From Nitrosarchaeum sp. (GTDB taxonomy: Archaea > Thermoproteota > Nitrososphaeria > Nitrososphaerales > Nitrosopumilaceae), in contig JAILWJ010000001.1 of NCBI GenBank assembly GCA_025699025.1, positions 630,391 through 694,390 on the forward strand: a stretch of DNA of 64,000 nt. Direction: 5' to 3'. A model generated the notes under the pieces. That model made no database searches. It saw only the letters and a program-made list of their open reading frames with translations, and had not been told where the DNA came from. Positions 1 through 64,000 of this stretch are shown one piece after another (within the stretch, counting starts at the first letter, position 1; each line of letters begins with the position of its first letter). Both the position numbers and the translations under genes were made by a program.

Positions 1-155
1 CATCTAGAGATATCATCTTCAGCTGCAGGATCATCTGCCAAGACGGTTAAAATCTGACCAACTTGCATTCTCTCAATTTCAATTTTTGTTCTAAACACAG
101 GTTCTGGACAAAATAATCCTGTTGCGTTTAATTTTTTTTCAGTAGATTCAGACAT
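1..155 (-). CDS. TusA/SirA-family sulfur carrier protein (3' end outside window)
   Basis: The reverse strand from an ATG at 155 reads MSESTEKKLNATGLFCPEPV and continues open to the window edge. The motif CPEP, after a short strand-forming segment (LNATGLFCPEP), is the signature of the TusA/SirA/YedF family, whose Cys carries a persulfide for sulfur relay to tRNA thiolation, molybdenum cofactor or other acceptors. About 51 residues are visible of a family usually near 75-80, so the C-terminal third is missing only because the window ends. It is followed on the same strand by nothing visible here; the neighbour to the right is the PHP gene on the same strand. The specific sulfur donor and acceptor cannot be told from sequence. 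Confidence 0.85.
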   Translation of the reverse strand, partial: MSESTEKKLNATGLFCPEPVFRTKIEIERMQVGQILTVLADDPAAEDDISR

Positions 156-223
156 TATATCTAATTCATCAAGGTCGTTTTGTCATATTAAAATCTATTC
201 GAGTTTAGCTCGACCTATTTTTG

Positions 224-1144
224 CTACAAGGCCATCTTGAACATAGTTCCCAGATTACGTTCTCTCATAAAACTAGGATCATGATTTTGAAAATTAATTT
301 TTTGGGAAATTCTTTTCATCAGATAGATGGCAATGTTGTAAAAGATGGACCAAAGATGGCTGTCCTGATTAGAATCATATATTTTGAGCATCAGGGTTAA
401 AAGCCATTTTGCATTGGGATAATGTTCAGATATATAATCAACCAGATAATCTTTGGAATTGCTAATTTTGTACTTTAAGTGATCTAAAGTTTCAACAGGC
501 AAAGCATATCCCGTTTGTGAAATTTCAATTCTGCCCCTTCTCATAGACTGCAAAATATCATCCAGGTTATTTTCTGAATCAATAACGTTTACGCACCTGC
601 CAAGAGTAGACAACACATGCGAATCACTGCCAGACACCTGAATCATGTTATGCTCCAAAGCAAACTGAGTTGCCTTTGCATTTGATAAAATATCGACATT
701 ATTACTGTTGAAAACTTCAACCATGTCACATTTCTTTGCATCATCACGAAGTGCGTCAAGTAAACTAAACGGATGGGGTGCAGACGAGATCCCATTCTGT
801 TTTCGTACTTCATCGATTAGTTCATCAAGAGTCAAGCCAGATTTAATTTCATCATGTATGCCATACGCCAAAACATGTGCACCCGTATCAATAGTAATTT
901 CCTCTGCGGGAAAAACAGCAATATTTTTGAATTTGGAATGATCCTTTTTGTATTGTAAAAGCTGTCGATATCCATCAAGGGTATTGTGATTAGTGACAAA
1001 AATAGCATCCAAGCCCAAACTATGTGACCTGTCAAGTTGATCTCGGATGGACACATTGCAGTCATAAGGAGGCTCTTCAGTTCCAACGTGAAAATTTGAA
1101 AAAGAATTATGACAGTGTAATTCAGTTTTTACAGGCAATTTCAA
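224..1144 (-). CDS. PHP-domain metal-dependent phosphoesterase
   Basis: This 306-residue protein opens with TELHCHNSFSN, the first metal-binding motif (HxH) of the PHP (polymerase and histidinol phosphatase) superfamily. It continues with FVTNHNTLDGY, AEEI and GSDSHVLSTLGRC, which fit the later histidine/aspartate metal ligands. Members hydrolyse phosphoester bonds with two or three metal ions; the closest general class is the TrpH/YciV-like stand-alone PHP hydrolases. The PHP fold fills about the first 210 residues and the C-terminal 90 residues have no motif I recognise. The ATG at 1144 sits just before the first strand, so the start is comfortable. The substrate is unknown. Confidence 0.8.
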   Translation of the reverse strand: MKLPVKTELHCHNSFSNFHVGTEEPPYDCNVSIRDQLDRSHSLGLDAIFVTNHNTLDGYRQLLQYKKDHSKFKNIAVFPAEEITIDTGAHVLAYGIHDEIKSGLTLDELIDEVRKQNGISSAPHPFSLLDALRDDAKKCDMVEVFNSNNVDILSNAKATQFALEHNMIQVSGSDSHVLSTLGRCVNVIDSENNLDDILQSMRRGRIEISQTGYALPVETLDHLKYKISNSKDYLVDYISEHYPNAKWLLTLMLKIYDSNQDSHLWSIFYNIAIYLMKRISQKINFQNHDPSFMRERNLGTMFKMAL

Positions 1145-1190
1145 GTAAAATTTTCATCTTGGAATTATAATCCTATTGCATTGCCAAGAG

Positions 1191-1937
1191 TCATCTAAAT
1201 AGATCTTCGTTTTCGGGTCGTATCAGGTTGTTTGAAAAATTATCGCTTGAAAAACCGTAATTTCGAATAATTGCAGCAGGACATTGAGCATTCTTTTGCA
1301 TCACTAATTCAGCAGCACCACTTAGCTCATCTGCAACAGCTATCGCAGTAACTCTCAGTATCTTATCAAAAGAGTCCAAGGTTCCAGCATAGTCAAGAAT
1401 AGGGTTTATTCCAGATACGCCTATAGCAACATTGGTCTGACCCAGTCTAAAAGGTCGTCCAAAAGTATCAGATATGATTACAGCAACATTCTTCTTTGTC
1501 ATTTGTAAAATTTCTTTTCTTATCAATTCAGCAGAACGGTTAGAGTCAACAGGTAAAAGTGTAGCATGCCCAGGCGGAACATTACTTTCATCAACGCCAG
1601 CATTTGCACAAACAAAGCCATGGTTTGTTTCAACAACCATGATTCCTCGGGCCATTCTTACAATTCTCTTTGATTCTCTAAGGATCAATTCAACAATCCT
1701 AGGATCCTTTTGATACTGAGAGCTAATTCCTTCTGCCAGCAATGAAGGCTTAACGGATTCCAGATTGACAACTCGCCCTTCTTGTTTTGAGATTATTTTC
1801 TGGGCAATTACCAAAATATCCCCATCACAAACAGATTCAGACTTTAAAATCAATTTTGCAATATTGTCAGTAGAGTCTATTTCCTTGTCTATATGCACGG
1901 GCAGAATATTCAACTGCCTATCAGTTGAAACATCCAT
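1191..1937 (-). CDS. cofE: Coenzyme F420:L-glutamate ligase
   Basis: CofE adds L-glutamate residues to F420-0 with GTP, giving F420-1 and F420-2 (cytoplasm, last step of F420 synthesis). The 248-residue length matches the archaeal single-domain enzyme. Diagnostic stretches are VIAQKIISKQEGR near residue 45, MARGIMVVETNHGFVCANAG near 95-115, DESNVPPG, and SDTFGRPFRLGQTNVAIGVS near 155-175. No nitroreductase-like FbiB extension is present. It ends 10 bp before the SerB-like gene's 3' end region on the same strand, so the two genes (serB-like then cofE) are probably co-transcribed. The other cof genes in this window lie at 30.6-32.1 kb and 51.3-53.8 kb. Confidence 0.93.
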   Translation of the reverse strand: MDVSTDRQLNILPVHIDKEIDSTDNIAKLILKSESVCDGDILVIAQKIISKQEGRVVNLESVKPSLLAEGISSQYQKDPRIVELILRESKRIVRMARGIMVVETNHGFVCANAGVDESNVPPGHATLLPVDSNRSAELIRKEILQMTKKNVAVIISDTFGRPFRLGQTNVAIGVSGINPILDYAGTLDSFDKILRVTAIAVADELSGAAELVMQKNAQCPAAIIRNYGFSSDNFSNNLIRPENEDLFR

Positions 1938-1947
1938 AAAATATTGT

Positions 1948-2616
1948 TTATGCAGTAGTGGTGGTTTGAAGTTCTAATTTAAAGTGCTTGTTGATTATAT
2001 CAAGAATTTTAGAGAGATCTTTCTCCTCAAGAGTTGTGGTCGCCATGTCTTTAACCACATCCTGAGCCCTATACGCAATACCTAGTCCACAAATATCAAA
2101 CAATTTGACATCATTTGCACCATCAACCACACATGCAATATTTTCTTTCTTTTCACCCCATTCAGATATTTTGATTTTTGCAGATTTTGCCTTGTCAGAA
2201 TCAACAGATATGTTCACACCGTCAAGCTTGCCATCTTTGAAAACCAGTTCATTGGAATACACATAATCCAAATCAAGTTCTTTTTTCAATCTATCAGTCA
2301 TAATTGTAAAACCGCCAGAAACTGCCATCAATTTCCATCCTGCAGCTTTTAAAACTCTACAAGCTTCTTTTGCACCAGTCATTATAGGCAAAGAATCAGC
2401 TACCGCTTTGCAGGTTTCAAAATCCAACCCTTTTAGAGCATCAACTCTAGTTTTGAGCCCCTCTTCCCAATTTATTACCCCTTGAATTCCTTTTTTTGTG
2501 ATTTCCCAAATTTCAGCTTCTTTGTCTAGCTTTTCTGCAAGTATGGGGAGGTACTCAGCGTCGTAAAGAACCCCTTCAACATCAAAAATTACCAACAAGT
2601 GTTTTCTGATTTGCAA
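1948..2616 (-). CDS. Phosphoserine phosphatase-like HAD hydrolase
   Basis: This 222-residue haloacid-dehalogenase protein has the layout of SerB: motif I FDVEGVLYD (residues 11-19), the substrate-contact segment around W-EEGLKTRV, motif II VSGGF, motif III Lys near DKAKSAK, and motif IV VVDGANDVKLFD. SerB dephosphorylates O-phosphoserine in serine synthesis. The odd point is motif I: the nucleophile Asp12 is kept but the general-acid position two residues on is Glu14, where most HAD phosphatases have Asp. The cap segment and SGGF loop still favour a phosphoserine-phosphatase-type enzyme, but activity on another phosphate ester is possible. It lies directly upstream of cofE on the same strand, 10 bp apart. 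Confidence 0.75.
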   Translation of the reverse strand: MQIRKHLLVIFDVEGVLYDAEYLPILAEKLDKEAEIWEITKKGIQGVINWEEGLKTRVDALKGLDFETCKAVADSLPIMTGAKEACRVLKAAGWKLMAVSGGFTIMTDRLKKELDLDYVYSNELVFKDGKLDGVNISVDSDKAKSAKIKISEWGEKKENIACVVDGANDVKLFDICGLGIAYRAQDVVKDMATTTLEEKDLSKILDIINKHFKLELQTTTTA

Positions 2617-2703
2617 AAAAATTGCTAATTATATTAAAGTTTAAACTTTTTTTGAGATCAAAAAAACGTTAGTAATAAATCAAAGAAGCAAATCATACTT
2701 GCT

Positions 2704-2991
2704 ATGGACGAATTAGAACACAAATACGAAGTAGAAATTGAAGTCACAGAGAAAAAACAAAAACTACCAGATCCGATAAAGGCAGAATTAAAAGAATCAG
2801 GCATGATGGACGACAAGGGAAAACTCAAACTAAAGGGAGTCAGCCCCAAAATGCTAAAAAGAATGAAACAGGAATTCGTAAATTGCCCAGTGTTAAAGGA
2901 AGAAATTCAATTCATACAGTGTTTTGTATGTCCTAATTTCCAGAGCAGGGTCACAGGCAAAGTACTCTGTAAAGGCGACGCGTTAAAATAA
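2704..2991 (+). CDS. Conserved-looking small cysteine-containing protein, function unknown
   Basis: A 95-residue acidic and lysine-rich protein. I do not recognise a family. The N-terminal two thirds are charged and lack hydrophobic segments (MDELEHKYEVEIEV, then lysine-rich KLKLKGVSPKMLKRMKQEF). The C-terminal third carries four cysteines (NCPVLKEE, QCFVCPNF, VLCKG), which could bind zinc or an iron-sulfur cluster. Codon use is like its neighbours and it has its own upstream space, divergent from the HAD gene. proS follows on the same strand after 61 bp. It is probably cytoplasmic; no function is claimed. Confidence 0.6.
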   Translation: MDELEHKYEVEIEVTEKKQKLPDPIKAELKESGMMDDKGKLKLKGVSPKMLKRMKQEFVNCPVLKEEIQFIQCFVCPNFQSRVTGKVLCKGDALK

Positions 2992-3052
2992 AATAGATAC
3001 AAACGTTTTAGCACGAAAGGCTCATTAGTAAACCATTTCTTGGAATTCTAGT

Positions 3053-4495
3053 TTGAGTAAAGAAGACATAGGGATTACAGTCTCCAAAGAAGACGATTTT
3101 AGTGAATGGTATACGCAAGTTGTGCTAAAAGCAAAGCTTGCAGATTATGCACCAGTCAAAGGATTGATTGTGTTAAGGCCAGATGGGTATTCAATATGGG
3201 AGTCGCTTCGAAACACATTTGACAAGAAATTTTTCAAAAACGGTATCAGGAACGGATTTCTTCCAGTATTAATTCCAGAGTCACTGCTGGGAAAAGAAAA
3301 AAAGCATTTTGCAGGATTTAACCCCGAAGTATTTTGGGTAACACATTCAGGAGAAAACGAAATAGGGGACAGACTGGCACTCAGACCAACATCGGAGACT
3401 TTGGCATATACGCTGTATTCAAAATGGATTCAAAGCTGGAGGGATCTCCCATTGAAAATAAATTTTTGGAACACAGCACTAAGAGCAGAGATCAAAGCAA
3501 CAAAACCATTTCTGAGGACATCTGAATTTCTGTGGCAAGAAGGGCACACTGTTCACGCTACAAAAGAAGAGGCAGAAGAAGAGGTAATGAAAATTTTAGA
3601 AATTTACAAAAATACAGTTGAAGATGAACTAGCAATTCCAGTGGTAATAGGCAAAAAGAGCGAGAAGGAGAAATTTGTCGGAGCAGTATATACCACTACA
3701 ATGGAATCAATCATGCCAGATGGAAAAGCACTGCAGATGGGAACATCACATTTTCTCGGACAGAATTTCTCAATCCCATTTGAAGTAAAATTTGCAGACA
3801 AGGACAACGTAGAACATTTTGCTTGGCAATCATCATGGGGAGTGTCGTGGAGACTGATCGGTGCAATGATAATGATACACGGAGACAACAAGGGACTTGT
3901 ATTGCCACCCAAAGTGGCACCGATTCAAGTAGTAATAGTACCAATATACAATTCTGAAGAAACGAAAAAAATAGTAATCCCCAAAGCCAGAGAAATTCAA
4001 GAGAAATTATCATCAGAAAACATCAGGGTTCATTTTGATGATAGAGATGAACTGACACCGGGATACAAATTCAACGACTGGGAACTAAAAGGAGTCCCAA
4101 TCAGAATCGAGATAGGACCCAAAGACATCGAAAAACAAAGTATGATGGTTGCAAAAAGATACAACAAGGAAAAGACATCGATCCAGTTTGACAATATCAA
4201 AAATATCGTATCAATTTTAGATGAGATCCAAAAGCAGATGCTAGAATCAGCAAAGATCCAGAGTGAGAAAAACACCAGAAAAGTCGACAGTTATTCAGAA
4301 TTTAAATCAAAAATTTCAGATGGCGGGTTTTTCAATGCATACTGGTGCGGAAATCAAGAGTGTGAAGAAAAGATCAAAGAAGAGACCAGCGCAGACATCA
4401 GAGTCATCCCATTTGATTCAGAAGACACATCAGGAAAATGCATGTATTGTCAAAAACAGAGCACATGCAAGCCAGTTTTTGCTCGTGGATATTAA
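3053..4495 (+). CDS. proS: Prolyl-tRNA synthetase, archaeal/eukaryotic type
   Basis: ProS charges tRNA-Pro with proline using ATP. The 480-residue length and the absence of the bacterial editing insertion match the archaeal/eukaryotic class II form. Visible class II landmarks include the RPDGY segment, LRPTSETLAYTLYS (proline and ATP site), LRTSEFLWQEGHTVH (motif 2 region) and a C-terminal zinc-type segment with CGNQECEE and CMYCQKQSTCKP. The start is a TTG at 3053; the next residues SKEDIGITVSKEDDFSEW match where such proteins begin. The window also encodes tRNA-Pro(UGG) at 44.5 kb. Confidence 0.95.
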   Translation: MSKEDIGITVSKEDDFSEWYTQVVLKAKLADYAPVKGLIVLRPDGYSIWESLRNTFDKKFFKNGIRNGFLPVLIPESLLGKEKKHFAGFNPEVFWVTHSGENEIGDRLALRPTSETLAYTLYSKWIQSWRDLPLKINFWNTALRAEIKATKPFLRTSEFLWQEGHTVHATKEEAEEEVMKILEIYKNTVEDELAIPVVIGKKSEKEKFVGAVYTTTMESIMPDGKALQMGTSHFLGQNFSIPFEVKFADKDNVEHFAWQSSWGVSWRLIGAMIMIHGDNKGLVLPPKVAPIQVVIVPIYNSEETKKIVIPKAREIQEKLSSENIRVHFDDRDELTPGYKFNDWELKGVPIRIEIGPKDIEKQSMMVAKRYNKEKTSIQFDNIKNIVSILDEIQKQMLESAKIQSEKNTRKVDSYSEFKSKISDGGFFNAYWCGNQECEEKIKEETSADIRVIPFDSEDTSGKCMYCQKQSTCKPVFARGY

Positions 4496-4505
4496 AAATA
4501 AGATT

Positions 4506-4859
4506 TTAGATAAGGTCTAGTATTTTTTTAGCAGTATCATCGATGTTAACATCAGGATCCGCAGAAATGAAAAGCACCTTATCATCAACAAGAAAAGTCA
4601 TAAGCACCACATTTTTTCGCCTAGCAGCAGCATAAGTAACAGGACCAAGGTTTTCATCAAATTCTTGTCTTGTGCGAACACGCAATACTGCCTCCATGAA
4701 CATTCTCTTTCTGTCACTGTCATCCTTTAAGGGGATTATGCTCTCTTTGAATCTACCCACAACAAGGTTGCCCATCATATCCAAAAACCCTGCAAACCTA
4801 ATTTCCGGTTCCTTTAGCAACAACTCACATTTTTGAGCATACGTGTTATTCCCAGTCAC
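4506..4859 (-). CDS. DUF6659-like small protein, function unknown
   Basis: I place the start at a GTG at 4859, giving 117 residues that begin VTGNNTYAQKCELLLKEPEI. The open frame reaches back to 4967, but that extension is hydrophobic, AT-rich and would run over the egtB start. The core EIRFAGFLDMMGNLVVGRF followed by a charged helix and strands (VVLMTFLVDDKVLFISADPD) resembles a family abundant in thaumarchaea with unknown, possibly sensory, function. The family name is from memory and moderately secure. It converges on proS (stop codons 10 bp apart) and is divergent from egtB with about 97 bp between them. Confidence 0.65.
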   Translation of the reverse strand: MTGNNTYAQKCELLLKEPEIRFAGFLDMMGNLVVGRFKESIIPLKDDSDRKRMFMEAVLRVRTRQEFDENLGPVTYAAARRKNVVLMTFLVDDKVLFISADPDVNIDDTAKKILDLI

Positions 4860-4956
4860 GATGAAATTAAGAAGTATGCGGTAAATAAGGTATAGGAAAT
4901 TTGTTTTGAAATTATTCAGGGTCAAATATAATAGTGAATGAAAACAATTTGGCATA

Positions 4957-6258
4957 ATGACAGTCAATCAGGAATTAGATTTGCTTGTGGAGCAATTTCA
5001 AAAAATACGAAAAAGAACTTTAGAGATGGTCAAGACGCTGGAAAAGGACGATTTTGTAGTTCAAACCGCATTCTTTATGAGCCCTCCAAAATGGCACATA
5101 GGGCACGTGAGCTGGATTTATGAGGCAATCATGAACAAGATCGACAAAAACTATGAGTTCTATTCAAGAGAATTTTCAGAGTATCTTAATTCATACTATC
5201 AGCAGTTTGGAGTGCCACATGACAAGGGTTTGAGAGGAGTGGTCTCAAGACCAACAGTAGATCAGATTTTCCAATATTTCAACACCGTTAACCAGAGAGT
5301 TGAAAAATTTCTTGTGTCACATACATTGAATGATGAAAATAGGAAATTGATTGTAATGGGACTTCACCACGAGTGCCAACATCAAGAATTACTCATATAC
5401 GATTTACAGCACTTACTAGCAGAGCAATATAAGCCAGTACAAAAAAACAAAGCGCCGATTCCCTCACCAGTTGAAAAAAAGTCAGTCATTGTTAAAGGAG
5501 GGCTGTTCACCCTAGGGTATAACGGAGATAATTTTTGCTACGACATAGAATTACCTGAGCACAAAGCATACCTAAACGATTTCAGAATAGATGCATTTCC
5601 AGTAACCAATGAAGAATATTTGGAGTTTATGAATGACGGAGGGTATGAGAATTACAAATTTTGGCTTTCTGACGGATGGGAGAAAGTGAAGAAAAACGAA
5701 TGGAGTTGTCCAATGTATTGGGAAAGAACAGACGGAAAATGGAAAGTGCGGGATTTCATTGGAATCAGGGACGTCAATCCAAATGAACCAGTATGTCATG
5801 TAAGTTTCTATGAAGCAGATGCATATTGCAAGTGGGCAGGTAAAAGATTACCAACTGAAGCAGAATGGGAAAAAGCTGCGTGCTGGAATGAAGAAAAACA
5901 AGTGAAGACGATTTTCCCATGGGGAAACGGCAACCCATCTAAAGAAAATTGCAATTTATTAGAATCATATAATTGGAAATGTACCGAGATTGGAGCATAC
6001 CCAAATGGCAGGAGTCATTTAGGATGTTATCAAATGATTGGAGATGTATGGGAATGGACTTCATCAGAGTTTACAGGGTATCCAGGCTTCAAAACAGGAT
6101 TTGATGAATATAATGACAAATGGTTTACAAATCAAAAGGTTTTGCGAGGAGGTTCTTTTGGTACACCACAAATGTCCATCAGGGGAAGTTATAGAAACTT
6201 TTTCAGACTAGACGAGAGATGGTTGTTTTCAGGGTTTAGATGCGCCGAGGATCTGTAA
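4957..6258 (+). CDS. egtB: EgtB-like ergothioneine sulfoxide synthase
   Basis: EgtB is a non-haem iron enzyme that joins hercynine (trimethyl-histidine) to cysteine or gamma-glutamyl-cysteine with oxygen. This 433-residue protein has the expected two parts: a DinB-like four-helix N-terminal domain (about 1-150) and a formylglycine-generating-enzyme (SUMF1/FGE) fold (about 165-433, ending FSGFRCAEDL). The predicted three-histidine iron site is visible: His50 in WHIGHVSW, and His137 and His141 in HHECQHQELL. FGE-type marks include KRLPTEAEWEKAA and VLRGGSF. The gene converges on egtD with only 2 bp between the stop codons, which strongly supports the ergothioneine assignment. Which sulfur donor is used cannot be decided here. 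Confidence 0.87.
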   Translation: MTVNQELDLLVEQFQKIRKRTLEMVKTLEKDDFVVQTAFFMSPPKWHIGHVSWIYEAIMNKIDKNYEFYSREFSEYLNSYYQQFGVPHDKGLRGVVSRPTVDQIFQYFNTVNQRVEKFLVSHTLNDENRKLIVMGLHHECQHQELLIYDLQHLLAEQYKPVQKNKAPIPSPVEKKSVIVKGGLFTLGYNGDNFCYDIELPEHKAYLNDFRIDAFPVTNEEYLEFMNDGGYENYKFWLSDGWEKVKKNEWSCPMYWERTDGKWKVRDFIGIRDVNPNEPVCHVSFYEADAYCKWAGKRLPTEAEWEKAACWNEEKQVKTIFPWGNGNPSKENCNLLESYNWKCTEIGAYPNGRSHLGCYQMIGDVWEWTSSEFTGYPGFKTGFDEYNDKWFTNQKVLRGGSFGTPQMSIRGSYRNFFRLDERWLFSGFRCAEDL

Positions 6259-6260
6259 AA

Positions 6261-7283
6261 TTACTTTTTAGATGCCAAAGTCAAGGAAAAGAGATTTTTC
6301 TCATCTAACCAAATCCGCTTTATTTCAAATCCAGTACTTTCCATCAATTCTTTAATTTGGTCTAATTTGTATTTGTAAGAGTATTCCGTAAGAATCAGCT
6401 CATCCTTGTGCAAATGTAGCAAGAGATTGGATTTTGAAATAATTACAGACTGAGTTACAAGAGATTTTAGATACATCTCAATTCGCTGTTCCTTTTGATT
6501 GTAAACTGCACTATGTGCAAAATTATTTAAATTAAAATCAGCATCTAATTCATCATTAATTCTGGACAGCACATTTAGGTTGAAGCTGGCAGTAACTCCT
6601 TTAGAGTCATCATATGCATTTTCCAAGACAGATTTGTCCTTAACCAAATCAAGCCCGATTAAGAAGAGATCATTATTTTTCATAGCAGAGTTGATTTTCT
6701 CCAAGAATTCTTTTCCAGCAGACGGAGAAAAGTTACCATAACTAGAGCCCAGGAAAAGAATAAGATTCCTTTTTTCATCAAAATTTTCAACAAATTCTAT
6801 CCCCCCTTCATATGTATCAATGATCCCGGTGATTGAGAGTTTTTCATAGTCTTTTAAAAGCAGTTCAGAGCTTTCAGTTAAAATTTCAGAAATGTCTATT
6901 GGAAAGTACTCCATTTTGTCGTATAGTTTGTCAAACAAGTCTAGAATCAGCCTTGTCTTAACCGCAGACCCGCTACCCAGTTCCACCAAACGAAAATAAT
7001 CGTCAAGAAACAAGGGCAATTTATTTTGCAATTTTTTAAGAATTGAAATTTCGGCTCTGGTGGGATAATATTCATCCAACAAACAAATTTTTTCAAATAA
7101 CTCAGAACCTTTTTTGTCATAAAAGAATTTAGGGCTTATGTATTTAGAATCAGAATTTAGACTAGAAGAAATCTCTTCAGCAAAAGTTTTTTCGATTTTT
7201 GTAGAATGAGGTTTAAAATATTGTAGTCGTGAATTGACCACATATTTCTTGTAATTTAGATCATTTTGCACTGTTTCAATCAA
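6261..7283 (-). CDS. egtD: EgtD-like histidine N-alpha-methyltransferase
   Basis: EgtD trimethylates the alpha-amino group of histidine with S-adenosylmethionine to make hercynine. The 340-residue length fits the family. Characteristic segments are the N-terminal SPKFFYDKKGSELFEKI and LDEYYPTRAE, and the AdoMet-binding strand RLVELGSGSAVKTRLILD near residue 90-110, then PIDISE and LFLGSSYGNF. The convergent partner is the EgtB-like gene. A dimethylating or other small-molecule role is possible, but the pairing makes hercynine synthesis the best call. It is probably cytoplasmic. Confidence 0.87.
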   Translation of the reverse strand: MIETVQNDLNYKKYVVNSRLQYFKPHSTKIEKTFAEEISSSLNSDSKYISPKFFYDKKGSELFEKICLLDEYYPTRAEISILKKLQNKLPLFLDDYFRLVELGSGSAVKTRLILDLFDKLYDKMEYFPIDISEILTESSELLLKDYEKLSITGIIDTYEGGIEFVENFDEKRNLILFLGSSYGNFSPSAGKEFLEKINSAMKNNDLFLIGLDLVKDKSVLENAYDDSKGVTASFNLNVLSRINDELDADFNLNNFAHSAVYNQKEQRIEMYLKSLVTQSVIISKSNLLLHLHKDELILTEYSYKYKLDQIKELMESTGFEIKRIWLDEKNLFSLTLASKK

Positions 7284-7377
7284 ATATTGAAATAAAATTT
7301 TCTGGACTTAAATGTCTTATTCCAGATTCCATCTACTCACCATAATTCTTGATATAGTTGCATGCTTTTGTTTAAAC

Positions 7378-8343
7378 ATGGAAGACATACTGAGAGTGGA
7401 GCATCTGAGTAAATCATTTGTAAAAAAGAGTATGTTCGGATCACAGACCACATCCGTTAAAGCAACAGATGATGTTACGTTTTCCATAACAAGGGGGGAA
7501 GTTTTTGTTTTAGCTGGAGAGTCAGGTTCTGGCAAATCAACAATTGCCAAATTAATTTTAAAATCACTGGATTTAGATTCAGGTAAGATTATTTTTGAGG
7601 GCCAAGAGATCAAGAATGAACCAAAGAGCACATCAAAAATTAGAATGAATTGTCAGATGATCCAACAAGATCCGTATGATTCTATAAACCCACAAATGAA
7701 AATCAGAGACATTGTACTAGAACCATTAGAAATTCACAACATAGGAACAAAAGAAGATAGAGAAAATAGACTTGTAGAAGTACTAAGGGAAGTAAAACTA
7801 GAACCAGCCGATGAGATCATGAACAAATTTCCTCACATGTTATCAGGGGGGCAAAGACAAAGAGTAGTATTAGCAAGGGCACTGTCAATAAAACCAAAAA
7901 TCATACTTGCAGATGAGCCTGTTTCAATGTTAGATGTCTCAATAAGGGCAGAAATGTTGGACTTGATGAAAGAACTCCAAAGAAAGTATGGTATTTCATT
8001 TATCTACATCACTCATGATTTGGCCACTGCCAGATATTTTGGGCAAAGGATAGCAATTCTGTATTTGGGAAGAATTGTCGAGATGGGGCCAATTGACGAG
8101 GTGCTACTAAAACCAAAACACCCATACACTCAAGCATTGATTGATGCCATTTCAGAGCCAGATCCGGACAATCTAGACAAAATAAAAAAAATAAGAATCA
8201 AGGAGCCACCAGATTTGACCATTAAGGAAGGATGTAGATTTCAATCAAGATGTCCTTACGTCATAGACAAATGTAGAATCGAGCCGAACCTGGAGAAGAA
8301 AAATTCAAAGCACTTTGTTGCGTGTTATGTTGAATTTAACTAA
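7378..8343 (+). CDS. Oligopeptide/dipeptide-type ABC transporter ATP-binding protein
   Basis: A 321-residue ATPase of the Opp/Dpp class. The Walker A GESGSGKST, Q-loop region MIQQDPYDSINPQ, signature LSGGQRQRV, Walker B IILADEPVSMLD and H-loop YITHDLATARYF are all intact. The C-terminal oligo_HPY extension carries cysteines (GCRFQSRCPYVIDKC and VACY), a pattern associated with an iron-sulfur site in some DppD-like proteins. I chose the ATG at 7378 because the frame upstream (from 7312) encodes an unrelated hydrophobic leader and the ATPase core starts right after MEDILRVEHLSKSF. No permease is adjacent; a family-5 binding protein is at 37.6 kb. The 3' end overlaps smc by 4 bp. Confidence 0.9.
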   Translation: MEDILRVEHLSKSFVKKSMFGSQTTSVKATDDVTFSITRGEVFVLAGESGSGKSTIAKLILKSLDLDSGKIIFEGQEIKNEPKSTSKIRMNCQMIQQDPYDSINPQMKIRDIVLEPLEIHNIGTKEDRENRLVEVLREVKLEPADEIMNKFPHMLSGGQRQRVVLARALSIKPKIILADEPVSMLDVSIRAEMLDLMKELQRKYGISFIYITHDLATARYFGQRIAILYLGRIVEMGPIDEVLLKPKHPYTQALIDAISEPDPDNLDKIKKIRIKEPPDLTIKEGCRFQSRCPYVIDKCRIEPNLEKKNSKHFVACYVEFN

Positions 8344-11300
8344 GAGGCCTTTACTGAAGGAGCTCGTTTATCTTTGTATGTAACAACATGCGATACGCCA
8401 TTCTTTGGATATACTCCGTAAATCAGCTTTGCCTTTTGTACTACAGAGTCTTTTAATGATACCATTATGAATTGGCTTTCTTTTGATCTTTCTTCAAGTA
8501 TCTTGGATAGTTTTTCAGAGTTGGGAGCATCAAGATGGGCATCGACTTCATCAAACAGATAGAATGGAGAAGGTTTTAGTTTTTGAAGTGCAAGTACAAA
8601 GACAATTGCCGCCAAAGTTTTTTCTCCCCCACTGATTGAGGTCGATTCCCTTTTAGGCTTGTTTGGGAACTGAATTAGATAAGATATTCCTGAATTGAAA
8701 ATATCATCTTCATTTTGTAATTCAAGCCAAGCATTACCTCCAGTCATTTTGTTAAATATCAAACGAATTTCTTTGTCGACTTTGTCAAATGCATCAAGGA
8801 AAGTTTGGCGTTTGTCTTTTTCTATATCCTCAATAAATTTGACAATTGAATTTCGTTCCTCTTCTAGTGAATTTTTACGTGTAGACATAGAACGGTAGCC
8901 ATAAGATACTTCGAGGTAGGTCTCAGGAGCTTTTGCATTAAGTGCATTTAGTGAGTTCAGTTCAGTCGTCAGCCCCTGAACTATAGGCTCAACATCAAAT
9001 GTGTCCATGTTTTTATCAAAGCCAAATGCTGAAAGAATATGTTGTAATTTAGATTCGTTTTCAATCAAATCACGCAGATCACGATTTAACGAATCAGATT
9101 GTCTTTCAAGGGAGTTGATTTGGTTGGACAACTTTCTTTCATTTTCAGTAAGAATTTTGAGTTTGTCATCGAATTCTTTTAGTTGGCCTATGGAAGAACC
9201 AGATGTAGAAATTAATTCCTGTTCTCTTTCTCTTAATTTTTCCAAGGATTCACGTTTTATTTCTTTTTCTTTTTCAAGAGCGTTAATTTTGTTTTGTAGT
9301 TCTTCACGTTGATCTATGAGAGACAATTCTTCTTCCTGAAGACTTTTTGCGTGTGATTTCGCTCGATTATCCTCCGTTTGTAGAGAGGTCAAGATAGAAG
9401 ATTTTTCTCTGTATTCATTCATTATTGCAGTATATTGCATTTCTATTTCAGATTTCTTTACGTTGATTCTGGACAATTCATTTGCAATGCGTGCTTGTTC
9501 TCCGCTTGCATAGTTTTCTTCAACTATTGCAATTCTTTCATGAAGCGATTCAATGTGAGATTCATGAGTGGAAATTTCAACTAGCAGACTCTTATTTTTC
9601 TGCTCCAACTCAGAAATTCTCGATGATAACTGCTCTTTCATGTTTGCCGCAGATAGAATTCTAGATTTTAGATTAGAGTAATTCTCATCAGTTGAAGCAA
9701 GCCCCTTTTCAGACATGGACAGTCTCTGAGCATAATTCTGTATAGAATCATCAATTTTTTTCAAAGAGTGTTTTTTCTTTAACACATACTTTTTCAGCAA
9801 ACTTATTGATTGGAGCAACCCATCAATATCGGTACTCATTGAGATAATTTTGGTCAATTTCGAGATTTTTGAATTAATATCAATAATAACAGCGCCGCCT
9901 TTAGCCTCAAAGTATTCACCGTCAATTGTCACTGCCTTGTATCCAAGCTTGGATAATTTATGAGCGGCATCTCTTGTTTCAGCAAGGACGACATTTCCAA
10001 ATAGGAACGTTTTCAGTGCGGCAAAATCATCACTGCATTTAACATAGTCAGATAGGATACCCACCACCCCACGGTCATCAGGTAAGTTGAGTTTGAATTT
10101 TGGAATTGCGTCAAGAGGGATGATTTTTAGTTTGGGCAAGTTTTTTGAGCGGGCAACTTCTGCGATTCCAAGCAATGTTGCAAAGTCTTGAACGACTATA
10201 GCCTTAATCCAATCAGAGCTTACTGCAAGTATAGCACGTTCAAATTGTTTATCCCATGAAATCATTTCATATACCAATCCGACAATTCCAAGTTTTTCAG
10301 CATCTTCTTTGAGTTTTGCAACAGTATAGTCCTCATGCATTATTCCCTTAACAGTTTTAATTTTGGTTTCATATTGAGCTGCTGCCTTGCTGGATTTTTC
10401 TAAAATCAAATCAAGTTCTTCTAAATCATGAACGATTCTGGATTTTTTTAGATTTAATTTTTCAATTCTTGTTTTTAATTCTTTAATTGTTGCATTATGA
10501 TTGTTAATCATAGATTCCAATCTAACCTTAAGCGCAGATAATTTTTCAATATCTAATTCCAGTTCAGATAGTTTGGACGTATTAAAAATAATTTTAGATT
10601 CAGATTCTTGTTTTTCATTTTCAACTTTAGACAATTTTAATTTGGCATCATTAAGTTGTGTCGATAAGGATTTAATTTTACTATCAATTTCAGATTTTTT
10701 TGAAGCGGCAATTGATTGTTCGTTGAGGATTTTAGTTCTTTCTGAATCAATCAGATCTAAATCATCATTGACTTTCTTCTTTTTTGATTCTATTTGATCA
10801 ATAGATTGTTTGACTTCTTGTATTTTGGATTCGATTTCAGAGCGATTAGAATCAATAAAATCAAGTTCAGATTTTATTTCAGGAATTCTGGCGTCAATTA
10901 TTTGGATTCTTTTTTTAGATGCGACTATTGAGCTGTTGTCAATTTCATACTGCTCCATGGCGGCACTCAATTCAGAATCGATTGCAGCTTTGGCTTGACT
11001 GTAGTCATTAGCTTGAGCCATCAAAGAGGATTTTTCTGATTCAAGTTGAGCAATTTCATCGCGTAATACGTTTCGTTCATCACCAAATTTCTTGATTTCC
11101 GAGGAAATTTCTGAAAGGGTGATCTCTTTGGCATCTTTCTGACCAGTGATGACTTTGAGTTTATTTGCAGCCGCAATTGCCTTGTAGCGGTTTAATTCAC
11201 GTTCAAGAATATCATGCCTAAGTTTTTGATTTCTTTCTTCTTCTAATTCATCGATTCTTTTTTTGATTTCACCCATCTTTGCAAGTGCAATCTCCAATCT

Positions 11301-11864
11301 CCTATCAGCCTCATCGAGTTGTTTTACTGCCTCTGTCTTTTTTTCATCAAAATATGACAAACCAATCAGATCTTCAATTGTCTTCCTTTTTTCTTCGGAT
11401 GTGAATTCAGAAATTCTAGTAACGGTTCCCTGCTGAACGGCATTGAGCTGGCCCAAGCCAGCATTGGCCATATCAAGAAGATCTAGGATATGACTACGAT
11501 TGGTTGGCTTTTTGTTTAGATAGTATGTGTTTTCACCATTTTCATCCATTTCCCTGGTGATCTCAACAGTATCAGAATCAACAGGTATCTTTCTATCTGA
11601 GTTATCAAAATGAACGCTAGATCGAGCCATTCTAGGCCCACGGCGATTTCCTTCAATATCATGAATAAGAGAGCGAAGTTTGTCTACTCGCATTACCTTT
11701 GGTTTGTTCTCGCCCATAGCAAAAATTATTGCATCCAGTATGTTGCTCTTGCCTGAACCATTTGGTCCAGAGATCGAAACCAAGCCAGGCTCAAAATTTA
11801 CAGTCGTATTCTTAAACCCAAAGGATTTGAATCCAAAGATCTCAACTTTTTTTACGTGAACCAA
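8340..11864 (-). CDS. smc: Chromosome segregation protein SMC
   Basis: SMC forms the ATP-driven condensin-like ring that organises and segregates chromosomes. The 1174 residues show the full architecture: Walker A GPNGSGKSN at about 34-42, long heptad-rich coiled coil, a hinge at roughly 500-670 (with GIVGLVYEMISWDKQFERAI and GVVGILSDYVKC), a returning coiled coil, then the C-terminal ATPase half with SISGGEKTLAA and Walker B FYLFDEVDAHLDAP. The start is TTG at 11864, immediately followed by VHVKKVEIFGFKSF, the standard N-terminus. No ScpA/ScpB partner is next to it. It converges on the ABC ATPase gene. Confidence 0.97.
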   Translation of the reverse strand: MVHVKKVEIFGFKSFGFKNTTVNFEPGLVSISGPNGSGKSNILDAIIFAMGENKPKVMRVDKLRSLIHDIEGNRRGPRMARSSVHFDNSDRKIPVDSDTVEITREMDENGENTYYLNKKPTNRSHILDLLDMANAGLGQLNAVQQGTVTRISEFTSEEKRKTIEDLIGLSYFDEKKTEAVKQLDEADRRLEIALAKMGEIKKRIDELEEERNQKLRHDILERELNRYKAIAAANKLKVITGQKDAKEITLSEISSEIKKFGDERNVLRDEIAQLESEKSSLMAQANDYSQAKAAIDSELSAAMEQYEIDNSSIVASKKRIQIIDARIPEIKSELDFIDSNRSEIESKIQEVKQSIDQIESKKKKVNDDLDLIDSERTKILNEQSIAASKKSEIDSKIKSLSTQLNDAKLKLSKVENEKQESESKIIFNTSKLSELELDIEKLSALKVRLESMINNHNATIKELKTRIEKLNLKKSRIVHDLEELDLILEKSSKAAAQYETKIKTVKGIMHEDYTVAKLKEDAEKLGIVGLVYEMISWDKQFERAILAVSSDWIKAIVVQDFATLLGIAEVARSKNLPKLKIIPLDAIPKFKLNLPDDRGVVGILSDYVKCSDDFAALKTFLFGNVVLAETRDAAHKLSKLGYKAVTIDGEYFEAKGGAVIIDINSKISKLTKIISMSTDIDGLLQSISLLKKYVLKKKHSLKKIDDSIQNYAQRLSMSEKGLASTDENYSNLKSRILSAANMKEQLSSRISELEQKNKSLLVEISTHESHIESLHERIAIVEENYASGEQARIANELSRINVKKSEIEMQYTAIMNEYREKSSILTSLQTEDNRAKSHAKSLQEEELSLIDQREELQNKINALEKEKEIKRESLEKLREREQELISTSGSSIGQLKEFDDKLKILTENERKLSNQINSLERQSDSLNRDLRDLIENESKLQHILSAFGFDKNMDTFDVEPIVQGLTTELNSLNALNAKAPETYLEVSYGYRSMSTRKNSLEEERNSIVKFIEDIEKDKRQTFLDAFDKVDKEIRLIFNKMTGGNAWLELQNEDDIFNSGISYLIQFPNKPKRESTSISGGEKTLAAIVFVLALQKLKPSPFYLFDEVDAHLDAPNSEKLSKILEERSKESQFIMVSLKDSVVQKAKLIYGVYPKNGVSHVVTYKDKRAPSVKAS

Positions 11865-12046
11865 TAGTAAACAATGCTCATTTGGTAGGATAATCGATGG
11901 TTAACAAGTTTAATTGACATAATTGCATAATTTTTCTTGTTGTGATATCAAATTTTTCGTAGTGGTAGGTAATAATGAAATAAATCTCTGGAAAAACATT
12001 TTTTGAAATATGCCTACTTATTAGACATGTTTCAAGAGGCAATACA

Positions 12047-12784
12047 ATGGTCAAAATAGGCATAATACAAACCAGATCATACAAGACGAATCAAGAAGGA
12101 ATAAACGCGGTTTCAAAACTATTACGAAGAATAGGCAAAAAAGGAGCCAACATAGTTTGCCTGCCTGAACAATGGCTACAAGACAATCATATTTCAGATT
12201 ATGATGAAGAGTTTTCAGACTTTAAAGAGATTGCAAGAGAGTTTTCAATGACAATTATTCCAGGCGCATTTTATGAGAGAGTAGGAGGAAAACTTGTCAT
12301 TTCAGCACCTGTGATAGGGCCAAAAGGTACGATCATAGGAAGGCAGGAAAAGATCCACCCATTTGATTATGAGCGCAACATAATAAAGCCTGGAAAAGAA
12401 GCAAAAATATTCAATACTGCATGTAAATTTGGAATCGTTATCTGCTACGACATGGTTTTCCCAAACGTATCCAATGTTCTAACTAAAAAAGGGGCACATG
12501 TACTAGTTTCCCCAAGCAGGATAGTCAAAAGAGGAATAACGCCCTGGAGCATGTATGTTCAAGTCAGAGCATTGGAAAATAGAATCCCCATCCTAGGAGC
12601 AAATGTGACAAATTCCAAATATGGCGGGAATAGCATCATAGTAGATCTTTTGGATAAGGACAACGTGGTCATACCGAAAATAACAAGACTGAAAGGCGAG
12701 AGTGCCATCGTAAAAGAATTTGATTTGTCAAAATATACCAAGATTAGAAAGGCAAGATTTTCAGATTCAAAAAAAGTCAGATAA
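12047..12784 (+). CDS. Carbon-nitrogen hydrolase (nitrilase superfamily)
   Basis: This 245-residue protein carries the nitrilase-superfamily triad: Glu in VCLPEQW, Lys in GRQEKIHPFDYE, and the nucleophile Cys in GIVICYDMVFP. The superfamily hydrolyses amides, carbamoyl groups or nitriles. It lacks extra domains. Candidates from known branches are omega-amidase-like, carbamoylputrescine amidase-like or amidase repair enzymes; nothing in the sequence separates these for me. It converges on the inositol-phosphate synthase gene with 2 bp between stops. The start ATG at 12047 places MVKIGIIQTRSY as the first strand, as usual. Confidence 0.85.
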   Translation: MVKIGIIQTRSYKTNQEGINAVSKLLRRIGKKGANIVCLPEQWLQDNHISDYDEEFSDFKEIAREFSMTIIPGAFYERVGGKLVISAPVIGPKGTIIGRQEKIHPFDYERNIIKPGKEAKIFNTACKFGIVICYDMVFPNVSNVLTKKGAHVLVSPSRIVKRGITPWSMYVQVRALENRIPILGANVTNSKYGGNSIIVDLLDKDNVVIPKITRLKGESAIVKEFDLSKYTKIRKARFSDSKKVR

Positions 12785-12786
12785 TG

Positions 12787-13881
12787 TTATTCGCCAGCAA
12801 CGAATTTTTCACATGCCTGCTTAGCAGCAACATCAGAAGTTTGTTCAATAGGATGTTTCATCAAGTAGGCACTTGCAGGTTTAATCGGGCCCCCTATACC
12901 TCGATCCAAGGCGATTTTTGCTAGTCTAACGGCATCAATTACAATTCCGGCAGAATTTGCTTTATCGTCTACCTCTAATCGAACCTCCATATTATATGGG
13001 ATATTTGCCCATTGTCTTCCTTCAATCCTCATAAACATGAGTTTAGTATTACCTAAAAAGGGAATAAAGTCAGAAGGCCCAACATAGATTTGATCATCAG
13101 CTAATCTTTCATCAAGTTGACTTTGAACACTTTCAGTTTTAGATATTTTTTTGGAAACCAAACGATCCTGTTCCTTCATGTTAAGAAAATCTGTGTTTCC
13201 GCCTACATTGATCTGGTATGTTTTTTCAATTTTAGTTCCACGATCATTACACAGTTTAGCTAATGTCCTATGGACAATAGTAGCGCCAACTTGACCTTTA
13301 ATGTCATCACCAATGCATGGAATGTGTTTTTCCTCAAATTTTTTAGCCCATTCCGGATTTGATGCGATAAAAGATGGAATGCAATTTACAAACGCAGTGT
13401 GAGTATCAAGACAGATTTGGGCCCAAAACTCTGTTGCTTTATCAGAACCAACAGGCAAATAAGACACAATAATTTCTGTGCCTGTTTCTTTAATCACTTT
13501 TTTTACTTCTTCGGCGATTTGTTCATTTGTTTTTGTGCTTTTAAGTGGTTTTACTCTGTTTTCAACCCAAATTCCAACGCCATCCAAAATTGGGCTTTCA
13601 TATACTTTGGCGCCAGTAGCGGGCATTGTTTCTTTTGGAACCCAATTAACCATGTTCGGATACTCGTAGATTGCCTCATTGATTGTTTTACCTACTTTAT
13701 TCTCTCCCACATCAAATCCACAAACAAAATCAATGTCATGAATTCCATATCCGGCTAACTTATCATGGATTATTCCGATAACTTGCTGAGATGGATTTTG
13801 TCGATAATACTCTATGCCTTGAATCAGTCCAGAAAAACAATTTCCTATCCCCACCAGACCTACTTTAATTCTGTCACCCAT
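12787..13881 (-). CDS. ino1: Inositol-3-phosphate synthase (myo-inositol-1-phosphate synthase)
   Basis: The enzyme converts glucose-6-phosphate to inositol-3-phosphate with NAD, feeding inositol phospholipids or compatible solutes. I use the ATG at 13881 (364 residues, MGDRIKVGLVGIGNCFSGL); a longer frame from 13944 would add a poorly conserved leader and crowd the promoter of the divergent gene. Family marks are the Rossmann GLVGIGNC, SYLPVGSDKATEFWA, PSFIASNP, GDDIKGQVGATI, and NVGGNTDFLN, followed by LEVDDKANSAGIVIDAVRLA. It is a short prokaryotic-type form. It is divergent from deoxyhypusine synthase with about 100 bp between them. Confidence 0.92.
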   Translation of the reverse strand: MGDRIKVGLVGIGNCFSGLIQGIEYYRQNPSQQVIGIIHDKLAGYGIHDIDFVCGFDVGENKVGKTINEAIYEYPNMVNWVPKETMPATGAKVYESPILDGVGIWVENRVKPLKSTKTNEQIAEEVKKVIKETGTEIIVSYLPVGSDKATEFWAQICLDTHTAFVNCIPSFIASNPEWAKKFEEKHIPCIGDDIKGQVGATIVHRTLAKLCNDRGTKIEKTYQINVGGNTDFLNMKEQDRLVSKKISKTESVQSQLDERLADDQIYVGPSDFIPFLGNTKLMFMRIEGRQWANIPYNMEVRLEVDDKANSAGIVIDAVRLAKIALDRGIGGPIKPASAYLMKHPIEQTSDVAAKQACEKFVAGE

Positions 13882-13980
13882 TCGAATTTTGGTGTTATTT
13901 GGTGGGTTTAAAGTTTTCTTCAACAAAAAACAGTGCATCACCAAGGCAGGATTTTATAATCGGTATCAGCAAGTTGCATT

Positions 13981-14922
13981 GTGATAGATTCAGGAAGACC
14001 AGTCAAAGACATACGGATTGAAAAAGACACACCAATAGAAAAAATTTTTGACGAATTATCGCAGTCAGGAGGATTTGAATCAGTCAATCTTTCAGATGGA
14101 TTAGATATTTTGTCATCCATGATTTCAGATGAAAAATGTCTACGATTTGTTTCATTTGTTGGAGCAGTGATATCAACAGGGTTGAGGGGAATTATCAAAG
14201 ACATGATCAAAAACAAGTGGTTTGATGTAGCAATCACTACATGTGGAGCGCTTGATCATGACATTGCCAGGCATTTTTCAGATTACAAAGAGGGTTCATT
14301 TACAATGGACGATAAAGAATTATTGGATCAAAACATCCACAGACTAGGAAATGTCTTAGTTCCCATGGAAAGTTATGGTCCAATAATTGAAGAAAAGATA
14401 CAGATGTTCTTAGAAGAGGAATATAAAAAAGGGATCAAGGAAATGTCCACGGCAAGCATTTGCAAAATGATAGGGAAGAATCTTGGAGAAGACTCATTTC
14501 TGTATTGGGCATTCAAAAACGATGTCGATGTTGTAGTTCCCGGAATAATGGATGGTGCGGTAGGAAGTCAAATTTGGCTATTCACACAAAAACATAGCGA
14601 CTTCAAATTAAATTTAACAGAAGATGCCAATTTACTGTCAGGATTAATTTTCAAAGCAGAAAAATCAGGAGCATTAATGATTGGCGGAGGCATTTCAAAA
14701 CACCATACTTTGTGGTGGAATCAATACAGAGAAGGATTAGATTATGCATTTTATATTACAACTGCACAAGAATTTGATGGCAGTCTTAGCGGTGCACTTG
14801 TAAGAGAAGCAATTTCTTGGGGAAAAGTTACCCAAAAGGCAAGACAAGCAACACTTCATGCAGAAGTGACAACAATTTTACCTTTCATTTATGCTGCATT
14901 GCTTGCAAAATTGAAAGGATAG
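13981..14922 (+). CDS. dys: Deoxyhypusine synthase
   Basis: Deoxyhypusine synthase transfers the aminobutyl group of spermidine to a lysine of aIF5A. The 313-residue protein has the NAD-binding segments FVGAVISTGLRG and TTCGALDHDIARHF, the PGIMDGAVGSQ segment and the active-site lysine in GGGISKHHTLWWNQ, followed by YITTAQEFDGSLSGA and EAISWGKV. Length is typical of archaeal forms. The start is a GTG at 13981; the protein then begins IDSGRPVKDIRI as in relatives. A PAC2-family gene follows on the same strand after about 60 bp. Confidence 0.95.
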   Translation: MIDSGRPVKDIRIEKDTPIEKIFDELSQSGGFESVNLSDGLDILSSMISDEKCLRFVSFVGAVISTGLRGIIKDMIKNKWFDVAITTCGALDHDIARHFSDYKEGSFTMDDKELLDQNIHRLGNVLVPMESYGPIIEEKIQMFLEEEYKKGIKEMSTASICKMIGKNLGEDSFLYWAFKNDVDVVVPGIMDGAVGSQIWLFTQKHSDFKLNLTEDANLLSGLIFKAEKSGALMIGGGISKHHTLWWNQYREGLDYAFYITTAQEFDGSLSGALVREAISWGKVTQKARQATLHAEVTTILPFIYAALLAKLKG

Positions 14923-14981
14923 TTTCCAAATAGATAAAACTATTATTCAATAGACATACAAACAAAATATTGTATTCTAAA

Positions 14982-15683
14982 ATGAAGATCAGAGAACTAA
15001 AAGAACTGCATTTGGAGGGAGGATATCTTATTGACGGGTTTCCAGCAATCGGATTTAGCAGTGCAATTGCAACAGAGTCCATGATTCAAACATCTCAATT
15101 CAATTTAGTGGGAGTGATTACATCAGAAAGTTTTCCAGCTATGAGCATCATTAAAGAAGGAAAACCAAATTTTCCAACAAGAATTTTTGCAAATGAAGAT
15201 TCAAAAGTATCGATTTTTTTATCGTATCTTACTCTTCATGAATCGTTGCATAGGACCGCAGCAAAATTAATGCTAAATTGGGCAAAGAAACATGAGATAA
15301 AATTAATCGTGAGTAGCGTTGCAGTTAAAACAGACGAAGAACCAGAACAGTTAGTTGCTGTTGGAAGCACTGATTTGGCTAGAAAGAAAATCAAAGATGC
15401 CGGATTCAAGGTTTTAGAAAACGGGTTAGTTCCGGGAATTCCAGGAATTTTGCTCAATGAAGGCAGTTTAAGCAATCAAGATGTAATTGTCATTCTTTTT
15501 CATTCAGACGGCATGGGACCAGATTTTAGATCAAGTGCAAGACTATGTGAGGCAATGTCACAGTTAATACCAGGAACTGCATGCGATTTGAAATTATTAC
15601 AAAAAGAAGCTGAAAAAGCTGAAACCATGATCAAAGAAACAGAAGAAGAAGCAAAAAACCTCAAAGACATAATGTACAGATAA
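14982..15683 (+). CDS. PAC2-family (proteasome assembly chaperone-like) protein
   Basis: A 233-residue PAC2-family protein. The N-terminal MKIRELKELHLEGGYLIDGF followed by PAIGFSSAIATESMI fits the PAC2 fold, whose eukaryotic members help assemble 20S proteasomes. The archaeal role is less certain. The C-terminal 35 residues (from LKLLQKEAEKAETMIKETEEE) form a charged coiled coil. I prefer the ATG at 14982 to a TTG at 14970. A second PAC2 protein is at 56.7 kb, so the two may be paralogous partners. It is followed by a LysE-type exporter on the same strand after 43 bp. Confidence 0.8.
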   Translation: MKIRELKELHLEGGYLIDGFPAIGFSSAIATESMIQTSQFNLVGVITSESFPAMSIIKEGKPNFPTRIFANEDSKVSIFLSYLTLHESLHRTAAKLMLNWAKKHEIKLIVSSVAVKTDEEPEQLVAVGSTDLARKKIKDAGFKVLENGLVPGIPGILLNEGSLSNQDVIVILFHSDGMGPDFRSSARLCEAMSQLIPGTACDLKLLQKEAEKAETMIKETEEEAKNLKDIMYR

Positions 15684-15726
15684 TAAATTAACATATTTTA
15701 CGCTACAGACTAGTCAAGCAAGAAAG

Positions 15727-16344
15727 ATGAATCAGGTCATAGATTTTGCAATAATAGTAATAGTAATTTCAGCTTCAGGGGTAATGGCGCCAGGACCTTT
15801 ATTTGCAGCCAATTTGGCTCACGGAATAAAAGGAGGAACGTCTTCAGGAATAAAAATCGCATTAGGGCATACAATTGTGGAGTTACCACTCGTAATTCTA
15901 CTTGGAATAGGGGTCTTGTCACTGGATATCTTTCCAGAATTTAAAACCATAATTTCAATTCTGGGGGCAATTACTCTTTTTGCATTTGCAGGAATTCAAA
16001 TCAAAACTACATTACAAAATAAAGAATCAAAAAATACATATCAAAAACACGGTGCAATAATTTCCGGAATCACACTTAGTGCATTGAATCCATTTTTTAT
16101 CATTTGGTGGCTAAGTGTGGGTTTCAAACTCATTTCAGATGCGATGATGATTTGGGCATTTGCGGGAATAATCATGGTTTTTTTGCTTCATATTTGGATG
16201 GATTTTGTATGGCTGGGATCAGTTGCATTTTTTGCAAAAAAAAGTGCAAAAATAATTTCAAACAACAATTACAAAATCATAATGATAATACTAAGTATCA
16301 GCCTAGTTTATTTTGGGATAACGTTTATGAAAGATATTTTTTAA
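15727..16344 (+). CDS. LysE/RhtB-family amino acid exporter
   Basis: This 205-residue membrane protein has six hydrophobic segments. It begins with the family hallmark MAPGPLFAANLAHGIKGG preceded by a first helix, and continues GIKIALGHTIVELPLVILLGIGVL. LysE-type proteins export basic or neutral amino acids or small metabolites by proton exchange. The second half keeps the ITLSALNPFFIIWW segment (the NP motif of helix 4). The substrate is not predictable from sequence. Its stop overlaps the end of the converging small membrane gene by 4 bp. Confidence 0.88.
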   Translation: MNQVIDFAIIVIVISASGVMAPGPLFAANLAHGIKGGTSSGIKIALGHTIVELPLVILLGIGVLSLDIFPEFKTIISILGAITLFAFAGIQIKTTLQNKESKNTYQKHGAIISGITLSALNPFFIIWWLSVGFKLISDAMMIWAFAGIIMVFLLHIWMDFVWLGSVAFFAKKSAKIISNNNYKIIMIILSISLVYFGITFMKDIF

Positions 16345-16580
16345 CCACAGTCTAAAATCTCGATTGTTGGAAGACATTGTTCATTAAAGGAATCAATTTT
16401 TTCAATGAGAGCATAACACAGATTAGGATCAAAGGATTGCTCATATTTTTTTAAATCATCAATTAGAAACATATGTTGAAGTCCACATGGTGGAAATAAA
16501 AGAATCACAATCACAATAAGGACAAAAACAGCAAAAACCAATAAGACTAGATTTCTAATATTATTTTTTCGTAATGTCAA
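16341..16580 (-). CDS. Small single-pass membrane protein, function unknown
   Basis: A 79-residue protein with one strong transmembrane helix (about residues 10-30, LVLLVFAVFVLIVIVILLF), a short positive N-terminus and a C-terminal domain with four cysteines (PPCGLQHM, LCYALIEK, EQCLPTIE, LDCG). The arrangement predicts an N-in anchor with a small extracellular cysteine-containing domain, possibly disulfide-bonded. Its start overlaps the end of the upstream Alba gene by 20 bp on the same strand, so the two are probably translated from one message. I know no family for it. Confidence 0.55.
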   Translation of the reverse strand: MTLRKNNIRNLVLLVFAVFVLIVIVILLFPPCGLQHMFLIDDLKKYEQSFDPNLCYALIEKIDSFNEQCLPTIEILDCG

Positions 16581-17097
16581 TTTCTATTGTAGATACATTT
16601 CGTTGTTTACCATCTTGGGATGTCAATGAATCAGAAGAAATTCGAACATCACCAATAACATAACCAACTGTATCCATTCTTTTTACAATCATCTGAGACA
16701 CATCTACAGCTTGGGTAATTCTCTTGCCTCTTGCTTTAATTGTGACAGTGGGTCTTGTAGAAAGCTGTGTCAAAGTTGCAGAAACATAAGTCATTATTGG
16801 TTTAGTACCTACAAAAATCACATCACGATCTTCAGATTTTGTGGGGGCATTCGTATGATCTTCTAATTGTGGTTCAGGTTCTGGAGATTCTAATTGTGGT
16901 TCAGGTTCTGGAGATTCTAATTGTGGTTCAGGTTCTGGAGATTCTAATTGTGGTTCAGGTTCTGGAGATTCTAATTGTGGTTCAGGTTCTGGATTTGTAG
17001 ATGATGAACCTTGCTCTGTTGAACCTTGAAATTCAGACAAGATATCTTCTGCATCTTTGGATTTGTTAGTACTCAATATTCCATTCCTTACGATCAA
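16561..17097 (-). CDS. Alba-domain DNA/RNA-binding protein with a PEPEPQLES repeat extension
   Basis: Residues about 91-178 are a complete Alba domain: VIFVGTKPIMTYVSATLTQL, TIKARGKRITQAVDVSQMIV, and SLTSQDGKQRNVSTIEIDI. Alba is a dimeric chromatin and RNA-binding protein. The lysine in GTKP matches the conserved DNA-contact lysine region. What is unusual is the N-terminal 90 residues: a Ser/Glu/Gln-rich head followed by five exact or near-exact PEPEPQLES repeats (about 36-80), an acidic, proline-rich, probably unstructured tail absent from ordinary 90-100 residue Alba proteins. The start is taken as TTG at 17097; no ATG exists upstream of the repeats in frame. It is followed by the overlapping membrane protein gene and preceded by an 89-residue hypothetical gene. 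Confidence 0.85.
   Translation of the reverse strand: MIVRNGILSTNKSKDAEDILSEFQGSTEQGSSSTNPEPEPQLESPEPEPQLESPEPEPQLESPEPEPQLESPEPEPQLEDHTNAPTKSEDRDVIFVGTKPIMTYVSATLTQLSTRPTVTIKARGKRITQAVDVSQMIVKRMDTVGYVIGDVRISSDSLTSQDGKQRNVSTIEIDITKK
16860..16994 (-). repeat. Five tandem 27-bp repeats inside the Alba gene
   Basis: The unit, read on the plus strand, is 27 bp long (attctaattgtggttcagg plus ttctggag), with copies at about 16860-16886, 16887-16913, 16914-16940, 16941-16967 and 16968-16994. Inner copies are identical at the nucleotide level and only the two edge copies differ at their ends. Because 27 is a multiple of three, copy-number change would add or remove whole PEPEPQLES units without a frameshift. 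Near-perfect nucleotide identity implies recent slippage or homogenisation. Confidence 0.97.
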
Positions 17098-17115
17098 AGC
17101 TTCTTTGGCTTTTAT

Positions 17116-17385
17116 TTAATTTTTCAGGTTCTGTTGTTCTATGTAATCCTCAAAGATTTTCATAACTTCATCATCATTTGTGGAATTTTTTACCTTATTT
17201 ACTAAATCCGCCTCTTCAATTTCGTAGCAATTTAGCACATCTTGAGTGTCTTTGAAAATTAAAATTATCTTATTTTTGAATATGCAGTGATATAGTTTCT
17301 CTCTCTCCATTTTCTCAGGATTGACATTTACACCATCGTCATTTACGGAAACCGGATAATCCATGAATGCAATATAATTAATCAT
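17116..17385 (-). CDS. Small acidic protein, function unknown
   Basis: An 89-residue protein, MINYIAFMDYPVSVNDDGVN at the start, with predicted strand-rich first half (KLYHCIFKNKIILIFKD) and an acidic helical C-terminus (EVMKIFEDYIEQQ). There is no signal peptide, membrane segment or metal motif beyond two cysteines. It precedes the repeat-bearing Alba gene on the same strand by 18 bp, so it may be in the same transcript. I do not recognise a family. Confidence 0.5.
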   Translation of the reverse strand: MINYIAFMDYPVSVNDDGVNVNPEKMEREKLYHCIFKNKIILIFKDTQDVLNCYEIEEADLVNKVKNSTNDDEVMKIFEDYIEQQNLKN

Positions 17386-17421
17386 TATTTAGATGAATAC
17401 AAAATACAGTAATAATCAAGA

Positions 17422-18531
17422 ATGAATACACGCCAAATGGGAGAAAGAATAGTTTTTCACATTGATTTTGATTACTTTTTTGCCCAGTGTGAAGAAATAC
17501 GCAGTCCGGAGCTGAGAACAAAACCAGTGTGTGTTTGCGTGTTTTCAGATAGAGGAAGTGATAGCGGGGCAATTGCAACTGCAAACTACATAGCTAGAAA
17601 ATTTGGGGCAAAGTCAGGAATGCCAATCATGTTTGCGAAAAAAAGACTCGAGGAAAGAAAAGATGCAATATTTTTACCAGTAGATTTTGACTATTACACA
17701 AACATATCAGAGGCATCTATGCAGATAATCAAGAAAAACGCAGACATTTTTGAGTATGTGGGAAAGGATGAAGCGTATCTGGACGTCACAAAAAGAGTCA
17801 ATGGGGATTTTTCTAAAGCCAGTCATTTAGCACAACAAATTAAAAACGCACTCAAAGAAAAAACAAAGGTTAGTTGTTCCATTGGAATTTCCCCAAACAA
17901 ATTAATTTCAAAAATAGCCTCGGATTTTAAAAAGCCGGACGGATTGACAGTAGTGACACCTGAAAAAATAGAGGAATTTTTAGAACCACTTAAGATTAGA
18001 GACATTCCAGGAATAGGCAAGAAAACCGAGGAACAGTTTTCCAAGATGGACGTCAAAACAATAAGAGATCTAAAGAGGTTGGACATATTTACGCTAAACA
18101 AAAAATTTGGAAGAAAGATTGGAGCATATATTTTTAATTCCGCAAGAGGAATCAACAATGAACCAGTAAAAGAACACGAACCAACAATTCAATTTAGTAA
18201 AATTGCAACATTAAAAAGAGATTCAAAAGATTTTACATTCTTACTAGAAAGCATGAGAGAGTTATGCAATGAACTTCACAGTACAATTGTAAAAAATAAC
18301 AAAATGTTCAAGTCGGTTGGAATCCAATTAATACAATCAGACTTGTCAAATAAGACAAAATCAAGAATGCTCAGAAATCCAACAAATAGTTATGACGAAT
18401 TAGAAAAGAATGCAGAGCAGTTGCTAAAAGAGGCTTTGGCAGACCAACATATGAATGTCAGAAGACTGGGAGTGAAAGTATCTGAACTTTCTGAAATTGC
18501 AGGTCAAAGTAGCATTACGAGTTATTTTTAG
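17422..18531 (+). CDS. dpo4: Y-family DNA polymerase IV (Dpo4-like) with C-terminal PIP box
   Basis: This 369-residue enzyme is a translesion polymerase. The palm has Asp15 in HIDFDYFF and the pair Asp116-Glu117 in DEAYLD. The sugar-selecting steric gate is Phe20, where Sulfolobus Dpo4 has Tyr. Helix-hairpin-helix segment RDIPGIGKKTEEQF (about 195) and a little-finger domain follow. The last eight residues, QSSITSYF, are a clear PCNA-interacting (PIP) motif. The start ATG at 17422 is preceded by an AT-rich TTATTTAG about 30 bp upstream; ATG at 17437 is the alternative. The 3' end overlaps the converging archaeosortase-like gene by 17 bp. Confidence 0.95.
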   Translation: MNTRQMGERIVFHIDFDYFFAQCEEIRSPELRTKPVCVCVFSDRGSDSGAIATANYIARKFGAKSGMPIMFAKKRLEERKDAIFLPVDFDYYTNISEASMQIIKKNADIFEYVGKDEAYLDVTKRVNGDFSKASHLAQQIKNALKEKTKVSCSIGISPNKLISKIASDFKKPDGLTVVTPEKIEEFLEPLKIRDIPGIGKKTEEQFSKMDVKTIRDLKRLDIFTLNKKFGRKIGAYIFNSARGINNEPVKEHEPTIQFSKIATLKRDSKDFTFLLESMRELCNELHSTIVKNNKMFKSVGIQLIQSDLSNKTKSRMLRNPTNSYDELEKNAEQLLKEALADQHMNVRRLGVKVSELSEIAGQSSITSYF

Positions 18532-19471
18532 CAATTGACCCGCTACCAGATTCTAATTTCTTGAGTCGCCTAGATTCAATCAAAATCACAATGAGTAAAA
18601 AGATGAAAAGCCAAGGAAGGAATAGGATTTCCCCTGCAACTGAATGAAACTCCTCCCATTGTTGTGCATCAGTGGTGACTTTAAGGGCATACCAGGACAA
18701 AGAGAAAATACGAATGACATTAACAATAATAGTTCCAAATATGCCCAAAACAAAATAGATTGACTTTCTATGTCGTGGGATGTTCATTTTTAGTAAAAAT
18801 GCACCCATCACAAGAGAGTAGATAATTATGCTGTGAACACCAGCAGAGGGCCAAAATACCTGAAGTACCATCGAACCATAATCACCCTTGAGAAACATGA
18901 TATTATCACGAGCGGTTGCAACACCTAGATCAAGCACCGTTACCAACCACACGTTAGTTTGAACTAGATAAGGAACAACGTACTGCAATGGCCCAAGAGA
19001 GTCATAAGGAAAGAATGCATCCAGTGACAAAATTATTGCACTTCCTCCCAAAAAGATAGGGCCTGCAGGGGCAATGCGAATCCAACGGGCTCCAAAGAAG
19101 ATAGTAAGAGCAGTCATGACAAATAGTGTCATAATCACAAAATCCCACAACCATGTCCAAGAATAAATTAATTGAACATTGAAATGTTCGGCCGAATTTA
19201 AAATATAATCACGTAAGCCAAATTCTAGTGATATCAAATAAGAGATTGTAAGAGCCGCAAAAGGCATGGCAGAAAGTAATTGTTTCTTAGAAATTACGAT
19301 TTTTAATCCAACTAATTCAGCAACAACAAAGACCAATGCAAAAAGATACCCGCCTCTGCCTTGATTCCAGCTCAAGCTAAAAGTGTCAGGAAAAACAATC
19401 AATGCAAAAAGAATGGGGCTGGCAATAATTCCAATTCCAGCCATCAAATTCCAATTTTGCATCAACATCAT
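18515..19471 (-). CDS. Archaeosortase/exosortase-family membrane protein (thaumarchaeosortase-like), Ser at the Cys position
   Basis: A 318-residue polytopic protein with about eight hydrophobic helices. The exosortase/archaeosortase active-site pattern is visible: a helix starting WPSAGVHSIIIYSL (residues 207-220), NVIRIF with Arg254, and WEEFHSVAGEILF with His276. In canonical archaeosortases the first motif holds a nucleophilic Cys; here the position is Ser209. I recall thaumarchaeal members of this superfamily being described as a separate branch, but I cannot check. The expected job is processing of a C-terminal sorting signal on surface proteins outside the membrane. No obvious substrate with a matching C-terminal signal is in this window. 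Its start lies 24 bp after a small zinc-motif gene on the same strand. Confidence 0.8.
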   Translation of the reverse strand: MMLMQNWNLMAGIGIIASPILFALIVFPDTFSLSWNQGRGGYLFALVFVVAELVGLKIVISKKQLLSAMPFAALTISYLISLEFGLRDYILNSAEHFNVQLIYSWTWLWDFVIMTLFVMTALTIFFGARWIRIAPAGPIFLGGSAIILSLDAFFPYDSLGPLQYVVPYLVQTNVWLVTVLDLGVATARDNIMFLKGDYGSMVLQVFWPSAGVHSIIIYSLVMGAFLLKMNIPRHRKSIYFVLGIFGTIIVNVIRIFSLSWYALKVTTDAQQWEEFHSVAGEILFLPWLFIFLLIVILIESRRLKKLESGSGSIAKNNS

Positions 19472-19495
19472 GCAATAAATTGGCCAATAAATAGG

Positions 19496-19651
19496 TCAAG
19501 ATGAATTTAGAACAAATTGAAATTGTTCAGGGCAATTTAGATGCTCATATTGAGGTTCAGAAAAAACATCATTTATCAGAAACATGACTATCAAGTATTG
19601 TTCGGATTTCGGAATAATTTTTGAGCATTTTTTGCATCTGATTAGATTCAT
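19496..19651 (-). CDS. Tiny zinc-binding-type protein (51 residues)
   Basis: An uninterrupted frame from an ATG at 19651 begins MNLIRCKKCSKIIPKSEQYL and continues through FSEPQYEHLNCPEQF to a TGA at 19496. The CxxC (residues 6 and 9) and HxxC (His38-x-x-Cys40 region, EHLNC) could form one zinc knuckle. The sequence is protein-like (amphipathic, no low complexity) and ends 24 bp before the archaeosortase-like gene on the same strand, which suggests a shared transcript. It is shorter than usual gene-calling limits. Function is unknown. Confidence 0.6.
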   Translation of the reverse strand: MNLIRCKKCSKIIPKSEQYLIVMFLINDVFSEPQYEHLNCPEQFQFVLNSS

Positions 19652-19722
19652 GTAATATATTATTCAAAAGCATACATTAGAAACAGTATGTCAGAATTCA
19701 AACTTACTAAAGAAAAGTCGTT

Positions 19723-20943
19723 TTAGAAAAAATCAGCAATTGTTTTTTGCTTTATCAGTTTTAGTATATTGCCTTTTGATAACCATTCATTTTTACTGAT
19801 GCTCATTTTTTTTGACGCAATATCCAGTGCATTTTCAAAACTCTCAGCAACAAATCCCGTTTTCTTCATTGCAAGTCGGATTCCTTCTCTAACTTGCCAA
19901 ACACCAACTGGAATTGCATATTCTGGTCTTATTTCCCGCAGGATTACAACACCTGCTTGAATTTTGTGTTTAGATAGATACTCCACAACGCCCAATTTTG
20001 CAGCAAAATACGCCCCAGCTATGGAAGGAGGATGGCCAATTCCTTTAGCGTCCTCAAAATCAGAGCCAAATCCTAAAACACCATTAGAATACCAAGCTTC
20101 TATCATTTCGTAAATCCATCTATGAGGAAACAACACTATGGAAAATAAATTTCCCAGATGCTCATGAGAAAAAATCTTGCATGAATCAATCAAAGGATAA
20201 TCCAGTATCTCCTGTGTCAAAGATTTGGAAATTATATCGTCAGTTGCAGTAATGCTCCATCTTGTTGGAACTAATTTTCTATCCTTGCCAAACATTCCAA
20301 TGCTAAAACATTTTTGAATTTTTGAGATATCAATTCCAGAATGATATAATTTTAAAACAGCATCTTGAGCTTTCAAGTCTTTATCATAAAATGTTTTTTC
20401 AATGGATTTGTCTGATGATGAATTTGAAAATTTTGCAGATTTAATTTCTCCAATAGGGCCAAACGGAGCACTTTCATCATCAAGGGAGATATTCGAATGC
20501 GTTGTTTTGTAAAACTCCAAATCAGAGTCAATAGGCTTTGAAGACATTGCTAGTTCTTGTAAATTTTCAATGTATCTGCCATCTGTTTGATTTACAGATA
20601 CTTTTTGAATTCCACGTACAAGATTAAGACGGAAATTTACAATCTCTTCTAATGTTTTGCCCGTCCACCGTTCTGGACTATCCAACAGTCCAGTATCACC
20701 ATGTATTGGAGGCACCATGGGACCAACAGAGACTTTTGGATAGCTAGAAGAGCCTACAAAGACAGAGGGAGGACTAGAACCACTAATAGAATCTGATGAG
20801 ATGAAATTTCCATACTTTGATAAATCTTCATGCCATTTTGCAAGAATTGCCTTTCTGATCTCCTGCGAAGTTAGCGACAATAAAAAACATGTCTGAATTG
20901 AGCCTATTAAGCTGTCTAAAACCCATAGTTGACATAGAGTCAA
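19723..20943 (-). CDS. nreA: NreA-like archaeal DNA repair protein with C-terminal PIP box
   Basis: Nre proteins are archaeal repair factors that bind PCNA and act in mitomycin-type damage tolerance. The 406-residue frame contains the family segments VGPMVPPIHGDT, FGPIGEIKSAKF, VPTRWSITATDD, LFPHRWIYEMIEAWY, HPPSIAGAYFAAKL and IPVGVWQVREGIR. The final residues QKTIADFF form a PIP motif. The frame begins with TTG at 20943. The usual N-terminal four-cysteine zinc finger looks decayed: only Cys4 and Cys19 remain of the positions where C..C and LCG...C would be expected, so a later start is also possible. It is divergent from the BtuF-like gene with 28 bp between start codons. Confidence 0.88.
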   Translation of the reverse strand: MTLCQLWVLDSLIGSIQTCFLLSLTSQEIRKAILAKWHEDLSKYGNFISSDSISGSSPPSVFVGSSSYPKVSVGPMVPPIHGDTGLLDSPERWTGKTLEEIVNFRLNLVRGIQKVSVNQTDGRYIENLQELAMSSKPIDSDLEFYKTTHSNISLDDESAPFGPIGEIKSAKFSNSSSDKSIEKTFYDKDLKAQDAVLKLYHSGIDISKIQKCFSIGMFGKDRKLVPTRWSITATDDIISKSLTQEILDYPLIDSCKIFSHEHLGNLFSIVLFPHRWIYEMIEAWYSNGVLGFGSDFEDAKGIGHPPSIAGAYFAAKLGVVEYLSKHKIQAGVVILREIRPEYAIPVGVWQVREGIRLAMKKTGFVAESFENALDIASKKMSISKNEWLSKGNILKLIKQKTIADFF

Positions 20944-20971
20944 CGAGTTATGTTTAAGGAGTTAACAGATA

Positions 20972-21901
20972 ATGCAAGATGTGATAAACAGAATTGTTTC
21001 GTTTTTGCCAAGTGCGACCGAGTTACTATATGAACTTGGAGAAGAGGACAAAATATTCGGAGTCACTCATGAATGCAAATATCCAGAAGAGGCAAAAGAA
21101 AAGCCCAAAGTAATCAATTCAGTGATCAACTCAGAACAACTAAGCAGTAAAGAGATCGATGAACAGACATGCCAATTACTAAAAGAAGGAAAAGATATTT
21201 TTCTTCTAAATGAAGATACCATCAGAAAGGCAGATCCTGATCTAATTATTTCACAAGAAACATGTGAGGTGTGTGCAGCGTATACAAGCCAAGTAAATAA
21301 AGCAATCAAAATTATGCAAAAAAGACCGCTGCTTTATTCAATGAATCCCCATAATTTAGACGAGATTATTTTATCAGTGATAGAATTAGGAAAAATTCTT
21401 CAAAAAGAGAACAAGGCAAACGAGATTGCAAGTGCGTTAAAAAAAAGAATCCAAAAAATAAAAGATCTGAAAGTAGAACAAAGACCAAAAGTATTGGCAA
21501 TAGAATGGATAGATCCATTATTTACAGCAGGTCACTGGGTTCCTGAGATGATCGAAGTTGCAGGAGGACAAAACATGATCAGCAAAACAGGAGAACATTC
21601 CAGAAGATTAAGCATTGAAGAGATAATCAAATCAGATCCAGATATCATAATAGTTATGCCATGTGGGTTTGATACATACAGAACAATTCAAGAATACAAT
21701 CAAGTTTTAGACAAGGATGCATCATGGAAATCTCTAAGGGCGGTAAAAAACAACATGGTTTTTGGAGTTGACGCAAATTCATTTTTTAGCAAGCCAAGCA
21801 TCAGAACCATCACAGGGATTGAAGTACTAGCAAAGATCATTCAACCTGAAAAAACTATAGGCTTGGACATCCCAAGTAATTCATTTTTACATATCAAATA
21901 A
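20972..21901 (+). CDS. BtuF/TroA-like ABC-type substrate-binding fold protein without signal peptide
   Basis: This 309-residue protein begins RIVSFLPSATELLYELG, the typical first strand and helix of cobalamin/iron-chelate binding proteins (BtuF, helical-backbone metal receptor class). Later segments DPDLIISQETCEVCAAYT, KVLAIEWIDPLFTAGHWVPEM and SDPDIIIVMPCGFD also fit. Unlike true receptors it has no signal peptide or lipobox, so as written it would stay in the cytoplasm. No permease or ATPase is adjacent. A cytosolic cobalamin-related or metal-binding role is possible. An SD-like GGAG lies about 12 bp before the ATG. Confidence 0.8.
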   Translation: MQDVINRIVSFLPSATELLYELGEEDKIFGVTHECKYPEEAKEKPKVINSVINSEQLSSKEIDEQTCQLLKEGKDIFLLNEDTIRKADPDLIISQETCEVCAAYTSQVNKAIKIMQKRPLLYSMNPHNLDEIILSVIELGKILQKENKANEIASALKKRIQKIKDLKVEQRPKVLAIEWIDPLFTAGHWVPEMIEVAGGQNMISKTGEHSRRLSIEEIIKSDPDIIIVMPCGFDTYRTIQEYNQVLDKDASWKSLRAVKNNMVFGVDANSFFSKPSIRTITGIEVLAKIIQPEKTIGLDIPSNSFLHIK

Positions 21902-21906
21902 TAGAA

Positions 21907-21981
21907 TTACTCACGTTCTTCCAATTCATCATCTTCAGGGTCACGTCTTCCTGGACGAATTGGAACATAAATCAGGGTCAC
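21907..21981 (-). pseudogene. Possible remnant or very short membrane-protein tail
   Basis: On the minus strand an open stretch reads ILVTLIYVPIRPGRRDPEDD then ELEERE and a stop at 21907. It looks like the end of a one-helix membrane protein with a charged cytoplasmic tail: upstream in frame there are a few more hydrophobic codons (YVLS) and then a TAG, with no ATG. The only start in frame is a GTG at 21981, leaving 24 residues. I read it as a decayed or mis-sequenced small gene; it may also be chance. It is the only protein-like content in the 21902-22055 gap. Confidence 0.3.
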
Positions 21982-22055
21982 AAGAATGGATAAAACATAC
22001 TAGAAGATACAGTTCAAGGTTGTAAAAAATTGCCCAATAGCTAATTTCTATTAAA

Positions 22056-22541
22056 TTAGACTTTATGATTAATCTTGCATTCAATTTTGAGGGATCTTAC
22101 AGTGGTATAATAAACAACAACCAACAATCCAATTGCGGCAATTCGGATCGGGATTTCAAAATTTGTAAGAAATGAAGATGCCGTAGCACCTACAGTACCA
22201 AATGTAGAGATAATTGCAAAACCGACAGGACCACAACTACATGCACCAGCAGCAGCACCTATAAAAGAACCAAATATTCCACCACTCATTTTTTTCTTGG
22301 ATCTTTTGAGTGTACTGATTCGATAAACATTCATCGGAATCACTAGTGAAGATAATACAGACAACATGACAATCAGCGAGAACCCAAATTCAGTCCCGTC
22401 TGGAATATGAGACACTACATACGGTTCAAGAAAAACGTATTCAGAAAGCAGCAACAAACTAAAAAGCATTAAGATGAAAATGATAACGGCCAATACAACG
22501 TATCGAAAATTAGAAAAAACAGTTTTCAATGTGTCTATCAT
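22056..22541 (-). CDS. Four-helix membrane protein with ACSCGP motif, DsbA partner candidate
   Basis: A 161-residue protein with four predicted transmembrane helices (about 15-37, 52-72, 86-115, 128-147). The third hydrophobic segment holds GAAAGACSCGPVGFAI with Cys101 and Cys103 close together near a membrane face. Its start codon overlaps the stop of the upstream DsbA-like gene (ATGA-type overlap at 22538-22541), so the two are translationally coupled. A redox link, for example reoxidation or electron delivery to the thioredoxin-fold protein, is an inference from the coupling and the cysteine pair; it is not a recognised DsbB, VKOR or CcdA. Confidence 0.7.
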   Translation of the reverse strand: MIDTLKTVFSNFRYVVLAVIIFILMLFSLLLLSEYVFLEPYVVSHIPDGTEFGFSLIVMLSVLSSLVIPMNVYRISTLKRSKKKMSGGIFGSFIGAAAGACSCGPVGFAIISTFGTVGATASSFLTNFEIPIRIAAIGLLVVVYYTTVRSLKIECKINHKV

Positions 22542-23200
22542 ATCATAGAATCCATGATTTGTTTGAAAACAGAGTATGGCTGTGCCCCTTTGATTTGATG
22601 TTCTTGCCCATTAGGTCCAATGATAAAGAAACTAGGAGTACCGTTAATTTCATGTTTTTTTGCCTCAGAAATATTATACTGAACTCTTTTAGAATATTTT
22701 TCAGAATCAAGACATTCATTAAACAAGTCCATGTCAAGCCCTAGATTAAATGCAAATGCCTTTAGGCGTTCAGAATTTGCCCAGCCGTTATCAATTTGGG
22801 ATTCCTGAGAAGCATACAACACGTCATGATATTCCCAATACTTTTCCTGATCTTCAGCACAGTAAGATGCCTGTGCAGCTTTTGGCGAATCTCTCCCCAA
22901 AAATGCAAGATCAACAAAAATAAAATTTGCCTTACCAGTATCAACATAATTTTGAAAAATAGTCGGCTTTGTATTATGAAACCAATTATAACATTGATGA
23001 CACTGGTAATCACCAAACTCAATTATGGTGATTGTGGCATCAGGATTGCCAAGTACAGAGGAACCCATGGTCGTAGAAACACTCCCATGCATACGATTCG
23101 CAGATAAATCACGATCTGCCACATTTGATGCTGAGAATAGTGCAACAAGCCCAACCAACACTACAATTGTAATACCACCAAAAAGAATTCGTTTATCCAT
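22538..23200 (-). CDS. DsbA-family thiol-disulfide oxidoreductase, membrane-anchored
   Basis: A 220-residue protein with an N-terminal signal anchor (FGGITIVVLVGLVALFSAS), then a thioredoxin-fold domain. The active site is CHQC (residues 67-70) in EFGDYQCHQCYNWF, and the cis-Pro loop is NGTPSFFI. Length and helical insertion fit the DsbA-like thioredoxins common in thaumarchaea and used outside the membrane to form or reshuffle disulfides. It is the first gene of a two-gene unit with the CSCGP membrane protein. The start ATG at 23200 gives MDKRILFGG, a proper positive N-terminus for an anchor. Confidence 0.9.
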   Translation of the reverse strand: MDKRILFGGITIVVLVGLVALFSASNVADRDLSANRMHGSVSTTMGSSVLGNPDATITIIEFGDYQCHQCYNWFHNTKPTIFQNYVDTGKANFIFVDLAFLGRDSPKAAQASYCAEDQEKYWEYHDVLYASQESQIDNGWANSERLKAFAFNLGLDMDLFNECLDSEKYSKRVQYNISEAKKHEINGTPSFFIIGPNGQEHQIKGAQPYSVFKQIMDSMI

Positions 23201-23231
23201 GCAAACAAAAAATAAAAATTGTTTAAAAAAC

Positions 23232-23429
23232 TTATTCCAGATTTCGAGAAGATTTTCTTTTGAAAAAGTTGGCTATTTTGAAAAACACGGTGTCAATAGG
23301 ACAGATTTCACAAACAGTTCCTGTAGTATGCAAAGCAAGGTGTTTTTCAAATTTTTTCCTAGATTCAAAAATAGAATCGCATTTAGAACAATAAATTTTA
23401 GTAATTTTGTTTTTGGGAAATCTTTCCAC
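23232..23429 (-). CDS. Small C2H2-type zinc-finger protein
   Basis: A 65-residue basic protein. Residues about 13-34 (IYCSKCDSIF, then EKHLALHTTG) form a C2H2 zinc finger, Cys-x2-Cys ... His-x3-4-His. A second CxxC (VCEICPID) follows, and the C-terminus is lysine/arginine-rich (FFKRKSSRNLE). It may bind nucleic acid or protein. It lies just downstream of another C2H2-bearing gene on the same strand, with 64 bp between them. No family name beyond the finger is justified. Confidence 0.65.
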   Translation of the reverse strand: MERFPKNKITKIYCSKCDSIFESRKKFEKHLALHTTGTVCEICPIDTVFFKIANFFKRKSSRNLE

Positions 23430-23493
23430 GGGGTAATTTTAAAATTATTCCTTATAAAGATCCTGCTAAAAATCATGATAAAAACAAAAAGAT

Positions 23494-23862
23494 TCAGAGA
23501 TAATGGATTTTCATATGATTTTGAAATTCCACCTCATACCTAGAAACAAATCCGCAATGAGTACAAGAAAACATTTCAGAGGTTGGGGACGAATCTCTTT
23601 CAATAGGTTTTCCAGAAATGGATTTGATTGTAATTATATCATTGTGTGAAATAACTGCAAAATTGCGACCTTCCCCTATAGAATCCAAGAATTCTTTGAT
23701 GGATGAAATGACTGTATTAAGATCTATTGTATCATCATCATTAAACATAGATAATGTGAATTGGTGATTTTTAAGAGTAGGGATAGCGGCTACCTGATCA
23801 GAGACATACACTAGCAATTCATTTCTTATTGAATCGACATCCCTACAATCAACGGTGAGCAT
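23494..23862 (-). CDS. Small protein with C-terminal C2H2 zinc finger
   Basis: This 122-residue protein has an N-terminal alpha/beta domain (MLTVDCRDVDSIRNELLVYV ... FAVISHNDIITIKS) of about 90 residues, and a C-terminal C2H2 finger FSCTHCGFVSRYEVEFQNHM ending KIHYL. The arrangement suggests a nucleic-acid or protein-binding adaptor. The ATG at 23862 is the first in frame. It precedes the 65-residue finger protein on the same strand, so the two may act together. Confidence 0.65.
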   Translation of the reverse strand: MLTVDCRDVDSIRNELLVYVSDQVAAIPTLKNHQFTLSMFNDDDTIDLNTVISSIKEFLDSIGEGRNFAVISHNDIITIKSISGKPIERDSSPTSEMFSCTHCGFVSRYEVEFQNHMKIHYL

Positions 23863-23944
23863 GGATTAGGTTTGCATAATCAATATTTTAGTTTAACAGA
23901 TTTTTGAAAATGATTATTATGACTTGAAATAACAATAGTTGCAG

Positions 23945-24331
23945 ATGAAGGATTCAGAAACTTTTGGAGTTGAAAAAGGCCACGGAGAGGAGGTAATAGC
24001 ATGGCTAAATGAACAATCAAAATCACAAAATATGAAATTAGAGGCAAGACTGTATGGATATACAATAAGCACAACAAACTTTGGAGAGTTTGAAATGTTC
24101 TCATGGATTGGAGATGTACAGATTGCAAGAAAGATGATCATTAAAGCAAGTAAAAGATTCAAGATTAAAGTAATTGAAGGAGGATACAAACCAAAAGAGA
24201 GAATATTCAGAATGAAAAAGTTTGACTATGCCAAAGTTAGAAAAGGAGACAAAACAATAGGACAGATTGAATTTGAAGCATCAAGGTTTGGCAACAACCA
24301 ATGGGAAGTAAAAGATGAGCAGAGGCGCTAA
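23945..24331 (+). CDS. Conserved-looking basic protein, function unknown
   Basis: I take ATG at 23945 (128 residues; a TTG at 23939 would add two). The sequence is soluble, alternating strands and helices (MKDSETFGVEKGHGEEVIAW, RLYGYTISTTNFGEFEMFSW, IKVIEGGYKPKERIF) and rich in lysine and aromatic residues. No cysteine motif or membrane segment is present. It reads like a small RNA- or nucleotide-binding alpha/beta domain, but I have no family for it. The oxidoreductase gene follows after 22 bp on the same strand. Confidence 0.55.
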   Translation: MKDSETFGVEKGHGEEVIAWLNEQSKSQNMKLEARLYGYTISTTNFGEFEMFSWIGDVQIARKMIIKASKRFKIKVIEGGYKPKERIFRMKKFDYAKVRKGDKTIGQIEFEASRFGNNQWEVKDEQRR

Positions 24332-24353
24332 AAAAAGATACAGTGAAGATAAG

Positions 24354-25226
24354 ATGAGAATAGGAATCATAGGAATTGGCATGTTAGGAAATTCAGTAGG
24401 ACTGCATTTGCTAGATGAAGGTTTTGAGTTAACTGTATACAACAGGACAAAAGAAAAAACAAAATATCTGGAAAGCAAAGGAGCAAGAGTAGTCGGATCC
24501 CCAAAGAAGGTTGCTGAAAATTCCGACCTGATAATAGTTATTGTCAAAGACGCAAATGCTGTAAGACAAATCTCTTTTGAAGAAGATGGGATTATTCACG
24601 GAAAGCACGATGGACTAGTAATTGCAGATATGAGTACAATTAATCCATCAGAATCAAAAAAGATTACGGAAAAGTTTCTTCGATACGGAATCACCAAATT
24701 AGACATTCCTGTAATGGGAGGTCCAAGTGTTGCAATATCTGGAGATTTAGTAGTCATGGCATCAGGAAACAAAGAGGTGTTTGAAAAATGCAGGACGGTA
24801 TTTGAAAAAATTGGAAACAAGGTATTTTTCTTAGGAGGAGACGGGGTAGCACATTCAGTCAAACTAGCCATGAATTTACAAATTACAATGTTAGCACTTG
24901 CATTATCTGAGGGAATCACACTGGTCAAAGGAGCAAACATAGATCCCAAGACATTCTTAGAAGTCCTAAATGCAACTTATTTTAAAACCGGCATGAGCGA
25001 GAAAAAAGCATTCAAAATGATTGAAGGAAAATTTGACCCAACATTCACACTAGAAAATTTGAAAAAAGACATCAGTACGATCGTCCAAACGGCAGATTCT
25101 TTTCACATACAATTGCCCATGATAAAAAAAGCTGAGGAAATATATCAAAATGCAATAGAGCAGGGATTTGGAAAAATGGATTACACGGGAATCTTAGCAT
25201 ATATTAAAAAAATCAATGAATTATAA
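24354..25226 (+). CDS. 3-hydroxyisobutyrate dehydrogenase-family NAD(P)-dependent oxidoreductase
   Basis: A beta-hydroxyacid dehydrogenase of 290 residues. The Rossmann signature is IGIIGIGMLGNSVGLHL; NRT after the second strand hints at NADP preference. The substrate motif is LDIPVMGGPSVAISGDLVVM, and the catalytic lysine region is HSVKLAMNLQ. I start at ATG 24354 because the earlier ATG at 24315 adds 13 charged residues ahead of the Rossmann strand and overlaps the upstream gene. Possible substrates are hydroxyisobutyrate, tartronate semialdehyde or succinic-semialdehyde-like compounds. A separate SDR gene follows. Confidence 0.88.
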   Translation: MRIGIIGIGMLGNSVGLHLLDEGFELTVYNRTKEKTKYLESKGARVVGSPKKVAENSDLIIVIVKDANAVRQISFEEDGIIHGKHDGLVIADMSTINPSESKKITEKFLRYGITKLDIPVMGGPSVAISGDLVVMASGNKEVFEKCRTVFEKIGNKVFFLGGDGVAHSVKLAMNLQITMLALALSEGITLVKGANIDPKTFLEVLNATYFKTGMSEKKAFKMIEGKFDPTFTLENLKKDISTIVQTADSFHIQLPMIKKAEEIYQNAIEQGFGKMDYTGILAYIKKINEL

Positions 25227-25291
25227 CATCTGTGAAAGTTAAGAGTGATAACTACCAAAAATTCTATAAGTTACACTGATAATCAAAAAAT

Positions 25292-26053
25292 ATGCGAATT
25301 AAAGACAAAGTTGCAATCATTACGGGTGCTTCTAGTGATATCGGAAAAGGAGTAGTCAAAAGATTTGTAGAAGAGGGAGCCAGAGTCATACTCATTGCAA
25401 GAAATCTAGAAGGGTTAGAAAAAGTAAGAAAAGAAATAGGAAATGAACAAGCAACCGCATCGATTGCATGTGATTTAACAGACGAATCACAGGTGCAACA
25501 AGCAGTAAATCAAATAATTGACACATATGGGAAAATAGACATCTTGGTGAATAACGCAGGGGCAATAAACGACCCAATACATTTTCATCAAATGCCAGAT
25601 TCAGAGATTAAAAAACTAATTGATGTGAACTTGTTTGGGGTATTTCACATGACAAAAGCAGTGTTAGGAAAAATGTATGATGTGAAAAATGGAACCATTG
25701 TGAACATAGGTTCAATTTCAGGTGAAAGAGCAATACCAAGAGTGCATCTAGCAGCATATTCAGCAACCAAAGCAGCAATTTCAATGTTCACAAGAGCGAT
25801 TGCAGTGGAATATGCAAGAAAAAACATCAGATGTAACTGTGTGAATCCAGGGATAATTAATTCAGGAATGATCAAGCCATATTTGGACGATCCACAAGCA
25901 AGAAAAGTATTGGAAGAAAGGCTACCATTAGCTAGAATTGGAGAGCCATCAGATGTTGCAAATGCAGTGTTGTTTTTGGCATCAGATGAGGCAAACTGGA
26001 TTACAGGAACAATTCTAAATGTAGATGGCGGTAAAACTGCTTCAGAAGGATAA
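25292..26053 (+). CDS. Short-chain dehydrogenase/reductase (3-oxoacyl-ACP reductase-like)
   Basis: A classical SDR of 253 residues. The cofactor loop is [11 protein letters not shown] (Asp where Gly is more usual), then NNAGAIND, the catalytic Ser in [10 protein letters not shown] and the YSATKAA Tyr-Lys pair. The C-terminal [17 protein letters not shown] is the usual end. It resembles FabG-type reductases in length and motifs, but archaea lack type II fatty-acid synthesis, so the substrate may be an acyl-CoA, sugar or steroid-like alcohol. Start ATG at 25292 fits. Confidence 0.87.
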
Positions 26054-26116
26054 AACACAGTCAAGTTTTGCCAGTCAAGACAACCATAAAGATTCAGAAT
26101 AAGGCTAGCGTAAATG

Positions 26117-26230
26117 TCAAGAATTTTTTTTATTCTTAAGATATGCCCTGTAACTTAACCCTGTAATTCCCATTAGGACACCAGTGACAATAGACCATAT
26201 TACAAAAGATGATACTTCAAGTTCTGCCAC
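26117..26230 (-). CDS. Very small single-helix membrane protein (37 residues)
   Basis: From a GTG at 26230 the minus strand encodes a 37-residue peptide: a short acidic N-terminus (VAELEVS), one membrane helix (FVIWSIVTGVLMGITGL) and a basic tail (SYRAYLKNKKNS) before a TGA. The orientation follows the positive-inside rule. It fills an otherwise empty 277-bp gap between an SDR and a small zinc protein gene. Small one-helix proteins are common in thaumarchaea, but no homologue can be checked here, and the GTG lacks a clear SD. Confidence 0.4.
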   Translation of the reverse strand: MAELEVSSFVIWSIVTGVLMGITGLSYRAYLKNKKNS

Positions 26231-26330
26231 ATCAAAATATTACAAAATAGGGCATCTAAAGTTTCGGTTTAAGCAAATACCATTCAAACATATCTGAAAC
26301 ATCTAAATAGATTCACCACTGAGAAAATTT

Positions 26331-26540
26331 ATGCCCGAAAGTTCATGTCCAGAATGTGGTAAACGATTATTTCATGAAAATGAAGATACCCTAAAAGTTC
26401 AAGAAACAGTTCATTCCAAATTCTGCAGAAAAAAGATGGGTGAAACACATAGTTACATGCACAGAGATCCTGGCCATATGAATACATTTGATCCAGAAAG
26501 AGAAAACGATTCCACAGGAACGCCAATTCTAAAGAAATAG
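26331..26540 (+). CDS. Small zinc-binding-type protein (69 residues)
   Basis: The protein begins MPESSCPECGKRLFHENED, with a CxxC knuckle at residues 6-9, and continues through EETVHSKFCRKKMGETHSYM-like sequence (His/Cys-rich) to a polar C-terminus. His and Cys residues after the knuckle could complete a zinc site. There is no membrane segment. It stands upstream of the geranylgeranyl reductase gene on the same strand by 46 bp. Function is unknown. Confidence 0.55.
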   Translation: MPESSCPECGKRLFHENEDTLKVQETVHSKFCRKKMGETHSYMHRDPGHMNTFDPERENDSTGTPILKK

Positions 26541-26586
26541 AGTAAAACACTCAAAATTATATCCAAGCTTTCAGAAACTAAGTAAA

Positions 26587-27801
26587 TTGACACAGAGATT
26601 TGAGTACGACGTAGTTGTTGTCGGTGGAGGCCCAGCAGGATCCTCTGCTGCGTATGAGGCTGCAAAAAATGGAGCCAAGGTAGTACTTTTAGAAAAAGAG
26701 GAAACAATTGCTGAAACGGTTAGAACAAGCGGAGTCACATGGATTCAAAACATCAAGGAATTCGGGATTCCAGATGACTGTTTTAATCCCATAAGGAATT
26801 TCTCATTTTGTTCTCCAAATAACGAGGTTACAATCTCAGATACAGTTCCAAGAGCAGCAGTACTGGATGTAAGAAAGACATACAGATGGTTAGCAGAACA
26901 AGCAAAAAACCAAGGGGCAGATGTTTTTACTAAAACTAACATCAATAATGTCATAAAAAATGACGACGGGGACATAATAGGGGTGAGTGGGACAAATACT
27001 CAAGGACATGTGGAATTTTTTGGAAAGGTAATCATTGATGCAAGCGGGTTTGCATCCATAGTGGGTAAAGCAATGAATTTGGTTTCACAGTGGAAGAGAT
27101 TTGGAGCAGGTGCAGAATATGAAGTCGAAGCAGAAAACATAGACAAGGATACATGGTGGTTAATGGTAGGACAAGAGTATTCACCTGCAGGATATGCATG
27201 GATATTTCCAGTTTCAGAAAAAACGGTGAGAATAGGAGTAGGTGTGGGAAAGCCAGAGTCCCAGATAGATCCAACAGAAAGACTCAAGGAGTTAATAGAG
27301 AGAAAAACAGGTCCAATCAAAAAATTGGGAAAGATCACACCCATTGAATTTCATTATGGTCTAATTCCAAATGATGGGTTATCAAGAAAAACAGTGTTTG
27401 ATAATCTAATTCTTGTAGGAGATTCTGCAGGACAAGCAAATCCATTAGTGTTAGAAGGAATACGTTACGCAATAAAATTTGGAAGAGAGGCAGGAAAAGT
27501 AGCATCAAATGCAATCAAAAATGGAACGACTGATGAAAAATTTTTAGAGCCATATGAAGAATATTGGAGAAAAGACATACAATCAAAAATAAATGCTGCA
27601 AGCAAAGTCCAAAATAGATGGATAGGATTGTCAGATAAAGAATGGGATAAAGAGTTAGACATCATAAAAGAATTGAGACCCGAAGAATTCCTAGATTTCA
27701 TAAAGGCAGATTTCGGGCTAACAAGTATGGTAAAACTAGCAACACATCACCCAAAACTAATAGTAAGACAACTATTCAATTTGATAAAAGGGGCAACCTA
27801 G
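26587..27801 (+). CDS. Geranylgeranyl reductase-family flavoprotein (archaeal lipid saturation)
   Basis: This 404-residue FAD enzyme has the nucleotide-binding motif VVVVGGGPAGSSAAYEAA near the N-terminus, the middle motif VIIDASGFASIVG, substrate segments including YAWIFPVSEKTVRIGVG, and the second FAD motif NLILVGDSAGQANPLVLEGI. Geranylgeranyl reductases saturate isoprenoid chains of archaeal membrane lipids. The reductant is often a ferredoxin or F420H2, and F420 genes are present in this window. The gene starts with TTG at 26587. It is membrane-associated rather than membrane-spanning. Confidence 0.88.
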   Translation: MTQRFEYDVVVVGGGPAGSSAAYEAAKNGAKVVLLEKEETIAETVRTSGVTWIQNIKEFGIPDDCFNPIRNFSFCSPNNEVTISDTVPRAAVLDVRKTYRWLAEQAKNQGADVFTKTNINNVIKNDDGDIIGVSGTNTQGHVEFFGKVIIDASGFASIVGKAMNLVSQWKRFGAGAEYEVEAENIDKDTWWLMVGQEYSPAGYAWIFPVSEKTVRIGVGVGKPESQIDPTERLKELIERKTGPIKKLGKITPIEFHYGLIPNDGLSRKTVFDNLILVGDSAGQANPLVLEGIRYAIKFGREAGKVASNAIKNGTTDEKFLEPYEEYWRKDIQSKINAASKVQNRWIGLSDKEWDKELDIIKELRPEEFLDFIKADFGLTSMVKLATHHPKLIVRQLFNLIKGAT

Positions 27802-27819
27802 TAGCAATCTAGCAAAGTT

Positions 27820-28020
27820 TCAAGCCAATGCAACATTGTCTAGCACGGCATATTCAATGCCAACACGAAGTTCAGCATCATACATACAAAGAGTATGAAA
27901 TTGAGGAATAGTTTTTTCATCGCAGAGATTGCAGATGAACCTATTGATTTGATTACATATAGTGCATTTAGAATAAGTTATCAAATAGCCGCCACATTTT
28001 CGACATGATTCATCAGGCAA
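27820..28020 (-). CDS. Small cysteine-rich zinc-ribbon-type protein
   Basis: A 66-residue protein with three CxxC pairs: SCRKCGGYL, KCTICNQIN and ICNLCDEK, followed by an extra His/Cys (FHTLCMYD). This can build two zinc sites, as in tiny ribbon proteins. The start is taken as TTG at 28020. It converges on the geranylgeranyl reductase gene with 18 bp between the ends. Function unknown. Confidence 0.6.
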   Translation of the reverse strand: MPDESCRKCGGYLITYSKCTICNQINRFICNLCDEKTIPQFHTLCMYDAELRVGIEYAVLDNVALA

Positions 28021-28131
28021 TTTCTTTTCAATACATCAATGAAAATTTTGCATATAAACAACACGTATGACTTGTTCACATCAAAGATCAGTAAGCCAAA
28101 GATTATAATTTAAAAATAACCAATTTTCCTG

Positions 28132-28773
28132 ATGGACGAAATTAGAAAAACTTTTGATGAATGGGCGGAAAATGGAAGGGCCGAATTAATGGAAAAGGAG
28201 CATGGAAAAAATGTAATAAAATTTCTAAGAACAATATCGTTTGAAAAACCATTTACATTTTTGGATGTTGGATGTGGTAATGGATGGGTAGTCAGGAGAA
28301 TTGCACAGGAAAAATTATGTAAAAAAGTCATAGGCATAGATAAAAGTAAAAAAATGATCAATCAAGCAAATAAAATGAAAAAATCTAAAAAAGAAAAATT
28401 TGTAAACGAAGATATTCAATCATGGAAATACAAGGGAAAATTTGATTATATTTTCTCAATGGAGTCATTATATTATGTTGATTCAATTGACGAGTCATTA
28501 AAAGCAATTTTTCAGATGCTAAAACCAGGAGGCCAGTTTTTTTGTGGAACCGATTATTATGCAGATAATAGATACACTGCAAAGTGGGCAAAGATCATGA
28601 AAATACAAATGCATTTACATTCAAAAAAAGAATGGAAAGAATTTTTTAATAGGGCGGGATTTAAAACGAAAACTAAACAAATCAAAGATCCAAAAGGAAA
28701 TAAAAAATGGAAGCGGGAATTTGGAACCATGTTTATCATTGGTCAAAAACCAGAAAGGCAATATTCAAATTAA
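28132..28773 (+). CDS. Class I SAM-dependent methyltransferase
   Basis: A 213-residue methyltransferase. The AdoMet motif I is FLDVGCGNGWVVRRIAQE, followed by GIDKSKKMINQA (acidic residue binding ribose), EDIQSW, and SMESLYYVDSIDE and MLKPGGQFFCG. The N-terminal helical cap and basic C-terminus (KKWKREFGTMF) resemble small-molecule methyltransferases of the UbiE/Bud23 size class. The RNase P RNA gene begins 18 bp after its stop on the same strand. Substrate unknown. Confidence 0.85.
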   Translation: MDEIRKTFDEWAENGRAELMEKEHGKNVIKFLRTISFEKPFTFLDVGCGNGWVVRRIAQEKLCKKVIGIDKSKKMINQANKMKKSKKEKFVNEDIQSWKYKGKFDYIFSMESLYYVDSIDESLKAIFQMLKPGGQFFCGTDYYADNRYTAKWAKIMKIQMHLHSKKEWKEFFNRAGFKTKTKQIKDPKGNKKWKREFGTMFIIGQKPERQYSN

Positions 28774-28790
28774 ATCAAATTCACCAATAA

Positions 28791-29076
28791 TTGTGTGAGC
28801 TGGAGCACGAAATGCTGCTACGGCAGAGGAAACTCCTCCCTCCATGCAGGAAATATGATCCGGAGATGGATAACCAGAGATGGTTGGCAACGGAACAGAA
28901 AAAATCCAACCTGGCGTACAATGATGGAAAAACCTGAGATTTCCAGAGAAGGAATGAAAAAGCCGCCCCATATGGAGCAAAGCCAAACAGAACTATACGA
29001 TCCTGCACCAAGTTCAGGTAGGCTGCAAAGCGTAATATCGTGAAAACAGAAGGAGGGTTACTCCCAGCACACACAA
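28791..29076 (+). ncRNA. rnpB: RNase P RNA, archaeal type
   Basis: This non-coding gene explains a 320-bp gap. Terminal helix P1 is visible: 28791-28797 (ttgtgtg) pairs with 29070-29076 (cacacaa), and 28799-28803 (gctgg) pairs with 29064-29068 (ccagc). Universal RNase P elements are present in order: GCAGAGGAAACTCC at about 28823-28836, GGATAACC near 28870, GGAACAGAAA near 28891, GGAGCAAAGCC near 28975, and the CR-V-like AAAACAGAAGG followed by GGGTTACTCC at 29043-29062. The order and wording match archaeal type A RNAs such as that of Methanothermobacter. Open frames drawn through it on either strand (for example 28781-29074 minus) are accidental. The RNA matures tRNA 5' ends with protein subunits encoded elsewhere. 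Confidence 0.93.
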
Positions 29077-29094
29077 ATTTTCAGAAATGAATCA

Positions 29095-30459
29095 TTAACG
29101 CATGGAACTAGTATGTTCCTTACAAATTTCTGCACTACACGTACATGTTCCATCGCAAAGACAGGAACCTTGCATCTCACAATCACATTCTGAACCCATT
29201 TCGGCAGAAGATGCGCATCCGCATGCGGCTTCATCTCTGCTAGTCACGGAAGGAGTATTGAGTTGCTCTTTAGGAGCACTTTCCTCATAAACACTACGAG
29301 TTTGAGCATAATCAGAATCGTCTCTAAGTTGGGCTTCGCCTCTGTTTGTTTGATAACCACCAGCAGAAGCACTTGTTTGATATCCAACCAATCTACTTGG
29401 ATCAATTCCCTGTTGTCCTACTTTCTCATTTTTAAGAGATCTGTTACTGAAGATGAAGAATGCAATACCGCCAATTGCTGCCAATCCTGCCATCCCATAC
29501 ACAATCATAATTGGAAATTCGCCAGTGGATGTAGTTGCATATCCCTCAGGTGGTTTTGGAGTAACTCCTGCAATTTCAACACCATCCAGAATATCTAATG
29601 CACCAAATCCAATTGCGTACAAGTTTCCTTGATCAGCTGATTGAACAGTTCTAACTACATATCTTTGGTCAGAATTTATTTCGGCAGTGAAGACTCGCTC
29701 TACTTGTCTACCTTCTCTCAAGCTACTTTCACCCATAGTCCAACTAGACACAACAAAGCCAGAGATCTGTTCATTTAAGCCAAATGTTCCTGCATCCACA
29801 TTGATACCAGTAGGATCAAACAAGAAATGCCAGTTTGTTAATTTTTGTTCCAAGATAAAGTCTGCATCAATCATATTTTTGCTTAAAATGTTTTCAGCTT
29901 CAGTTCCCTTAACAACATTGTAAAGGATAGGTTCTTCTACCTGTAACATGTTGATAGGATGGTTGATATCTACACCGTCAATTACGATCTCAGCGTTGGT
30001 TGAAAGACCACGCCATCCTAAGTCAACTAAGGTTCTAACTTGATCTTTTGTAATAACATAATCAGTTAAAGTTCCTTCAATAATGATTTTGTAATCAATG
30101 GAGGTATTGAGATTTCTGCCCTTAAGATGAATATCATACAACACATTAAGATCAGAGATTCTTGCCTGACTTCCATCATCAGCAATATTTTCATTCAGTC
30201 GATTCATTAGATTTTGGACGCCAGGATTTGAAGAATCTGCCGTGCCGCTAATAGTCCAAGTTTTATCATGTAGTTCATCAAATAACTGACCGCCGTTTGG
30301 ATATTCAATAAAGATGGTTTTCTGATAATTCATTTTAAACGGCGATGAATCATCGTTAGGATTAATTCTAGCATCTAATTGGGCAGCCCATATAGCAGGT
30401 GCAGAGCTAAATACAATCAAGCCTGCAACCAATACTGTCAATAGAACAGCCCTAGACAC
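29095..30459 (-). CDS. Secreted/anchored protein with CxC-rich cytoplasmic tail
   Basis: A 454-residue protein. An N-terminal signal peptide (AVLLTVLVAGLIVFSSAPAI) is followed by an extracellular beta-rich domain of about 290 residues, a linker (PKPPEGYATTSTGEFP), one transmembrane helix (about 318-340) and a cytoplasmic tail of about 110 residues. The last 40 residues carry nine cysteines, mostly as CxC pairs (CGC, CDC, CLC, CTC) in a metallothionein-like pattern. This makes a membrane protein with a soft-metal or disulfide-prone inner tail. The start is GTG at 30459. I do not recognise the extracellular domain. It faces the RNase P gene at its 3' end and is divergent from cofD. Confidence 0.75.
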   Translation of the reverse strand: MSRAVLLTVLVAGLIVFSSAPAIWAAQLDARINPNDDSSPFKMNYQKTIFIEYPNGGQLFDELHDKTWTISGTADSSNPGVQNLMNRLNENIADDGSQARISDLNVLYDIHLKGRNLNTSIDYKIIIEGTLTDYVITKDQVRTLVDLGWRGLSTNAEIVIDGVDINHPINMLQVEEPILYNVVKGTEAENILSKNMIDADFILEQKLTNWHFLFDPTGINVDAGTFGLNEQISGFVVSSWTMGESSLREGRQVERVFTAEINSDQRYVVRTVQSADQGNLYAIGFGALDILDGVEIAGVTPKPPEGYATTSTGEFPIMIVYGMAGLAAIGGIAFFIFSNRSLKNEKVGQQGIDPSRLVGYQTSASAGGYQTNRGEAQLRDDSDYAQTRSVYEESAPKEQLNTPSVTSRDEAACGCASSAEMGSECDCEMQGSCLCDGTCTCSAEICKEHTSSMR

Positions 30460-30581
30460 GAATAAAATCCCAAATTTTAAAGTAATAAACTTATCCTGTG
30501 AACCGAAAATCAGATCGATTGTTTTTGAAAAAGTAATATGTAGTGAATCATCCAGACTAGACAGTTCTAGAGGAAAATGAT

Positions 30582-31502
30582 ATGATAACAGTACTAGCAG
30601 GAGGAACAGGTTCCGTGAAATTAGTTAGGGGGCTAGTAGCACAAGAGTCCAAAGTAAATGTAATTAGCAATGTAGGGGACAACTACTGGCTTTATGGGCT
30701 GTATGTTTGTCCAGACATAGATACCATTGTTTATGGCCTTGCAGATTTGCTTGATCAAGAAAGAGGTTGGGGAATCAAAAAAGATACTTTCAATTTTCTA
30801 AGACAGATGGAAGTTTTTGGAGAAGAAACATGGTTTAGGGTAGGAGACAGGGATGCAGCAACCCATTTGATTAGAACAAACATGTTGAAGAATGGTAAAA
30901 ATTTAAGCGATATTACGAAATGGATGTGTGAAAAATTTGCAGTCAGTGCAAACATTATTCCAGTAACAGATAACAGCGTAGAAACAAGAATAACCACAGA
31001 TAAAGGAGAATTACATCTTCAAGAATTTTGGGTAAAGCATAGAGGAAAAGATCCTGTTGAAGGAATTCAATATATTGGAGCAGACAAAGCGCGTCCAAAT
31101 CCAGAGGCAGTAAATGCGATTCATGATGCAGATATGGTGATTCTGGCTCCAGGAAATCCACTAACATCAATTGGCCCAATGTTACAAATTAAAGGAATCA
31201 GAAAAGAATTGTCCAAAATCAAGAAAAGAGTTGTCGCAGTTAGTCCATTAATAGGGGACAAAGCGATTACAGGCCCTGCTGCAAAATACATGGAGGCTGC
31301 AGGAATTGAAACGAATGCATATGGGCTTGCAAAAATGTATTCAGATGTTTGCTCAAACATAATAATAGATTCAAAAGACAGATTATTGGCAAAGAAAATC
31401 CAAAATTTGGACATGAAAGTTTTTGATACAAAAATTACCATGAAAAACAAGATAGCTGAAGACGCATTAGCTAATTTTATTTTAAAACAAGTACACGTAT
31501 AA
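30582..31502 (+). CDS. cofD: 2-phospho-L-lactate transferase (F420 biosynthesis)
   Basis: CofD transfers the phospholactyl (or phosphoenolpyruvyl) group from its GDP-activated form to FO, giving F420-0. The 306 residues have the family N-terminus ITVLAGGTGSVKLVRGL, then VISNVGDNYWLYGLYVCPDI, DRDAATHLIRT, VETRITTDKGELHLQEFWV and ILAPGNPLTSIGPML. An SD-like GAGG at 30570-30573 lies 8 bp upstream of the ATG at 30582. cofC follows with 1 bp spacing, an operon arrangement. Confidence 0.95.
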   Translation: MITVLAGGTGSVKLVRGLVAQESKVNVISNVGDNYWLYGLYVCPDIDTIVYGLADLLDQERGWGIKKDTFNFLRQMEVFGEETWFRVGDRDAATHLIRTNMLKNGKNLSDITKWMCEKFAVSANIIPVTDNSVETRITTDKGELHLQEFWVKHRGKDPVEGIQYIGADKARPNPEAVNAIHDADMVILAPGNPLTSIGPMLQIKGIRKELSKIKKRVVAVSPLIGDKAITGPAAKYMEAAGIETNAYGLAKMYSDVCSNIIIDSKDRLLAKKIQNLDMKVFDTKITMKNKIAEDALANFILKQVHV

Positions 31503-31503
31503 T

Positions 31504-32142
31504 TTGAAAATTGCAGCAATTGTTCCTGTAAAGACTTTTTCAGAAGCAAAAACACGGCTAGAGTTACCAACAAAGCAAAAAGAAGAATTATGTAAGATTA
31601 TGTTAGAAGAGATCTTGCATACACTTTCAATTTCCCCTCAGATTCAAAAAGTGATCATTGTTACAAAAGAGCAAAAAGCTCTGGAGATTGCTAAGCAGTT
31701 TGACGTAATTTCAATAATAGATGAAGATGAAGAAAGTGTCAATAGTGCGGTAGCATTAGCAGACAAATACCTGCTAGAAAACGGTTTTGATGCATCAATT
31801 GTTTTCCCACAAGATATACCATACATTAAAACTCAAGATATTGATTTCATATTAAATTACAAAATCCCACCAAATTTTGTCATTGTAGTTCCATCAAGAA
31901 GATTTGATGGAACCAATGCATTAGTAAGAATGCCAGTGAATTTGATGAGAACACATTATGACGAGGATAGTTACAAGATTCACATGAACACAGCCAAAGA
32001 ATTCACCAGAAATGTTGCATTAGTTTTTGCAAAAAGGATAATGTGGGATATAGATAACAAAGAAGATTTGGAATTTCTTTTAGAGCAGAATGAAAAACCG
32101 AATGTCGCTCAAAAAATCAGAGATGTTTTGAATTCAAAATAA
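31504..32142 (+). CDS. cofC: 2-phospho-L-lactate guanylyltransferase
   Basis: CofC activates 2-phospho-L-lactate (or phosphoenolpyruvate) with GTP for CofD. The 212-residue protein starts at a TTG with KIAAIVPVKTFSEAKTRLEL, the nucleotidyltransferase P-loop-like segment KTRL, followed by VIIVTKEQKALEIA, NSAVALADKYL and IVFPQDIPYI, and WDIDNKEDLEFLLEQ near the end. Its 3' neighbour TFB is an independent unit. Only 1 bp separates it from cofD, so they are co-transcribed. Confidence 0.92.
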   Translation: MKIAAIVPVKTFSEAKTRLELPTKQKEELCKIMLEEILHTLSISPQIQKVIIVTKEQKALEIAKQFDVISIIDEDEESVNSAVALADKYLLENGFDASIVFPQDIPYIKTQDIDFILNYKIPPNFVIVVPSRRFDGTNALVRMPVNLMRTHYDEDSYKIHMNTAKEFTRNVALVFAKRIMWDIDNKEDLEFLLEQNEKPNVAQKIRDVLNSK

Positions 32143-32250
32143 CATATTTCCAAGAAAAGAGGCATTATTCCATCAAGATCGGCAACAGACTTATAAGAAA
32201 TGAATTAGCAATGGTTAAATATTATCATAAAAAGTTTGTGAGGTTCAAAG

Positions 32251-33159
32251 ATGGTTAAAAGTGTAAATCCAAAAGACAGATGTCCAAGATGCGGCCAAGG
32301 AGCCATGGTGACAGATGCAAACACTGGAGAAAACTTCTGTGGAAAATGTGGATTTGTAATTACAGATAAAGTCGAAGAATCAGGACCAGAATGGAGATCA
32401 TTTTCTAATGAGGGAGAAAACAAGAGTAGAGCAGGAGTTCCCACATCATTAGCAATGCACGATATGGGACTTGCAACTGTCATCAATCCTCAAAATAGAG
32501 ATGCGACAGGAAAACCACTTACGGCATCAATGAAGAGTACAATTGAAAGATTAAGAACATGGGACAGCAGAAGTCAAGTTCACGAACCTGTTGATCGAAA
32601 CTTTAGACAGGCATTTAGTGAACTAGACAGACTGAAAGACAAGTTAGCAGTAGGTGACGCAGTAATTGAAAAGGCAGCCTACATTTACAGAAAAGCATTA
32701 GAAAAAGGACTTGTACGAGGACGTTCAATATCTGCACTTATTGCGTCTGCGTTGTATGCTGCATGCAGAGACACTGAAACTCCAAGAACGTTAAAAGACA
32801 TAGGACAAGCAAGTAACATTAAACGCAAAGATATTGCAAGATGCTATAGGTTATTGTTAAGAGAACTTAATTTGAAAATGCCGGTGGTAGATCCAATAAA
32901 ATGTATTTCACGCATTGCAAGTAAAGCAGGATTGTCAGAAAAAACAAAAAGAAAGGCAACAAAGATATTGCAAACTGCAGAAGAAAATAAAATTTCTGCA
33001 GGAAAAGATCCTATGGGGTTGGCTGCAGCGGCTCTTTATGTAGCATGTGTGACAAATGGTGAAAACAAAACTCAGCGAGATGTTGCAGAGGCAGCAGGAG
33101 TAACTGAGGTTACAATCAGAAACAGGTACAAAGGCCTCAAAGTCGCACTAAATCTCTAA
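32251..33159 (+). CDS. tfb: Transcription initiation factor IIB (TFB)
   Basis: TFB bridges TBP-bound promoters and RNA polymerase. The 302 residues include the N-terminal zinc ribbon (DRCPRCGQG ... FCGKCG), the B-finger/linker region EWRSFSNEGENKSRAG, and two cyclin repeats (from about 110 and 205) ending AGVTEVTIRNRYKGLK, the helix-turn-helix that reads the BRE. Thaumarchaea carry several TFB paralogues; only this one is in view. The leader has an SD-like GAGGT at 32240-32244 and a TATA-like TTAAATATT near 32215-32223. TBP is encoded at 47 kb. Confidence 0.96.
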   Translation: MVKSVNPKDRCPRCGQGAMVTDANTGENFCGKCGFVITDKVEESGPEWRSFSNEGENKSRAGVPTSLAMHDMGLATVINPQNRDATGKPLTASMKSTIERLRTWDSRSQVHEPVDRNFRQAFSELDRLKDKLAVGDAVIEKAAYIYRKALEKGLVRGRSISALIASALYAACRDTETPRTLKDIGQASNIKRKDIARCYRLLLRELNLKMPVVDPIKCISRIASKAGLSEKTKRKATKILQTAEENKISAGKDPMGLAAAALYVACVTNGENKTQRDVAEAAGVTEVTIRNRYKGLKVALNL

Positions 33160-34137
33160 TTTAGGATTTTTTTTAGAAGTCAGATAATTTAGAATTAGCA
33201 TAAATGCTGAAATGACACCCGAAATCAAAAATAAAATTTCCATCGTATTTAGCAATGGATGATAAAATGCAGCATCCAAACTAATTTCATTTATTTGGGA
33301 AACAAAATTGGCATAAGAGAAAATAAAATAGTTTGTTCCCCAATGTACAAGAATTGCAGATAATAATCCAAATCTAACATATAGCCAGCCGAGTATAATT
33401 CCACTAACAGATGCCTGTGCAAATTTTCCTTCACTCCAAGGTTCACCAGTAGCAATATGTGCAAATCCAAAGATCATAGCAACTAGTACAATCAGAGATA
33501 TAGCTTTTTTTGAATCGTAAATATGTAGATGTCTGCTAGGATTCCAAAGAGAACCAAACAGATGAGGTATGGAAAATTTATGAGAATACATCATAAAAAC
33601 AGGGACTCCAATTAACAATGCCCTAAATCCAATCTCTTCGATTAAAGGTGCCAAAGTCACATAAAAGAATTGTATTAAATCATTATCTGTTGGAGGAGGT
33701 AATGTCGGGATCCCAAACCCCTCTTGAGTAAAAGTAACGATTGCAGACACAAGAATCAAAATAGAAAACCAAGTTGTAATTGAAACTAAATAATTTGACT
33801 GAAATGAAATTTTTCCATTAGAAAGTATAGGGGATAAAGTTTGGAAAAAGGTTGTGCGAGGCCCAAAAATAGCAATTGTAAAAATAATTACATATACAAT
33901 CCACAGTACGGTGAATGCATCACCCAACGTCACATCAAAATGAAAGGAATGAGGCACATTATCAAAAAGATCGAGTTCATACAAAGGATATTCAAAATTA
34001 ATATCACCGCCTATGCCACTATTAAAAACAACAAACATACCAATTGGAAACGATAACAACATCAATCCAAATATCACAGACAAGAGTGCAGAATGTGGAA
34101 TTCCAATACTGCGAAGAAATTTGTTTGATTCTTGCAA
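33148..34137 (-). CDS. CPBP (CAAX/Rce1-like) intramembrane metalloprotease
   Basis: A 329-residue polytopic membrane protein with about eight helices. The CPBP/Rce1 motifs are visible: the glutamate pair in LIEEIGFRALLIG, the second motif FGFAHIATGEP, and the third near HWGTNYFIF. Members cleave C-terminal prenylated or other membrane-near peptides, or act as bacteriocin-immunity-like proteins. The start is TTG at 34137. Its 3' end overlaps tfb by 12 bp. The substrate is unknown. Confidence 0.88.
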   Translation of the reverse strand: MQESNKFLRSIGIPHSALLSVIFGLMLLSFPIGMFVVFNSGIGGDINFEYPLYELDLFDNVPHSFHFDVTLGDAFTVLWIVYVIIFTIAIFGPRTTFFQTLSPILSNGKISFQSNYLVSITTWFSILILVSAIVTFTQEGFGIPTLPPPTDNDLIQFFYVTLAPLIEEIGFRALLIGVPVFMMYSHKFSIPHLFGSLWNPSRHLHIYDSKKAISLIVLVAMIFGFAHIATGEPWSEGKFAQASVSGIILGWLYVRFGLLSAILVHWGTNYFIFSYANFVSQINEISLDAAFYHPLLNTMEILFLISGVISAFMLILNYLTSKKNPKLEI

Positions 34138-34144
34138 TTTTGGT

Positions 34145-34453
34145 CTAATGAAGCTCGATGCTTGATTCTGGAAATCCTAAATTAATCAAAGTATCTTTGA
34201 TTGTATCTCTATGATCACCTTGTAAAAAGATGTAACCATCTTTTGCGGTTCCGCCACAAGCATATTTGTTTTTTAGTTCTTTTGCGACAGTCTCCAGATT
34301 ATTTAATTTTGGATCAAGGCCTTCAATCATGGTTCCCTTTTTCTTGAATCGCCTAGTTTCCAAACGAATTATGATTTTAGTACTATCTTTTGCAAGTTCG
34401 CCACAAGCACATAGATCTTCAGGAAGACCACAAGTATTACAAATTACCGCCAT
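34145..34453 (-). CDS. Translation initiation factor aIF1 (SUI1 family)
   Basis: SUI1/eIF1 proteins guard start-codon selection on the small subunit. The 102-residue protein has an N-terminal cysteine segment (ICNTCGLPEDLCACGEL), which may bind zinc, then the SUI1 domain with IIIRLETRRFKKKGTMIEGL, VAKELKNKYACGGTAKDGYI and LQGDHRDTIKDTLI. This N-terminal cysteine head is common in thaumarchaeal forms from memory. It lies 7 bp before the CPBP gene on the same strand and divergent from the ZNRD2-like gene. Confidence 0.93.
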   Translation of the reverse strand: MAVICNTCGLPEDLCACGELAKDSTKIIIRLETRRFKKKGTMIEGLDPKLNNLETVAKELKNKYACGGTAKDGYIFLQGDHRDTIKDTLINLGFPESSIELH

Positions 34454-34549
34454 ACGTTCTATGATATTTCGATTTTACGCACTATTAAGCCTTGTTTGAA
34501 ACAACTCAATCAAATAATGATTTTTTAGATAGAAAATACAAAAAACATT

Positions 34550-34882
34550 GTGTCAAATGATCTCACAAAAAGAGCTGCAGAGATGCTCCTAAATGGGGCC
34601 ACACTCCTAAGCGAACCATGCCCTTATTGTTCAGGAGTCAGAGTAATAAAAGAAGGACATGCATTATGCATTAAATGCGGGCGTGAACCTGAAAAAAGAA
34701 ACATTCCAAAAAGATCAAGCCAAGAACCAGAAAAAACTAGTCTTGAAGAGACACTTGAGAGAAAATTAGAGTCATTGTCCAAAGAACTAGAATGTGAATC
34801 AGATCATGAAAAACAGCAGGAGATCCTAAAATCAATTAATTCAATCATAGAAACGCTTGAAAAGATCAGAAATAAACAATAA
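34550..34882 (+). CDS. ZNRD2/SSSCA1-like small zinc-ribbon protein
   Basis: A 110-residue protein. The first half is a zinc ribbon of the Sjogren's syndrome/scleroderma autoantigen 1 (ZNRD2, auto-antigen p27) type: MLLNGATLLSEPCPYCSGVR then HALCIKCGRE, two CxxC knuckles. The second half is a charged coiled coil (LEETLERKLESLSKELECES). The start is a GTG at 34550. Role in archaea is unclear. The Sec61-beta gene follows after 35 bp on the same strand. Confidence 0.85.
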   Translation: MSNDLTKRAAEMLLNGATLLSEPCPYCSGVRVIKEGHALCIKCGREPEKRNIPKRSSQEPEKTSLEETLERKLESLSKELECESDHEKQQEILKSINSIIETLEKIRNKQ

Positions 34883-34917
34883 AGTTTTTATGTAAAAATC
34901 CGGGAGCATTTCTAACC

Positions 34918-35085
34918 ATGAGCAGTAAAAAGAAATCAGCACCATTGCCAGCATCAAGCGGAGGCCTCATGCGATTCTTTGAGGATGAGACAAAAGGATT
35001 CAGGGTAGACCCAAGAATCGTAATATCAGTTCCAATTAGTTTAATAGCAATCTCATGGGCAATTGACATATTCTTAGCTCCGTGA
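34918..35085 (+). CDS. secG: Preprotein translocase subunit Sec61-beta (SecG, archaeal)
   Basis: A 55-residue protein that falls below common gene-length limits. It begins MSSKKKSAPLPASSGGLMRF and continues FFEDETKGFRVDPRIVI-type sequence into a single C-terminal transmembrane helix (VPISLIAISWAIDIFLAP). This is the archaeal Sec61-beta pattern: polar, Gly-Leu-Met-rich amphipathic segment, a conserved PRIV/DP segment and a tail anchor. It is the small partner of SecY and SecE in the translocon. It lies between the ZNRD2-like gene and DUF2070, 7 bp before the latter. Confidence 0.9.
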   Translation: MSSKKKSAPLPASSGGLMRFFEDETKGFRVDPRIVISVPISLIAISWAIDIFLAP

Positions 35086-35092
35086 ATAAACA

Positions 35093-36829
35093 ATGGAAAA
35101 GTCTTCAGATGATGTTTCAAACATTCACAACAGGTTTTCCCTTACACTAATCAATCCCTCATCACATTACTTCTCATTAGTCACGTCATTAATTATTGCA
35201 GCAGTGATTACCGCTACGACCCATTTAGGATATCTTGGTTCAAATGAATTATTCAGGATTCCTCTGGTAGTAGGGGTTTTAGGAGCATCACAAATCATCG
35301 ATTCCAGATTTACAAAAAATAAAGAATACTCGAAAGCACTTCACGCATCACTTTTTGCAAACATGCTATGGGTCGTCACGCTTTTCATGGGGTTACTTGC
35401 AAGTTTTGTTTTATCAAAAGAAATATCACTATTTTTTGTAACATTTGGAATGTTTTTGTTTGCGAGTTTCAGAATAGGGATTTTTACGACCACCCTAGGT
35501 GCAAGCATTAAAAAAGCATGGGCAATTTGTTTCATACAGCCTCTTGCAATGTTTCTAGTTTTGATCCCACAAGAGATGTGGATTTCAATGCTTACCAACC
35601 CAATATCACTAGGTTATGGAATATCATTTTTGATCATTGCCAGCGTATGGTCGGTGCTAACAGACAGAGCGGGAAAGCCAGGAATGGAAAGCACTCACAA
35701 AACAATTCAAGCGTATTTGGCATCACAAAAAAATGACTTTACAGAGGCCGAAAATATCATGGAACAAAGGTCCAGCGAAACAAAAGTTTCAACATCTCAA
35801 ATAAGACTGCTATCAAAAAATGGGAATTTAGAGTTTAGAATGGTATTGCCAGAAATTCATCCAGGACCTTATCATCCGGTAGGAGGAAGCAATATCCCAT
35901 ATCTAATTTACAAGAATCTTGATTCATCTGCCATGGTCATGCATAGTATATCTGATCATGCACTAAATTTACCATCTAAAAACGAGGTTGAAAAATATCT
36001 AAAAAATCTCGAAAACAGTAGTGTAAAAGAGGTAGGAATGGTATGCACAGAACCAGTGACAGTACAAATCAACAAAGCAAGAGTGGTAGGACTACTTTTT
36101 GGAAATAACCCATTATTGTTTTTATCATTATCACCACATGGAATGGAAGACATTCCAAGTTATATGAAAACAGAAATTGAGCAGTATGCAAAAAATCGGA
36201 ATTATGTAAGAACCCTAATTGTAGATTGTCATAATGCAATGGGACCTGAAATTTCAAAAGAGGACGGAGAAGACATGCTAAAGGCAGCAAAATCATGCTT
36301 GGATTCTTTAATTACAAAAGAAAACTATCCGATAGAATTTGGATATGCAAATTCAGACAACATGGATCTCTGGACCGAGGATTTGGGAATGGGAGGACTT
36401 GGAGTAATATGTTTGAAAATTAATGGTAAAAAGTATTTTCTAGGATGGGCAGATGCAAACAATATGGAAAACGGCGTAAGAGAAAATATAGTAGAAAGGT
36501 TTTCGAGAAAAGACATGAATCTTTTAGAAATTTGTACATCAGACACACATTATGCACCAGTAAAGGCAAGAAACAAGAATGGATATTATCAATTAGGACT
36601 GATTACAAGTGCTGACAGACTATCTCAGTGGTTTTTAGATATTGCAAAAAACGCGGAGGCGAAAACATCAGCTGCGAAATTTGAAATTCTTGAGAATCAA
36701 ACGGATGTTAAAATCATGGGTCAAGGAATCTTCGAGGATTATTCAAAAGCGTTGGACAATTCATTGAGAATCACAAAACAATTTCTGATTGGAGGAGTGA
36801 TTCTTTTCATAACTAGTTTATTCCTATAG
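35093..36829 (+). CDS. DUF2070 membrane protein
   Basis: A 578-residue protein of the archaeal DUF2070 family. About 170 N-terminal residues hold five or six transmembrane helices; the soluble C-terminal part has RMVLPEIHPGPYHPVGGSNI, DCHNAMGPEISKEDG, GLGVICLKING and TSDTHYAPVKARNKNGYYQL, which look like metal- or phosphate-binding loops. A last helix (ITKQFLIGGVILFITSLFL) anchors the C-terminus. The biochemical role is unknown. It immediately follows Sec61-beta, so an envelope job is plausible. Confidence 0.85.
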   Translation: MEKSSDDVSNIHNRFSLTLINPSSHYFSLVTSLIIAAVITATTHLGYLGSNELFRIPLVVGVLGASQIIDSRFTKNKEYSKALHASLFANMLWVVTLFMGLLASFVLSKEISLFFVTFGMFLFASFRIGIFTTTLGASIKKAWAICFIQPLAMFLVLIPQEMWISMLTNPISLGYGISFLIIASVWSVLTDRAGKPGMESTHKTIQAYLASQKNDFTEAENIMEQRSSETKVSTSQIRLLSKNGNLEFRMVLPEIHPGPYHPVGGSNIPYLIYKNLDSSAMVMHSISDHALNLPSKNEVEKYLKNLENSSVKEVGMVCTEPVTVQINKARVVGLLFGNNPLLFLSLSPHGMEDIPSYMKTEIEQYAKNRNYVRTLIVDCHNAMGPEISKEDGEDMLKAAKSCLDSLITKENYPIEFGYANSDNMDLWTEDLGMGGLGVICLKINGKKYFLGWADANNMENGVRENIVERFSRKDMNLLEICTSDTHYAPVKARNKNGYYQLGLITSADRLSQWFLDIAKNAEAKTSAAKFEILENQTDVKIMGQGIFEDYSKALDNSLRITKQFLIGGVILFITSLFL

Positions 36830-37454
36830 TTTTCACATTATCCAAATTACCATAGAATTCATCAAGAAAAGAAGAAAGTTGGAAGATAGGGACAATTGGG
36901 ACGTTGTCTATAAAATCCACTTTATCTTGATACAGCGTTACAATCACAGGCACTGCTATGGCATTTTGAGTCTTTGAGACATATTGTTTTGTTCTTTCTA
37001 TCTGTTTTTTGACAGCAGAAGATAACGCAGAGGAGCTATATCGTTTCCAATGTTTACAATCGATCAACAGTGCAATCCCCAATCGTATTCCAACAACATC
37101 TATCTCAAGCCTAGGCTTTGTAAGAACAAGATTTGTGATTACAGCAAAATTCTTTTCTGAAAGAATTTCAGCGGTTAAACCTTCAAAATCTTTCCAATTC
37201 AAAACGGCAGATATATCATCTAGTGGAAAACCAGTTTGTAATAATTCAACAGCAGCCTTCAATTTATCTCCAATTTCAAAATTATAAATATCATCTTTCT
37301 TTACTCCTATTCCTTTTTTTACAAATTCATCTAAAATTTTTCTGGAATCAATTTCAGATGTTTTCGTTATCATAGAAAAATCACGCGCAGAAACGCCGCC
37401 AGGTATAATTCCACGTAACCCTTCTATAGCATTTGGAAAAAATTTCAATATCAT
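36813..37454 (-). CDS. Mrr-like PD-(D/E)xK nuclease-fold protein with N-terminal winged helix
   Basis: A 213-residue protein. The N-terminal 90 residues look like a winged helix (GVSARDFSMITKTSEIDSRK). The C-terminal domain fits the restriction endonuclease fold: DFEGLTAEILSEKNFAVITN, then Glu-Ile-Asp in PRLEIDVVGIRLG and the LLIDCKHWKR strand, which supply D/E...D-x-K catalytic positions, and a conserved Gln/Lys helix. Such proteins are archaeal Mrr/Hjc-like nucleases. No methyltransferase is adjacent, so a restriction role is not implied. It overlaps the DUF2070 end by 17 bp. Confidence 0.7.
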   Translation of the reverse strand: MILKFFPNAIEGLRGIIPGGVSARDFSMITKTSEIDSRKILDEFVKKGIGVKKDDIYNFEIGDKLKAAVELLQTGFPLDDISAVLNWKDFEGLTAEILSEKNFAVITNLVLTKPRLEIDVVGIRLGIALLIDCKHWKRYSSSALSSAVKKQIERTKQYVSKTQNAIAVPVIVTLYQDKVDFIDNVPIVPIFQLSSFLDEFYGNLDNVKTIGIN

Positions 37455-37556
37455 TTTGATGTAAATAATTGGATATAGGTATTGCAGTTAAATTTCAGGT
37501 CATTATGAAATAAGAATCAGAATAGGTTTTAGTATTGCAGATGAAAAATAACAATC

Positions 37557-40025
37557 ATGAAAATATTGCTAGTAGCAATACTAGCTCTTTCACTTGGAAT
37601 AATTACAACCATAGATGTGTTTGGAGAGAGAAATACATATTTTGAAACGGTAAAATTCATCCAGTATTTAGATGAAAATACAGCTTTAGAAGAAGTAAGA
37701 AACGGAAATTTAGATATTTATTATGATAGAATTTCTCCAGACAAACTAGAAAATACGTATTCAAGAAAAGGATTGCAAATATTTGATTCAACAGGAGGGT
37801 CATACAGTATTCTTGTCAACCCTGCCAAAACAGAAAAATTTAATCCATTTTCTGAAAGAGAAGCAAGATTTGCTCTAAATTACCTAATAGATAGAAAATT
37901 AATTGTCAATGAATTAATGGGAGGTTTTGGCGCACCAATGATTTCTCATTATGGTCCATCAGATTCTGAATACCTCACAATCATAGAACAGATTGAAGAA
38001 TTTAATTTTAGATACAACCCCGTATTGGCTGAAGAAATTATATCAAATGCAATAAAGGCAGAGGGAGCAATAAAGAATGGAGGTCAATGGGTATACAATG
38101 GGATGCCGATAGAAATTACAATTTTCATTAGAAATGATGATCCTGTTAGAAAATCTATTGGAGAAATCTTATCATCAGAATTGCAAAGAATTGGTTTTAA
38201 AGTAAAAAAAGAATTTGGAGATTTGAACAAAGCATTTGTAATAGTGTACGGTTCAGATCCAGCAGATCTCAAATGGCACTTGTATACAGAGGGATGGGGA
38301 AAATCAGCTTTTGTAAAATATGATTCAGTGGGTTTAGGTCAAATGTATTCCCCATGGTTTTCAAATATGCCAGGATTTAATGATCCGACATACTGGAATT
38401 ATGAAAATAAATACATTGATTCGCTTACACAAAAAATCTACACCGGGGATTTCGAGTCATCCGAAGAGCGAGAAAAATTGATTCAGGAAGCAATAGTAGA
38501 AGGGGTAAATGAATCAGTAAGAGTGTTTCTTGCAAGCAAGATTGATCAATATGTTGTAAATGAAAAAATTTCAGGAGTTGTAAATGATTTTGGATCAGGT
38601 GTGAAAAGCAGATTTACACCAATTAATGCCAAGAGCGACAAACATGAATTAGCCATAGGAGTCAAGCAAATCTACCAAGGAGCATGGAATCCAATTATGG
38701 GATTCAGTGACACGTATAGCATGTACATTTGGGGGATCATATCTGATCCCATCACATTCAAACATCCATTTACAGGAGAAACATTTCCAGTTAGATCTAA
38801 CTGGGAGGTAGAAACCGCAGGGCCACAGGACAGATTGAAAGTTCCATCAGAGGCAAAAATATGGAATTCCAGCACTCAGCAATGGGAATCAGTTGTTGCA
38901 GAAACGCAATCAATGAGCAAAGTGACATTTGATTTGAAATTTAGCAATTGGCACAATGGCCAGATGATGGACATGAATGATGTTTTGTATTCATTGTATT
39001 TCACCACAGAATGGGGAAGTCAGTTAAATGAGAATGACAAAACTTTTGATGCAGAATTTACACCAAGGGCAGAGCAAACAATTCAAACAATTAAAGGAGT
39101 CAACATAATTGACGAGAACACGATTGAGGTGTATGTGGATTATTGGCACTTTGATGATGGAGAAATTGCAGATTGGGCCGCACTATGGAGTACAATGCCA
39201 TGGGAAATAACAGCAGCCATGGAACAAGCAGTAATCGATGGCAAAGTATCATTTTCTAGATCAGGTGCAACAGGCAAGAATATCAACTGGGTATCGTTAA
39301 TCATCCCGAGAGATGCAAAAATAATTCAAGAGTATTTAGAAGAATTCAAAGGAAAAAAATACATCCCGAGATCACTAGGGAAATTTGAAGGAGATTGGGA
39401 ATACTATGAATCAAGATATGATTCATCATTTAAGTGGATTCAAGATAACAATCATGCAGTCATTAGCAATGGTCCATTTTTCCTAAAATCATATTCTCCA
39501 GAATCAAGAACAATCACAGTTGAAAGTTTTGATGATGAAACATATCCATTTGCATTAGGACATTGGTCAGAATTTAAAAATATAAAGTTTCCAAAAATTG
39601 TGGCTGTTGATGTACCTGGCATGATCAATAAAAATTCGGATTTAAGTTTAGATGTAGAAACAAGAAATTCGGATTTTGTATTGTATTTTCTTTCAAACAG
39701 CAAAGGAGAGATAATATCAACAGAAACAATCAAAGTAAATGAAGATAAAGTAAAAATTGAATTATCAAATCAGCCAATAGAAGAAGTAAACGATCTCAAA
39801 ATTTTTGCAATGTCTGAAAAAGTTTTAAAACCAGATTTCTATTCCACTAGTTTTTTTGTCGTTGAAGATGAACAGGCATTTCCACAAGTTAACCAAGATG
39901 AGATAAAATTTGACAAGCATGAGATTAATGAAATTGTTTGGATTCTAGGTATGGCAATAGTCATAATCGCAATAATTTTTGCTATCAAAAAAATAAATTC
40001 GACTAAGACAAGCCATAATCTCTAA
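37557..40025 (+). CDS. Family-5 extracellular peptide/nickel-type ABC substrate-binding protein
   Basis: An 822-residue secreted binding protein, long for family SBP_bac_5. A signal peptide (ILLVAILALSLGIITTIDVF) is followed by two halves of the fold: ERNTYFETVKFIQYLDENTA, NPFSEREARFALNYLIDRK, and WKIQDNNHAVISNGPFFLKS-type segments. A C-terminal transmembrane helix (EIVWILGMAIVIIAIIFAIK) anchors it outside the cell. The matching ATPase at 7.4 kb is far away and no permease is in the window. Ligand is probably a peptide or metal chelate; not determinable here. Confidence 0.85.
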   Translation: MKILLVAILALSLGIITTIDVFGERNTYFETVKFIQYLDENTALEEVRNGNLDIYYDRISPDKLENTYSRKGLQIFDSTGGSYSILVNPAKTEKFNPFSEREARFALNYLIDRKLIVNELMGGFGAPMISHYGPSDSEYLTIIEQIEEFNFRYNPVLAEEIISNAIKAEGAIKNGGQWVYNGMPIEITIFIRNDDPVRKSIGEILSSELQRIGFKVKKEFGDLNKAFVIVYGSDPADLKWHLYTEGWGKSAFVKYDSVGLGQMYSPWFSNMPGFNDPTYWNYENKYIDSLTQKIYTGDFESSEEREKLIQEAIVEGVNESVRVFLASKIDQYVVNEKISGVVNDFGSGVKSRFTPINAKSDKHELAIGVKQIYQGAWNPIMGFSDTYSMYIWGIISDPITFKHPFTGETFPVRSNWEVETAGPQDRLKVPSEAKIWNSSTQQWESVVAETQSMSKVTFDLKFSNWHNGQMMDMNDVLYSLYFTTEWGSQLNENDKTFDAEFTPRAEQTIQTIKGVNIIDENTIEVYVDYWHFDDGEIADWAALWSTMPWEITAAMEQAVIDGKVSFSRSGATGKNINWVSLIIPRDAKIIQEYLEEFKGKKYIPRSLGKFEGDWEYYESRYDSSFKWIQDNNHAVISNGPFFLKSYSPESRTITVESFDDETYPFALGHWSEFKNIKFPKIVAVDVPGMINKNSDLSLDVETRNSDFVLYFLSNSKGEIISTETIKVNEDKVKIELSNQPIEEVNDLKIFAMSEKVLKPDFYSTSFFVVEDEQAFPQVNQDEIKFDKHEINEIVWILGMAIVIIAIIFAIKKINSTKTSHNL

Positions 40026-40494
40026 GAATCACATCGACTTCGGATTCAGATTCAATTTTAGAATATTCATCCAAAAGATTATGATTGAGATCATAGAAGG
40101 TATGACCCCATTTGAATTTATCAAGAAGATCAAGTGATTCCTGCTTAAAACCTAAAATAAACAGTGCTGCAGATAACGCCTCAACAGTAGTTAGTTTGTT
40201 AAGTTTGGCATAATTTACAGGATTTCCAGCCAATAATGGAGGCAGTTTTCGTTTAATTCCATTAAATTTTTGTGAAAATGCTTGATCTGCCAAATTCCAA
40301 GAGCAATCAATGCCAACTATAGTGTTAATTAGAAAGCGGTCTTTAGGGATCAAGACATGCTCTGAAAAAGGATCCAGTACAAGACTGGTATCAGATATTT
40401 TTTTTACATTTTTTGCAAATCCGAATTTCACTATTTTTGCAGCGGTACATTTTTTTGGGTCGTCTTGATAAAACATCAATACTTGAAGTTTCAA
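40003..40494 (-). CDS. tsr3: Tsr3-like 16S rRNA aminocarboxypropyltransferase
   Basis: Tsr3 uses S-adenosylmethionine to add an aminocarboxypropyl group to a hypermodified small-subunit rRNA uridine. Segments of the family are seen: DDPKKCTAAKIVKFGFAKNV, LVLDPFSEHVLIPKDR, GIDCSWNLADQAF, RKLPPLLAGNPVNYAKLNKL and TTVEALSAALFILGF. I start at TTG 40494 (163 residues, KLQVLMFYQDDPKKC) because relatives start about ten residues before DDPKKC; a TTG at 40509 gives 168 residues. The 3' end overlaps the binding-protein gene by 23 bp. Confidence 0.9.
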   Translation of the reverse strand: MKLQVLMFYQDDPKKCTAAKIVKFGFAKNVKKISDTSLVLDPFSEHVLIPKDRFLINTIVGIDCSWNLADQAFSQKFNGIKRKLPPLLAGNPVNYAKLNKLTTVEALSAALFILGFKQESLDLLDKFKWGHTFYDLNHNLLDEYSKIESESEVDVILRDYGLS

Positions 40495-40525
40495 TGCAAT
40501 TGGTTGCAAAAAGTGTCTTTTGAAT

Positions 40526-43500
40526 CTACTCTAATGTTTTATAATTTACCTTATAATAAAATCTAGAAACCTGATCACCGTCTTTTACAACATCAACATT
40601 CCATAGAGAATCAGGCAAAAAGCCATCAGATGATTCGGGCAAAATGTCAAATTTTTCAAGACGGACATCCGAACCACTGTACCGTATCTTCAAAGCAATA
40701 CCATCCACATCTACAATATCATAAATTTGGCCGGGTTTTCGGGTAGATTCATTTACTAAACACTCCAGTTCAGGCCCAATCACACATATTCCAGATTCAG
40801 AAGTTACTCGAAGATTTACGTTTGTTTGATCAGCTACATTTGTAAGTAATGAGCCAGAAATTACACGAGGTGCAACATCATAATTATCAATATTTTGTCG
40901 TTGTGTCATGATAGATATTTGTGATTCAGTGATTCTGTTTTGTTTTTCAATTATCGTAGGAGGCAGTCGTTCATCTGCAGGCTTTTCTATCACATCAAAT
41001 CGTATAGATTTTGTTTCAAATCCAGCATCAACAGTTATTTCATATGTACCAATGCTTGTAGTTGAATCCAATATTGGAACTTCATGCGTAAACGAACCAG
41101 AAGGAGAAGGTCTAATGGTAGTCACTTTACCAACGTGTTTTCCACAGAAAAACGCACCACATGTAATCTCATCAGAAGATTTCTTGATCACACTTACATC
41201 AAACTTTTCAAGATAGATTAATTTGCTAGGCTTGCCAGAAAGAACTACAACGTCTCCCGGATAGTATTGAGATTTGTCAGTATCTAACAATAAAGACACG
41301 GGTTCGCTGGAACCAAATCTAAAATCATTTGTTACGCTGAATGAAGATACAGCCTTTTTGTTGAGATATAATGCGTTGACGATGTATTCACCTTCGGAGA
41401 ATATTGTGACAGGTAATTCAAATATGCTCTGGAATTCACCACCCTGATTTGGATATATTTGGGATTCATGAATTTGTTTAAACGGGAACTTGCCATCAAG
41501 TATTTTTATTGTCACGCGTTCGGGTACAACAAGCCCTTCACTACCTTGTGGCCTACTGATTACATTTCCAAGTACTTTTAATTTTTCACCGGCATGATAA
41601 AGAGGTTTTTCAGTAGTTACATACACAGGAGTAAGGGAGAGGGAGTCATTCTCAGGAGTGGCAGAAACTTTGAAGAAAACATCAGTTCCATACGAGGCAG
41701 TTGAGACACGGATTTTATAAATACCGTAATTTGTTTTTGAAATTGAACGATCATCAGATTTTATGGCCAATTGTTTTTCGGTAATAGGGGTAGTCCAAGT
41801 CCAAGTAAATCTTTGGTTATCCACAGTAGCGCCAGAATTCAATACACTTCCATCAGGTTTGGTCAAAGATACAGAGACAGAGCGATCACCAGTAGGAGGA
41901 AGAATTCCATTCACAGTAACAACTTCACCCAATCCAAAGATTTGCTTGTTTAACGTGATTGAAGAACGGTCATTGAGTTTCAGAGGATCAACTATTGTTA
42001 TTGGGATTGTTTTTTGCAAATCAAGGTATTTTGCTTTTAGCAAGAATGTACCCTCATGAAAAACATTTTTTGCAAGAGTAGTTTTGAATGAGAAACTGCC
42101 AGATTTGTCAGGGATCGATGTAAATTGATAAGATTCAGATGCACCTCCCTGTTTGAAAACATCAGACAAGCCAATAAGTTTCAATGGAGTTCCATCTTCA
42201 TTTAAAATTGAAATATTAACAACATCGGTTTGAAAACTCGACCTAGATGAAGGGTTTTTGATAAATCCAGACACGGTTAGTGTTTCGCCAAGATCATAAA
42301 CAGATTTGCTTGTAGTTAGAGAAAGTAGATCATCAGTAACAACAAATTCATCAGGATTTGAAACTACAGGAATTGTAATTGAGGCAGAGCCCAAGTCCTT
42401 TGAAACGGTGATTCTATAATCACCTAAACGCAGATTATTTTGAGGAATCTGAAAAGAATATGAAAAAGTACCATCACCCTGAATTCTCACAAGATCAAGA
42501 ATTTTAAAACCAGAATCACCATCTGAGCTAATCACCATATTTTTTGTTTGCAAGATTTGCAAATCTAATGAATTAACCCATACATTGTTTAACCTTCCAG
42601 TAATTTGGACTGTACTGCCTAACCCATATGCCGGCTTGTCTGTCCATAGTGAAATGGGTTTGTCTTCTTTCAAATCTTCAACAACCATAAATGTAGTCAT
42701 GGCAGATTTATCAAAATATTCACCAATTATTTCATAAGTGCCATAAACAGGATTTACAGTACTAAGAAAAACAGTAGTAATGAATTTACCGTTTGTAGGG
42801 TACAGACTACCATTAGAGACTATTTTCCCATTAGGATCTTTTACAGTAAATTTCAAGCCCTCAAAAGGAATTATTTCAGAAGTCATTCCAGTAAGAGTAA
42901 GTGTTTGTCCTGGAAGGTATTCCGACTTGTCAGTTGTAATGCTAATAGTTCCAGTTTCTAAAACATCTTCAACAATAATTTTGTCGCCAACAGAAAAACT
43001 GGTGGAAGAAGTTGCCACACCATAAGTTACAGATAGATCATAGGTACCTTCGTTTATCCCAAGTACTTTTTGAAGATTCAAACTAGTTTTGAAATTTAGG
43101 TTCATATCAGGATATAGTTCAATCATTTTTTTATAATTAGGTCCTGTAATTGAGAGAATTATTTTTTCAGGTTGAAAATAGGGTTTAGTAATTACAAGTT
43201 CTTTTGAAACACTTCCAGAGATAATCGCGGTTTGGCCAAACAAATAACTGGGTTTGTCAGTAGATATAGTTACAGATACTCCCGTATTTTCTTCAGAAAT
43301 TACTTGTTTTCCATTGGATGATCCAGCATTAGATATGGCATACTTCCAGTCAGTTATAGAGTCAGCATCATATCCATCATAGAGTCTTTGCCATGAAGAG
43401 AAATCATTTTTCAAATCAGATAGTAGTGGGGTTTTATCAACCACCATCCCAGTAGTGTTACGAAGTTCAATAGATTCGTTTGAATCAGCAAACCAGAGAG

Positions 43501-43789
43501 GCTGATAAGAATATGTCAAAAATTTTCCAGAGTCAATAAAGGTCCCAGCAGGAATTGTCATGGTCTTTTTCAGAGCAGTCGTGGAGGCTATTTTCCATCC
43601 ACCCAAATCAATCTTAGAATCAGTAGGATTGTAAAGTTCAATCCATTCAACAATACTTGTAGAATCATCACCGGGAGGATTAATATCAACTTCATTTATC
43701 ACTACATGGTTTGAAGATTGAGCACTTGCAGGAATTACAAACGCCCACAAAAGAAGAACAGAGAATAAAATGGAGAGGATTCTGATCAT
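40526..43789 (-). CDS. Large secreted repeat protein with lamin-tail domain and seven Ig-like repeats
   Basis: A 1087-residue secreted protein. A signal peptide (SILFSVLLLWAFVIPASAQ) precedes a lamin-tail domain (about 27-140: VVINEVDINPPGDD, EWIELYNPTDSKIDLGGWKI, FLTYSYQPLWFADSNESIEL). About seven beta-sandwich repeats follow, each opening like TDKPSYLFGQTAIISG, TDKSEYLPGQTLTLTG, TDKPAYGLGSTVQITG, TSKSVYDLGETLTVSG, LNKQIFGLGEVVTVNG, TEKPLYHAGEKLKVLG and TDKSQYYPGDVVVLSG. There is no C-terminal membrane anchor or sorting motif. Two cysteine pairs are near the end. It is likely a surface or adhesive protein. tsr3 follows on the same strand. Confidence 0.85.
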   Translation of the reverse strand: MIRILSILFSVLLLWAFVIPASAQSSNHVVINEVDINPPGDDSTSIVEWIELYNPTDSKIDLGGWKIASTTALKKTMTIPAGTFIDSGKFLTYSYQPLWFADSNESIELRNTTGMVVDKTPLLSDLKNDFSSWQRLYDGYDADSITDWKYAISNAGSSNGKQVISEENTGVSVTISTDKPSYLFGQTAIISGSVSKELVITKPYFQPEKIILSITGPNYKKMIELYPDMNLNFKTSLNLQKVLGINEGTYDLSVTYGVATSSTSFSVGDKIIVEDVLETGTISITTDKSEYLPGQTLTLTGMTSEIIPFEGLKFTVKDPNGKIVSNGSLYPTNGKFITTVFLSTVNPVYGTYEIIGEYFDKSAMTTFMVVEDLKEDKPISLWTDKPAYGLGSTVQITGRLNNVWVNSLDLQILQTKNMVISSDGDSGFKILDLVRIQGDGTFSYSFQIPQNNLRLGDYRITVSKDLGSASITIPVVSNPDEFVVTDDLLSLTTSKSVYDLGETLTVSGFIKNPSSRSSFQTDVVNISILNEDGTPLKLIGLSDVFKQGGASESYQFTSIPDKSGSFSFKTTLAKNVFHEGTFLLKAKYLDLQKTIPITIVDPLKLNDRSSITLNKQIFGLGEVVTVNGILPPTGDRSVSVSLTKPDGSVLNSGATVDNQRFTWTWTTPITEKQLAIKSDDRSISKTNYGIYKIRVSTASYGTDVFFKVSATPENDSLSLTPVYVTTEKPLYHAGEKLKVLGNVISRPQGSEGLVVPERVTIKILDGKFPFKQIHESQIYPNQGGEFQSIFELPVTIFSEGEYIVNALYLNKKAVSSFSVTNDFRFGSSEPVSLLLDTDKSQYYPGDVVVLSGKPSKLIYLEKFDVSVIKKSSDEITCGAFFCGKHVGKVTTIRPSPSGSFTHEVPILDSTTSIGTYEITVDAGFETKSIRFDVIEKPADERLPPTIIEKQNRITESQISIMTQRQNIDNYDVAPRVISGSLLTNVADQTNVNLRVTSESGICVIGPELECLVNESTRKPGQIYDIVDVDGIALKIRYSGSDVRLEKFDILPESSDGFLPDSLWNVDVVKDGDQVSRFYYKVNYKTLE

Positions 43790-44129
43790 TGTTAATTTCT
43801 ACTTTGAATCGATAATTGCCTCATTTTAGAATGAAATTGAGGAAAAGTTGAGCTAATTGTTAAAGTTGACATAAAAGGAATGATTTTTCTGGGATTTTGC
43901 ATATGTAGATTATAACTTTTTGGTATTTAGGAGATCCGCATGAATCATACCTCTGAAATCCAATAATCGTTTTTTTGGATGCAGGATGAACTCAGCATAT
44001 TTAAAAGAAGACATTAGTTTTGGGAGCAGATTCAACAATCAGAATACGATACGTTAACAGTTCACCTGTCAATCACATTTTGAAATTACAATAAAATGAT
44101 TAACTTAATGTTTTAATCACACGTAAAAA
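43790..44129. other. 340-bp intergenic region, no gene supported
   Basis: The stretch between the secreted repeat-protein gene (start at 43789) and the small membrane gene (stop at 44130) should hold the promoter of the former on the minus strand. I found only short open frames; the longest protein-like one (complement 43910-44014, 34 codons) has no supporting context. No tRNA, snoRNA-like or strong hairpin was recognised. Confidence 0.5.
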
Positions 44130-44375
44130 TTATTTGTCAATAGAATTACAATTAGGGCATGTGTTGTTGACTATTTTGGAACCACAATCAACACAGATTC
44201 CTTCACCAACATCCATTTCTATAATTTTTTTCTTTCTGCCAACATAGATTTTGATTCCAAAGTACATCAATACAATAATTAGCACAGCATAAATTGGACC
44301 CATGAATGGAAGCAATCCCACCATGAATAGCAAAAGTCCTACAATCAGGAGAATCTCTCGTCTCTCAAAATTCAA
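44130..44375 (-). CDS. Small membrane protein with C-terminal zinc ribbon
   Basis: An 81-residue protein. Two hydrophobic helices (about 9-27 ILLIVGLLLFMVGLLPFMG and 28-46) are followed by a basic patch (VGRKKKIIE) and a C-terminal zinc ribbon with CVDCGSK and TCPNCNS. The arrangement is an N-terminal hairpin in the membrane with a cytoplasmic zinc knuckle. The family is unknown to me. It lies next to tRNA-Pro on the same strand. Confidence 0.7.
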   Translation of the reverse strand: MNFERREILLIVGLLLFMVGLLPFMGPIYAVLIIVLMYFGIKIYVGRKKKIIEMDVGEGICVDCGSKIVNNTCPNCNSIDK

Positions 44376-44528
44376 GATATCTGAAGTTTGATGGAATTCA
44401 TAAAAACGTGCCGGAGCTCAGATCGTGAGACAAAAAATTACATCATTTACAATCATTACTCTAACTCTTCCTCATTGCTTCGGCAACCTTAGTGTACAGT
44501 GATTTGATAATAAGATAATGATTGAAAA

Positions 44529-44602
44529 TGGGATCGGCGAGATTTGAACGCGCGACCTCTGCGTCCCAAACGCAGAATCATACCAAGCTAGACCACGATC
44601 CC
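44529..44602 (-). tRNA. tRNA-Pro (UGG)
   Basis: Minus-strand sequence folds as a tRNA: acceptor 5' GGGATCG pairs with 3' CGATCCC; the D loop contains AGCTTGGTA; the anticodon arm CTGCG-TTTGGGA-CGCAG carries anticodon TGG (proline); the T loop is TTCAAAT. The discriminator is A and the 3' CCA is not encoded. One T-stem pair is a C-T mismatch. No intron is visible. A TATA-like CTTAAATT lies just upstream on the minus strand (about 44625-44632). Confidence 0.95.
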
Positions 44603-44617
44603 AGTAAATCGTAAAAG

Positions 44618-45568
44618 TTGCCCAATTTAAGCTTGACAGATAATGATTTTAAAGGCACACAAAAGAACAATCAAACGTTGCAACTAGAAAACTATGTCAA
44701 GGCAGGAAAAATTGCTGCCGAAGTCAGAGAAATGGTAAGAAAAAAGAACTGGATCGGAAAAACGGTTTATGAAATTTGTGAAGAGGTAGAAGGGGAGATA
44801 GTCAAACGCGGTGCAAAATGCGCATTTCCAGTAAACACAAGTATCAACGAAATTGCAGCGCACTATACTGCAGAACCAAACGATCCAACCACAATAAAAG
44901 ATTCAGATTTAGTAAAGATTGATCTTGGAGCACAGATCAATGGATACATTGCAGATACTGCAGTTACTGTATGTTATGATCCACAGTATGACGGATTGGT
45001 ACAGGCAGCTGAAGATGCATTAAGTAATGCAATGTCAATGATAAAGGCAGGAGTAAAAGCAAGCGACATCGGAAGAACCATAGAAACAACGATAAAGCAA
45101 ATGGGCTTCAAGCCAATTGCAAATCTAAGTGGTCATTCATTAGAACAATATACAATTCACGCAGGTAGATCAATTCCAAATATTTGGTCCATTGGTGGAT
45201 TTTCATTATCAGAAAATACAGCATATGCATGTGAGCCTTTTGTAACTACAGAGAATGGAGGAGGGTTTGTAAGAAATGGGAAAATAAAGAATATTTTTGC
45301 GCTTAATTCAAGAAAAAAGACAAAGGATGAGCAGGCAGACAAATTGCTTGATTTTATTTGGGAAAAATTCAACATGTTACCATTTGCATTAAGATGGATT
45401 ACAAAAGAATGGGATGAAAAGAAAGCAAGGGAATCGCTAGAATATTTGATTAAGAAAAAAGCGGTTCAAGCATATCCAGTATTAATTGAAATTAACGAAC
45501 AGCGAGTTGCACAGGCAGAACACACATTCATCCCAAATGAAAACGGAGTCACAGTAACAACGCTCTGA
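44618..45568 (+). CDS. map: Methionine aminopeptidase type II
   Basis: Removes initiator methionine from new proteins. The 316-residue frame contains the type II insert region and the five metal ligands in expected places: DLVKIDLGAQINGYIADT (Asp, Asp), LSGHSLEQY (His), YACEPF (Glu) and QAEHTFIP (Glu), with substrate His in AAHYTAEPND. The start is a TTG at 44618; a TTG at 44633 (TDNDFKGTQKN) is an alternative that sits closer to the core. It begins 16 bp after the 5' end of the oppositely oriented tRNA-Pro. Confidence 0.94.
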   Translation: MPNLSLTDNDFKGTQKNNQTLQLENYVKAGKIAAEVREMVRKKNWIGKTVYEICEEVEGEIVKRGAKCAFPVNTSINEIAAHYTAEPNDPTTIKDSDLVKIDLGAQINGYIADTAVTVCYDPQYDGLVQAAEDALSNAMSMIKAGVKASDIGRTIETTIKQMGFKPIANLSGHSLEQYTIHAGRSIPNIWSIGGFSLSENTAYACEPFVTTENGGGFVRNGKIKNIFALNSRKKTKDEQADKLLDFIWEKFNMLPFALRWITKEWDEKKARESLEYLIKKKAVQAYPVLIEINEQRVAQAEHTFIPNENGVTVTTL

Positions 45569-45592
45569 AAGCATGTGACAACATTATAGAAA

Positions 45593-45772
45593 TTATTTTT
45601 CTAAAGGCTCACCAAAAATTTTTTCAATAATCATCATCCCATCACAAGAATGACATTTATTGGTAGAGGAGAATAAAAAATCACCTTCCTTAAAGTTTCT
45701 TTTGTATTCTGTTTTACATAAATTACATCTTTCAATAGTATATGGTACGATCGTTTTTTCTTTTGAAAACAT
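45593..45772 (-). CDS. Small zinc-ribbon protein (59 residues), coupled to DUF1512 gene
   Basis: From ATG at 45772 the minus strand encodes a 59-residue protein, MFSKEKTIVPYTIERCNLCK at the start, then TNKCHSCDGMMI and an acidic end. Two CxxC pairs about 24 residues apart form a zinc ribbon. Its ATG overlaps the TAA of the upstream DUF1512 gene (TAATG), so translation is coupled. The gene is one codon short of a 60-residue cutoff, and is therefore easily missed. Function is unknown, but it should act with the DUF1512 protein. Confidence 0.75.
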   Translation of the reverse strand: MFSKEKTIVPYTIERCNLCKTEYKRNFKEGDFLFSSTNKCHSCDGMMIIEKIFGEPLEK

Positions 45773-46917
45773 TATTGTGGAACCCCCAAAGTGTTCCCAA
45801 CTCCAATCAACAAGACAGATTGACCAGGTTTTGTGTTATCATGTATCATCTCATAAATCTGTGAACGTACTTCATCGGCCTTGTCTGCAATTTCTTTGCT
45901 CATTAGGGTAATTGCTTCTTTGACAGATTGTTTGATAACTATTGCAAAGATTGGAATTGCGTGGTTTACTGCGATAGCCTCAATCTGATAACGTTCAGTC
46001 CCAATGCCACCAATTGCAGCACCAAATCCTTGTGCAATAGTTGCAGAATCCTCACCTTCCATTTTTAATGCAGCGTCAACCATAATTATGATATCAGGTT
46101 TGTGTTCTGAAACGATTTTTTCAACTGCATCTCCAGGTCTTCCAACAGTAGAACCAGGACCTTCAGCTTTGAGTAAAAACAATTGTCTCCCATCATATTC
46201 GGTTGTTCCCATAACCGTTTGAAATGCTACGATTTCTTTTTTAGTATCCAACATCATCTTTCCAACAACCATAGGACCAATACCGTCACCTACTGGTTGC
46301 CCAAGCTTAAAGGCAGGAATTGCCTTATGAATTGCTTCTGCTTCCTCCATTACAAAAGGAAGAATCATCTGCAAAGGTAAAATCAATGGATAGTTATTTT
46401 GTTTTTTTGCAGTTAAAAATAGATGGTTAACAACTTTGTAAATCATTTGTAACGACGTAGCAATCTCCAACAAAGTTTGAATTTTTGTTAACTCAAATTC
46501 ATTAGTATTGGAAGACAGTGATTTTACATGGTTTCGTGTAAAGTCTTCCCTTGCCCTTACAATATGGCGAACCTTCTGTACAATCCCATTAGGATCCATA
46601 TCCACAGGCATTATGGTAAAATAATCCAAAAATCTATCAATTTTTTTTGTCGGATCTTCTTTTGGATTCATGGATTTTTTTACATAGTCCAATAGTTCAG
46701 ATCTAGATTCATTTTTGAATTGCTCTAATTTCTTTATCGCTTTTTTGATTTCTCCAGATGTAACCTGCAACTGTATTCTTTGACCGTAGAAAATAAAAAG
46801 AACGATCGGAATAATCCAAATCAACATCATTAGGGGATTTGTATCATCTCCAAATCCAAACAGCTGATCAAAATCAAGATTAGTAAAATCCACTGACTCG
46901 TAGATCGTATGAACCAA
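45772..46917 (-). CDS. DUF1512 membrane-anchored protein
   Basis: A 381-residue archaeal DUF1512 protein. One N-terminal helix (LMMLIWIIPIVLFIFYGQRI) anchors a large cytoplasmic domain with helical region and a conserved C-terminal alpha/beta part: GQPVGDGIGPMVVGKMML, LLKAEGPGSTVGRPGDAVEK, IIMVDAALKMEGEDSATIAQ and LLIGVGNTLGVPQ at the end. The glycine-rich loops suggest nucleotide or phosphate binding. The family's function is unknown. It is translationally coupled to the zinc-ribbon gene downstream. Confidence 0.82.
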   Translation of the reverse strand: MVHTIYESVDFTNLDFDQLFGFGDDTNPLMMLIWIIPIVLFIFYGQRIQLQVTSGEIKKAIKKLEQFKNESRSELLDYVKKSMNPKEDPTKKIDRFLDYFTIMPVDMDPNGIVQKVRHIVRAREDFTRNHVKSLSSNTNEFELTKIQTLLEIATSLQMIYKVVNHLFLTAKKQNNYPLILPLQMILPFVMEEAEAIHKAIPAFKLGQPVGDGIGPMVVGKMMLDTKKEIVAFQTVMGTTEYDGRQLFLLKAEGPGSTVGRPGDAVEKIVSEHKPDIIIMVDAALKMEGEDSATIAQGFGAAIGGIGTERYQIEAIAVNHAIPIFAIVIKQSVKEAITLMSKEIADKADEVRSQIYEMIHDNTKPGQSVLLIGVGNTLGVPQ

Positions 46918-47007
46918 ATTAAATCATTCGTATATGGTAAGCCCATATGATCTGACGTGGAAAAATTGTAAAAATTATCTACTGGAAGGTGAAAAAATGG
47001 CGAGTGC

Positions 47008-47039
47008 TTTTATTATAGTTCAGATAGAAAAAATCTGAA
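47008..47039 (+). promoter_or_regulatory. TATA box and inverted repeat upstream of the TBP gene
   Basis: A TATA-like ctttTATTATAG at about 47007-47018 sits 25-30 bp before the ATG at 47041, as for a leaderless archaeal promoter. Directly after it, ttcagat (47019-47025) and atctgaa (47033-47039) form a perfect 7-bp inverted repeat with a 7-nt spacer, covering the predicted transcription start. The inverted repeat could be an operator or a short hairpin next to the start codon. Confidence 0.5.
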
Positions 47040-47040
47040 T

Positions 47041-47601
47041 ATGCCACAAACAAAACCGATTGTAAGCGTGGAAAATGTCGTAGCCTCGGCTTCTGTAGAT
47101 CAGAAGATGGATTTGAATGAGATCACACGAACATTCCCAGATGTGGAATATCATCCTGATCAATTTCCAGGACTCGTCTTTAGATTAAAAAGTCCAAAGA
47201 CAGCTACATTGATTTTCACTTCAGGAAAAATGGTGTGTACTGGTTCTAAATCAGAAGAAATGGCACGTAAAGCAGTAAAAACAGTAGTTCAAAAACTTCG
47301 AAAGGGCGGAATTAAAGTTAAAAAAGACGCAGTAGTAGAAATTCAAAATATCGTAGCTTCAATTAACTTGGGCGGAAAGATACATCTTGAACAAGCAGCG
47401 AGGACTTTGCCGAGAAGTATGTATGAGCCAGAACAATTCCCCGGTCTCATTCACAGAATGCTAGATCCAAAGACAGTAATTTTGTTATTTTCATCAGGAA
47501 AACTTGTCTGTACTGGGGCTAAAAAAGAGCCAGACGTTTACAGATCTGTAAACAATTTACATGCATTATTAGAAGAAAAAGACCTAATGATCTATGACTA
47601 A
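47041..47601 (+). CDS. tbp: TATA-box-binding protein (TBP)
   Basis: The 186-residue protein consists of the two direct repeats that form the TBP saddle: the first contains FPGLVFRLKSPKTATLIFTS then GKMVCTG, and the second FPGLIHRMLDPKTVILLFSS then GKLVCTG. It begins at the ATG at 47041 (MPQTKPIVSVENVVASASVD). Short C-terminal acidic tail (LLEEKDLMIYD). TBP recruits TFB (encoded at 32.3 kb) and RNA polymerase. The intergenic region upstream carries a TATA box and an inverted repeat. Confidence 0.97.
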   Translation: MPQTKPIVSVENVVASASVDQKMDLNEITRTFPDVEYHPDQFPGLVFRLKSPKTATLIFTSGKMVCTGSKSEEMARKAVKTVVQKLRKGGIKVKKDAVVEIQNIVASINLGGKIHLEQAARTLPRSMYEPEQFPGLIHRMLDPKTVILLFSSGKLVCTGAKKEPDVYRSVNNLHALLEEKDLMIYD

Positions 47602-47757
47602 ACATAGGTCAATCCTCTATTTCATTCATTTTATAAATTAAATTACAAATCACATTCATTTCAGAAGCAACATTAATCACGTAAATACTGGAGCATGAGT
47701 AACCAAAAAGACACTTTGAAATCAAGGTGAGAGATTATTGGTTCAAATGTATTTTTG

Positions 47758-48084
47758 TCATTTGATTGGACTTCCTAAGGGAACATCTTCGTTGACAGTT
47801 AACCAAAAGGGTTTATCATCAACGTCGGCAGCCAAAAGCATTGCATTTGATTCAATACCAGCCATTGTTTTTGGTTCAAGATTTGCGATTACGATTACAA
47901 CCTTACCTACAATATCTTCAGGTCGATAGTATTGGGCGCCGCCGATAATTACATCACGGATTTCATTGCCTAAATCGATTGTTCCTTTGATTATTTTAGA
48001 TTTGCCAGGGATGGATTCGGTTGCAGTAATTTTTGCAACACGAATATCTAATTTTGCAAAATCATCGTAGGTTACATTTGACAT
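47758..48084 (-). CDS. EMAP/MetRS-beta-like tRNA-binding (OB-fold) protein
   Basis: A 108-residue stand-alone tRNA-binding domain. Typical segments are YDDFAKLDIRVAKITATESI, VIIGGAQYYRPEDIVGKVVI, VIANLEPKTMAGIESNAMLL and PLGSPIK. It resembles the C-terminal domain of MetRS, CsaA and EMAPII. In archaea free copies occur as tRNA-binding partners of synthetases. No synthetase is adjacent. It is preceded on the same strand by the 71-residue protein gene. Confidence 0.85.
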   Translation of the reverse strand: MSNVTYDDFAKLDIRVAKITATESIPGKSKIIKGTIDLGNEIRDVIIGGAQYYRPEDIVGKVVIVIANLEPKTMAGIESNAMLLAADVDDKPFWLTVNEDVPLGSPIK

Positions 48085-48123
48085 AAGGATTACTAAATGA
48101 TCTGGTTAAAATGAATTTCGAAT

Positions 48124-48339
48124 TTAAAACAAATCCTTTTTTTGAATGCCACTTGTCTCTATGTCATATTTTAGTGCGGGGGGAAGTTCAGAATATTGCT
48201 TATTGACTAGAGCAACTATTTGATCTTCTGGGACTTTTACTAATTTTAGCAATTTTCCTCGTTGGTGAGCATATGCATTTTTCCAAAATCCGGCACCATC
48301 AAAGGTTCCAATCTTTGGCATGTATTTGGAGGGTTTCAT
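48124..48339 (-). CDS. Small protein of unknown function (71 residues) behind a structured leader
   Basis: The frame starts MKPSKYMPKIGTFDGAGFWK at ATG 48339 and ends QKKDLF. It is lysine- and tyrosine-rich, without membrane helix, cysteine motif or signal peptide. I do not recognise a family. The notable feature is the upstream region: an 83-nt element with three nested inverted-repeat arms ends 14 bp before this ATG. It is followed by the tRNA-binding protein gene on the same strand after 39 bp, so the two may be co-transcribed. Confidence 0.6.
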   Translation of the reverse strand: MKPSKYMPKIGTFDGAGFWKNAYAHQRGKLLKLVKVPEDQIVALVNKQYSELPPALKYDIETSGIQKKDLF

Positions 48340-48353
48340 GTTATTTCAAAGGT

Positions 48354-48436
48354 TAGACTGTGACGGAAGTTTGGCAAATGCCATTAGAACTGGAGTTACT
48401 GTTCTGGATTTTAGGCATGTTGCCCATCACAGTCTA
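48354..48436 (-). ncRNA. Predicted three-stem structured RNA or leader element
   Basis: Perfect 10-bp outer arms: tagactgtga (48354-48363) and tcacagtcta (48427-48436). Inside, ggcaaatgcc (48373-48382) pairs with ggcatgttgcc (48414-48424), 10 pairs with one bulged G. Inside that, agaac (48386-48390) pairs with gttct (48401-48405). The arms could fold on either strand. Minus is favoured because a TATA-like sequence at 48457-48466 lies about 25 bp from 48436, which predicts a transcript beginning at the outer arm and reading into the 71-residue gene 14 bp further. It could be a cis-regulatory leader, an independent small RNA or a palindromic repeat element. Confidence 0.55.
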
Positions 48437-48456
48437 CTTCTAGACAAGCAGGAATC

Positions 48457-48466
48457 TAATATATTT
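48457..48466. promoter_or_regulatory. Symmetric TATA-like element between divergent genes
   Basis: The sequence TAATATATTT around 48457-48466 is nearly symmetric and could serve both strands. It is about 26-30 bp upstream of the ATG at 48491 (plus strand, SRPBCC gene) and about 25 bp upstream of the outer arm of the structured element at 48436 (minus strand). The assignment rests on spacing and AT composition only. Confidence 0.45.
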
Positions 48467-48490
48467 GATGCATAATTATGGTGTGAACAG

Positions 48491-48907
48491 ATGGCTGTAA
48501 TTGAAACATCAATTCAAATCAATGCGTCAAAGGACAAGGTATGGGATATTGTTTCAGATATTGACAATGAACCAAAATTCTGGAAGGGTACAAAAGAAAT
48601 AAGAAACATTTCAAAAGAAATGGGCATATTCAAGAGAGAAATCACCATAGCATTTAGAGATCAAAAATGCCTACAAGAAGTAAGATTACATCCTAAAGAA
48701 AGAGTCGAGACAATATTCACAAAAGGAATCATAGAAGGAACAAAGATAATCAATCTTAGTCATCAAGATGGAAAAACAAGACTAGATACAATATGGGACA
48801 TCAAATTATCAGGCATGATGTCAATGTTCACAGGAATGATAAAAAACCACATCAAAAGTGGAACTGAACAAGCATTGCAGAATATCAAAGAAGAAGCAGA
48901 GAGATAA
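48491..48907 (+). CDS. SRPBCC/START-like (polyketide cyclase-type) protein
   Basis: A 138-residue protein with the SRPBCC (Bet v 1/START) fold: MAVIETSIQINASKDKVWDI then VSDIDNEPKFWKGTKEIRNI, and a long C-terminal helix (TGMIKNHIKSGTEQALQNIK). The fold binds hydrophobic small molecules such as lipids or polyketides. Start ATG at 48491. The glycosyltransferase gene begins only 4 bp after its stop, so the two form an operon and the ligand may be a lipid carrier or glycolipid. Confidence 0.85.
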   Translation: MAVIETSIQINASKDKVWDIVSDIDNEPKFWKGTKEIRNISKEMGIFKREITIAFRDQKCLQEVRLHPKERVETIFTKGIIEGTKIINLSHQDGKTRLDTIWDIKLSGMMSMFTGMIKNHIKSGTEQALQNIKEEAER

Positions 48908-48911
48908 TTTC

Positions 48912-50117
48912 ATGATAGATGCAATAGATGTTTTCAACTATATCATGACTGTTATAATGTTTGGAATATCAGGAACGTGGATATATTTTATAAAATCAAT
49001 GATGTGTTCTTTTGCATTAACACCACATCTTGACAGATTTGAAATAAAAGATACCAATAATCCCAAAGTCTCGATTATTCTTCCTGCAAGAAATGAAGAA
49101 GAGTTTATTGGAAAATGCCTGGACACATTAATTGATCAAGACTATGAAAATTACGAGATAATTGTAATTGATGATTCATCGGATGACAATACAGGAAAAA
49201 TTATTTCAGAATATGCTAAAAAAAGCTCCAAAATAATTCAGGTTACTGCACGACCAAAACCTGAAGGATGGATGGGCAAAAATTGGGCATGCATGGAAGG
49301 ATACCACAAGTCAACAGGAGAATTGTTGTTATTTACAGATGCAGATACAAAACATAAAAAAAATATAGTTTCACTTGCAGTATCACATTTACTTTCGTTT
49401 AATCTTGATGCGTTATCTGTAATTCCAAAAATGATTTCATTTGATTTTTGGACGAAGATTACACTTCCTATGATTTCAGTTTTTCTTCATACCAGATTTT
49501 CGGCCATCAATGTAAACAATCCAAAAAAGAAGACGGGGTATTTTTTTGGAAGTTTTTTCATAATTAAGAAAAAAACATACAAAGAAGTTGGAATGCATGA
49601 GGGCGTAAAACACGAGATTATTGAAGACGGGGCATTGGGTAAAAAAGTCAAAGACAGAGGCTACAAGATGAAACTGGTGAGAGGGGAACATTTGGTTGAA
49701 GCAGTATGGGCACGTGATAAGACAACATTATGGAATGCACTAAAGAGATTGATGATTCCGCTTTACCTACAAAGCAACAAAATTGCAATAGGGAGTTTTT
49801 TTGCAGTGCTGTTTTTGCTTTTCATTCCATTTCCAACTTTGGCATATTCGGCTTTATTTACAGAATCATTTTCATTTTTATTGTTATTTTTTTCAGCAGG
49901 ACTTGCATCGATCCTAATTTACATAGGAGCTATAATCGAAGTCAAAAAAGCATTATTTTTAAGAGTGAGATATGCAGTTTTTGCTCCAATTGGAAGTCTA
50001 GTTGTGATTTTGGGATTTTTGAGTGGTTTGCTTCAAGCAAAAAGTACATCTGCGGTATCATGGAGAGGACGTAGTTATTCAATGAAAGATCATGCTCAAA
50101 ATTCCATTAATATTTAG
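48912..50117 (+). CDS. Family 2 glycosyltransferase, membrane-bound
   Basis: A GT2 enzyme of 401 residues starting at ATG 48912, MIDAIDVFNYIMTVIMFGIS. An N-terminal helix precedes the GT-A domain with PKVSIILPARNEEEFIGKCL, EIIVIDDSSDDNTGKI, and the metal-binding DxD as LLFTDADTKHKK. Four or so C-terminal helices follow (IGSFFAVLFLLFIPFPTLAY and on). It resembles carotenoid/ceramide-type glycosyltransferases (HpnB/CrtQ-like). The longer frame from 48858 overlaps the upstream gene and adds an unrelated head. Confidence 0.88.
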   Translation: MIDAIDVFNYIMTVIMFGISGTWIYFIKSMMCSFALTPHLDRFEIKDTNNPKVSIILPARNEEEFIGKCLDTLIDQDYENYEIIVIDDSSDDNTGKIISEYAKKSSKIIQVTARPKPEGWMGKNWACMEGYHKSTGELLLFTDADTKHKKNIVSLAVSHLLSFNLDALSVIPKMISFDFWTKITLPMISVFLHTRFSAINVNNPKKKTGYFFGSFFIIKKKTYKEVGMHEGVKHEIIEDGALGKKVKDRGYKMKLVRGEHLVEAVWARDKTTLWNALKRLMIPLYLQSNKIAIGSFFAVLFLLFIPFPTLAYSALFTESFSFLLLFFSAGLASILIYIGAIIEVKKALFLRVRYAVFAPIGSLVVILGFLSGLLQAKSTSAVSWRGRSYSMKDHAQNSINI

Positions 50118-50156
50118 TAGCAAAGATTTTAGATTAGAAAATAGGAATGATGAGTC

Positions 50157-51284
50157 TTGGATAAAACTAGCGGGTTAATTGGAGGCATTATAGGAGCAGC
50201 AATAGTTGTCGCAGTATTTGGAGTATTTTTATTATCACCATCAGAAAATCTAAAAGAGATCGAGGGTGCAAACATTCCCAATGCAATAGGCCAATCAACA
50301 TCATACACAAAAGAACTTTCATTAATTGAGATTTTTGAAAAATCAGAATCAGGAGTTGTTAGAGTAAATGTTCAAAGAGATGATTCAACCAATTCAAACG
50401 GAGTTGGATCAGGATTTGTTTTTGATAAAAAAGGACACATCATCACCAATTCCCATGTAATCAACAATGCAAAGAAGGTGGTAGTTACATTTCTCGATGG
50501 TCGTTCATATAATGCAGAGATAATTGGAGTTGATGAATTTACAGACATAGGAGTAATCAAAGTAAATGCAGATCTGACATTACTTCATCCATTAGGATTA
50601 GGTGATTCCTCAAATCTCAAAGTAGGTGAGCCGATTGCAGCCATTGGCAATCCATTTGGATTGTCAGGATCTATGACATCAGGAATTGTTAGTCAGCTTG
50701 GACGATTGTTGCCATCAGGTTCAGGATACTCCATACCAGATGTAATTCAAACAGATGCTGCAATTAATCCAGGTAATTCTGGTGGACCATTATTAAATAT
50801 GCGTGGAGAAGTTGTAGGAATAAACACGGCAATCCAATCAGCAACGGGAGAATTTACAGGAGTAGGGTTTGCAGTTCCATCAAAAACAATTGCAAAAATA
50901 GTCCCGAGCCTAATCAGTAAAGGAGAGTATGATCATCCATGGATTGGAATTTCAGGTAGAGATATTGATCCAGACTTGGCAAAGATTCTAAACCTAAAAG
51001 ATGCTGTAGGATTCCTTGTAATCAACGTTATTGAAGACAGTCCAGCAGCAAAAGCAGGAATTCGTGGATCAGATGGCACAATTGCCATAGAAGGGGTAAA
51101 CTATCCAAAAGGAGGAGATATTATTTTGTCAGTGGACGGAATAGAGGTAAGAAAGATTGACGATATTTTGATTCATCTTCAGAGAGCAAAATCAATAGGA
51201 GATGAAATGGTATTAGAAATCCTAAGGGATGGCAGAACCACAAACATCACAATAACATTACAAGAGAGACCAAATGAAAATTAA
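50157..51284 (+). CDS. Membrane-anchored HtrA/DegP-type serine protease with PDZ domain
   Basis: A 375-residue extracytoplasmic protease. An N-terminal anchor (GLIGGIIGAAIVVAVFGVFL) is followed by the trypsin-like domain with triad His100 (ITNSHVI), Asp130 (FTDIGVIKV) and Ser208 (NPGNSGGPLL). A PDZ domain covers about 265-365 (GFLVINVIEDSPAAKAGIRG ... GDIILSVDGIEV). HtrA proteins degrade or refold misfolded proteins outside the membrane. The start is TTG at 50157. It stands alone ahead of the F420 gene cluster. Confidence 0.95.
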   Translation: MDKTSGLIGGIIGAAIVVAVFGVFLLSPSENLKEIEGANIPNAIGQSTSYTKELSLIEIFEKSESGVVRVNVQRDDSTNSNGVGSGFVFDKKGHIITNSHVINNAKKVVVTFLDGRSYNAEIIGVDEFTDIGVIKVNADLTLLHPLGLGDSSNLKVGEPIAAIGNPFGLSGSMTSGIVSQLGRLLPSGSGYSIPDVIQTDAAINPGNSGGPLLNMRGEVVGINTAIQSATGEFTGVGFAVPSKTIAKIVPSLISKGEYDHPWIGISGRDIDPDLAKILNLKDAVGFLVINVIEDSPAAKAGIRGSDGTIAIEGVNYPKGGDIILSVDGIEVRKIDDILIHLQRAKSIGDEMVLEILRDGRTTNITITLQERPNEN

Positions 51285-51325
51285 GAGAATCAAGCATAAA
51301 TACTGCTAGAAAAGATTCATTTCTA

Positions 51326-52495
51326 TTGAACGAACTTGTGTTAAACTCCGAGAGTTTAAACAATGTTTTAGATGACAAGGAGATCCTGTTAGATGATGCA
51401 ATGCAGATATATCAAAATGCATTAAATGATCCTAGCGAATTGTTTTTAGCTGCTCAAAGATTGAGAGCAAAATTCAAAAAAAATACAGTTACTTTTTCAA
51501 AAAAAGTGTTTGTAAATTTAGTAAATCTGTGTAGAGATTCTTGTTCGTATTGTACTTATAAATCCGAACCAGAAGATCCAAAATTATCACTAATGTCTAA
51601 AAACCAAGTAGTGGGTTTGCTTGAGCTTGCAAAAAAATACAGATGTGTAGAAGCATTATTTGTTACAGGTGAAGCGCCAGAACAAAAATACAAAGAAGCA
51701 CGGAACTGGCTTAAAGAGAATGGATTTGGAACAACTGCAGAATACCTAATTCATGTATCTGAAATTGCCGTAGAGAAAGGATTATTCCCGCACACCAATG
51801 CAGGCAATTTAGAAGTTTCAGACATGAGAGAATTAAAAAAAACAAATGTATCCATGGGATTAATGCTTGAAAACATTAGTGAGAGATTAACAGAGAGAAA
51901 TATGCCTCATCATTTTGCATCCAGTAAAAGACCTAAAGCCAGAATAGAAATTTTAGAAAATTCAGGAAGACTGAAAATTCCAATGACTACAGGCATACTT
52001 GTAGGAATAGGCGAAACAGCAGAGGAGATAATCCATTCAATTTTTGCAATAAAAAATATCCACAAGAGGTATGGAAATATTCAAGAAGTCATTTTACAAA
52101 ACTTTCAACCAAAACCAGATACAAGAATGAGTAATTTTCCATCGGCAAATGAAGAGTATTTCAAAGTAATTGTTGCGTTATCAAGAATAATAATGCCAGA
52201 AATGAACATACAAATTCCACCGAATTTATCACCCAAATCATATCATAGTTTTCTAACTGTTGGAATAAATGACTGGGGAGGAATATCACCACTTACGCCA
52301 GACTACGTAAATCCTGAATTTGCATGGCCAGAAATAAACAAGATAAAAGAATATTCAAAAAAGGCAGGCTTTAATTTAAAATGTAGATTTCCTACATATC
52401 CGGAATTTTTTTCATTTATTACCAAAGAGTTAAGAGACAAGATGGCAGTAATTGAAAATGAAGAAGGGTTGGTAAAAGAGGAGTATTGGAGATGA
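51326..52495 (+). CDS. cofG: FO synthase subunit 1 (7,8-didemethyl-8-hydroxy-5-deazariboflavin synthase)
   Basis: CofG is a radical SAM enzyme that closes the deazaflavin ring to give FO. The CxxxCxxC motif is C69-RDS-C73-SY-C76, in NLCRDSCSYCTYKS. Further family segments are LFVTGEAPEQKYKEARNWL, LPMTTGILVGIGET-type sequence, QEVILQNFQPKPDTRM and GINDWGGISPLTPDYVNPE. The start is TTG at 51326. Its stop overlaps the cofH start (ATGA at 52492-52495), so the two subunits are made together. Confidence 0.93.
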   Translation: MNELVLNSESLNNVLDDKEILLDDAMQIYQNALNDPSELFLAAQRLRAKFKKNTVTFSKKVFVNLVNLCRDSCSYCTYKSEPEDPKLSLMSKNQVVGLLELAKKYRCVEALFVTGEAPEQKYKEARNWLKENGFGTTAEYLIHVSEIAVEKGLFPHTNAGNLEVSDMRELKKTNVSMGLMLENISERLTERNMPHHFASSKRPKARIEILENSGRLKIPMTTGILVGIGETAEEIIHSIFAIKNIHKRYGNIQEVILQNFQPKPDTRMSNFPSANEEYFKVIVALSRIIMPEMNIQIPPNLSPKSYHSFLTVGINDWGGISPLTPDYVNPEFAWPEINKIKEYSKKAGFNLKCRFPTYPEFFSFITKELRDKMAVIENEEGLVKEEYWR

Positions 52496-53751
52496 GTGCA
52501 AACATGGAATCATTATTTAAAAATGCAGATCCGCAAATTGTAGATATTCTTAACAAGGCACTTTCAGAAAAAGAAATTTCAGCTGATGAGGGATTAAGAT
52601 TGTACAATACATCAGGGCTCGATTTTCATTTAATTGGAATGGTAGCTGATGAAATCAGAAAGAAACGAGTGGGAGACACAGTCACATATGTGGTAAATAG
52701 AAATATCAATTTCACAAATGTCTGTATAAAGCAGTGTGGTTTTTGCGCATTTAGTAGAGATTTTAGAGAAGAAGAAGGATATTTTCTACCCATCGAGGAG
52801 ATAGTCAGACGTGCAAAGGAAGCACACAGTTTGGGTGCAACAGAAGTATGCATTCAGGCAGGGCTTCCTCCAGACATGGATGCAGGTTTGTATGAAGATA
52901 TTTGCAGGGAGATAAAAAAGGAAATTCCAGACATCCATATTCATGGTTTTTCACCCGAAGAGGTTTTGTATGGAGCAACAAGATCCAAGATCTCAGTTTC
53001 AGAGTATTTAAAGAGATTAAAGGATGCAGGGGTCAACACGTTACCAGGAACTGCCGCAGAAATTTTAGAGCAACCTCTACGTGACAAAATTTCACCGGGA
53101 AGAATCAGTGTTAAAGATTGGATCGAAGTGATTAAAACAGCTCACAAGATTGGAATCAACACAACATCTACTATGATGTTTGGACATGTTGAAACTTATG
53201 AAGATAGAATAAACCATATTGTAAAACTCCGAGACATTCAAAAAGAAACTGGAGGGTTTACCGAATTTGTGCCTTTAAATTTTGTACACAATGAAGCACC
53301 CATGTACAAACGCCAACTACATGAAGGAATCAAACAAGGAGGCAGTGGAAATGATGTTTTACTAACACATGCAATTGCAAGAATTATGTTGAATAATCAC
53401 ATAAACAACATTCAAATGTCTTGGGTTAAAGAGGGGCAAAAAATGTCTCAGTTGCTGCTTATGTGGGGCGCCAATGATTTTGGAGGCACATTAATTAATG
53501 AAAGTATTTCAACATCGGCAGGTTCTGAACATGGGCAGTTACTAAAGCCAAAAGAAATTAGAAGGATGATCAAAGAAATAGGCAGAATTCCAGCTGAAAG
53601 AGATACCAATTACAAAAAACTACGCATATTCGATAATGAGAGCAATATGGAAGAAGGTCTAGACAGCATTAACGACACAACACAGTTCGGATCGTATGCA
53701 GAATTGATAAAGATAAATAAATTTCAATACACAAATCCAAGGAGAAAATAA
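52492..53751 (+). CDS. cofH: FO synthase subunit 2 (tyrosine-diaminouracil ligase)
   Basis: CofH, also radical SAM, joins tyrosine to 5-amino-6-ribitylamino-uracil. I start at ATG 52492 (419 residues, MSANMESLFKNADPQ); a TTG six bases earlier would lengthen it by two. The motif is C78-IKQ-C82-GF-C85, in NVCIKQCGFCAFSRD. Other marks are EVCIQAGLPPDMDAGLYEDI, NTLPGTAAEILEQPLRDKIS, TSTMMFGHVETYEDRINHI and EFVPLNFVHNEAPMYK. The coupled cofG precedes it and a TldE-like gene follows directly. Confidence 0.94.
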   Translation: MSANMESLFKNADPQIVDILNKALSEKEISADEGLRLYNTSGLDFHLIGMVADEIRKKRVGDTVTYVVNRNINFTNVCIKQCGFCAFSRDFREEEGYFLPIEEIVRRAKEAHSLGATEVCIQAGLPPDMDAGLYEDICREIKKEIPDIHIHGFSPEEVLYGATRSKISVSEYLKRLKDAGVNTLPGTAAEILEQPLRDKISPGRISVKDWIEVIKTAHKIGINTTSTMMFGHVETYEDRINHIVKLRDIQKETGGFTEFVPLNFVHNEAPMYKRQLHEGIKQGGSGNDVLLTHAIARIMLNNHINNIQMSWVKEGQKMSQLLLMWGANDFGGTLINESISTSAGSEHGQLLKPKEIRRMIKEIGRIPAERDTNYKKLRIFDNESNMEEGLDSINDTTQFGSYAELIKINKFQYTNPRRK

Positions 53752-55107
53752 TTGTCTGCCTTCGATAAGGCACTAAAATATTCTAAAAAATTCAAAATTG
53801 ATGAATGCGAAATAGTATACATCAAAAAGAAAGTTACAACCATAAGAATCACAGAATCAGAAATAGCAGAAGTTAAACAAAATTTCGACGAGAGTTTTGG
53901 AGTAAGATTAATTCATGAGAAAAGAATTTCATCATTTCAGACAAACAATGACAATGATATTGAAAATTGGATCGAAAAATCATTAAGGATTTCAACTCTT
54001 ATTAAGCCAAGTTTTTGGAGGTCTTTACCACACACAACCAAATTTAAGGAGATGGAAGGAGTTTTCGATAAGAAACTAGAGCAGATTTCAGATACTGAGG
54101 CAATTGATATCGCACAAACTATGGTAAATTCAGCAAAAAATAAGGAAATTTGTACGATTTCAGGATCTCTAAATATTGTTTCAGAGCATTTTGAAATTTC
54201 AAATTCCAATGGATTAGAATTAAAGGATAAAGCCACATACATTTCTGGAACGATTAATGCAGATTCAGAAAGTGGAAGTTTTCCAGTATCAGGGATAGGA
54301 CAGGAATGTTGCAGAACATTAGATGGATTTCCTGTAGAAAAAATAGGGACAGACGCCAAGACGATGTGTATTGAATCAATTAATCCAAAAAAATGCAATT
54401 GCGATACTCAGACCATAATTTTTGAGCCATATTCAATGGGAGAAATTCTAGCGTTTGTATTTGCGTCAAACTTTAATTTCAAAACATTTTCAGAGAGAAA
54501 AAGCTGTTTTCAAAATAATTTTCAAGACAAAATTGCAGTAGATGATTTTAGTCTAATTGACGATCCGCACATCCCTCAAGGAATTGGAACAAAACCATTC
54601 GACGATGAAGGAATTAAAACAAACACTAATTGTTTAATAGAAAACGGAATTTTTAAAAGCACATTTTCAAATCTTTTTGATAGTTTTAAGGAAAATAAGG
54701 AATCAACTGGAAATGCATCAAGGCCAGGTTTGCCATTTGGAAGAAGTTCAGAATCAATTCCAATATCATCCCCTCATAATTTAAAAATCAATTCAGGAAA
54801 TACATCACAAGAAGACATGATAAAAGATACAAGGCAAGGACTGGTAGTGGGAAGATTGTGGTACACGTACGCAATTAATCCAATCAGAGGGGATTTTTCA
54901 TGTACTGCAAGAAGTGGAATCAAAATAATAGAAAACGGGGAGATCAAAAATCCAGGAAAGCCAGTAAGAATAGTTCATAATTTGCTGGAATTACTGCAAA
55001 ACATAGTCGCAATTGGGAATAACCAAAAAAATGTTCTCCAGTGGGCATCATTGCCCTCAATCACACCCTCAATCAAAGTAGAAGGTATCAAGACAGTATC
55101 AATCTAA
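53752..55107 (+). CDS. PmbA/TldE-like protein (non-catalytic TldD-family homologue)
   Basis: A 451-residue protein of the TldD/PmbA family. Segments that fit are ITESEIAEVKQNFDESFGVR, KATYISGTINADSESGSFPV, EPYSMGEILAFVFASNFNFK, DDPHIPQGIGTKPFDDEGIK and RPGLPFGRSS. The zinc HExxxH motif of TldD is absent, so this is the TldE/PmbA kind, which normally pairs with a TldD subunit to make an active peptidase. No TldD is in the window. It starts with TTG at the base after the cofH stop, zero spacing, so it is co-transcribed with cofGH. A role in F420-related peptide handling is only a guess. Confidence 0.85.
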   Translation: MSAFDKALKYSKKFKIDECEIVYIKKKVTTIRITESEIAEVKQNFDESFGVRLIHEKRISSFQTNNDNDIENWIEKSLRISTLIKPSFWRSLPHTTKFKEMEGVFDKKLEQISDTEAIDIAQTMVNSAKNKEICTISGSLNIVSEHFEISNSNGLELKDKATYISGTINADSESGSFPVSGIGQECCRTLDGFPVEKIGTDAKTMCIESINPKKCNCDTQTIIFEPYSMGEILAFVFASNFNFKTFSERKSCFQNNFQDKIAVDDFSLIDDPHIPQGIGTKPFDDEGIKTNTNCLIENGIFKSTFSNLFDSFKENKESTGNASRPGLPFGRSSESIPISSPHNLKINSGNTSQEDMIKDTRQGLVVGRLWYTYAINPIRGDFSCTARSGIKIIENGEIKNPGKPVRIVHNLLELLQNIVAIGNNQKNVLQWASLPSITPSIKVEGIKTVSI

Positions 55108-55145
55108 AATAGTTAAATAAGATACGATTTTAGGTATTTTTTATA

Positions 55146-56084
55146 CTAATCAAGCAGAAAACCGGATACAAGGTAAAACACGTATGCAACAGATAACCCA
55201 ATGCCCATAGTTCTAGTGATCATACCTTTCAACATTACAGCAAACAGACCAAGACTAAAAGCAATCATTATGGCATAGTCATAAAATACTTGATCTACAA
55301 TCACCACACCTGCAATTGCAGAAGTCACGCCCATAATCATCAAAATGTTATAGACATTGCTACCAATAATATTACCAATCCCGATATCTGTATGACCCTT
55401 TTTTATTGCAATCACAGATGTGATCAATTCAGGTAACGAGGTCCCAATTGCAATGACAGTTAGCCCAATAATTCTTTCAGAAATTCCAAATGTTTGGGCA
55501 ACAATTACAGAGTTATCAACAGTGAGTTTTGCTCCAACATAAAGAAATACAATCCCTACGATCAACAACAAAAATGCTTTAAGGTATACATTCTTTTTTT
55601 GAAGTGTAGAATCGACATCCTCAGGTTCAGACTGTGCACCACGATACATGTAAATTGTAAATATTATTAATAATATCAGTAAAAGAATACCATCATACTG
55701 AGAAATTTCCCCATCAACAGATAGCAGGATTAATAATAATGAGAAACCCAACATCAGTGGCATTTCTTTTTTAAGAGTAGTTTTCTTTACAACGAGGGGA
55801 ATTATAATCGACGTAATTCCAATCACCATTCCAATATTTGCAATGTTACTACCAACAATATTTCCCAAAATTATTTCATTGTGCTGACCTGCAGCTGCCA
55901 AACTTGCTGCAAGCTCTGGTGTAGATGTACCATATGCAACAACAGTCATTCCAATCACAAGATTGCTTATTCTGAACTTCTGGGCAATGGCAACACCACC
56001 GTTTACAAGCCAGTTTCCACCGTAACAAAGCATTGCCAACCCCACAGCGACAAGTCCAATATTCAGGGCAACATCCAAGTCCAC
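55146..56084 (-). CDS. Sodium/calcium exchanger-family (CaCA) transporter
   Basis: A 312-residue membrane protein with about ten helices in two repeats. The alpha-repeat motifs are TSTPELAASLAAAGQHNEII then LGNIVGSNIANIG, and GTSLPELITSVIAIKKGHTD then IGNIIGSNVYNIL. This pattern is the YrbG/CaxA-like K+-independent branch. The transporter moves Ca2+ against Na+ or H+. A central loop (YRGAQSEPEDVDSTLQKKN) is soluble. It converges with the tldE-like gene (about 38 bp between ends). Confidence 0.9.
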   Translation of the reverse strand: MDLDVALNIGLVAVGLAMLCYGGNWLVNGGVAIAQKFRISNLVIGMTVVAYGTSTPELAASLAAAGQHNEIILGNIVGSNIANIGMVIGITSIIIPLVVKKTTLKKEMPLMLGFSLLLILLSVDGEISQYDGILLLILLIIFTIYMYRGAQSEPEDVDSTLQKKNVYLKAFLLLIVGIVFLYVGAKLTVDNSVIVAQTFGISERIIGLTVIAIGTSLPELITSVIAIKKGHTDIGIGNIIGSNVYNILMIMGVTSAIAGVVIVDQVFYDYAIMIAFSLGLFAVMLKGMITRTMGIGLSVAYVFYLVSGFLLD

Positions 56085-56229
56085 AAAAAATGATAGTAAT
56101 AACCGGTTTAAATTGGATGAGATGGTTCAAGAGTATTCATAAGAAGTAAATGGTCAATAGGCACAAAACAGTGTAAAAAAATCAGCTAGATAGATCAACA
56201 AAAAGAGACTCAAGATTAATAAGGTAATG

Positions 56230-56246
56230 TACCGTACCATACGGTA
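56230..56246 (+). promoter_or_regulatory. Operator-like 7-bp inverted repeat at the regulator start codon
   Basis: taccgta (56230-56236) and tacggta (56240-56246) form a perfect inverted repeat with a 3-bp spacer (cca), 10-bp centre-to-centre. The last base of the right arm is the first base of the ATG of the winged-helix gene. This placement, next to a transcription-factor gene, is typical of autoregulatory operators in archaea. It is GC-richer than the surrounding sequence. Confidence 0.55.
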
Positions 56247-56593
56247 TGATGCGAGCGAGATTAACATACATACCTGTAGAGGTAGCAGATCAATTTGGAG
56301 ATTTTATTATAAAAAGAGACGAGCAAGTACTAGATGCAGTTAAGGCAAGAACCAAAGACTACAGTACATTATCACTCTTGAAACTATTGTATCAGCTAAG
56401 AGGAAGCCCAATGACATTTTCTGATTTATATTCAAAATCAAAAATCAGAATGAAAAGATCATTTCTGAACTATCTGCACCTATGTGTAGACTACAACTTT
56501 ATCCAAAAAGAAGCAATAGGACCAAATGTAATCTATTCAATAACAGACAAGGGCAGACTGATGCTAAGTTTGTTTATGCAAAAGAACAGCTAA
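56246..56593 (+). CDS. Winged-helix transcription regulator
   Basis: A 115-residue protein (ATG at 56246; ATG at 56249 also possible). The N-terminal 35 residues (ARLTYIPVEVADQFGDFIIK) precede a winged-helix domain: STLSLLKLLYQLRGSPMTFS, SKSKIRMKRSFLNYLHLCVD and the wing IQKEAIGPNVIYSITDKGRL. It fits small archaeal single-domain regulators. A palindrome abuts its start codon, which implies autoregulation. The divergent neighbour is the CaCA exchanger (about 160 bp away), whose expression might also be touched. Effector unknown. Confidence 0.8.
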   Translation: MMRARLTYIPVEVADQFGDFIIKRDEQVLDAVKARTKDYSTLSLLKLLYQLRGSPMTFSDLYSKSKIRMKRSFLNYLHLCVDYNFIQKEAIGPNVIYSITDKGRLMLSLFMQKNS

Positions 56594-56674
56594 TACAAAA
56601 AATGGAAAACGTCTAACACTTTGGTTACAAAATACTTAGTTAGTAAAGTAATTAGATAGAACAAATCGACGTAA

Positions 56675-57403
56675 ATGATGGCAAAAGAATTTCCGGAAGC
56701 AGAAGTATTTGAATTAGAAAAGATTGAACTTAAAAGTCCAATTATCTTTGCAGGTTTTGTTGGTGCAGGGTTGGTAGGACCAATTGCAATCAACCACATA
56801 ATTGATCAGCTGGAGATGAAAGAGATTGCAGTAATGAGATCGAAATATCTTCCACCATCCACAGTTTTCATGAGGGGCAGATTACGTCATCCATTTAGAT
56901 TCTATGCAGATGAAAAGAGGACAGTATGTGCAATAATTTGTGAGATAACATTGAGAATGGAAGGACTTTATTCATTAGTGTCGTCAATTTTAGATTGGGC
57001 GGAAATAAAAGGATCAAAGGAGATTGTCATTTTAGACGGAGTTGCAAGTAATGAACATGACAATAAGGCATACTGTGCAGCAGAAGAAGATTTGGTAAGA
57101 ACAATGGCAGACAGAGACATTAGCATGATCCCACAGGGATTCATCACGGGATTGCCAGGAGGCATTTTGAATGAATGTCTAGTAAGAGAGATTCAAGGAA
57201 TAGCGCTATTAGCAAAAGCAAACAAGGTATCACCTGATCCCGCTGCAGCATCAACCTTGATTGAGGCATTGAATCGATTCTACTTTATGAATATAGACAC
57301 CACAGAGTTAAAAGAGGAGAAAGACAGACTGCATTCAGAATTCAGCGAACTATCTCAAAAATATGTCGAGCACAGAGAAGAGATAGCTGGAATGTACATG
57401 TGA
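56675..57403 (+). CDS. PAC2-family protein (second copy)
   Basis: A 242-residue PAC2-fold protein with the N-terminal AEVFELEKIELKSPIIFAGF then VGAGLVGPIAINHIIDQLEM, ILDGVASNEHDNKAYCAAEE, and GFITGLPGGILNECLVREIQ. The C-terminal 30 residues form a charged helix (ELKEEKDRLHSEFSELSQKY). It is related in fold to the protein at 14982-15683, which has the same kind of helical tail. PAC2 proteins act in proteasome assembly in eukaryotes; archaeal homologues are not well characterised. It is followed by purM on the same strand. Confidence 0.85.
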   Translation: MMAKEFPEAEVFELEKIELKSPIIFAGFVGAGLVGPIAINHIIDQLEMKEIAVMRSKYLPPSTVFMRGRLRHPFRFYADEKRTVCAIICEITLRMEGLYSLVSSILDWAEIKGSKEIVILDGVASNEHDNKAYCAAEEDLVRTMADRDISMIPQGFITGLPGGILNECLVREIQGIALLAKANKVSPDPAAASTLIEALNRFYFMNIDTTELKEEKDRLHSEFSELSQKYVEHREEIAGMYM

Positions 57404-57451
57404 TAGAAAAACAGGCAAATTCTTTTATTCAAAACAAATCCGCATGAGTCT

Positions 57452-58474
57452 ATGGATCTAACCTACAAAAAGGCAGGTGTAGACATCTCAAAAATCAAAA
57501 AGAGTCAATTAGCCATTGGGAAATTAATTCAATCAACCCACAAATTTCAAAAAATGGCAAAGATTACACATGGTTTTGGTCATTATGCAGGAATTGTAGA
57601 AATCCCTGGTGGAAAACTGTTAGCTACCCACACAGACGGCGTTGGAACCAAGGTAGTAATTGCAAACATGATGAAAAAATATGATACGATAGGGATCGAC
57701 TGTGTGGCAATGAATGTAAATGACATAATATGCATAGGTGCAACACCAATTTCATTTGTGGACTATATTGCAGCAAACAAAAATGATCAAATAATTTTTA
57801 AAAAGATCGTAGAAGGGTTAGTCAAAGGAGCTAGAAAATCATCAGTGCCAATTGTTGGAGGAGAAACTGCAATAATGCCAGATGTAATTGAAGGGAGTGG
57901 ATTTGCATTTGATTTGGCAGGAATGGTGGTAGGCATACTAACAAAAAAAGACATGATTCTGGGAAACAAAATAAAACCGGGAGATGTAATTGTGGGTGCA
58001 AAAAGCAGTGGAATACATTCAAATGGATACTCCCTTGCAAGAAAAGCCCTACTTACAAAATACTCTGTAAAAGACAAAGTCAAGGGCGTGGGCGTCATAG
58101 GAGATGCATTGTTGACACCCACAGAGATTTACGTAAAACCGGTTCTTGAAATCATTCAAAAATGCAAAGTTAATGGGTTGGCCCACATTACAGGAGGGGC
58201 ATTTACAAAGCTAACAAGACTCAAAAAAATAGGCTATAGTATCGACACACTGCCAAAAATGCCTCCAATCATGGGATTAATAGAAGAGCAGGGAGTAAGA
58301 CAGGATGAAATGTACAAGACATTCAACATGGGAATAGGATTTTGTGCAATAGTTCCAAAAGATCAGGCAACAAAAGTCAAATCAATTTTCAAAAAATACA
58401 AAATTGAAAGTCAGGAGATCGGCCAGATCATTTCAAGGAAGGGAGTCTTTGTAAACTCGATAAAAATTGCATAA
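57452..58474 (+). CDS. purM: Phosphoribosylformylglycinamidine cyclo-ligase
   Basis: PurM closes the imidazole ring in purine synthesis with ATP. The 340 residues show the PurM fold: LLATHTDGVGTKVVIANMMK, DCVAMNVNDIICIGATPISF, VPIVGGETAIMPDVIEGSGF, GAKSSGIHSNGYSLARKALL, and THITGGAFTKLTRL-type sequence near residue 240. Length is typical. No other purine gene is adjacent. The ATG at 57452 (MDLTYKKAGVDISKIKK) is a standard start. Confidence 0.95.
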   Translation: MDLTYKKAGVDISKIKKSQLAIGKLIQSTHKFQKMAKITHGFGHYAGIVEIPGGKLLATHTDGVGTKVVIANMMKKYDTIGIDCVAMNVNDIICIGATPISFVDYIAANKNDQIIFKKIVEGLVKGARKSSVPIVGGETAIMPDVIEGSGFAFDLAGMVVGILTKKDMILGNKIKPGDVIVGAKSSGIHSNGYSLARKALLTKYSVKDKVKGVGVIGDALLTPTEIYVKPVLEIIQKCKVNGLAHITGGAFTKLTRLKKIGYSIDTLPKMPPIMGLIEEQGVRQDEMYKTFNMGIGFCAIVPKDQATKVKSIFKKYKIESQEIGQIISRKGVFVNSIKIA

Positions 58475-58526
58475 TTAGACCAATACGAAATAATTTTTCA
58501 ACTAAATATCGCCTTATATGGGTGAT

Positions 58527-58545
58527 TTCTAAATCAGATTTAGAA
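58527..58545 (+). promoter_or_regulatory. 8-bp inverted repeat at the antiporter promoter
   Basis: ttctaaat (58527-58534) and atttagaa (58538-58545) are a perfect inverted repeat around a 3-nt cag spacer, ending 5 bp before the TTG start of the cation/proton antiporter at 58551. A TATA-like ttatatgg lies at 58514-58521, so the predicted transcription start falls inside the palindrome. It could be a repressor site. AT-rich arms make chance more likely than for the 56230 element. Confidence 0.4.
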
Positions 58546-58550
58546 CAAAC

Positions 58551-59789
58551 TTGGCAGCAGAAGCACATTTCATTGAAACGATCATAGGTGTTGGAATTTT
58601 ACTATTTGCTGCAAAATTAATGGCAGAGTTGTTTCTACGACTCAAACTCCCAATTGTACTTGGAGAATTAATTGCAGGAATGGTCATAGGACCATTTGCA
58701 TTGGGAGCTTACATACTAGATCCAGAAGGATTACCGCTTCTTCACATAAATGACGAGATACGAGTACTTGGAGAGATTGGCGCAATTGTAATTTTATTTA
58801 TGGCAGGACTTGAAATGACGCCAAAAGAATTCCTCAAGGGGGGGAAAGCGTCTTTCACAGTTGGAACACTTGGTGTAATTGTTCCATTTTTTGCAGGATT
58901 GCTGGTTTTTCAGATGTTTGGTTTTGATGCACTTCAATCAATGTTAATTGCCACAGCCCTTACGGCAACAAGTATTGCAATTTCAATTCAAGTTTTAAGT
59001 GAATTTGGAAAGCTGAAAGCGCCAGAAGCTCGCCTCATCATAGGAGCAGCAGTGGTAGACGACATCCTAGCAATTGCAGTATTATCAGTAGTAACATCAA
59101 TGGCAGGCGCAAGTGGAGGAGTGGATAATATCGATATAATGGATGTCACAATAACAATTCTCCAAGTTTTGGGATTCTTTGCCATAATGCTGATAGTATC
59201 AGTGCTAGTCATTCCAAAAATTATCACGCCAAGATTATGGAAGGCAAAAGGCAGTGTAGAGGGAATTGCAACTGCAGTGTTTTTTGGAGCGGCTGCGCTT
59301 GCAGGGTCAATAGGACTTTCGCCAATAGTAGGAGCGTTTGCAGTGGGGATGGCATTATCCACTACCAAAGTATTTGAGAAAGTTGAAAACTTTATTGGAA
59401 AAATCGGACTGATCTTTGCACCGTTATTTTTTGCAATAATCGGGGCACAAGTAGATTTTAGACAAGTAAGTTGGGAAATACTGATGTTAAGTGGCATAAC
59501 TATCGCAATTGCAATTACAACAAAACTCTTCGGATGTGGACTTCCGGCAATGATATTTTTGAAAAATAAAGCACAGGGACTAAGAGTTGGAATCGGAATG
59601 ATCTCCAGAGGAGAAGTTGGGCTAATAGTAGCAGGAGTAGGAGTGTCATCGGGGGTTTTGACATCAAACGTATATTCAACAATTGTAATTATGGTGGCAG
59701 TGACAACAATCATCACCCCAATTTGGTTAAAGATAGAATACAAAAAAGAACAGAGAAAAGGCAGCACTCAAACAGATAATGCAGAATAG
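58551..59789 (+). CDS. CPA2-family cation/proton antiporter
   Basis: A 412-residue membrane protein with about twelve helices. Motifs: LKLPIVLGELIAGMVIGPFA, IVILFMAGLEMTPKEFLKGG, TALTATSIAISIQVLSEFGK and GAAVVDDILAIAVLSVVTSM with the paired Asp-Asp of CPA2 transporters, then GMISRGEVGLIVAGVGVSSG. These proteins exchange Na+ or K+ for H+. It has no C-terminal regulatory domain. The start TTG at 58551 follows an operator-like palindrome. Confidence 0.92.
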   Translation: MAAEAHFIETIIGVGILLFAAKLMAELFLRLKLPIVLGELIAGMVIGPFALGAYILDPEGLPLLHINDEIRVLGEIGAIVILFMAGLEMTPKEFLKGGKASFTVGTLGVIVPFFAGLLVFQMFGFDALQSMLIATALTATSIAISIQVLSEFGKLKAPEARLIIGAAVVDDILAIAVLSVVTSMAGASGGVDNIDIMDVTITILQVLGFFAIMLIVSVLVIPKIITPRLWKAKGSVEGIATAVFFGAAALAGSIGLSPIVGAFAVGMALSTTKVFEKVENFIGKIGLIFAPLFFAIIGAQVDFRQVSWEILMLSGITIAIAITTKLFGCGLPAMIFLKNKAQGLRVGIGMISRGEVGLIVAGVGVSSGVLTSNVYSTIVIMVAVTTIITPIWLKIEYKKEQRKGSTQTDNAE

Positions 59790-59909
59790 AACAGCAAAAG
59801 TGAACATGCTACAAAATCAATAGAGATGGTTTAGTTTTTTGAGCATAAACAGACGCAGTATACCCTTTAGTTATTTAACGAATTTATGTCTAGATCAACA
59901 TGAATAATC

Positions 59910-61490
59910 ATGAGTAACATGGATCCGATATTTTCAAAAGCATGCACAGAAATTACACAGAACCTATTAACAATAAACGAACCTACAAAAAGACAAGTAA
60001 AAGAAGAGATCAAGAGGATTTGCGCAAAATATTCTCTGGAAAGGATTCCAAGAAATCACGAAATATTATCCATGGCAAAAGAGACAGAGTTCTCAAAACT
60101 AAGAAAAGTACTACTTAAAAAACCAATCAAAACCGCATCAGGAGTATCAGTAATTGCACTAATGCCAAAGCCATATGCATGTCCACATGGAAGATGCACA
60201 TATTGTCCAGGTGGAATTGAGTTTAATTCTCCAAATAGCTATACAGGAAATGAGCCGTCAACACTTAATGCGATTGAGAATGACTATGACCCAAAATTGC
60301 AGATAACATCCAAAGTTAAAAAGCTGATTGCATTTGGACACGATCCATCCAAAATGGAGATTGTCATAGTGGGTGGAACATTTTTGTTCATGCCAAAAGA
60401 GTATCAAGAAAATTTCATCAAATTATGTTATGATGCATTAAACGGAACGGATTCGAGATCTCTAGAAGAGGCAAAATCAAATAATGAACATGCAAGAATC
60501 AGAAATGTAGGATTCACAATTGAAACAAAACCAGATTATTGTAAACAAGAACATGTTGATGCAATGCTCAATTATGGGATAACAAGAGTTGAGATAGGAG
60601 TCCAAACACTGCAAGAGAGAATTTACAAGATTGTCAACAGAGGTCATAATTACAATGATGTAATTGAGTCATTTCAGATTTCCAAAGATGCAGGATACAA
60701 AATTGTTGCACATATGATGCCGGGTCTTCCAACAGCCACACCAAAAGAAGATATTGCAGATTTTGAAAAGTTATTCACAGATCCATGTCTAAAACCAGAC
60801 ATGCTAAAGATTTATCCGGCATTAGTAATTGAGAACACACCAATGTTTGACGAATACAAAAATGGCACATACACGCCGTATTCCAATGATGATATGATTC
60901 AAGTATTAACAGAAATTAAGAAAAAGGTTCCAAAATGGGTAAGAATAATGAGAGTGCAAAGAGAGATATCGCCAAATGAGATCATTGCAGGTCCGAAATC
61001 AGGGAATCTCAGGCAAATTGTCCACCAAAATCTAAGAAAACAGGGGGTTTCATGTAAATGCATAAGATGCAGAGAGGCAGGGTTGTCATCTAATAAAACT
61101 CAAGAACCAGACATCAAACTAAGCAGAATTGATTATGACTCATCAGAAGGGAAAGAAACATTCCTGTCATATGAAGATCAGAATGAATCAATATATGGTT
61201 TTTTGAGATTAAGAAATCCAAGTAATGCAGCACATAGAAAAGAAGTAAACAATAACTGCATAGTTCGTGAAATTCATGTTTATGGGAAATCATTGAAGAT
61301 AGGGGAAAAAGAAGAAAACGAGATACAGCATACAGGATTGGGCAAAAAGCTGATGAAAGAAGCAGAAAAAATTTCAAAAGAGGAATTTGATGCGAAAAAA
61401 CTTCTAGTAATCAGTGCTGTTGGAACCAGAGAATATTATCAAAAAATAGGGTATTCGTTATATGGGCCATACATGGCTAAATCATTGTAA
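59910..61490 (+). CDS. elp3: Elp3-type tRNA uridine-34 carboxymethyl-modification enzyme
   Basis: Elp3 modifies the wobble uridine using acetyl-CoA and a radical SAM centre. In 526 residues the N-terminal radical SAM core has the cluster motif in YACPHGRCTYCPGGIEF, the EMEIVIVGGTFLFMP-type segment, NVGFTIETKPDYCKQEHVDA, and TRVEIGVQTLQERIYKIVNR. A GNAT acetyltransferase domain follows from about residue 385 (GKETFLSYEDQNESIYGFLR, CIVREIHVYGKSLKIGE, QHTGLGKKLMKEAEKISKEE). Archaeal Elp3 works without the other Elongator subunits. Its stop is 4 bp before the lysS start. Confidence 0.95.
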   Translation: MSNMDPIFSKACTEITQNLLTINEPTKRQVKEEIKRICAKYSLERIPRNHEILSMAKETEFSKLRKVLLKKPIKTASGVSVIALMPKPYACPHGRCTYCPGGIEFNSPNSYTGNEPSTLNAIENDYDPKLQITSKVKKLIAFGHDPSKMEIVIVGGTFLFMPKEYQENFIKLCYDALNGTDSRSLEEAKSNNEHARIRNVGFTIETKPDYCKQEHVDAMLNYGITRVEIGVQTLQERIYKIVNRGHNYNDVIESFQISKDAGYKIVAHMMPGLPTATPKEDIADFEKLFTDPCLKPDMLKIYPALVIENTPMFDEYKNGTYTPYSNDDMIQVLTEIKKKVPKWVRIMRVQREISPNEIIAGPKSGNLRQIVHQNLRKQGVSCKCIRCREAGLSSNKTQEPDIKLSRIDYDSSEGKETFLSYEDQNESIYGFLRLRNPSNAAHRKEVNNNCIVREIHVYGKSLKIGEKEENEIQHTGLGKKLMKEAEKISKEEFDAKKLLVISAVGTREYYQKIGYSLYGPYMAKSL

Positions 61491-61494
61491 AGAG

Positions 61495-63081
61495 ATGGAA
61501 GAACAAGAGATTATCGGCAAGGGAACTTGGATTGATAAATTAGCATTTGAGTTAATAGAACGTGAAAAATCTTTAGGTAGAAATCTAGAACTGCTCAGGG
61601 TTGAAAGTGGTCTTGGAGCATCAGGAGTTCCACACATAGGGAGTTTGGGAGACGCAGTAAGAGCATACGGAGTAAAACTTGCACTGGAAAACATGGGATA
61701 CAAGTCTGAATTAATTGCATACTCAGATGACTTGGACGGGCTAAGAAAGATCCCTGAAGGATTTCCTAAATCATTAGAAGAACATTTAGCAAAACCTGTA
61801 TCTTTAATTCCAGATCCATTTGGTTGTCATGAATCATATGGAATGCACATGAGTAGCATCCTATTAGATGGGCTGAACAAGACCGGAATAAAATATGAAT
61901 TTAGAAGAGCGTTTGACACATACAAGAAAGGACTCCTAAAAGACCAAATACACATAATTTTACAAAATAGTACAAGGATCGGAGATAAGATCTCAGAACT
62001 AGTAGGGCAGGAGAAATATCAAAAGTTTCTACCATATTTTCCAGTATGTGCAAGCTGTAACAGACTATACACAGCAGAATCATTCGAATACATAGAAAAC
62101 GAAAAGAAAGTCAGATATAGATGCCATGATGCAGAAATAGGCTCAAAAATGATCAAAGGATGCGGATATGAAGGGGAAGCAGACATCACCAAAGATTTGG
62201 GAAAGTTGGCATGGAAAGTAGAATTTGCTGCAAGATGGGCTGCGTTTGACATAAGATTTGAAGCATATGGAAAAGACATAATGGATTCAGTCAAGGTCAA
62301 TGATTGGGTAGCAGATGAGATTCTAAACTATCCGCATCCACATCACGTAAAATATGAAATGTTTTTAGATAAGGGAGGAAAGAAAATTTCAAAATCATTA
62401 GGAAATGTTGTCACTGCACAGAAATGGTTGGAGTTTGGAGACGCTAAATCAATCCTATTGCTACTATACAAAAGAATTACTGGTGCAAGGGAACTTGGAC
62501 TTGAAGACATTCCATCTCTAATGAATGAATACAATGAACTTGAAGACATTTATTTTGGCAAAGTGAAGGTAGACAACCAAGCCAAACTCACAAAATCAAA
62601 GGGACTTTATGAGTATGTCAATTTGCTTGAAGTGCCAAAGCAACCTCGCATCCATGTGAATTACAGGCTACTAATAGAATTGGCAAAGATGTTCAAAGAG
62701 AACAGATCAGAAAGAGTGATGAAAAAATTAATAGATTACGGAGTGATTAAAAACTCAGAACAATCAATTGAGAAAATAATCGAATTAGCAGGTAACTTTG
62801 CAGACGAGTTTGATCAGCAGGAAAAAACAGAAATAGATCTGGATGAAACGACCAAAACATCGCTAAAAATTCTTACTGAGGCGTTATCATCTGAAAATGA
62901 ACCAGAAGACATACAAAATACAATTTACCAAATTGCAAAATCAAATAACATAGAACCAAAAGATTTCTTCAAAGTGCTATACCAGATAATACTTGGAACT
63001 TCCAGAGGCCCAAAAATAGGACCGCTAATTTCAGACATTGGAAGAAAACAAGTTGCAAAGACGATTTCAAAATACATCTAA
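61495..63081 (+). CDS. lysS: Class I lysyl-tRNA synthetase
   Basis: This is the archaeal class I form (LysK), unrelated to class II LysRS. The 528-residue protein starts at ATG 61495 (MEEQEIIGKGTWIDKLAFEL); an ATG at 61462 would overlap elp3. The HIGH-like motif is SGVPHIGSLGD and the KMSKS-like motif is GGKKISKSLGN. A zinc-type segment (FPVCASCNRLYTAE, CHDAEIGSKMIKGCGYEG) lies in between. The C-terminal helical anticodon-binding part ends SDIGRKQVAKTISKYI. It is likely co-transcribed with elp3. Confidence 0.95.
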   Translation: MEEQEIIGKGTWIDKLAFELIEREKSLGRNLELLRVESGLGASGVPHIGSLGDAVRAYGVKLALENMGYKSELIAYSDDLDGLRKIPEGFPKSLEEHLAKPVSLIPDPFGCHESYGMHMSSILLDGLNKTGIKYEFRRAFDTYKKGLLKDQIHIILQNSTRIGDKISELVGQEKYQKFLPYFPVCASCNRLYTAESFEYIENEKKVRYRCHDAEIGSKMIKGCGYEGEADITKDLGKLAWKVEFAARWAAFDIRFEAYGKDIMDSVKVNDWVADEILNYPHPHHVKYEMFLDKGGKKISKSLGNVVTAQKWLEFGDAKSILLLLYKRITGARELGLEDIPSLMNEYNELEDIYFGKVKVDNQAKLTKSKGLYEYVNLLEVPKQPRIHVNYRLLIELAKMFKENRSERVMKKLIDYGVIKNSEQSIEKIIELAGNFADEFDQQEKTEIDLDETTKTSLKILTEALSSENEPEDIQNTIYQIAKSNNIEPKDFFKVLYQIILGTSRGPKIGPLISDIGRKQVAKTISKYI

Positions 63082-63082
63082 A

Positions 63083-63283
63083 ATGGCTCATAGCGAACAT
63101 AACAGATCAAAAAACAGTGGAGGTTTTGCACTAATAATTTTTGGAGCGTTGCTGCTCTTTCTTGCACCGCAAGAAATCACAGTTTCTGCAGGATTGAACA
63201 TGGTTGCATGGGTTGGCGGAATTGTGATTGGTGGAATTGGATTTTATATCAAATTTATTAAAAATAGACCAAAAAGAGTCTAG
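63083..63283 (+). CDS. Small two-helix membrane protein
   Basis: Starting at ATG 63083 directly after lysS, a 66-residue protein with a basic head (MAHSEHNRSKNSGG), a first helix FALIIFGALLLFLAP, a second helix around MVAWVGGIVIGGIGFYIKFI, and a basic tail (KNRPKRV). The frame from 63038 overlaps lysS and adds unrelated residues. Positive residues on both ends suggest both termini inside. No family known to me; it may be a small envelope component, sitting 1 bp after the lysS stop in the same transcript. Confidence 0.65.
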   Translation: MAHSEHNRSKNSGGFALIIFGALLLFLAPQEITVSAGLNMVAWVGGIVIGGIGFYIKFIKNRPKRV

Positions 63284-63318
63284 AAACGTTCATCTTTTGG
63301 ATTAGAAAATAGGTACTC

Positions 63319-64000
63319 ATGGGGCTTTTTGGGAAGAAAAAAGAGGCTACAGAAGAGAGAATCTCTGAGAAAAGTGAGGAATTTGTCCTAAAAAAAGATC
63401 TTGAGACAGAAGTTGAAAATCTTCAGACCCAATTTAGAGCCAAACAAGAAGACATTGAAAAGATAAATGAAAAACTCCAGAGTGTCAGAGAGGAATATGA
63501 CAATGCAGTAAGCAATTTGATGATGCTAAAAAAAGAAACCAATCAGAAAAAGATGGAATTGGACACAGTTCAGCGAGAGTATAAAGAGATAAAATCAAAG
63601 ATAGACAGTGCAGATCAGAAGATAAACCAGAGCAAGAAAGCATTAGACGAAATAAACAAAATTGAATCGAATCTTTCAAAAACAAAGCAAGAGATGGAAG
63701 AAACTATAAAAAAACATGAAGAGTTGAAATCCAAAATTGCAGAAGAGCAAGAAACATTGCACAAAATACGGACTCAGCAGATACAAGCACGAGAAGAGTT
63801 GGAAGAGATCAATTCCAGACTATACAACGCAAGACAGGAATTAACAAACATGCCTGAAACCCATGTTACAGACATAAACACAGCATTATCGTCAAAAGAA
63901 AGAGAGTTTATCCAAAAAGAATCAGATAGCAAAAAAAACACCAGTGGGATAATAGAGGCTGCAAGCGCGGTTGTGGGATCATTAAAATCAAAATTAAGTA
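63319..64000 (+). CDS. Long coiled-coil protein (3' end outside window)
   Basis: From ATG 63319 (MGLFGKKKEATEERISEKSE) the frame is open through 227 codons to the window edge. Nearly everything visible is heptad-rich, highly charged sequence (Lys, Glu, Gln), with coiled-coil repeats such as LQTQFRAKQEDIEKINEKLQ and EINSRLYNARQELTNMPETH. The N-terminal FGKKK may bind membrane or nucleic acid. It looks like a structural or SMC-like/tropomyosin-like rod, and the C-terminal domain that would identify it is not in view. The end at 64000 is only the window limit. Confidence 0.7.
   Translation, partial: MGLFGKKKEATEERISEKSEEFVLKKDLETEVENLQTQFRAKQEDIEKINEKLQSVREEYDNAVSNLMMLKKETNQKKMELDTVQREYKEIKSKIDSADQKINQSKKALDEINKIESNLSKTKQEMEETIKKHEELKSKIAEEQETLHKIRTQQIQAREELEEINSRLYNARQELTNMPETHVTDINTALSSKEREFIQKESDSKKNTSGIIEAASAVVGSLKSKLS

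Follow-up and report, generated by a model that had tools for sequence, protein, structure and literature searches.

The window analysed here is a 64,000-nt stretch of DNA from Nitrosarchaeum sp. Within it, a plus-strand gene (48491-48907) encoding a Polyketide_cyc2/SRPBCC-fold protein diverges from a minus-strand gene (P71; 48124-48339) encoding a 71-aa protein with no Pfam family. A preliminary description placed three nested arm pairs between these genes, and all three are present. The outer pair is perfect (TAGACTGTGA at 48354-48363 with TCACAGTCTA at 48427-48436), the second contains one bulge (GGCAAATGCC at 48373-48382 with GGCATGTTGCC at 48414-48424), and the inner pair is AGAAC/GTTCT. 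Folding of 131 nt of the minus strand gave -35.5 kcal/mol, compared with a mean of -21.6 kcal/mol for dinucleotide shuffles (z = -4.62; matched by 0 of 200 shuffles); the 87-nt core of the same strand folded at -31.0 kcal/mol (z = -5.41).

We built a covariance model (R1) from an alignment of 20 sequences and a second model (R2) from 68 copies. The covariance-model match in the window scored 104.2 bits and covers model positions 1-87 (48350-48436, minus strand); the predicted 5' end is near 48436 and the 3' end is tentatively put at about 48350. The outer helix, P1, has 11 bp rather than the 10 originally described: its 5' strand (AGACTGTGATG, 48425-48435) pairs with CGTCACAGTCT (48355-48365), and compensatory changes occur at 9 of the 11 pairs. 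The additional pair, G48425 with C48365, itself covaries (G-C in 54 sequences, C-G in three). P1 and P2 abut on the 5' strand with no unpaired bases, leaving a one-sided 7-nt bulge on the 3' strand (AAACTTC, 48366-48372). This bulge is single-stranded in the model and contains near-invariant positions, with the consensus ANNCUUC, or ANNCUGU in genus g19. Based on the alignment, the 5' strand of P2 consists of GGCAA, a bulged C and ATGCC (48414-48424); its 3' strand is GGCAT TTGCC (48373-48382), and 5 of the 10 pairs show compensatory changes. P2 and P3 are separated by an internal loop whose 5' side (TAAAATCC, 48406-48413) is shortened in genera g2 and g22; this loop is therefore dispensable. 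In P3, AGAAC (48401-48405) pairs with GTTCT (48386-48390), with compensatory changes at all 5 pairs. P3 closes a loop of ~10 nt (AGTAACTCCA, 48391-48400), in which AACTCC is invariant in 58 of 58 distinct sequences. Overall, the model predicts a rod interrupted by a conserved, pyrimidine-rich bulge and capped by the invariant loop AACUCC.

Covariation was scored on these 58 sequences at 26 base pairs. The preliminary description had proposed a search for compensatory changes, and these were found in all three helices, with 19 of the 26 pairs altered on both sides and at least two different Watson-Crick types across genera at 19 pairs. Standard pairs filled 93.5% of base-pair cells, versus 29-44% when partners were slid by 1-3 columns. 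The helices vary freely in sequence, whereas the apical loop is constant; fixed single strands combined with changing helices are what one would expect of an RNA that works through its loops. One-base indels between aligned copies speak against a reading frame and suggest that what is conserved is a non-coding RNA structure. Wobble pairing also agrees better with transcription of the minus strand (93.5% of cells paired when read as sense, 88.8% as antisense), although this support is modest. We consider it almost certain that the element is a gene for an RNA.

A DNA search detected the element in 27 of 101 genomes (the source genome and relatives), with a single copy in each. R1 identified matches in 145 of 250 genomes of the family, one per genome and distributed over 11 of 22 genera; the copy-number check proposed for the 83-nt unit thus gave one copy per genome. 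Only G185 gave two good R1 matches; its gene is divided between the ends of two contigs. All R1 matches in a class-wide sample (400 genomes) fell within the same family, and R2 gave no credible match in the genera lacking the element or in ten genomes from the order's other families. No match to the element was found in viral contigs. Based on named carrier records, which include Nitrosopumilus, Nitrosarchaeum, Cenarchaeum sp. and Candidatus Nitrosomaritimum, we take the carrier family to be Nitrosopumilaceae, the main marine family of ammonia oxidisers among the Archaea. Weak matches in four genomes (G036, G028, G030 and G220) were at chance level; when the first three of these loci were read, they had neither promoter nor loop. 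A further BLAST match (L027, in G058) was also set aside as a chance match lacking the invariant loop.

Upstream of P1 lies the promoter CATCAAATATATTAGATT (48453-48470, minus strand), whose TATA box (48458-48466) precedes model position 1 by 22-30 nt. The box, of TATA/BRE type and resembling (C)GCATTAAATATATTAGATT, is conserved at constant distance in nearly all of the 68 aligned copies, whatever the neighbouring genes. It is kept even where the element is 56-71% GC and where flanking genes differ; genus g19 has a T-rich variant, TATTAGA. Because archaeal TATA boxes have their centre some 26 nt before the transcription start, minus-strand transcription is inferred to begin near 48436. The earlier remarks on a TATA-like promoter and minus-strand transcription therefore agree with the position and conserved spacing of this box, and the wobble bias points to the same strand. 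The 14-nt promoter core, AAATATATTAGATT, has one exact match in the genome and is unique in the window, and its one-mismatch matches in the genome were at the level of a reversed-pattern control; we rejected the promoter as a regulon motif because its core is unique. Only 6 of 68 copies have a run of four or more T residues within 30 nt of P1, so formation of the 3' end may depend on processing. The stretch separating the element from the 71-aa gene shows no promoter of its own.

From the sequence comparisons, the element is most probably a free-standing gene for a small RNA of ~85 nt, predicted to be transcribed from the minus strand between 48436 and about 48350. The preliminary description had offered a cis-acting leader, a small RNA and a mobile palindrome jointly. 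Covariation in every helix, a promoter that moves with the element and varied neighbourhoods strongly favour the small RNA; the mobile palindrome does not stand, and the cis-acting leader fails as a general explanation.

We propose that TBP and TFB would drive minus-strand transcription from about 48436 and that the RNA would fold into P1-P2-P3, in which the invariant apical AACUCC and the bulge ANNCUUC would be left exposed. The RNA would then act in trans through these exposed single strands: the loop would pair with GGAGUU-type mRNA sites, a subset of them at ribosome-binding sites, and an RNA-binding protein would be anchored on the bulge. As a whole, this proposal of a free-standing trans-acting RNA with loop, GGAGUU mRNA sites and a bulge-bound protein is the mechanism we consider most likely, and we judge it probable. 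Action in trans, taken separately, is quite likely, and a seed role for the apical loop is a tentative component, somewhat short of an even chance. The invariant loop could base-pair with GGAGUU by complementarity, and sites of this kind are masked by a loop of Methanosarcina sRNA154. Few ORFs in the window (10 of 54) have sequences resembling ribosome-binding sites, so a mechanism at ribosome sites would be limited.

The search for targets covered the window. A candidate GGAGUUA shortly before a btuF-like gene at 20972, named by eye from the sequence, was rejected because it is not conserved in 21 homologues; the upstream regions of cspA contain no GGAGUUA. In Methanosarcina mazei, sRNA154 is an archaeal intergenic regulatory sRNA in which one loop carries an anti-ribosome-binding-site sequence (PMC5867862). 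By that description, it resembles the element in being intergenic, structured, lineage-conserved and loop-based. It differs in belonging to another lineage, and the element here is a single rod of three stacked helices with a 7-nt bulge. Bacterial sRNAs that act through C-rich loops, such as the Rsa RNAs of Staphylococcus aureus, have CUCC/UCC single strands that could meet GGAG. The element shares such pyrimidine-rich CUCC/UCC single strands; it differs from the Rsa-type sRNAs in having an archaeal promoter and no terminator hairpin.

These comparisons strongly support a new family of structured RNAs that is specific to this lineage. Ammonia oxidation is driven by Nitrosopumilus-type archaea, which rank among the sea's most abundant microbes. 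We found no characterised small regulatory RNA from Nitrosopumilus-type archaea in the literature searched, and an earlier mention (Walker 2010, Shi 2009) is possible. About half of the family's genera have this covariation-supported RNA gene, for which both the promoter and an invariant loop are now defined; its target and partner are therefore directly testable.

A doubtful but possible alternative is that the RNA has a structural or scaffold role, in which the conserved bulge and loop would bind a protein, for example a CspA-like one, within an RNP serving housekeeping or stress functions, and no seed would be involved. The single strands of the bulge, internal loop and apical loop are conserved together in a single-copy gene, as such a role would allow. 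The cold-shock domain (CSD; PF00313) was found in 11 of 22 genera and shares ten of these with the RNA, and in a panel of 40 genomes it was present in 20 of 23 RNA carriers versus 1 of 17 non-carriers. The exceptions count against this reading: genus g15 has the RNA without the CSD, whereas genus g20 and many g19 genomes have the CSD without detectable RNA. In addition, both traits cluster with phylogeny, which they partly follow on an RpoB tree (the G026 row was disregarded as probably a wrong-frame translation), and an independent-pairs sign test was not significant. With phylogeny as a confounder, the co-occurrence of RNA and CSD, strong in the raw counts, is a lead and not evidence of interaction. 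We regard as improbable a dedicated partnership of the RNA with the CspA-like protein, in which the invariant pyrimidine-rich loop and the bulge would bind or titrate the protein in a cold- or stress-adaptation RNP confined to Nitrosopumilus-type lineages. The CspA-like cold-shock protein has 63 aa (G000:C1:755429-755605), and its genus distribution is nearly that of the RNA. In several g19 genomes, about 7.6 kb separates the RNA gene from the CSD gene, and in G015 the CspA-like gene lies 4 kb from the RNA gene.

The trans-acting RNA that we favour has also to be weighed against the possibility that the element serves the downstream P71-csaA operon in cis, as a riboswitch- or attenuator-like leader; the preliminary description had suggested such a leader for the 71-aa gene. 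A divergent SRPBCC-type gene on one side and P71-csaA on the other flank the element in genera g1, g11, g13, g14, g18 and g22. In genera such as g1, g11, g14, g18 and g22 it ends shortly before P71 with no intervening promoter visible; in g19, a gene for an unrelated protein of ~133 aa follows about 25 nt downstream. Both arrangements would suit a leader. The downstream genes nevertheless vary by genus: P71 is missing in g15, where csaA directly follows the element, and the neighbour is convergent in g2 (L058, a TBP gene), in g3 (a methyltransferase gene) and at one of two different loci in g12 (L023), leaving no downstream gene to control. Moreover, when the upstream regions of the 71-aa gene were read in eleven genomes, six had no detectable element and in four the element was unlinked. 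A cis role at P71 cannot explain the conservation of the element, because neighbours vary and P71 is found without it or unlinked to it. The covarying structure and the position 5' of a gene in the window recall riboswitches and attenuator leaders; these differ from the element in having a constant downstream gene, and neither an alternative terminator nor an anti-start helix was found to be conserved. We therefore consider this explanation unlikely. Since no second promoter is visible and T-runs are rare, read-through transcripts in genera such as g1, g11, g14, g18 and g22 probably carry the element as the P71 5' leader, and a local side role there is possible. The 71-aa protein family occurs in 13 genera of the family, beside csaA or elsewhere. 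The window also has a TATA-binding protein gene (47041-47601), 0.75 kb from the RNA gene.

Among known RNA classes, a diverged C/D or H/ACA guide RNA would agree with the element in size class and archaeal origin, as a small structured RNA, and many copies contain ACA within the P1 3' strand. This ACA is paired, and in g15 it changes together with its partner (ACG, GCG). An unpaired 3' ACA/ANA box after the stem is absent, with variable 3' flanks; the alignment lacks conserved C/D boxes (RUGAUGA, CUGA), and the internal loop has no tandem G-A kink-turn motif. In Rfam 15, the region of the window had no match at the gathering threshold or at E ≤ 5, and two divergent homologues searched at E ≤ 2 gave nothing above threshold. 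These results are in line with the earlier remark that no known riboswitch, H/ACA or C/D signature was recognisable, and they make a guide RNA very improbable. Archaeal SRP RNA was considered and rejected, since the element does not match RF01857; the genome's SRP RNA lies elsewhere (C2:203396-203706). Elsewhere in the window, an archaeal RNase P RNA (28795-29072) gave a clear Rfam match (RF00373), and a tRNA-Pro (TGG) is located at 44528-44603 on the minus strand.

Long nested arms and loci that differ in some genera would fit a mobile palindromic (REP/MITE-like) element, but this reading has almost no chance of being correct, given one copy in all 145 carriers (bar the gene split over two contig ends), compensatory changes throughout, a co-conserved promoter and the absence of matches in viral contigs. 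Two MAGs labelled Nitrososphaeraceae (L136 and L154) bear a Nitrosopumilaceae-type locus, and their labels are therefore probably wrong.
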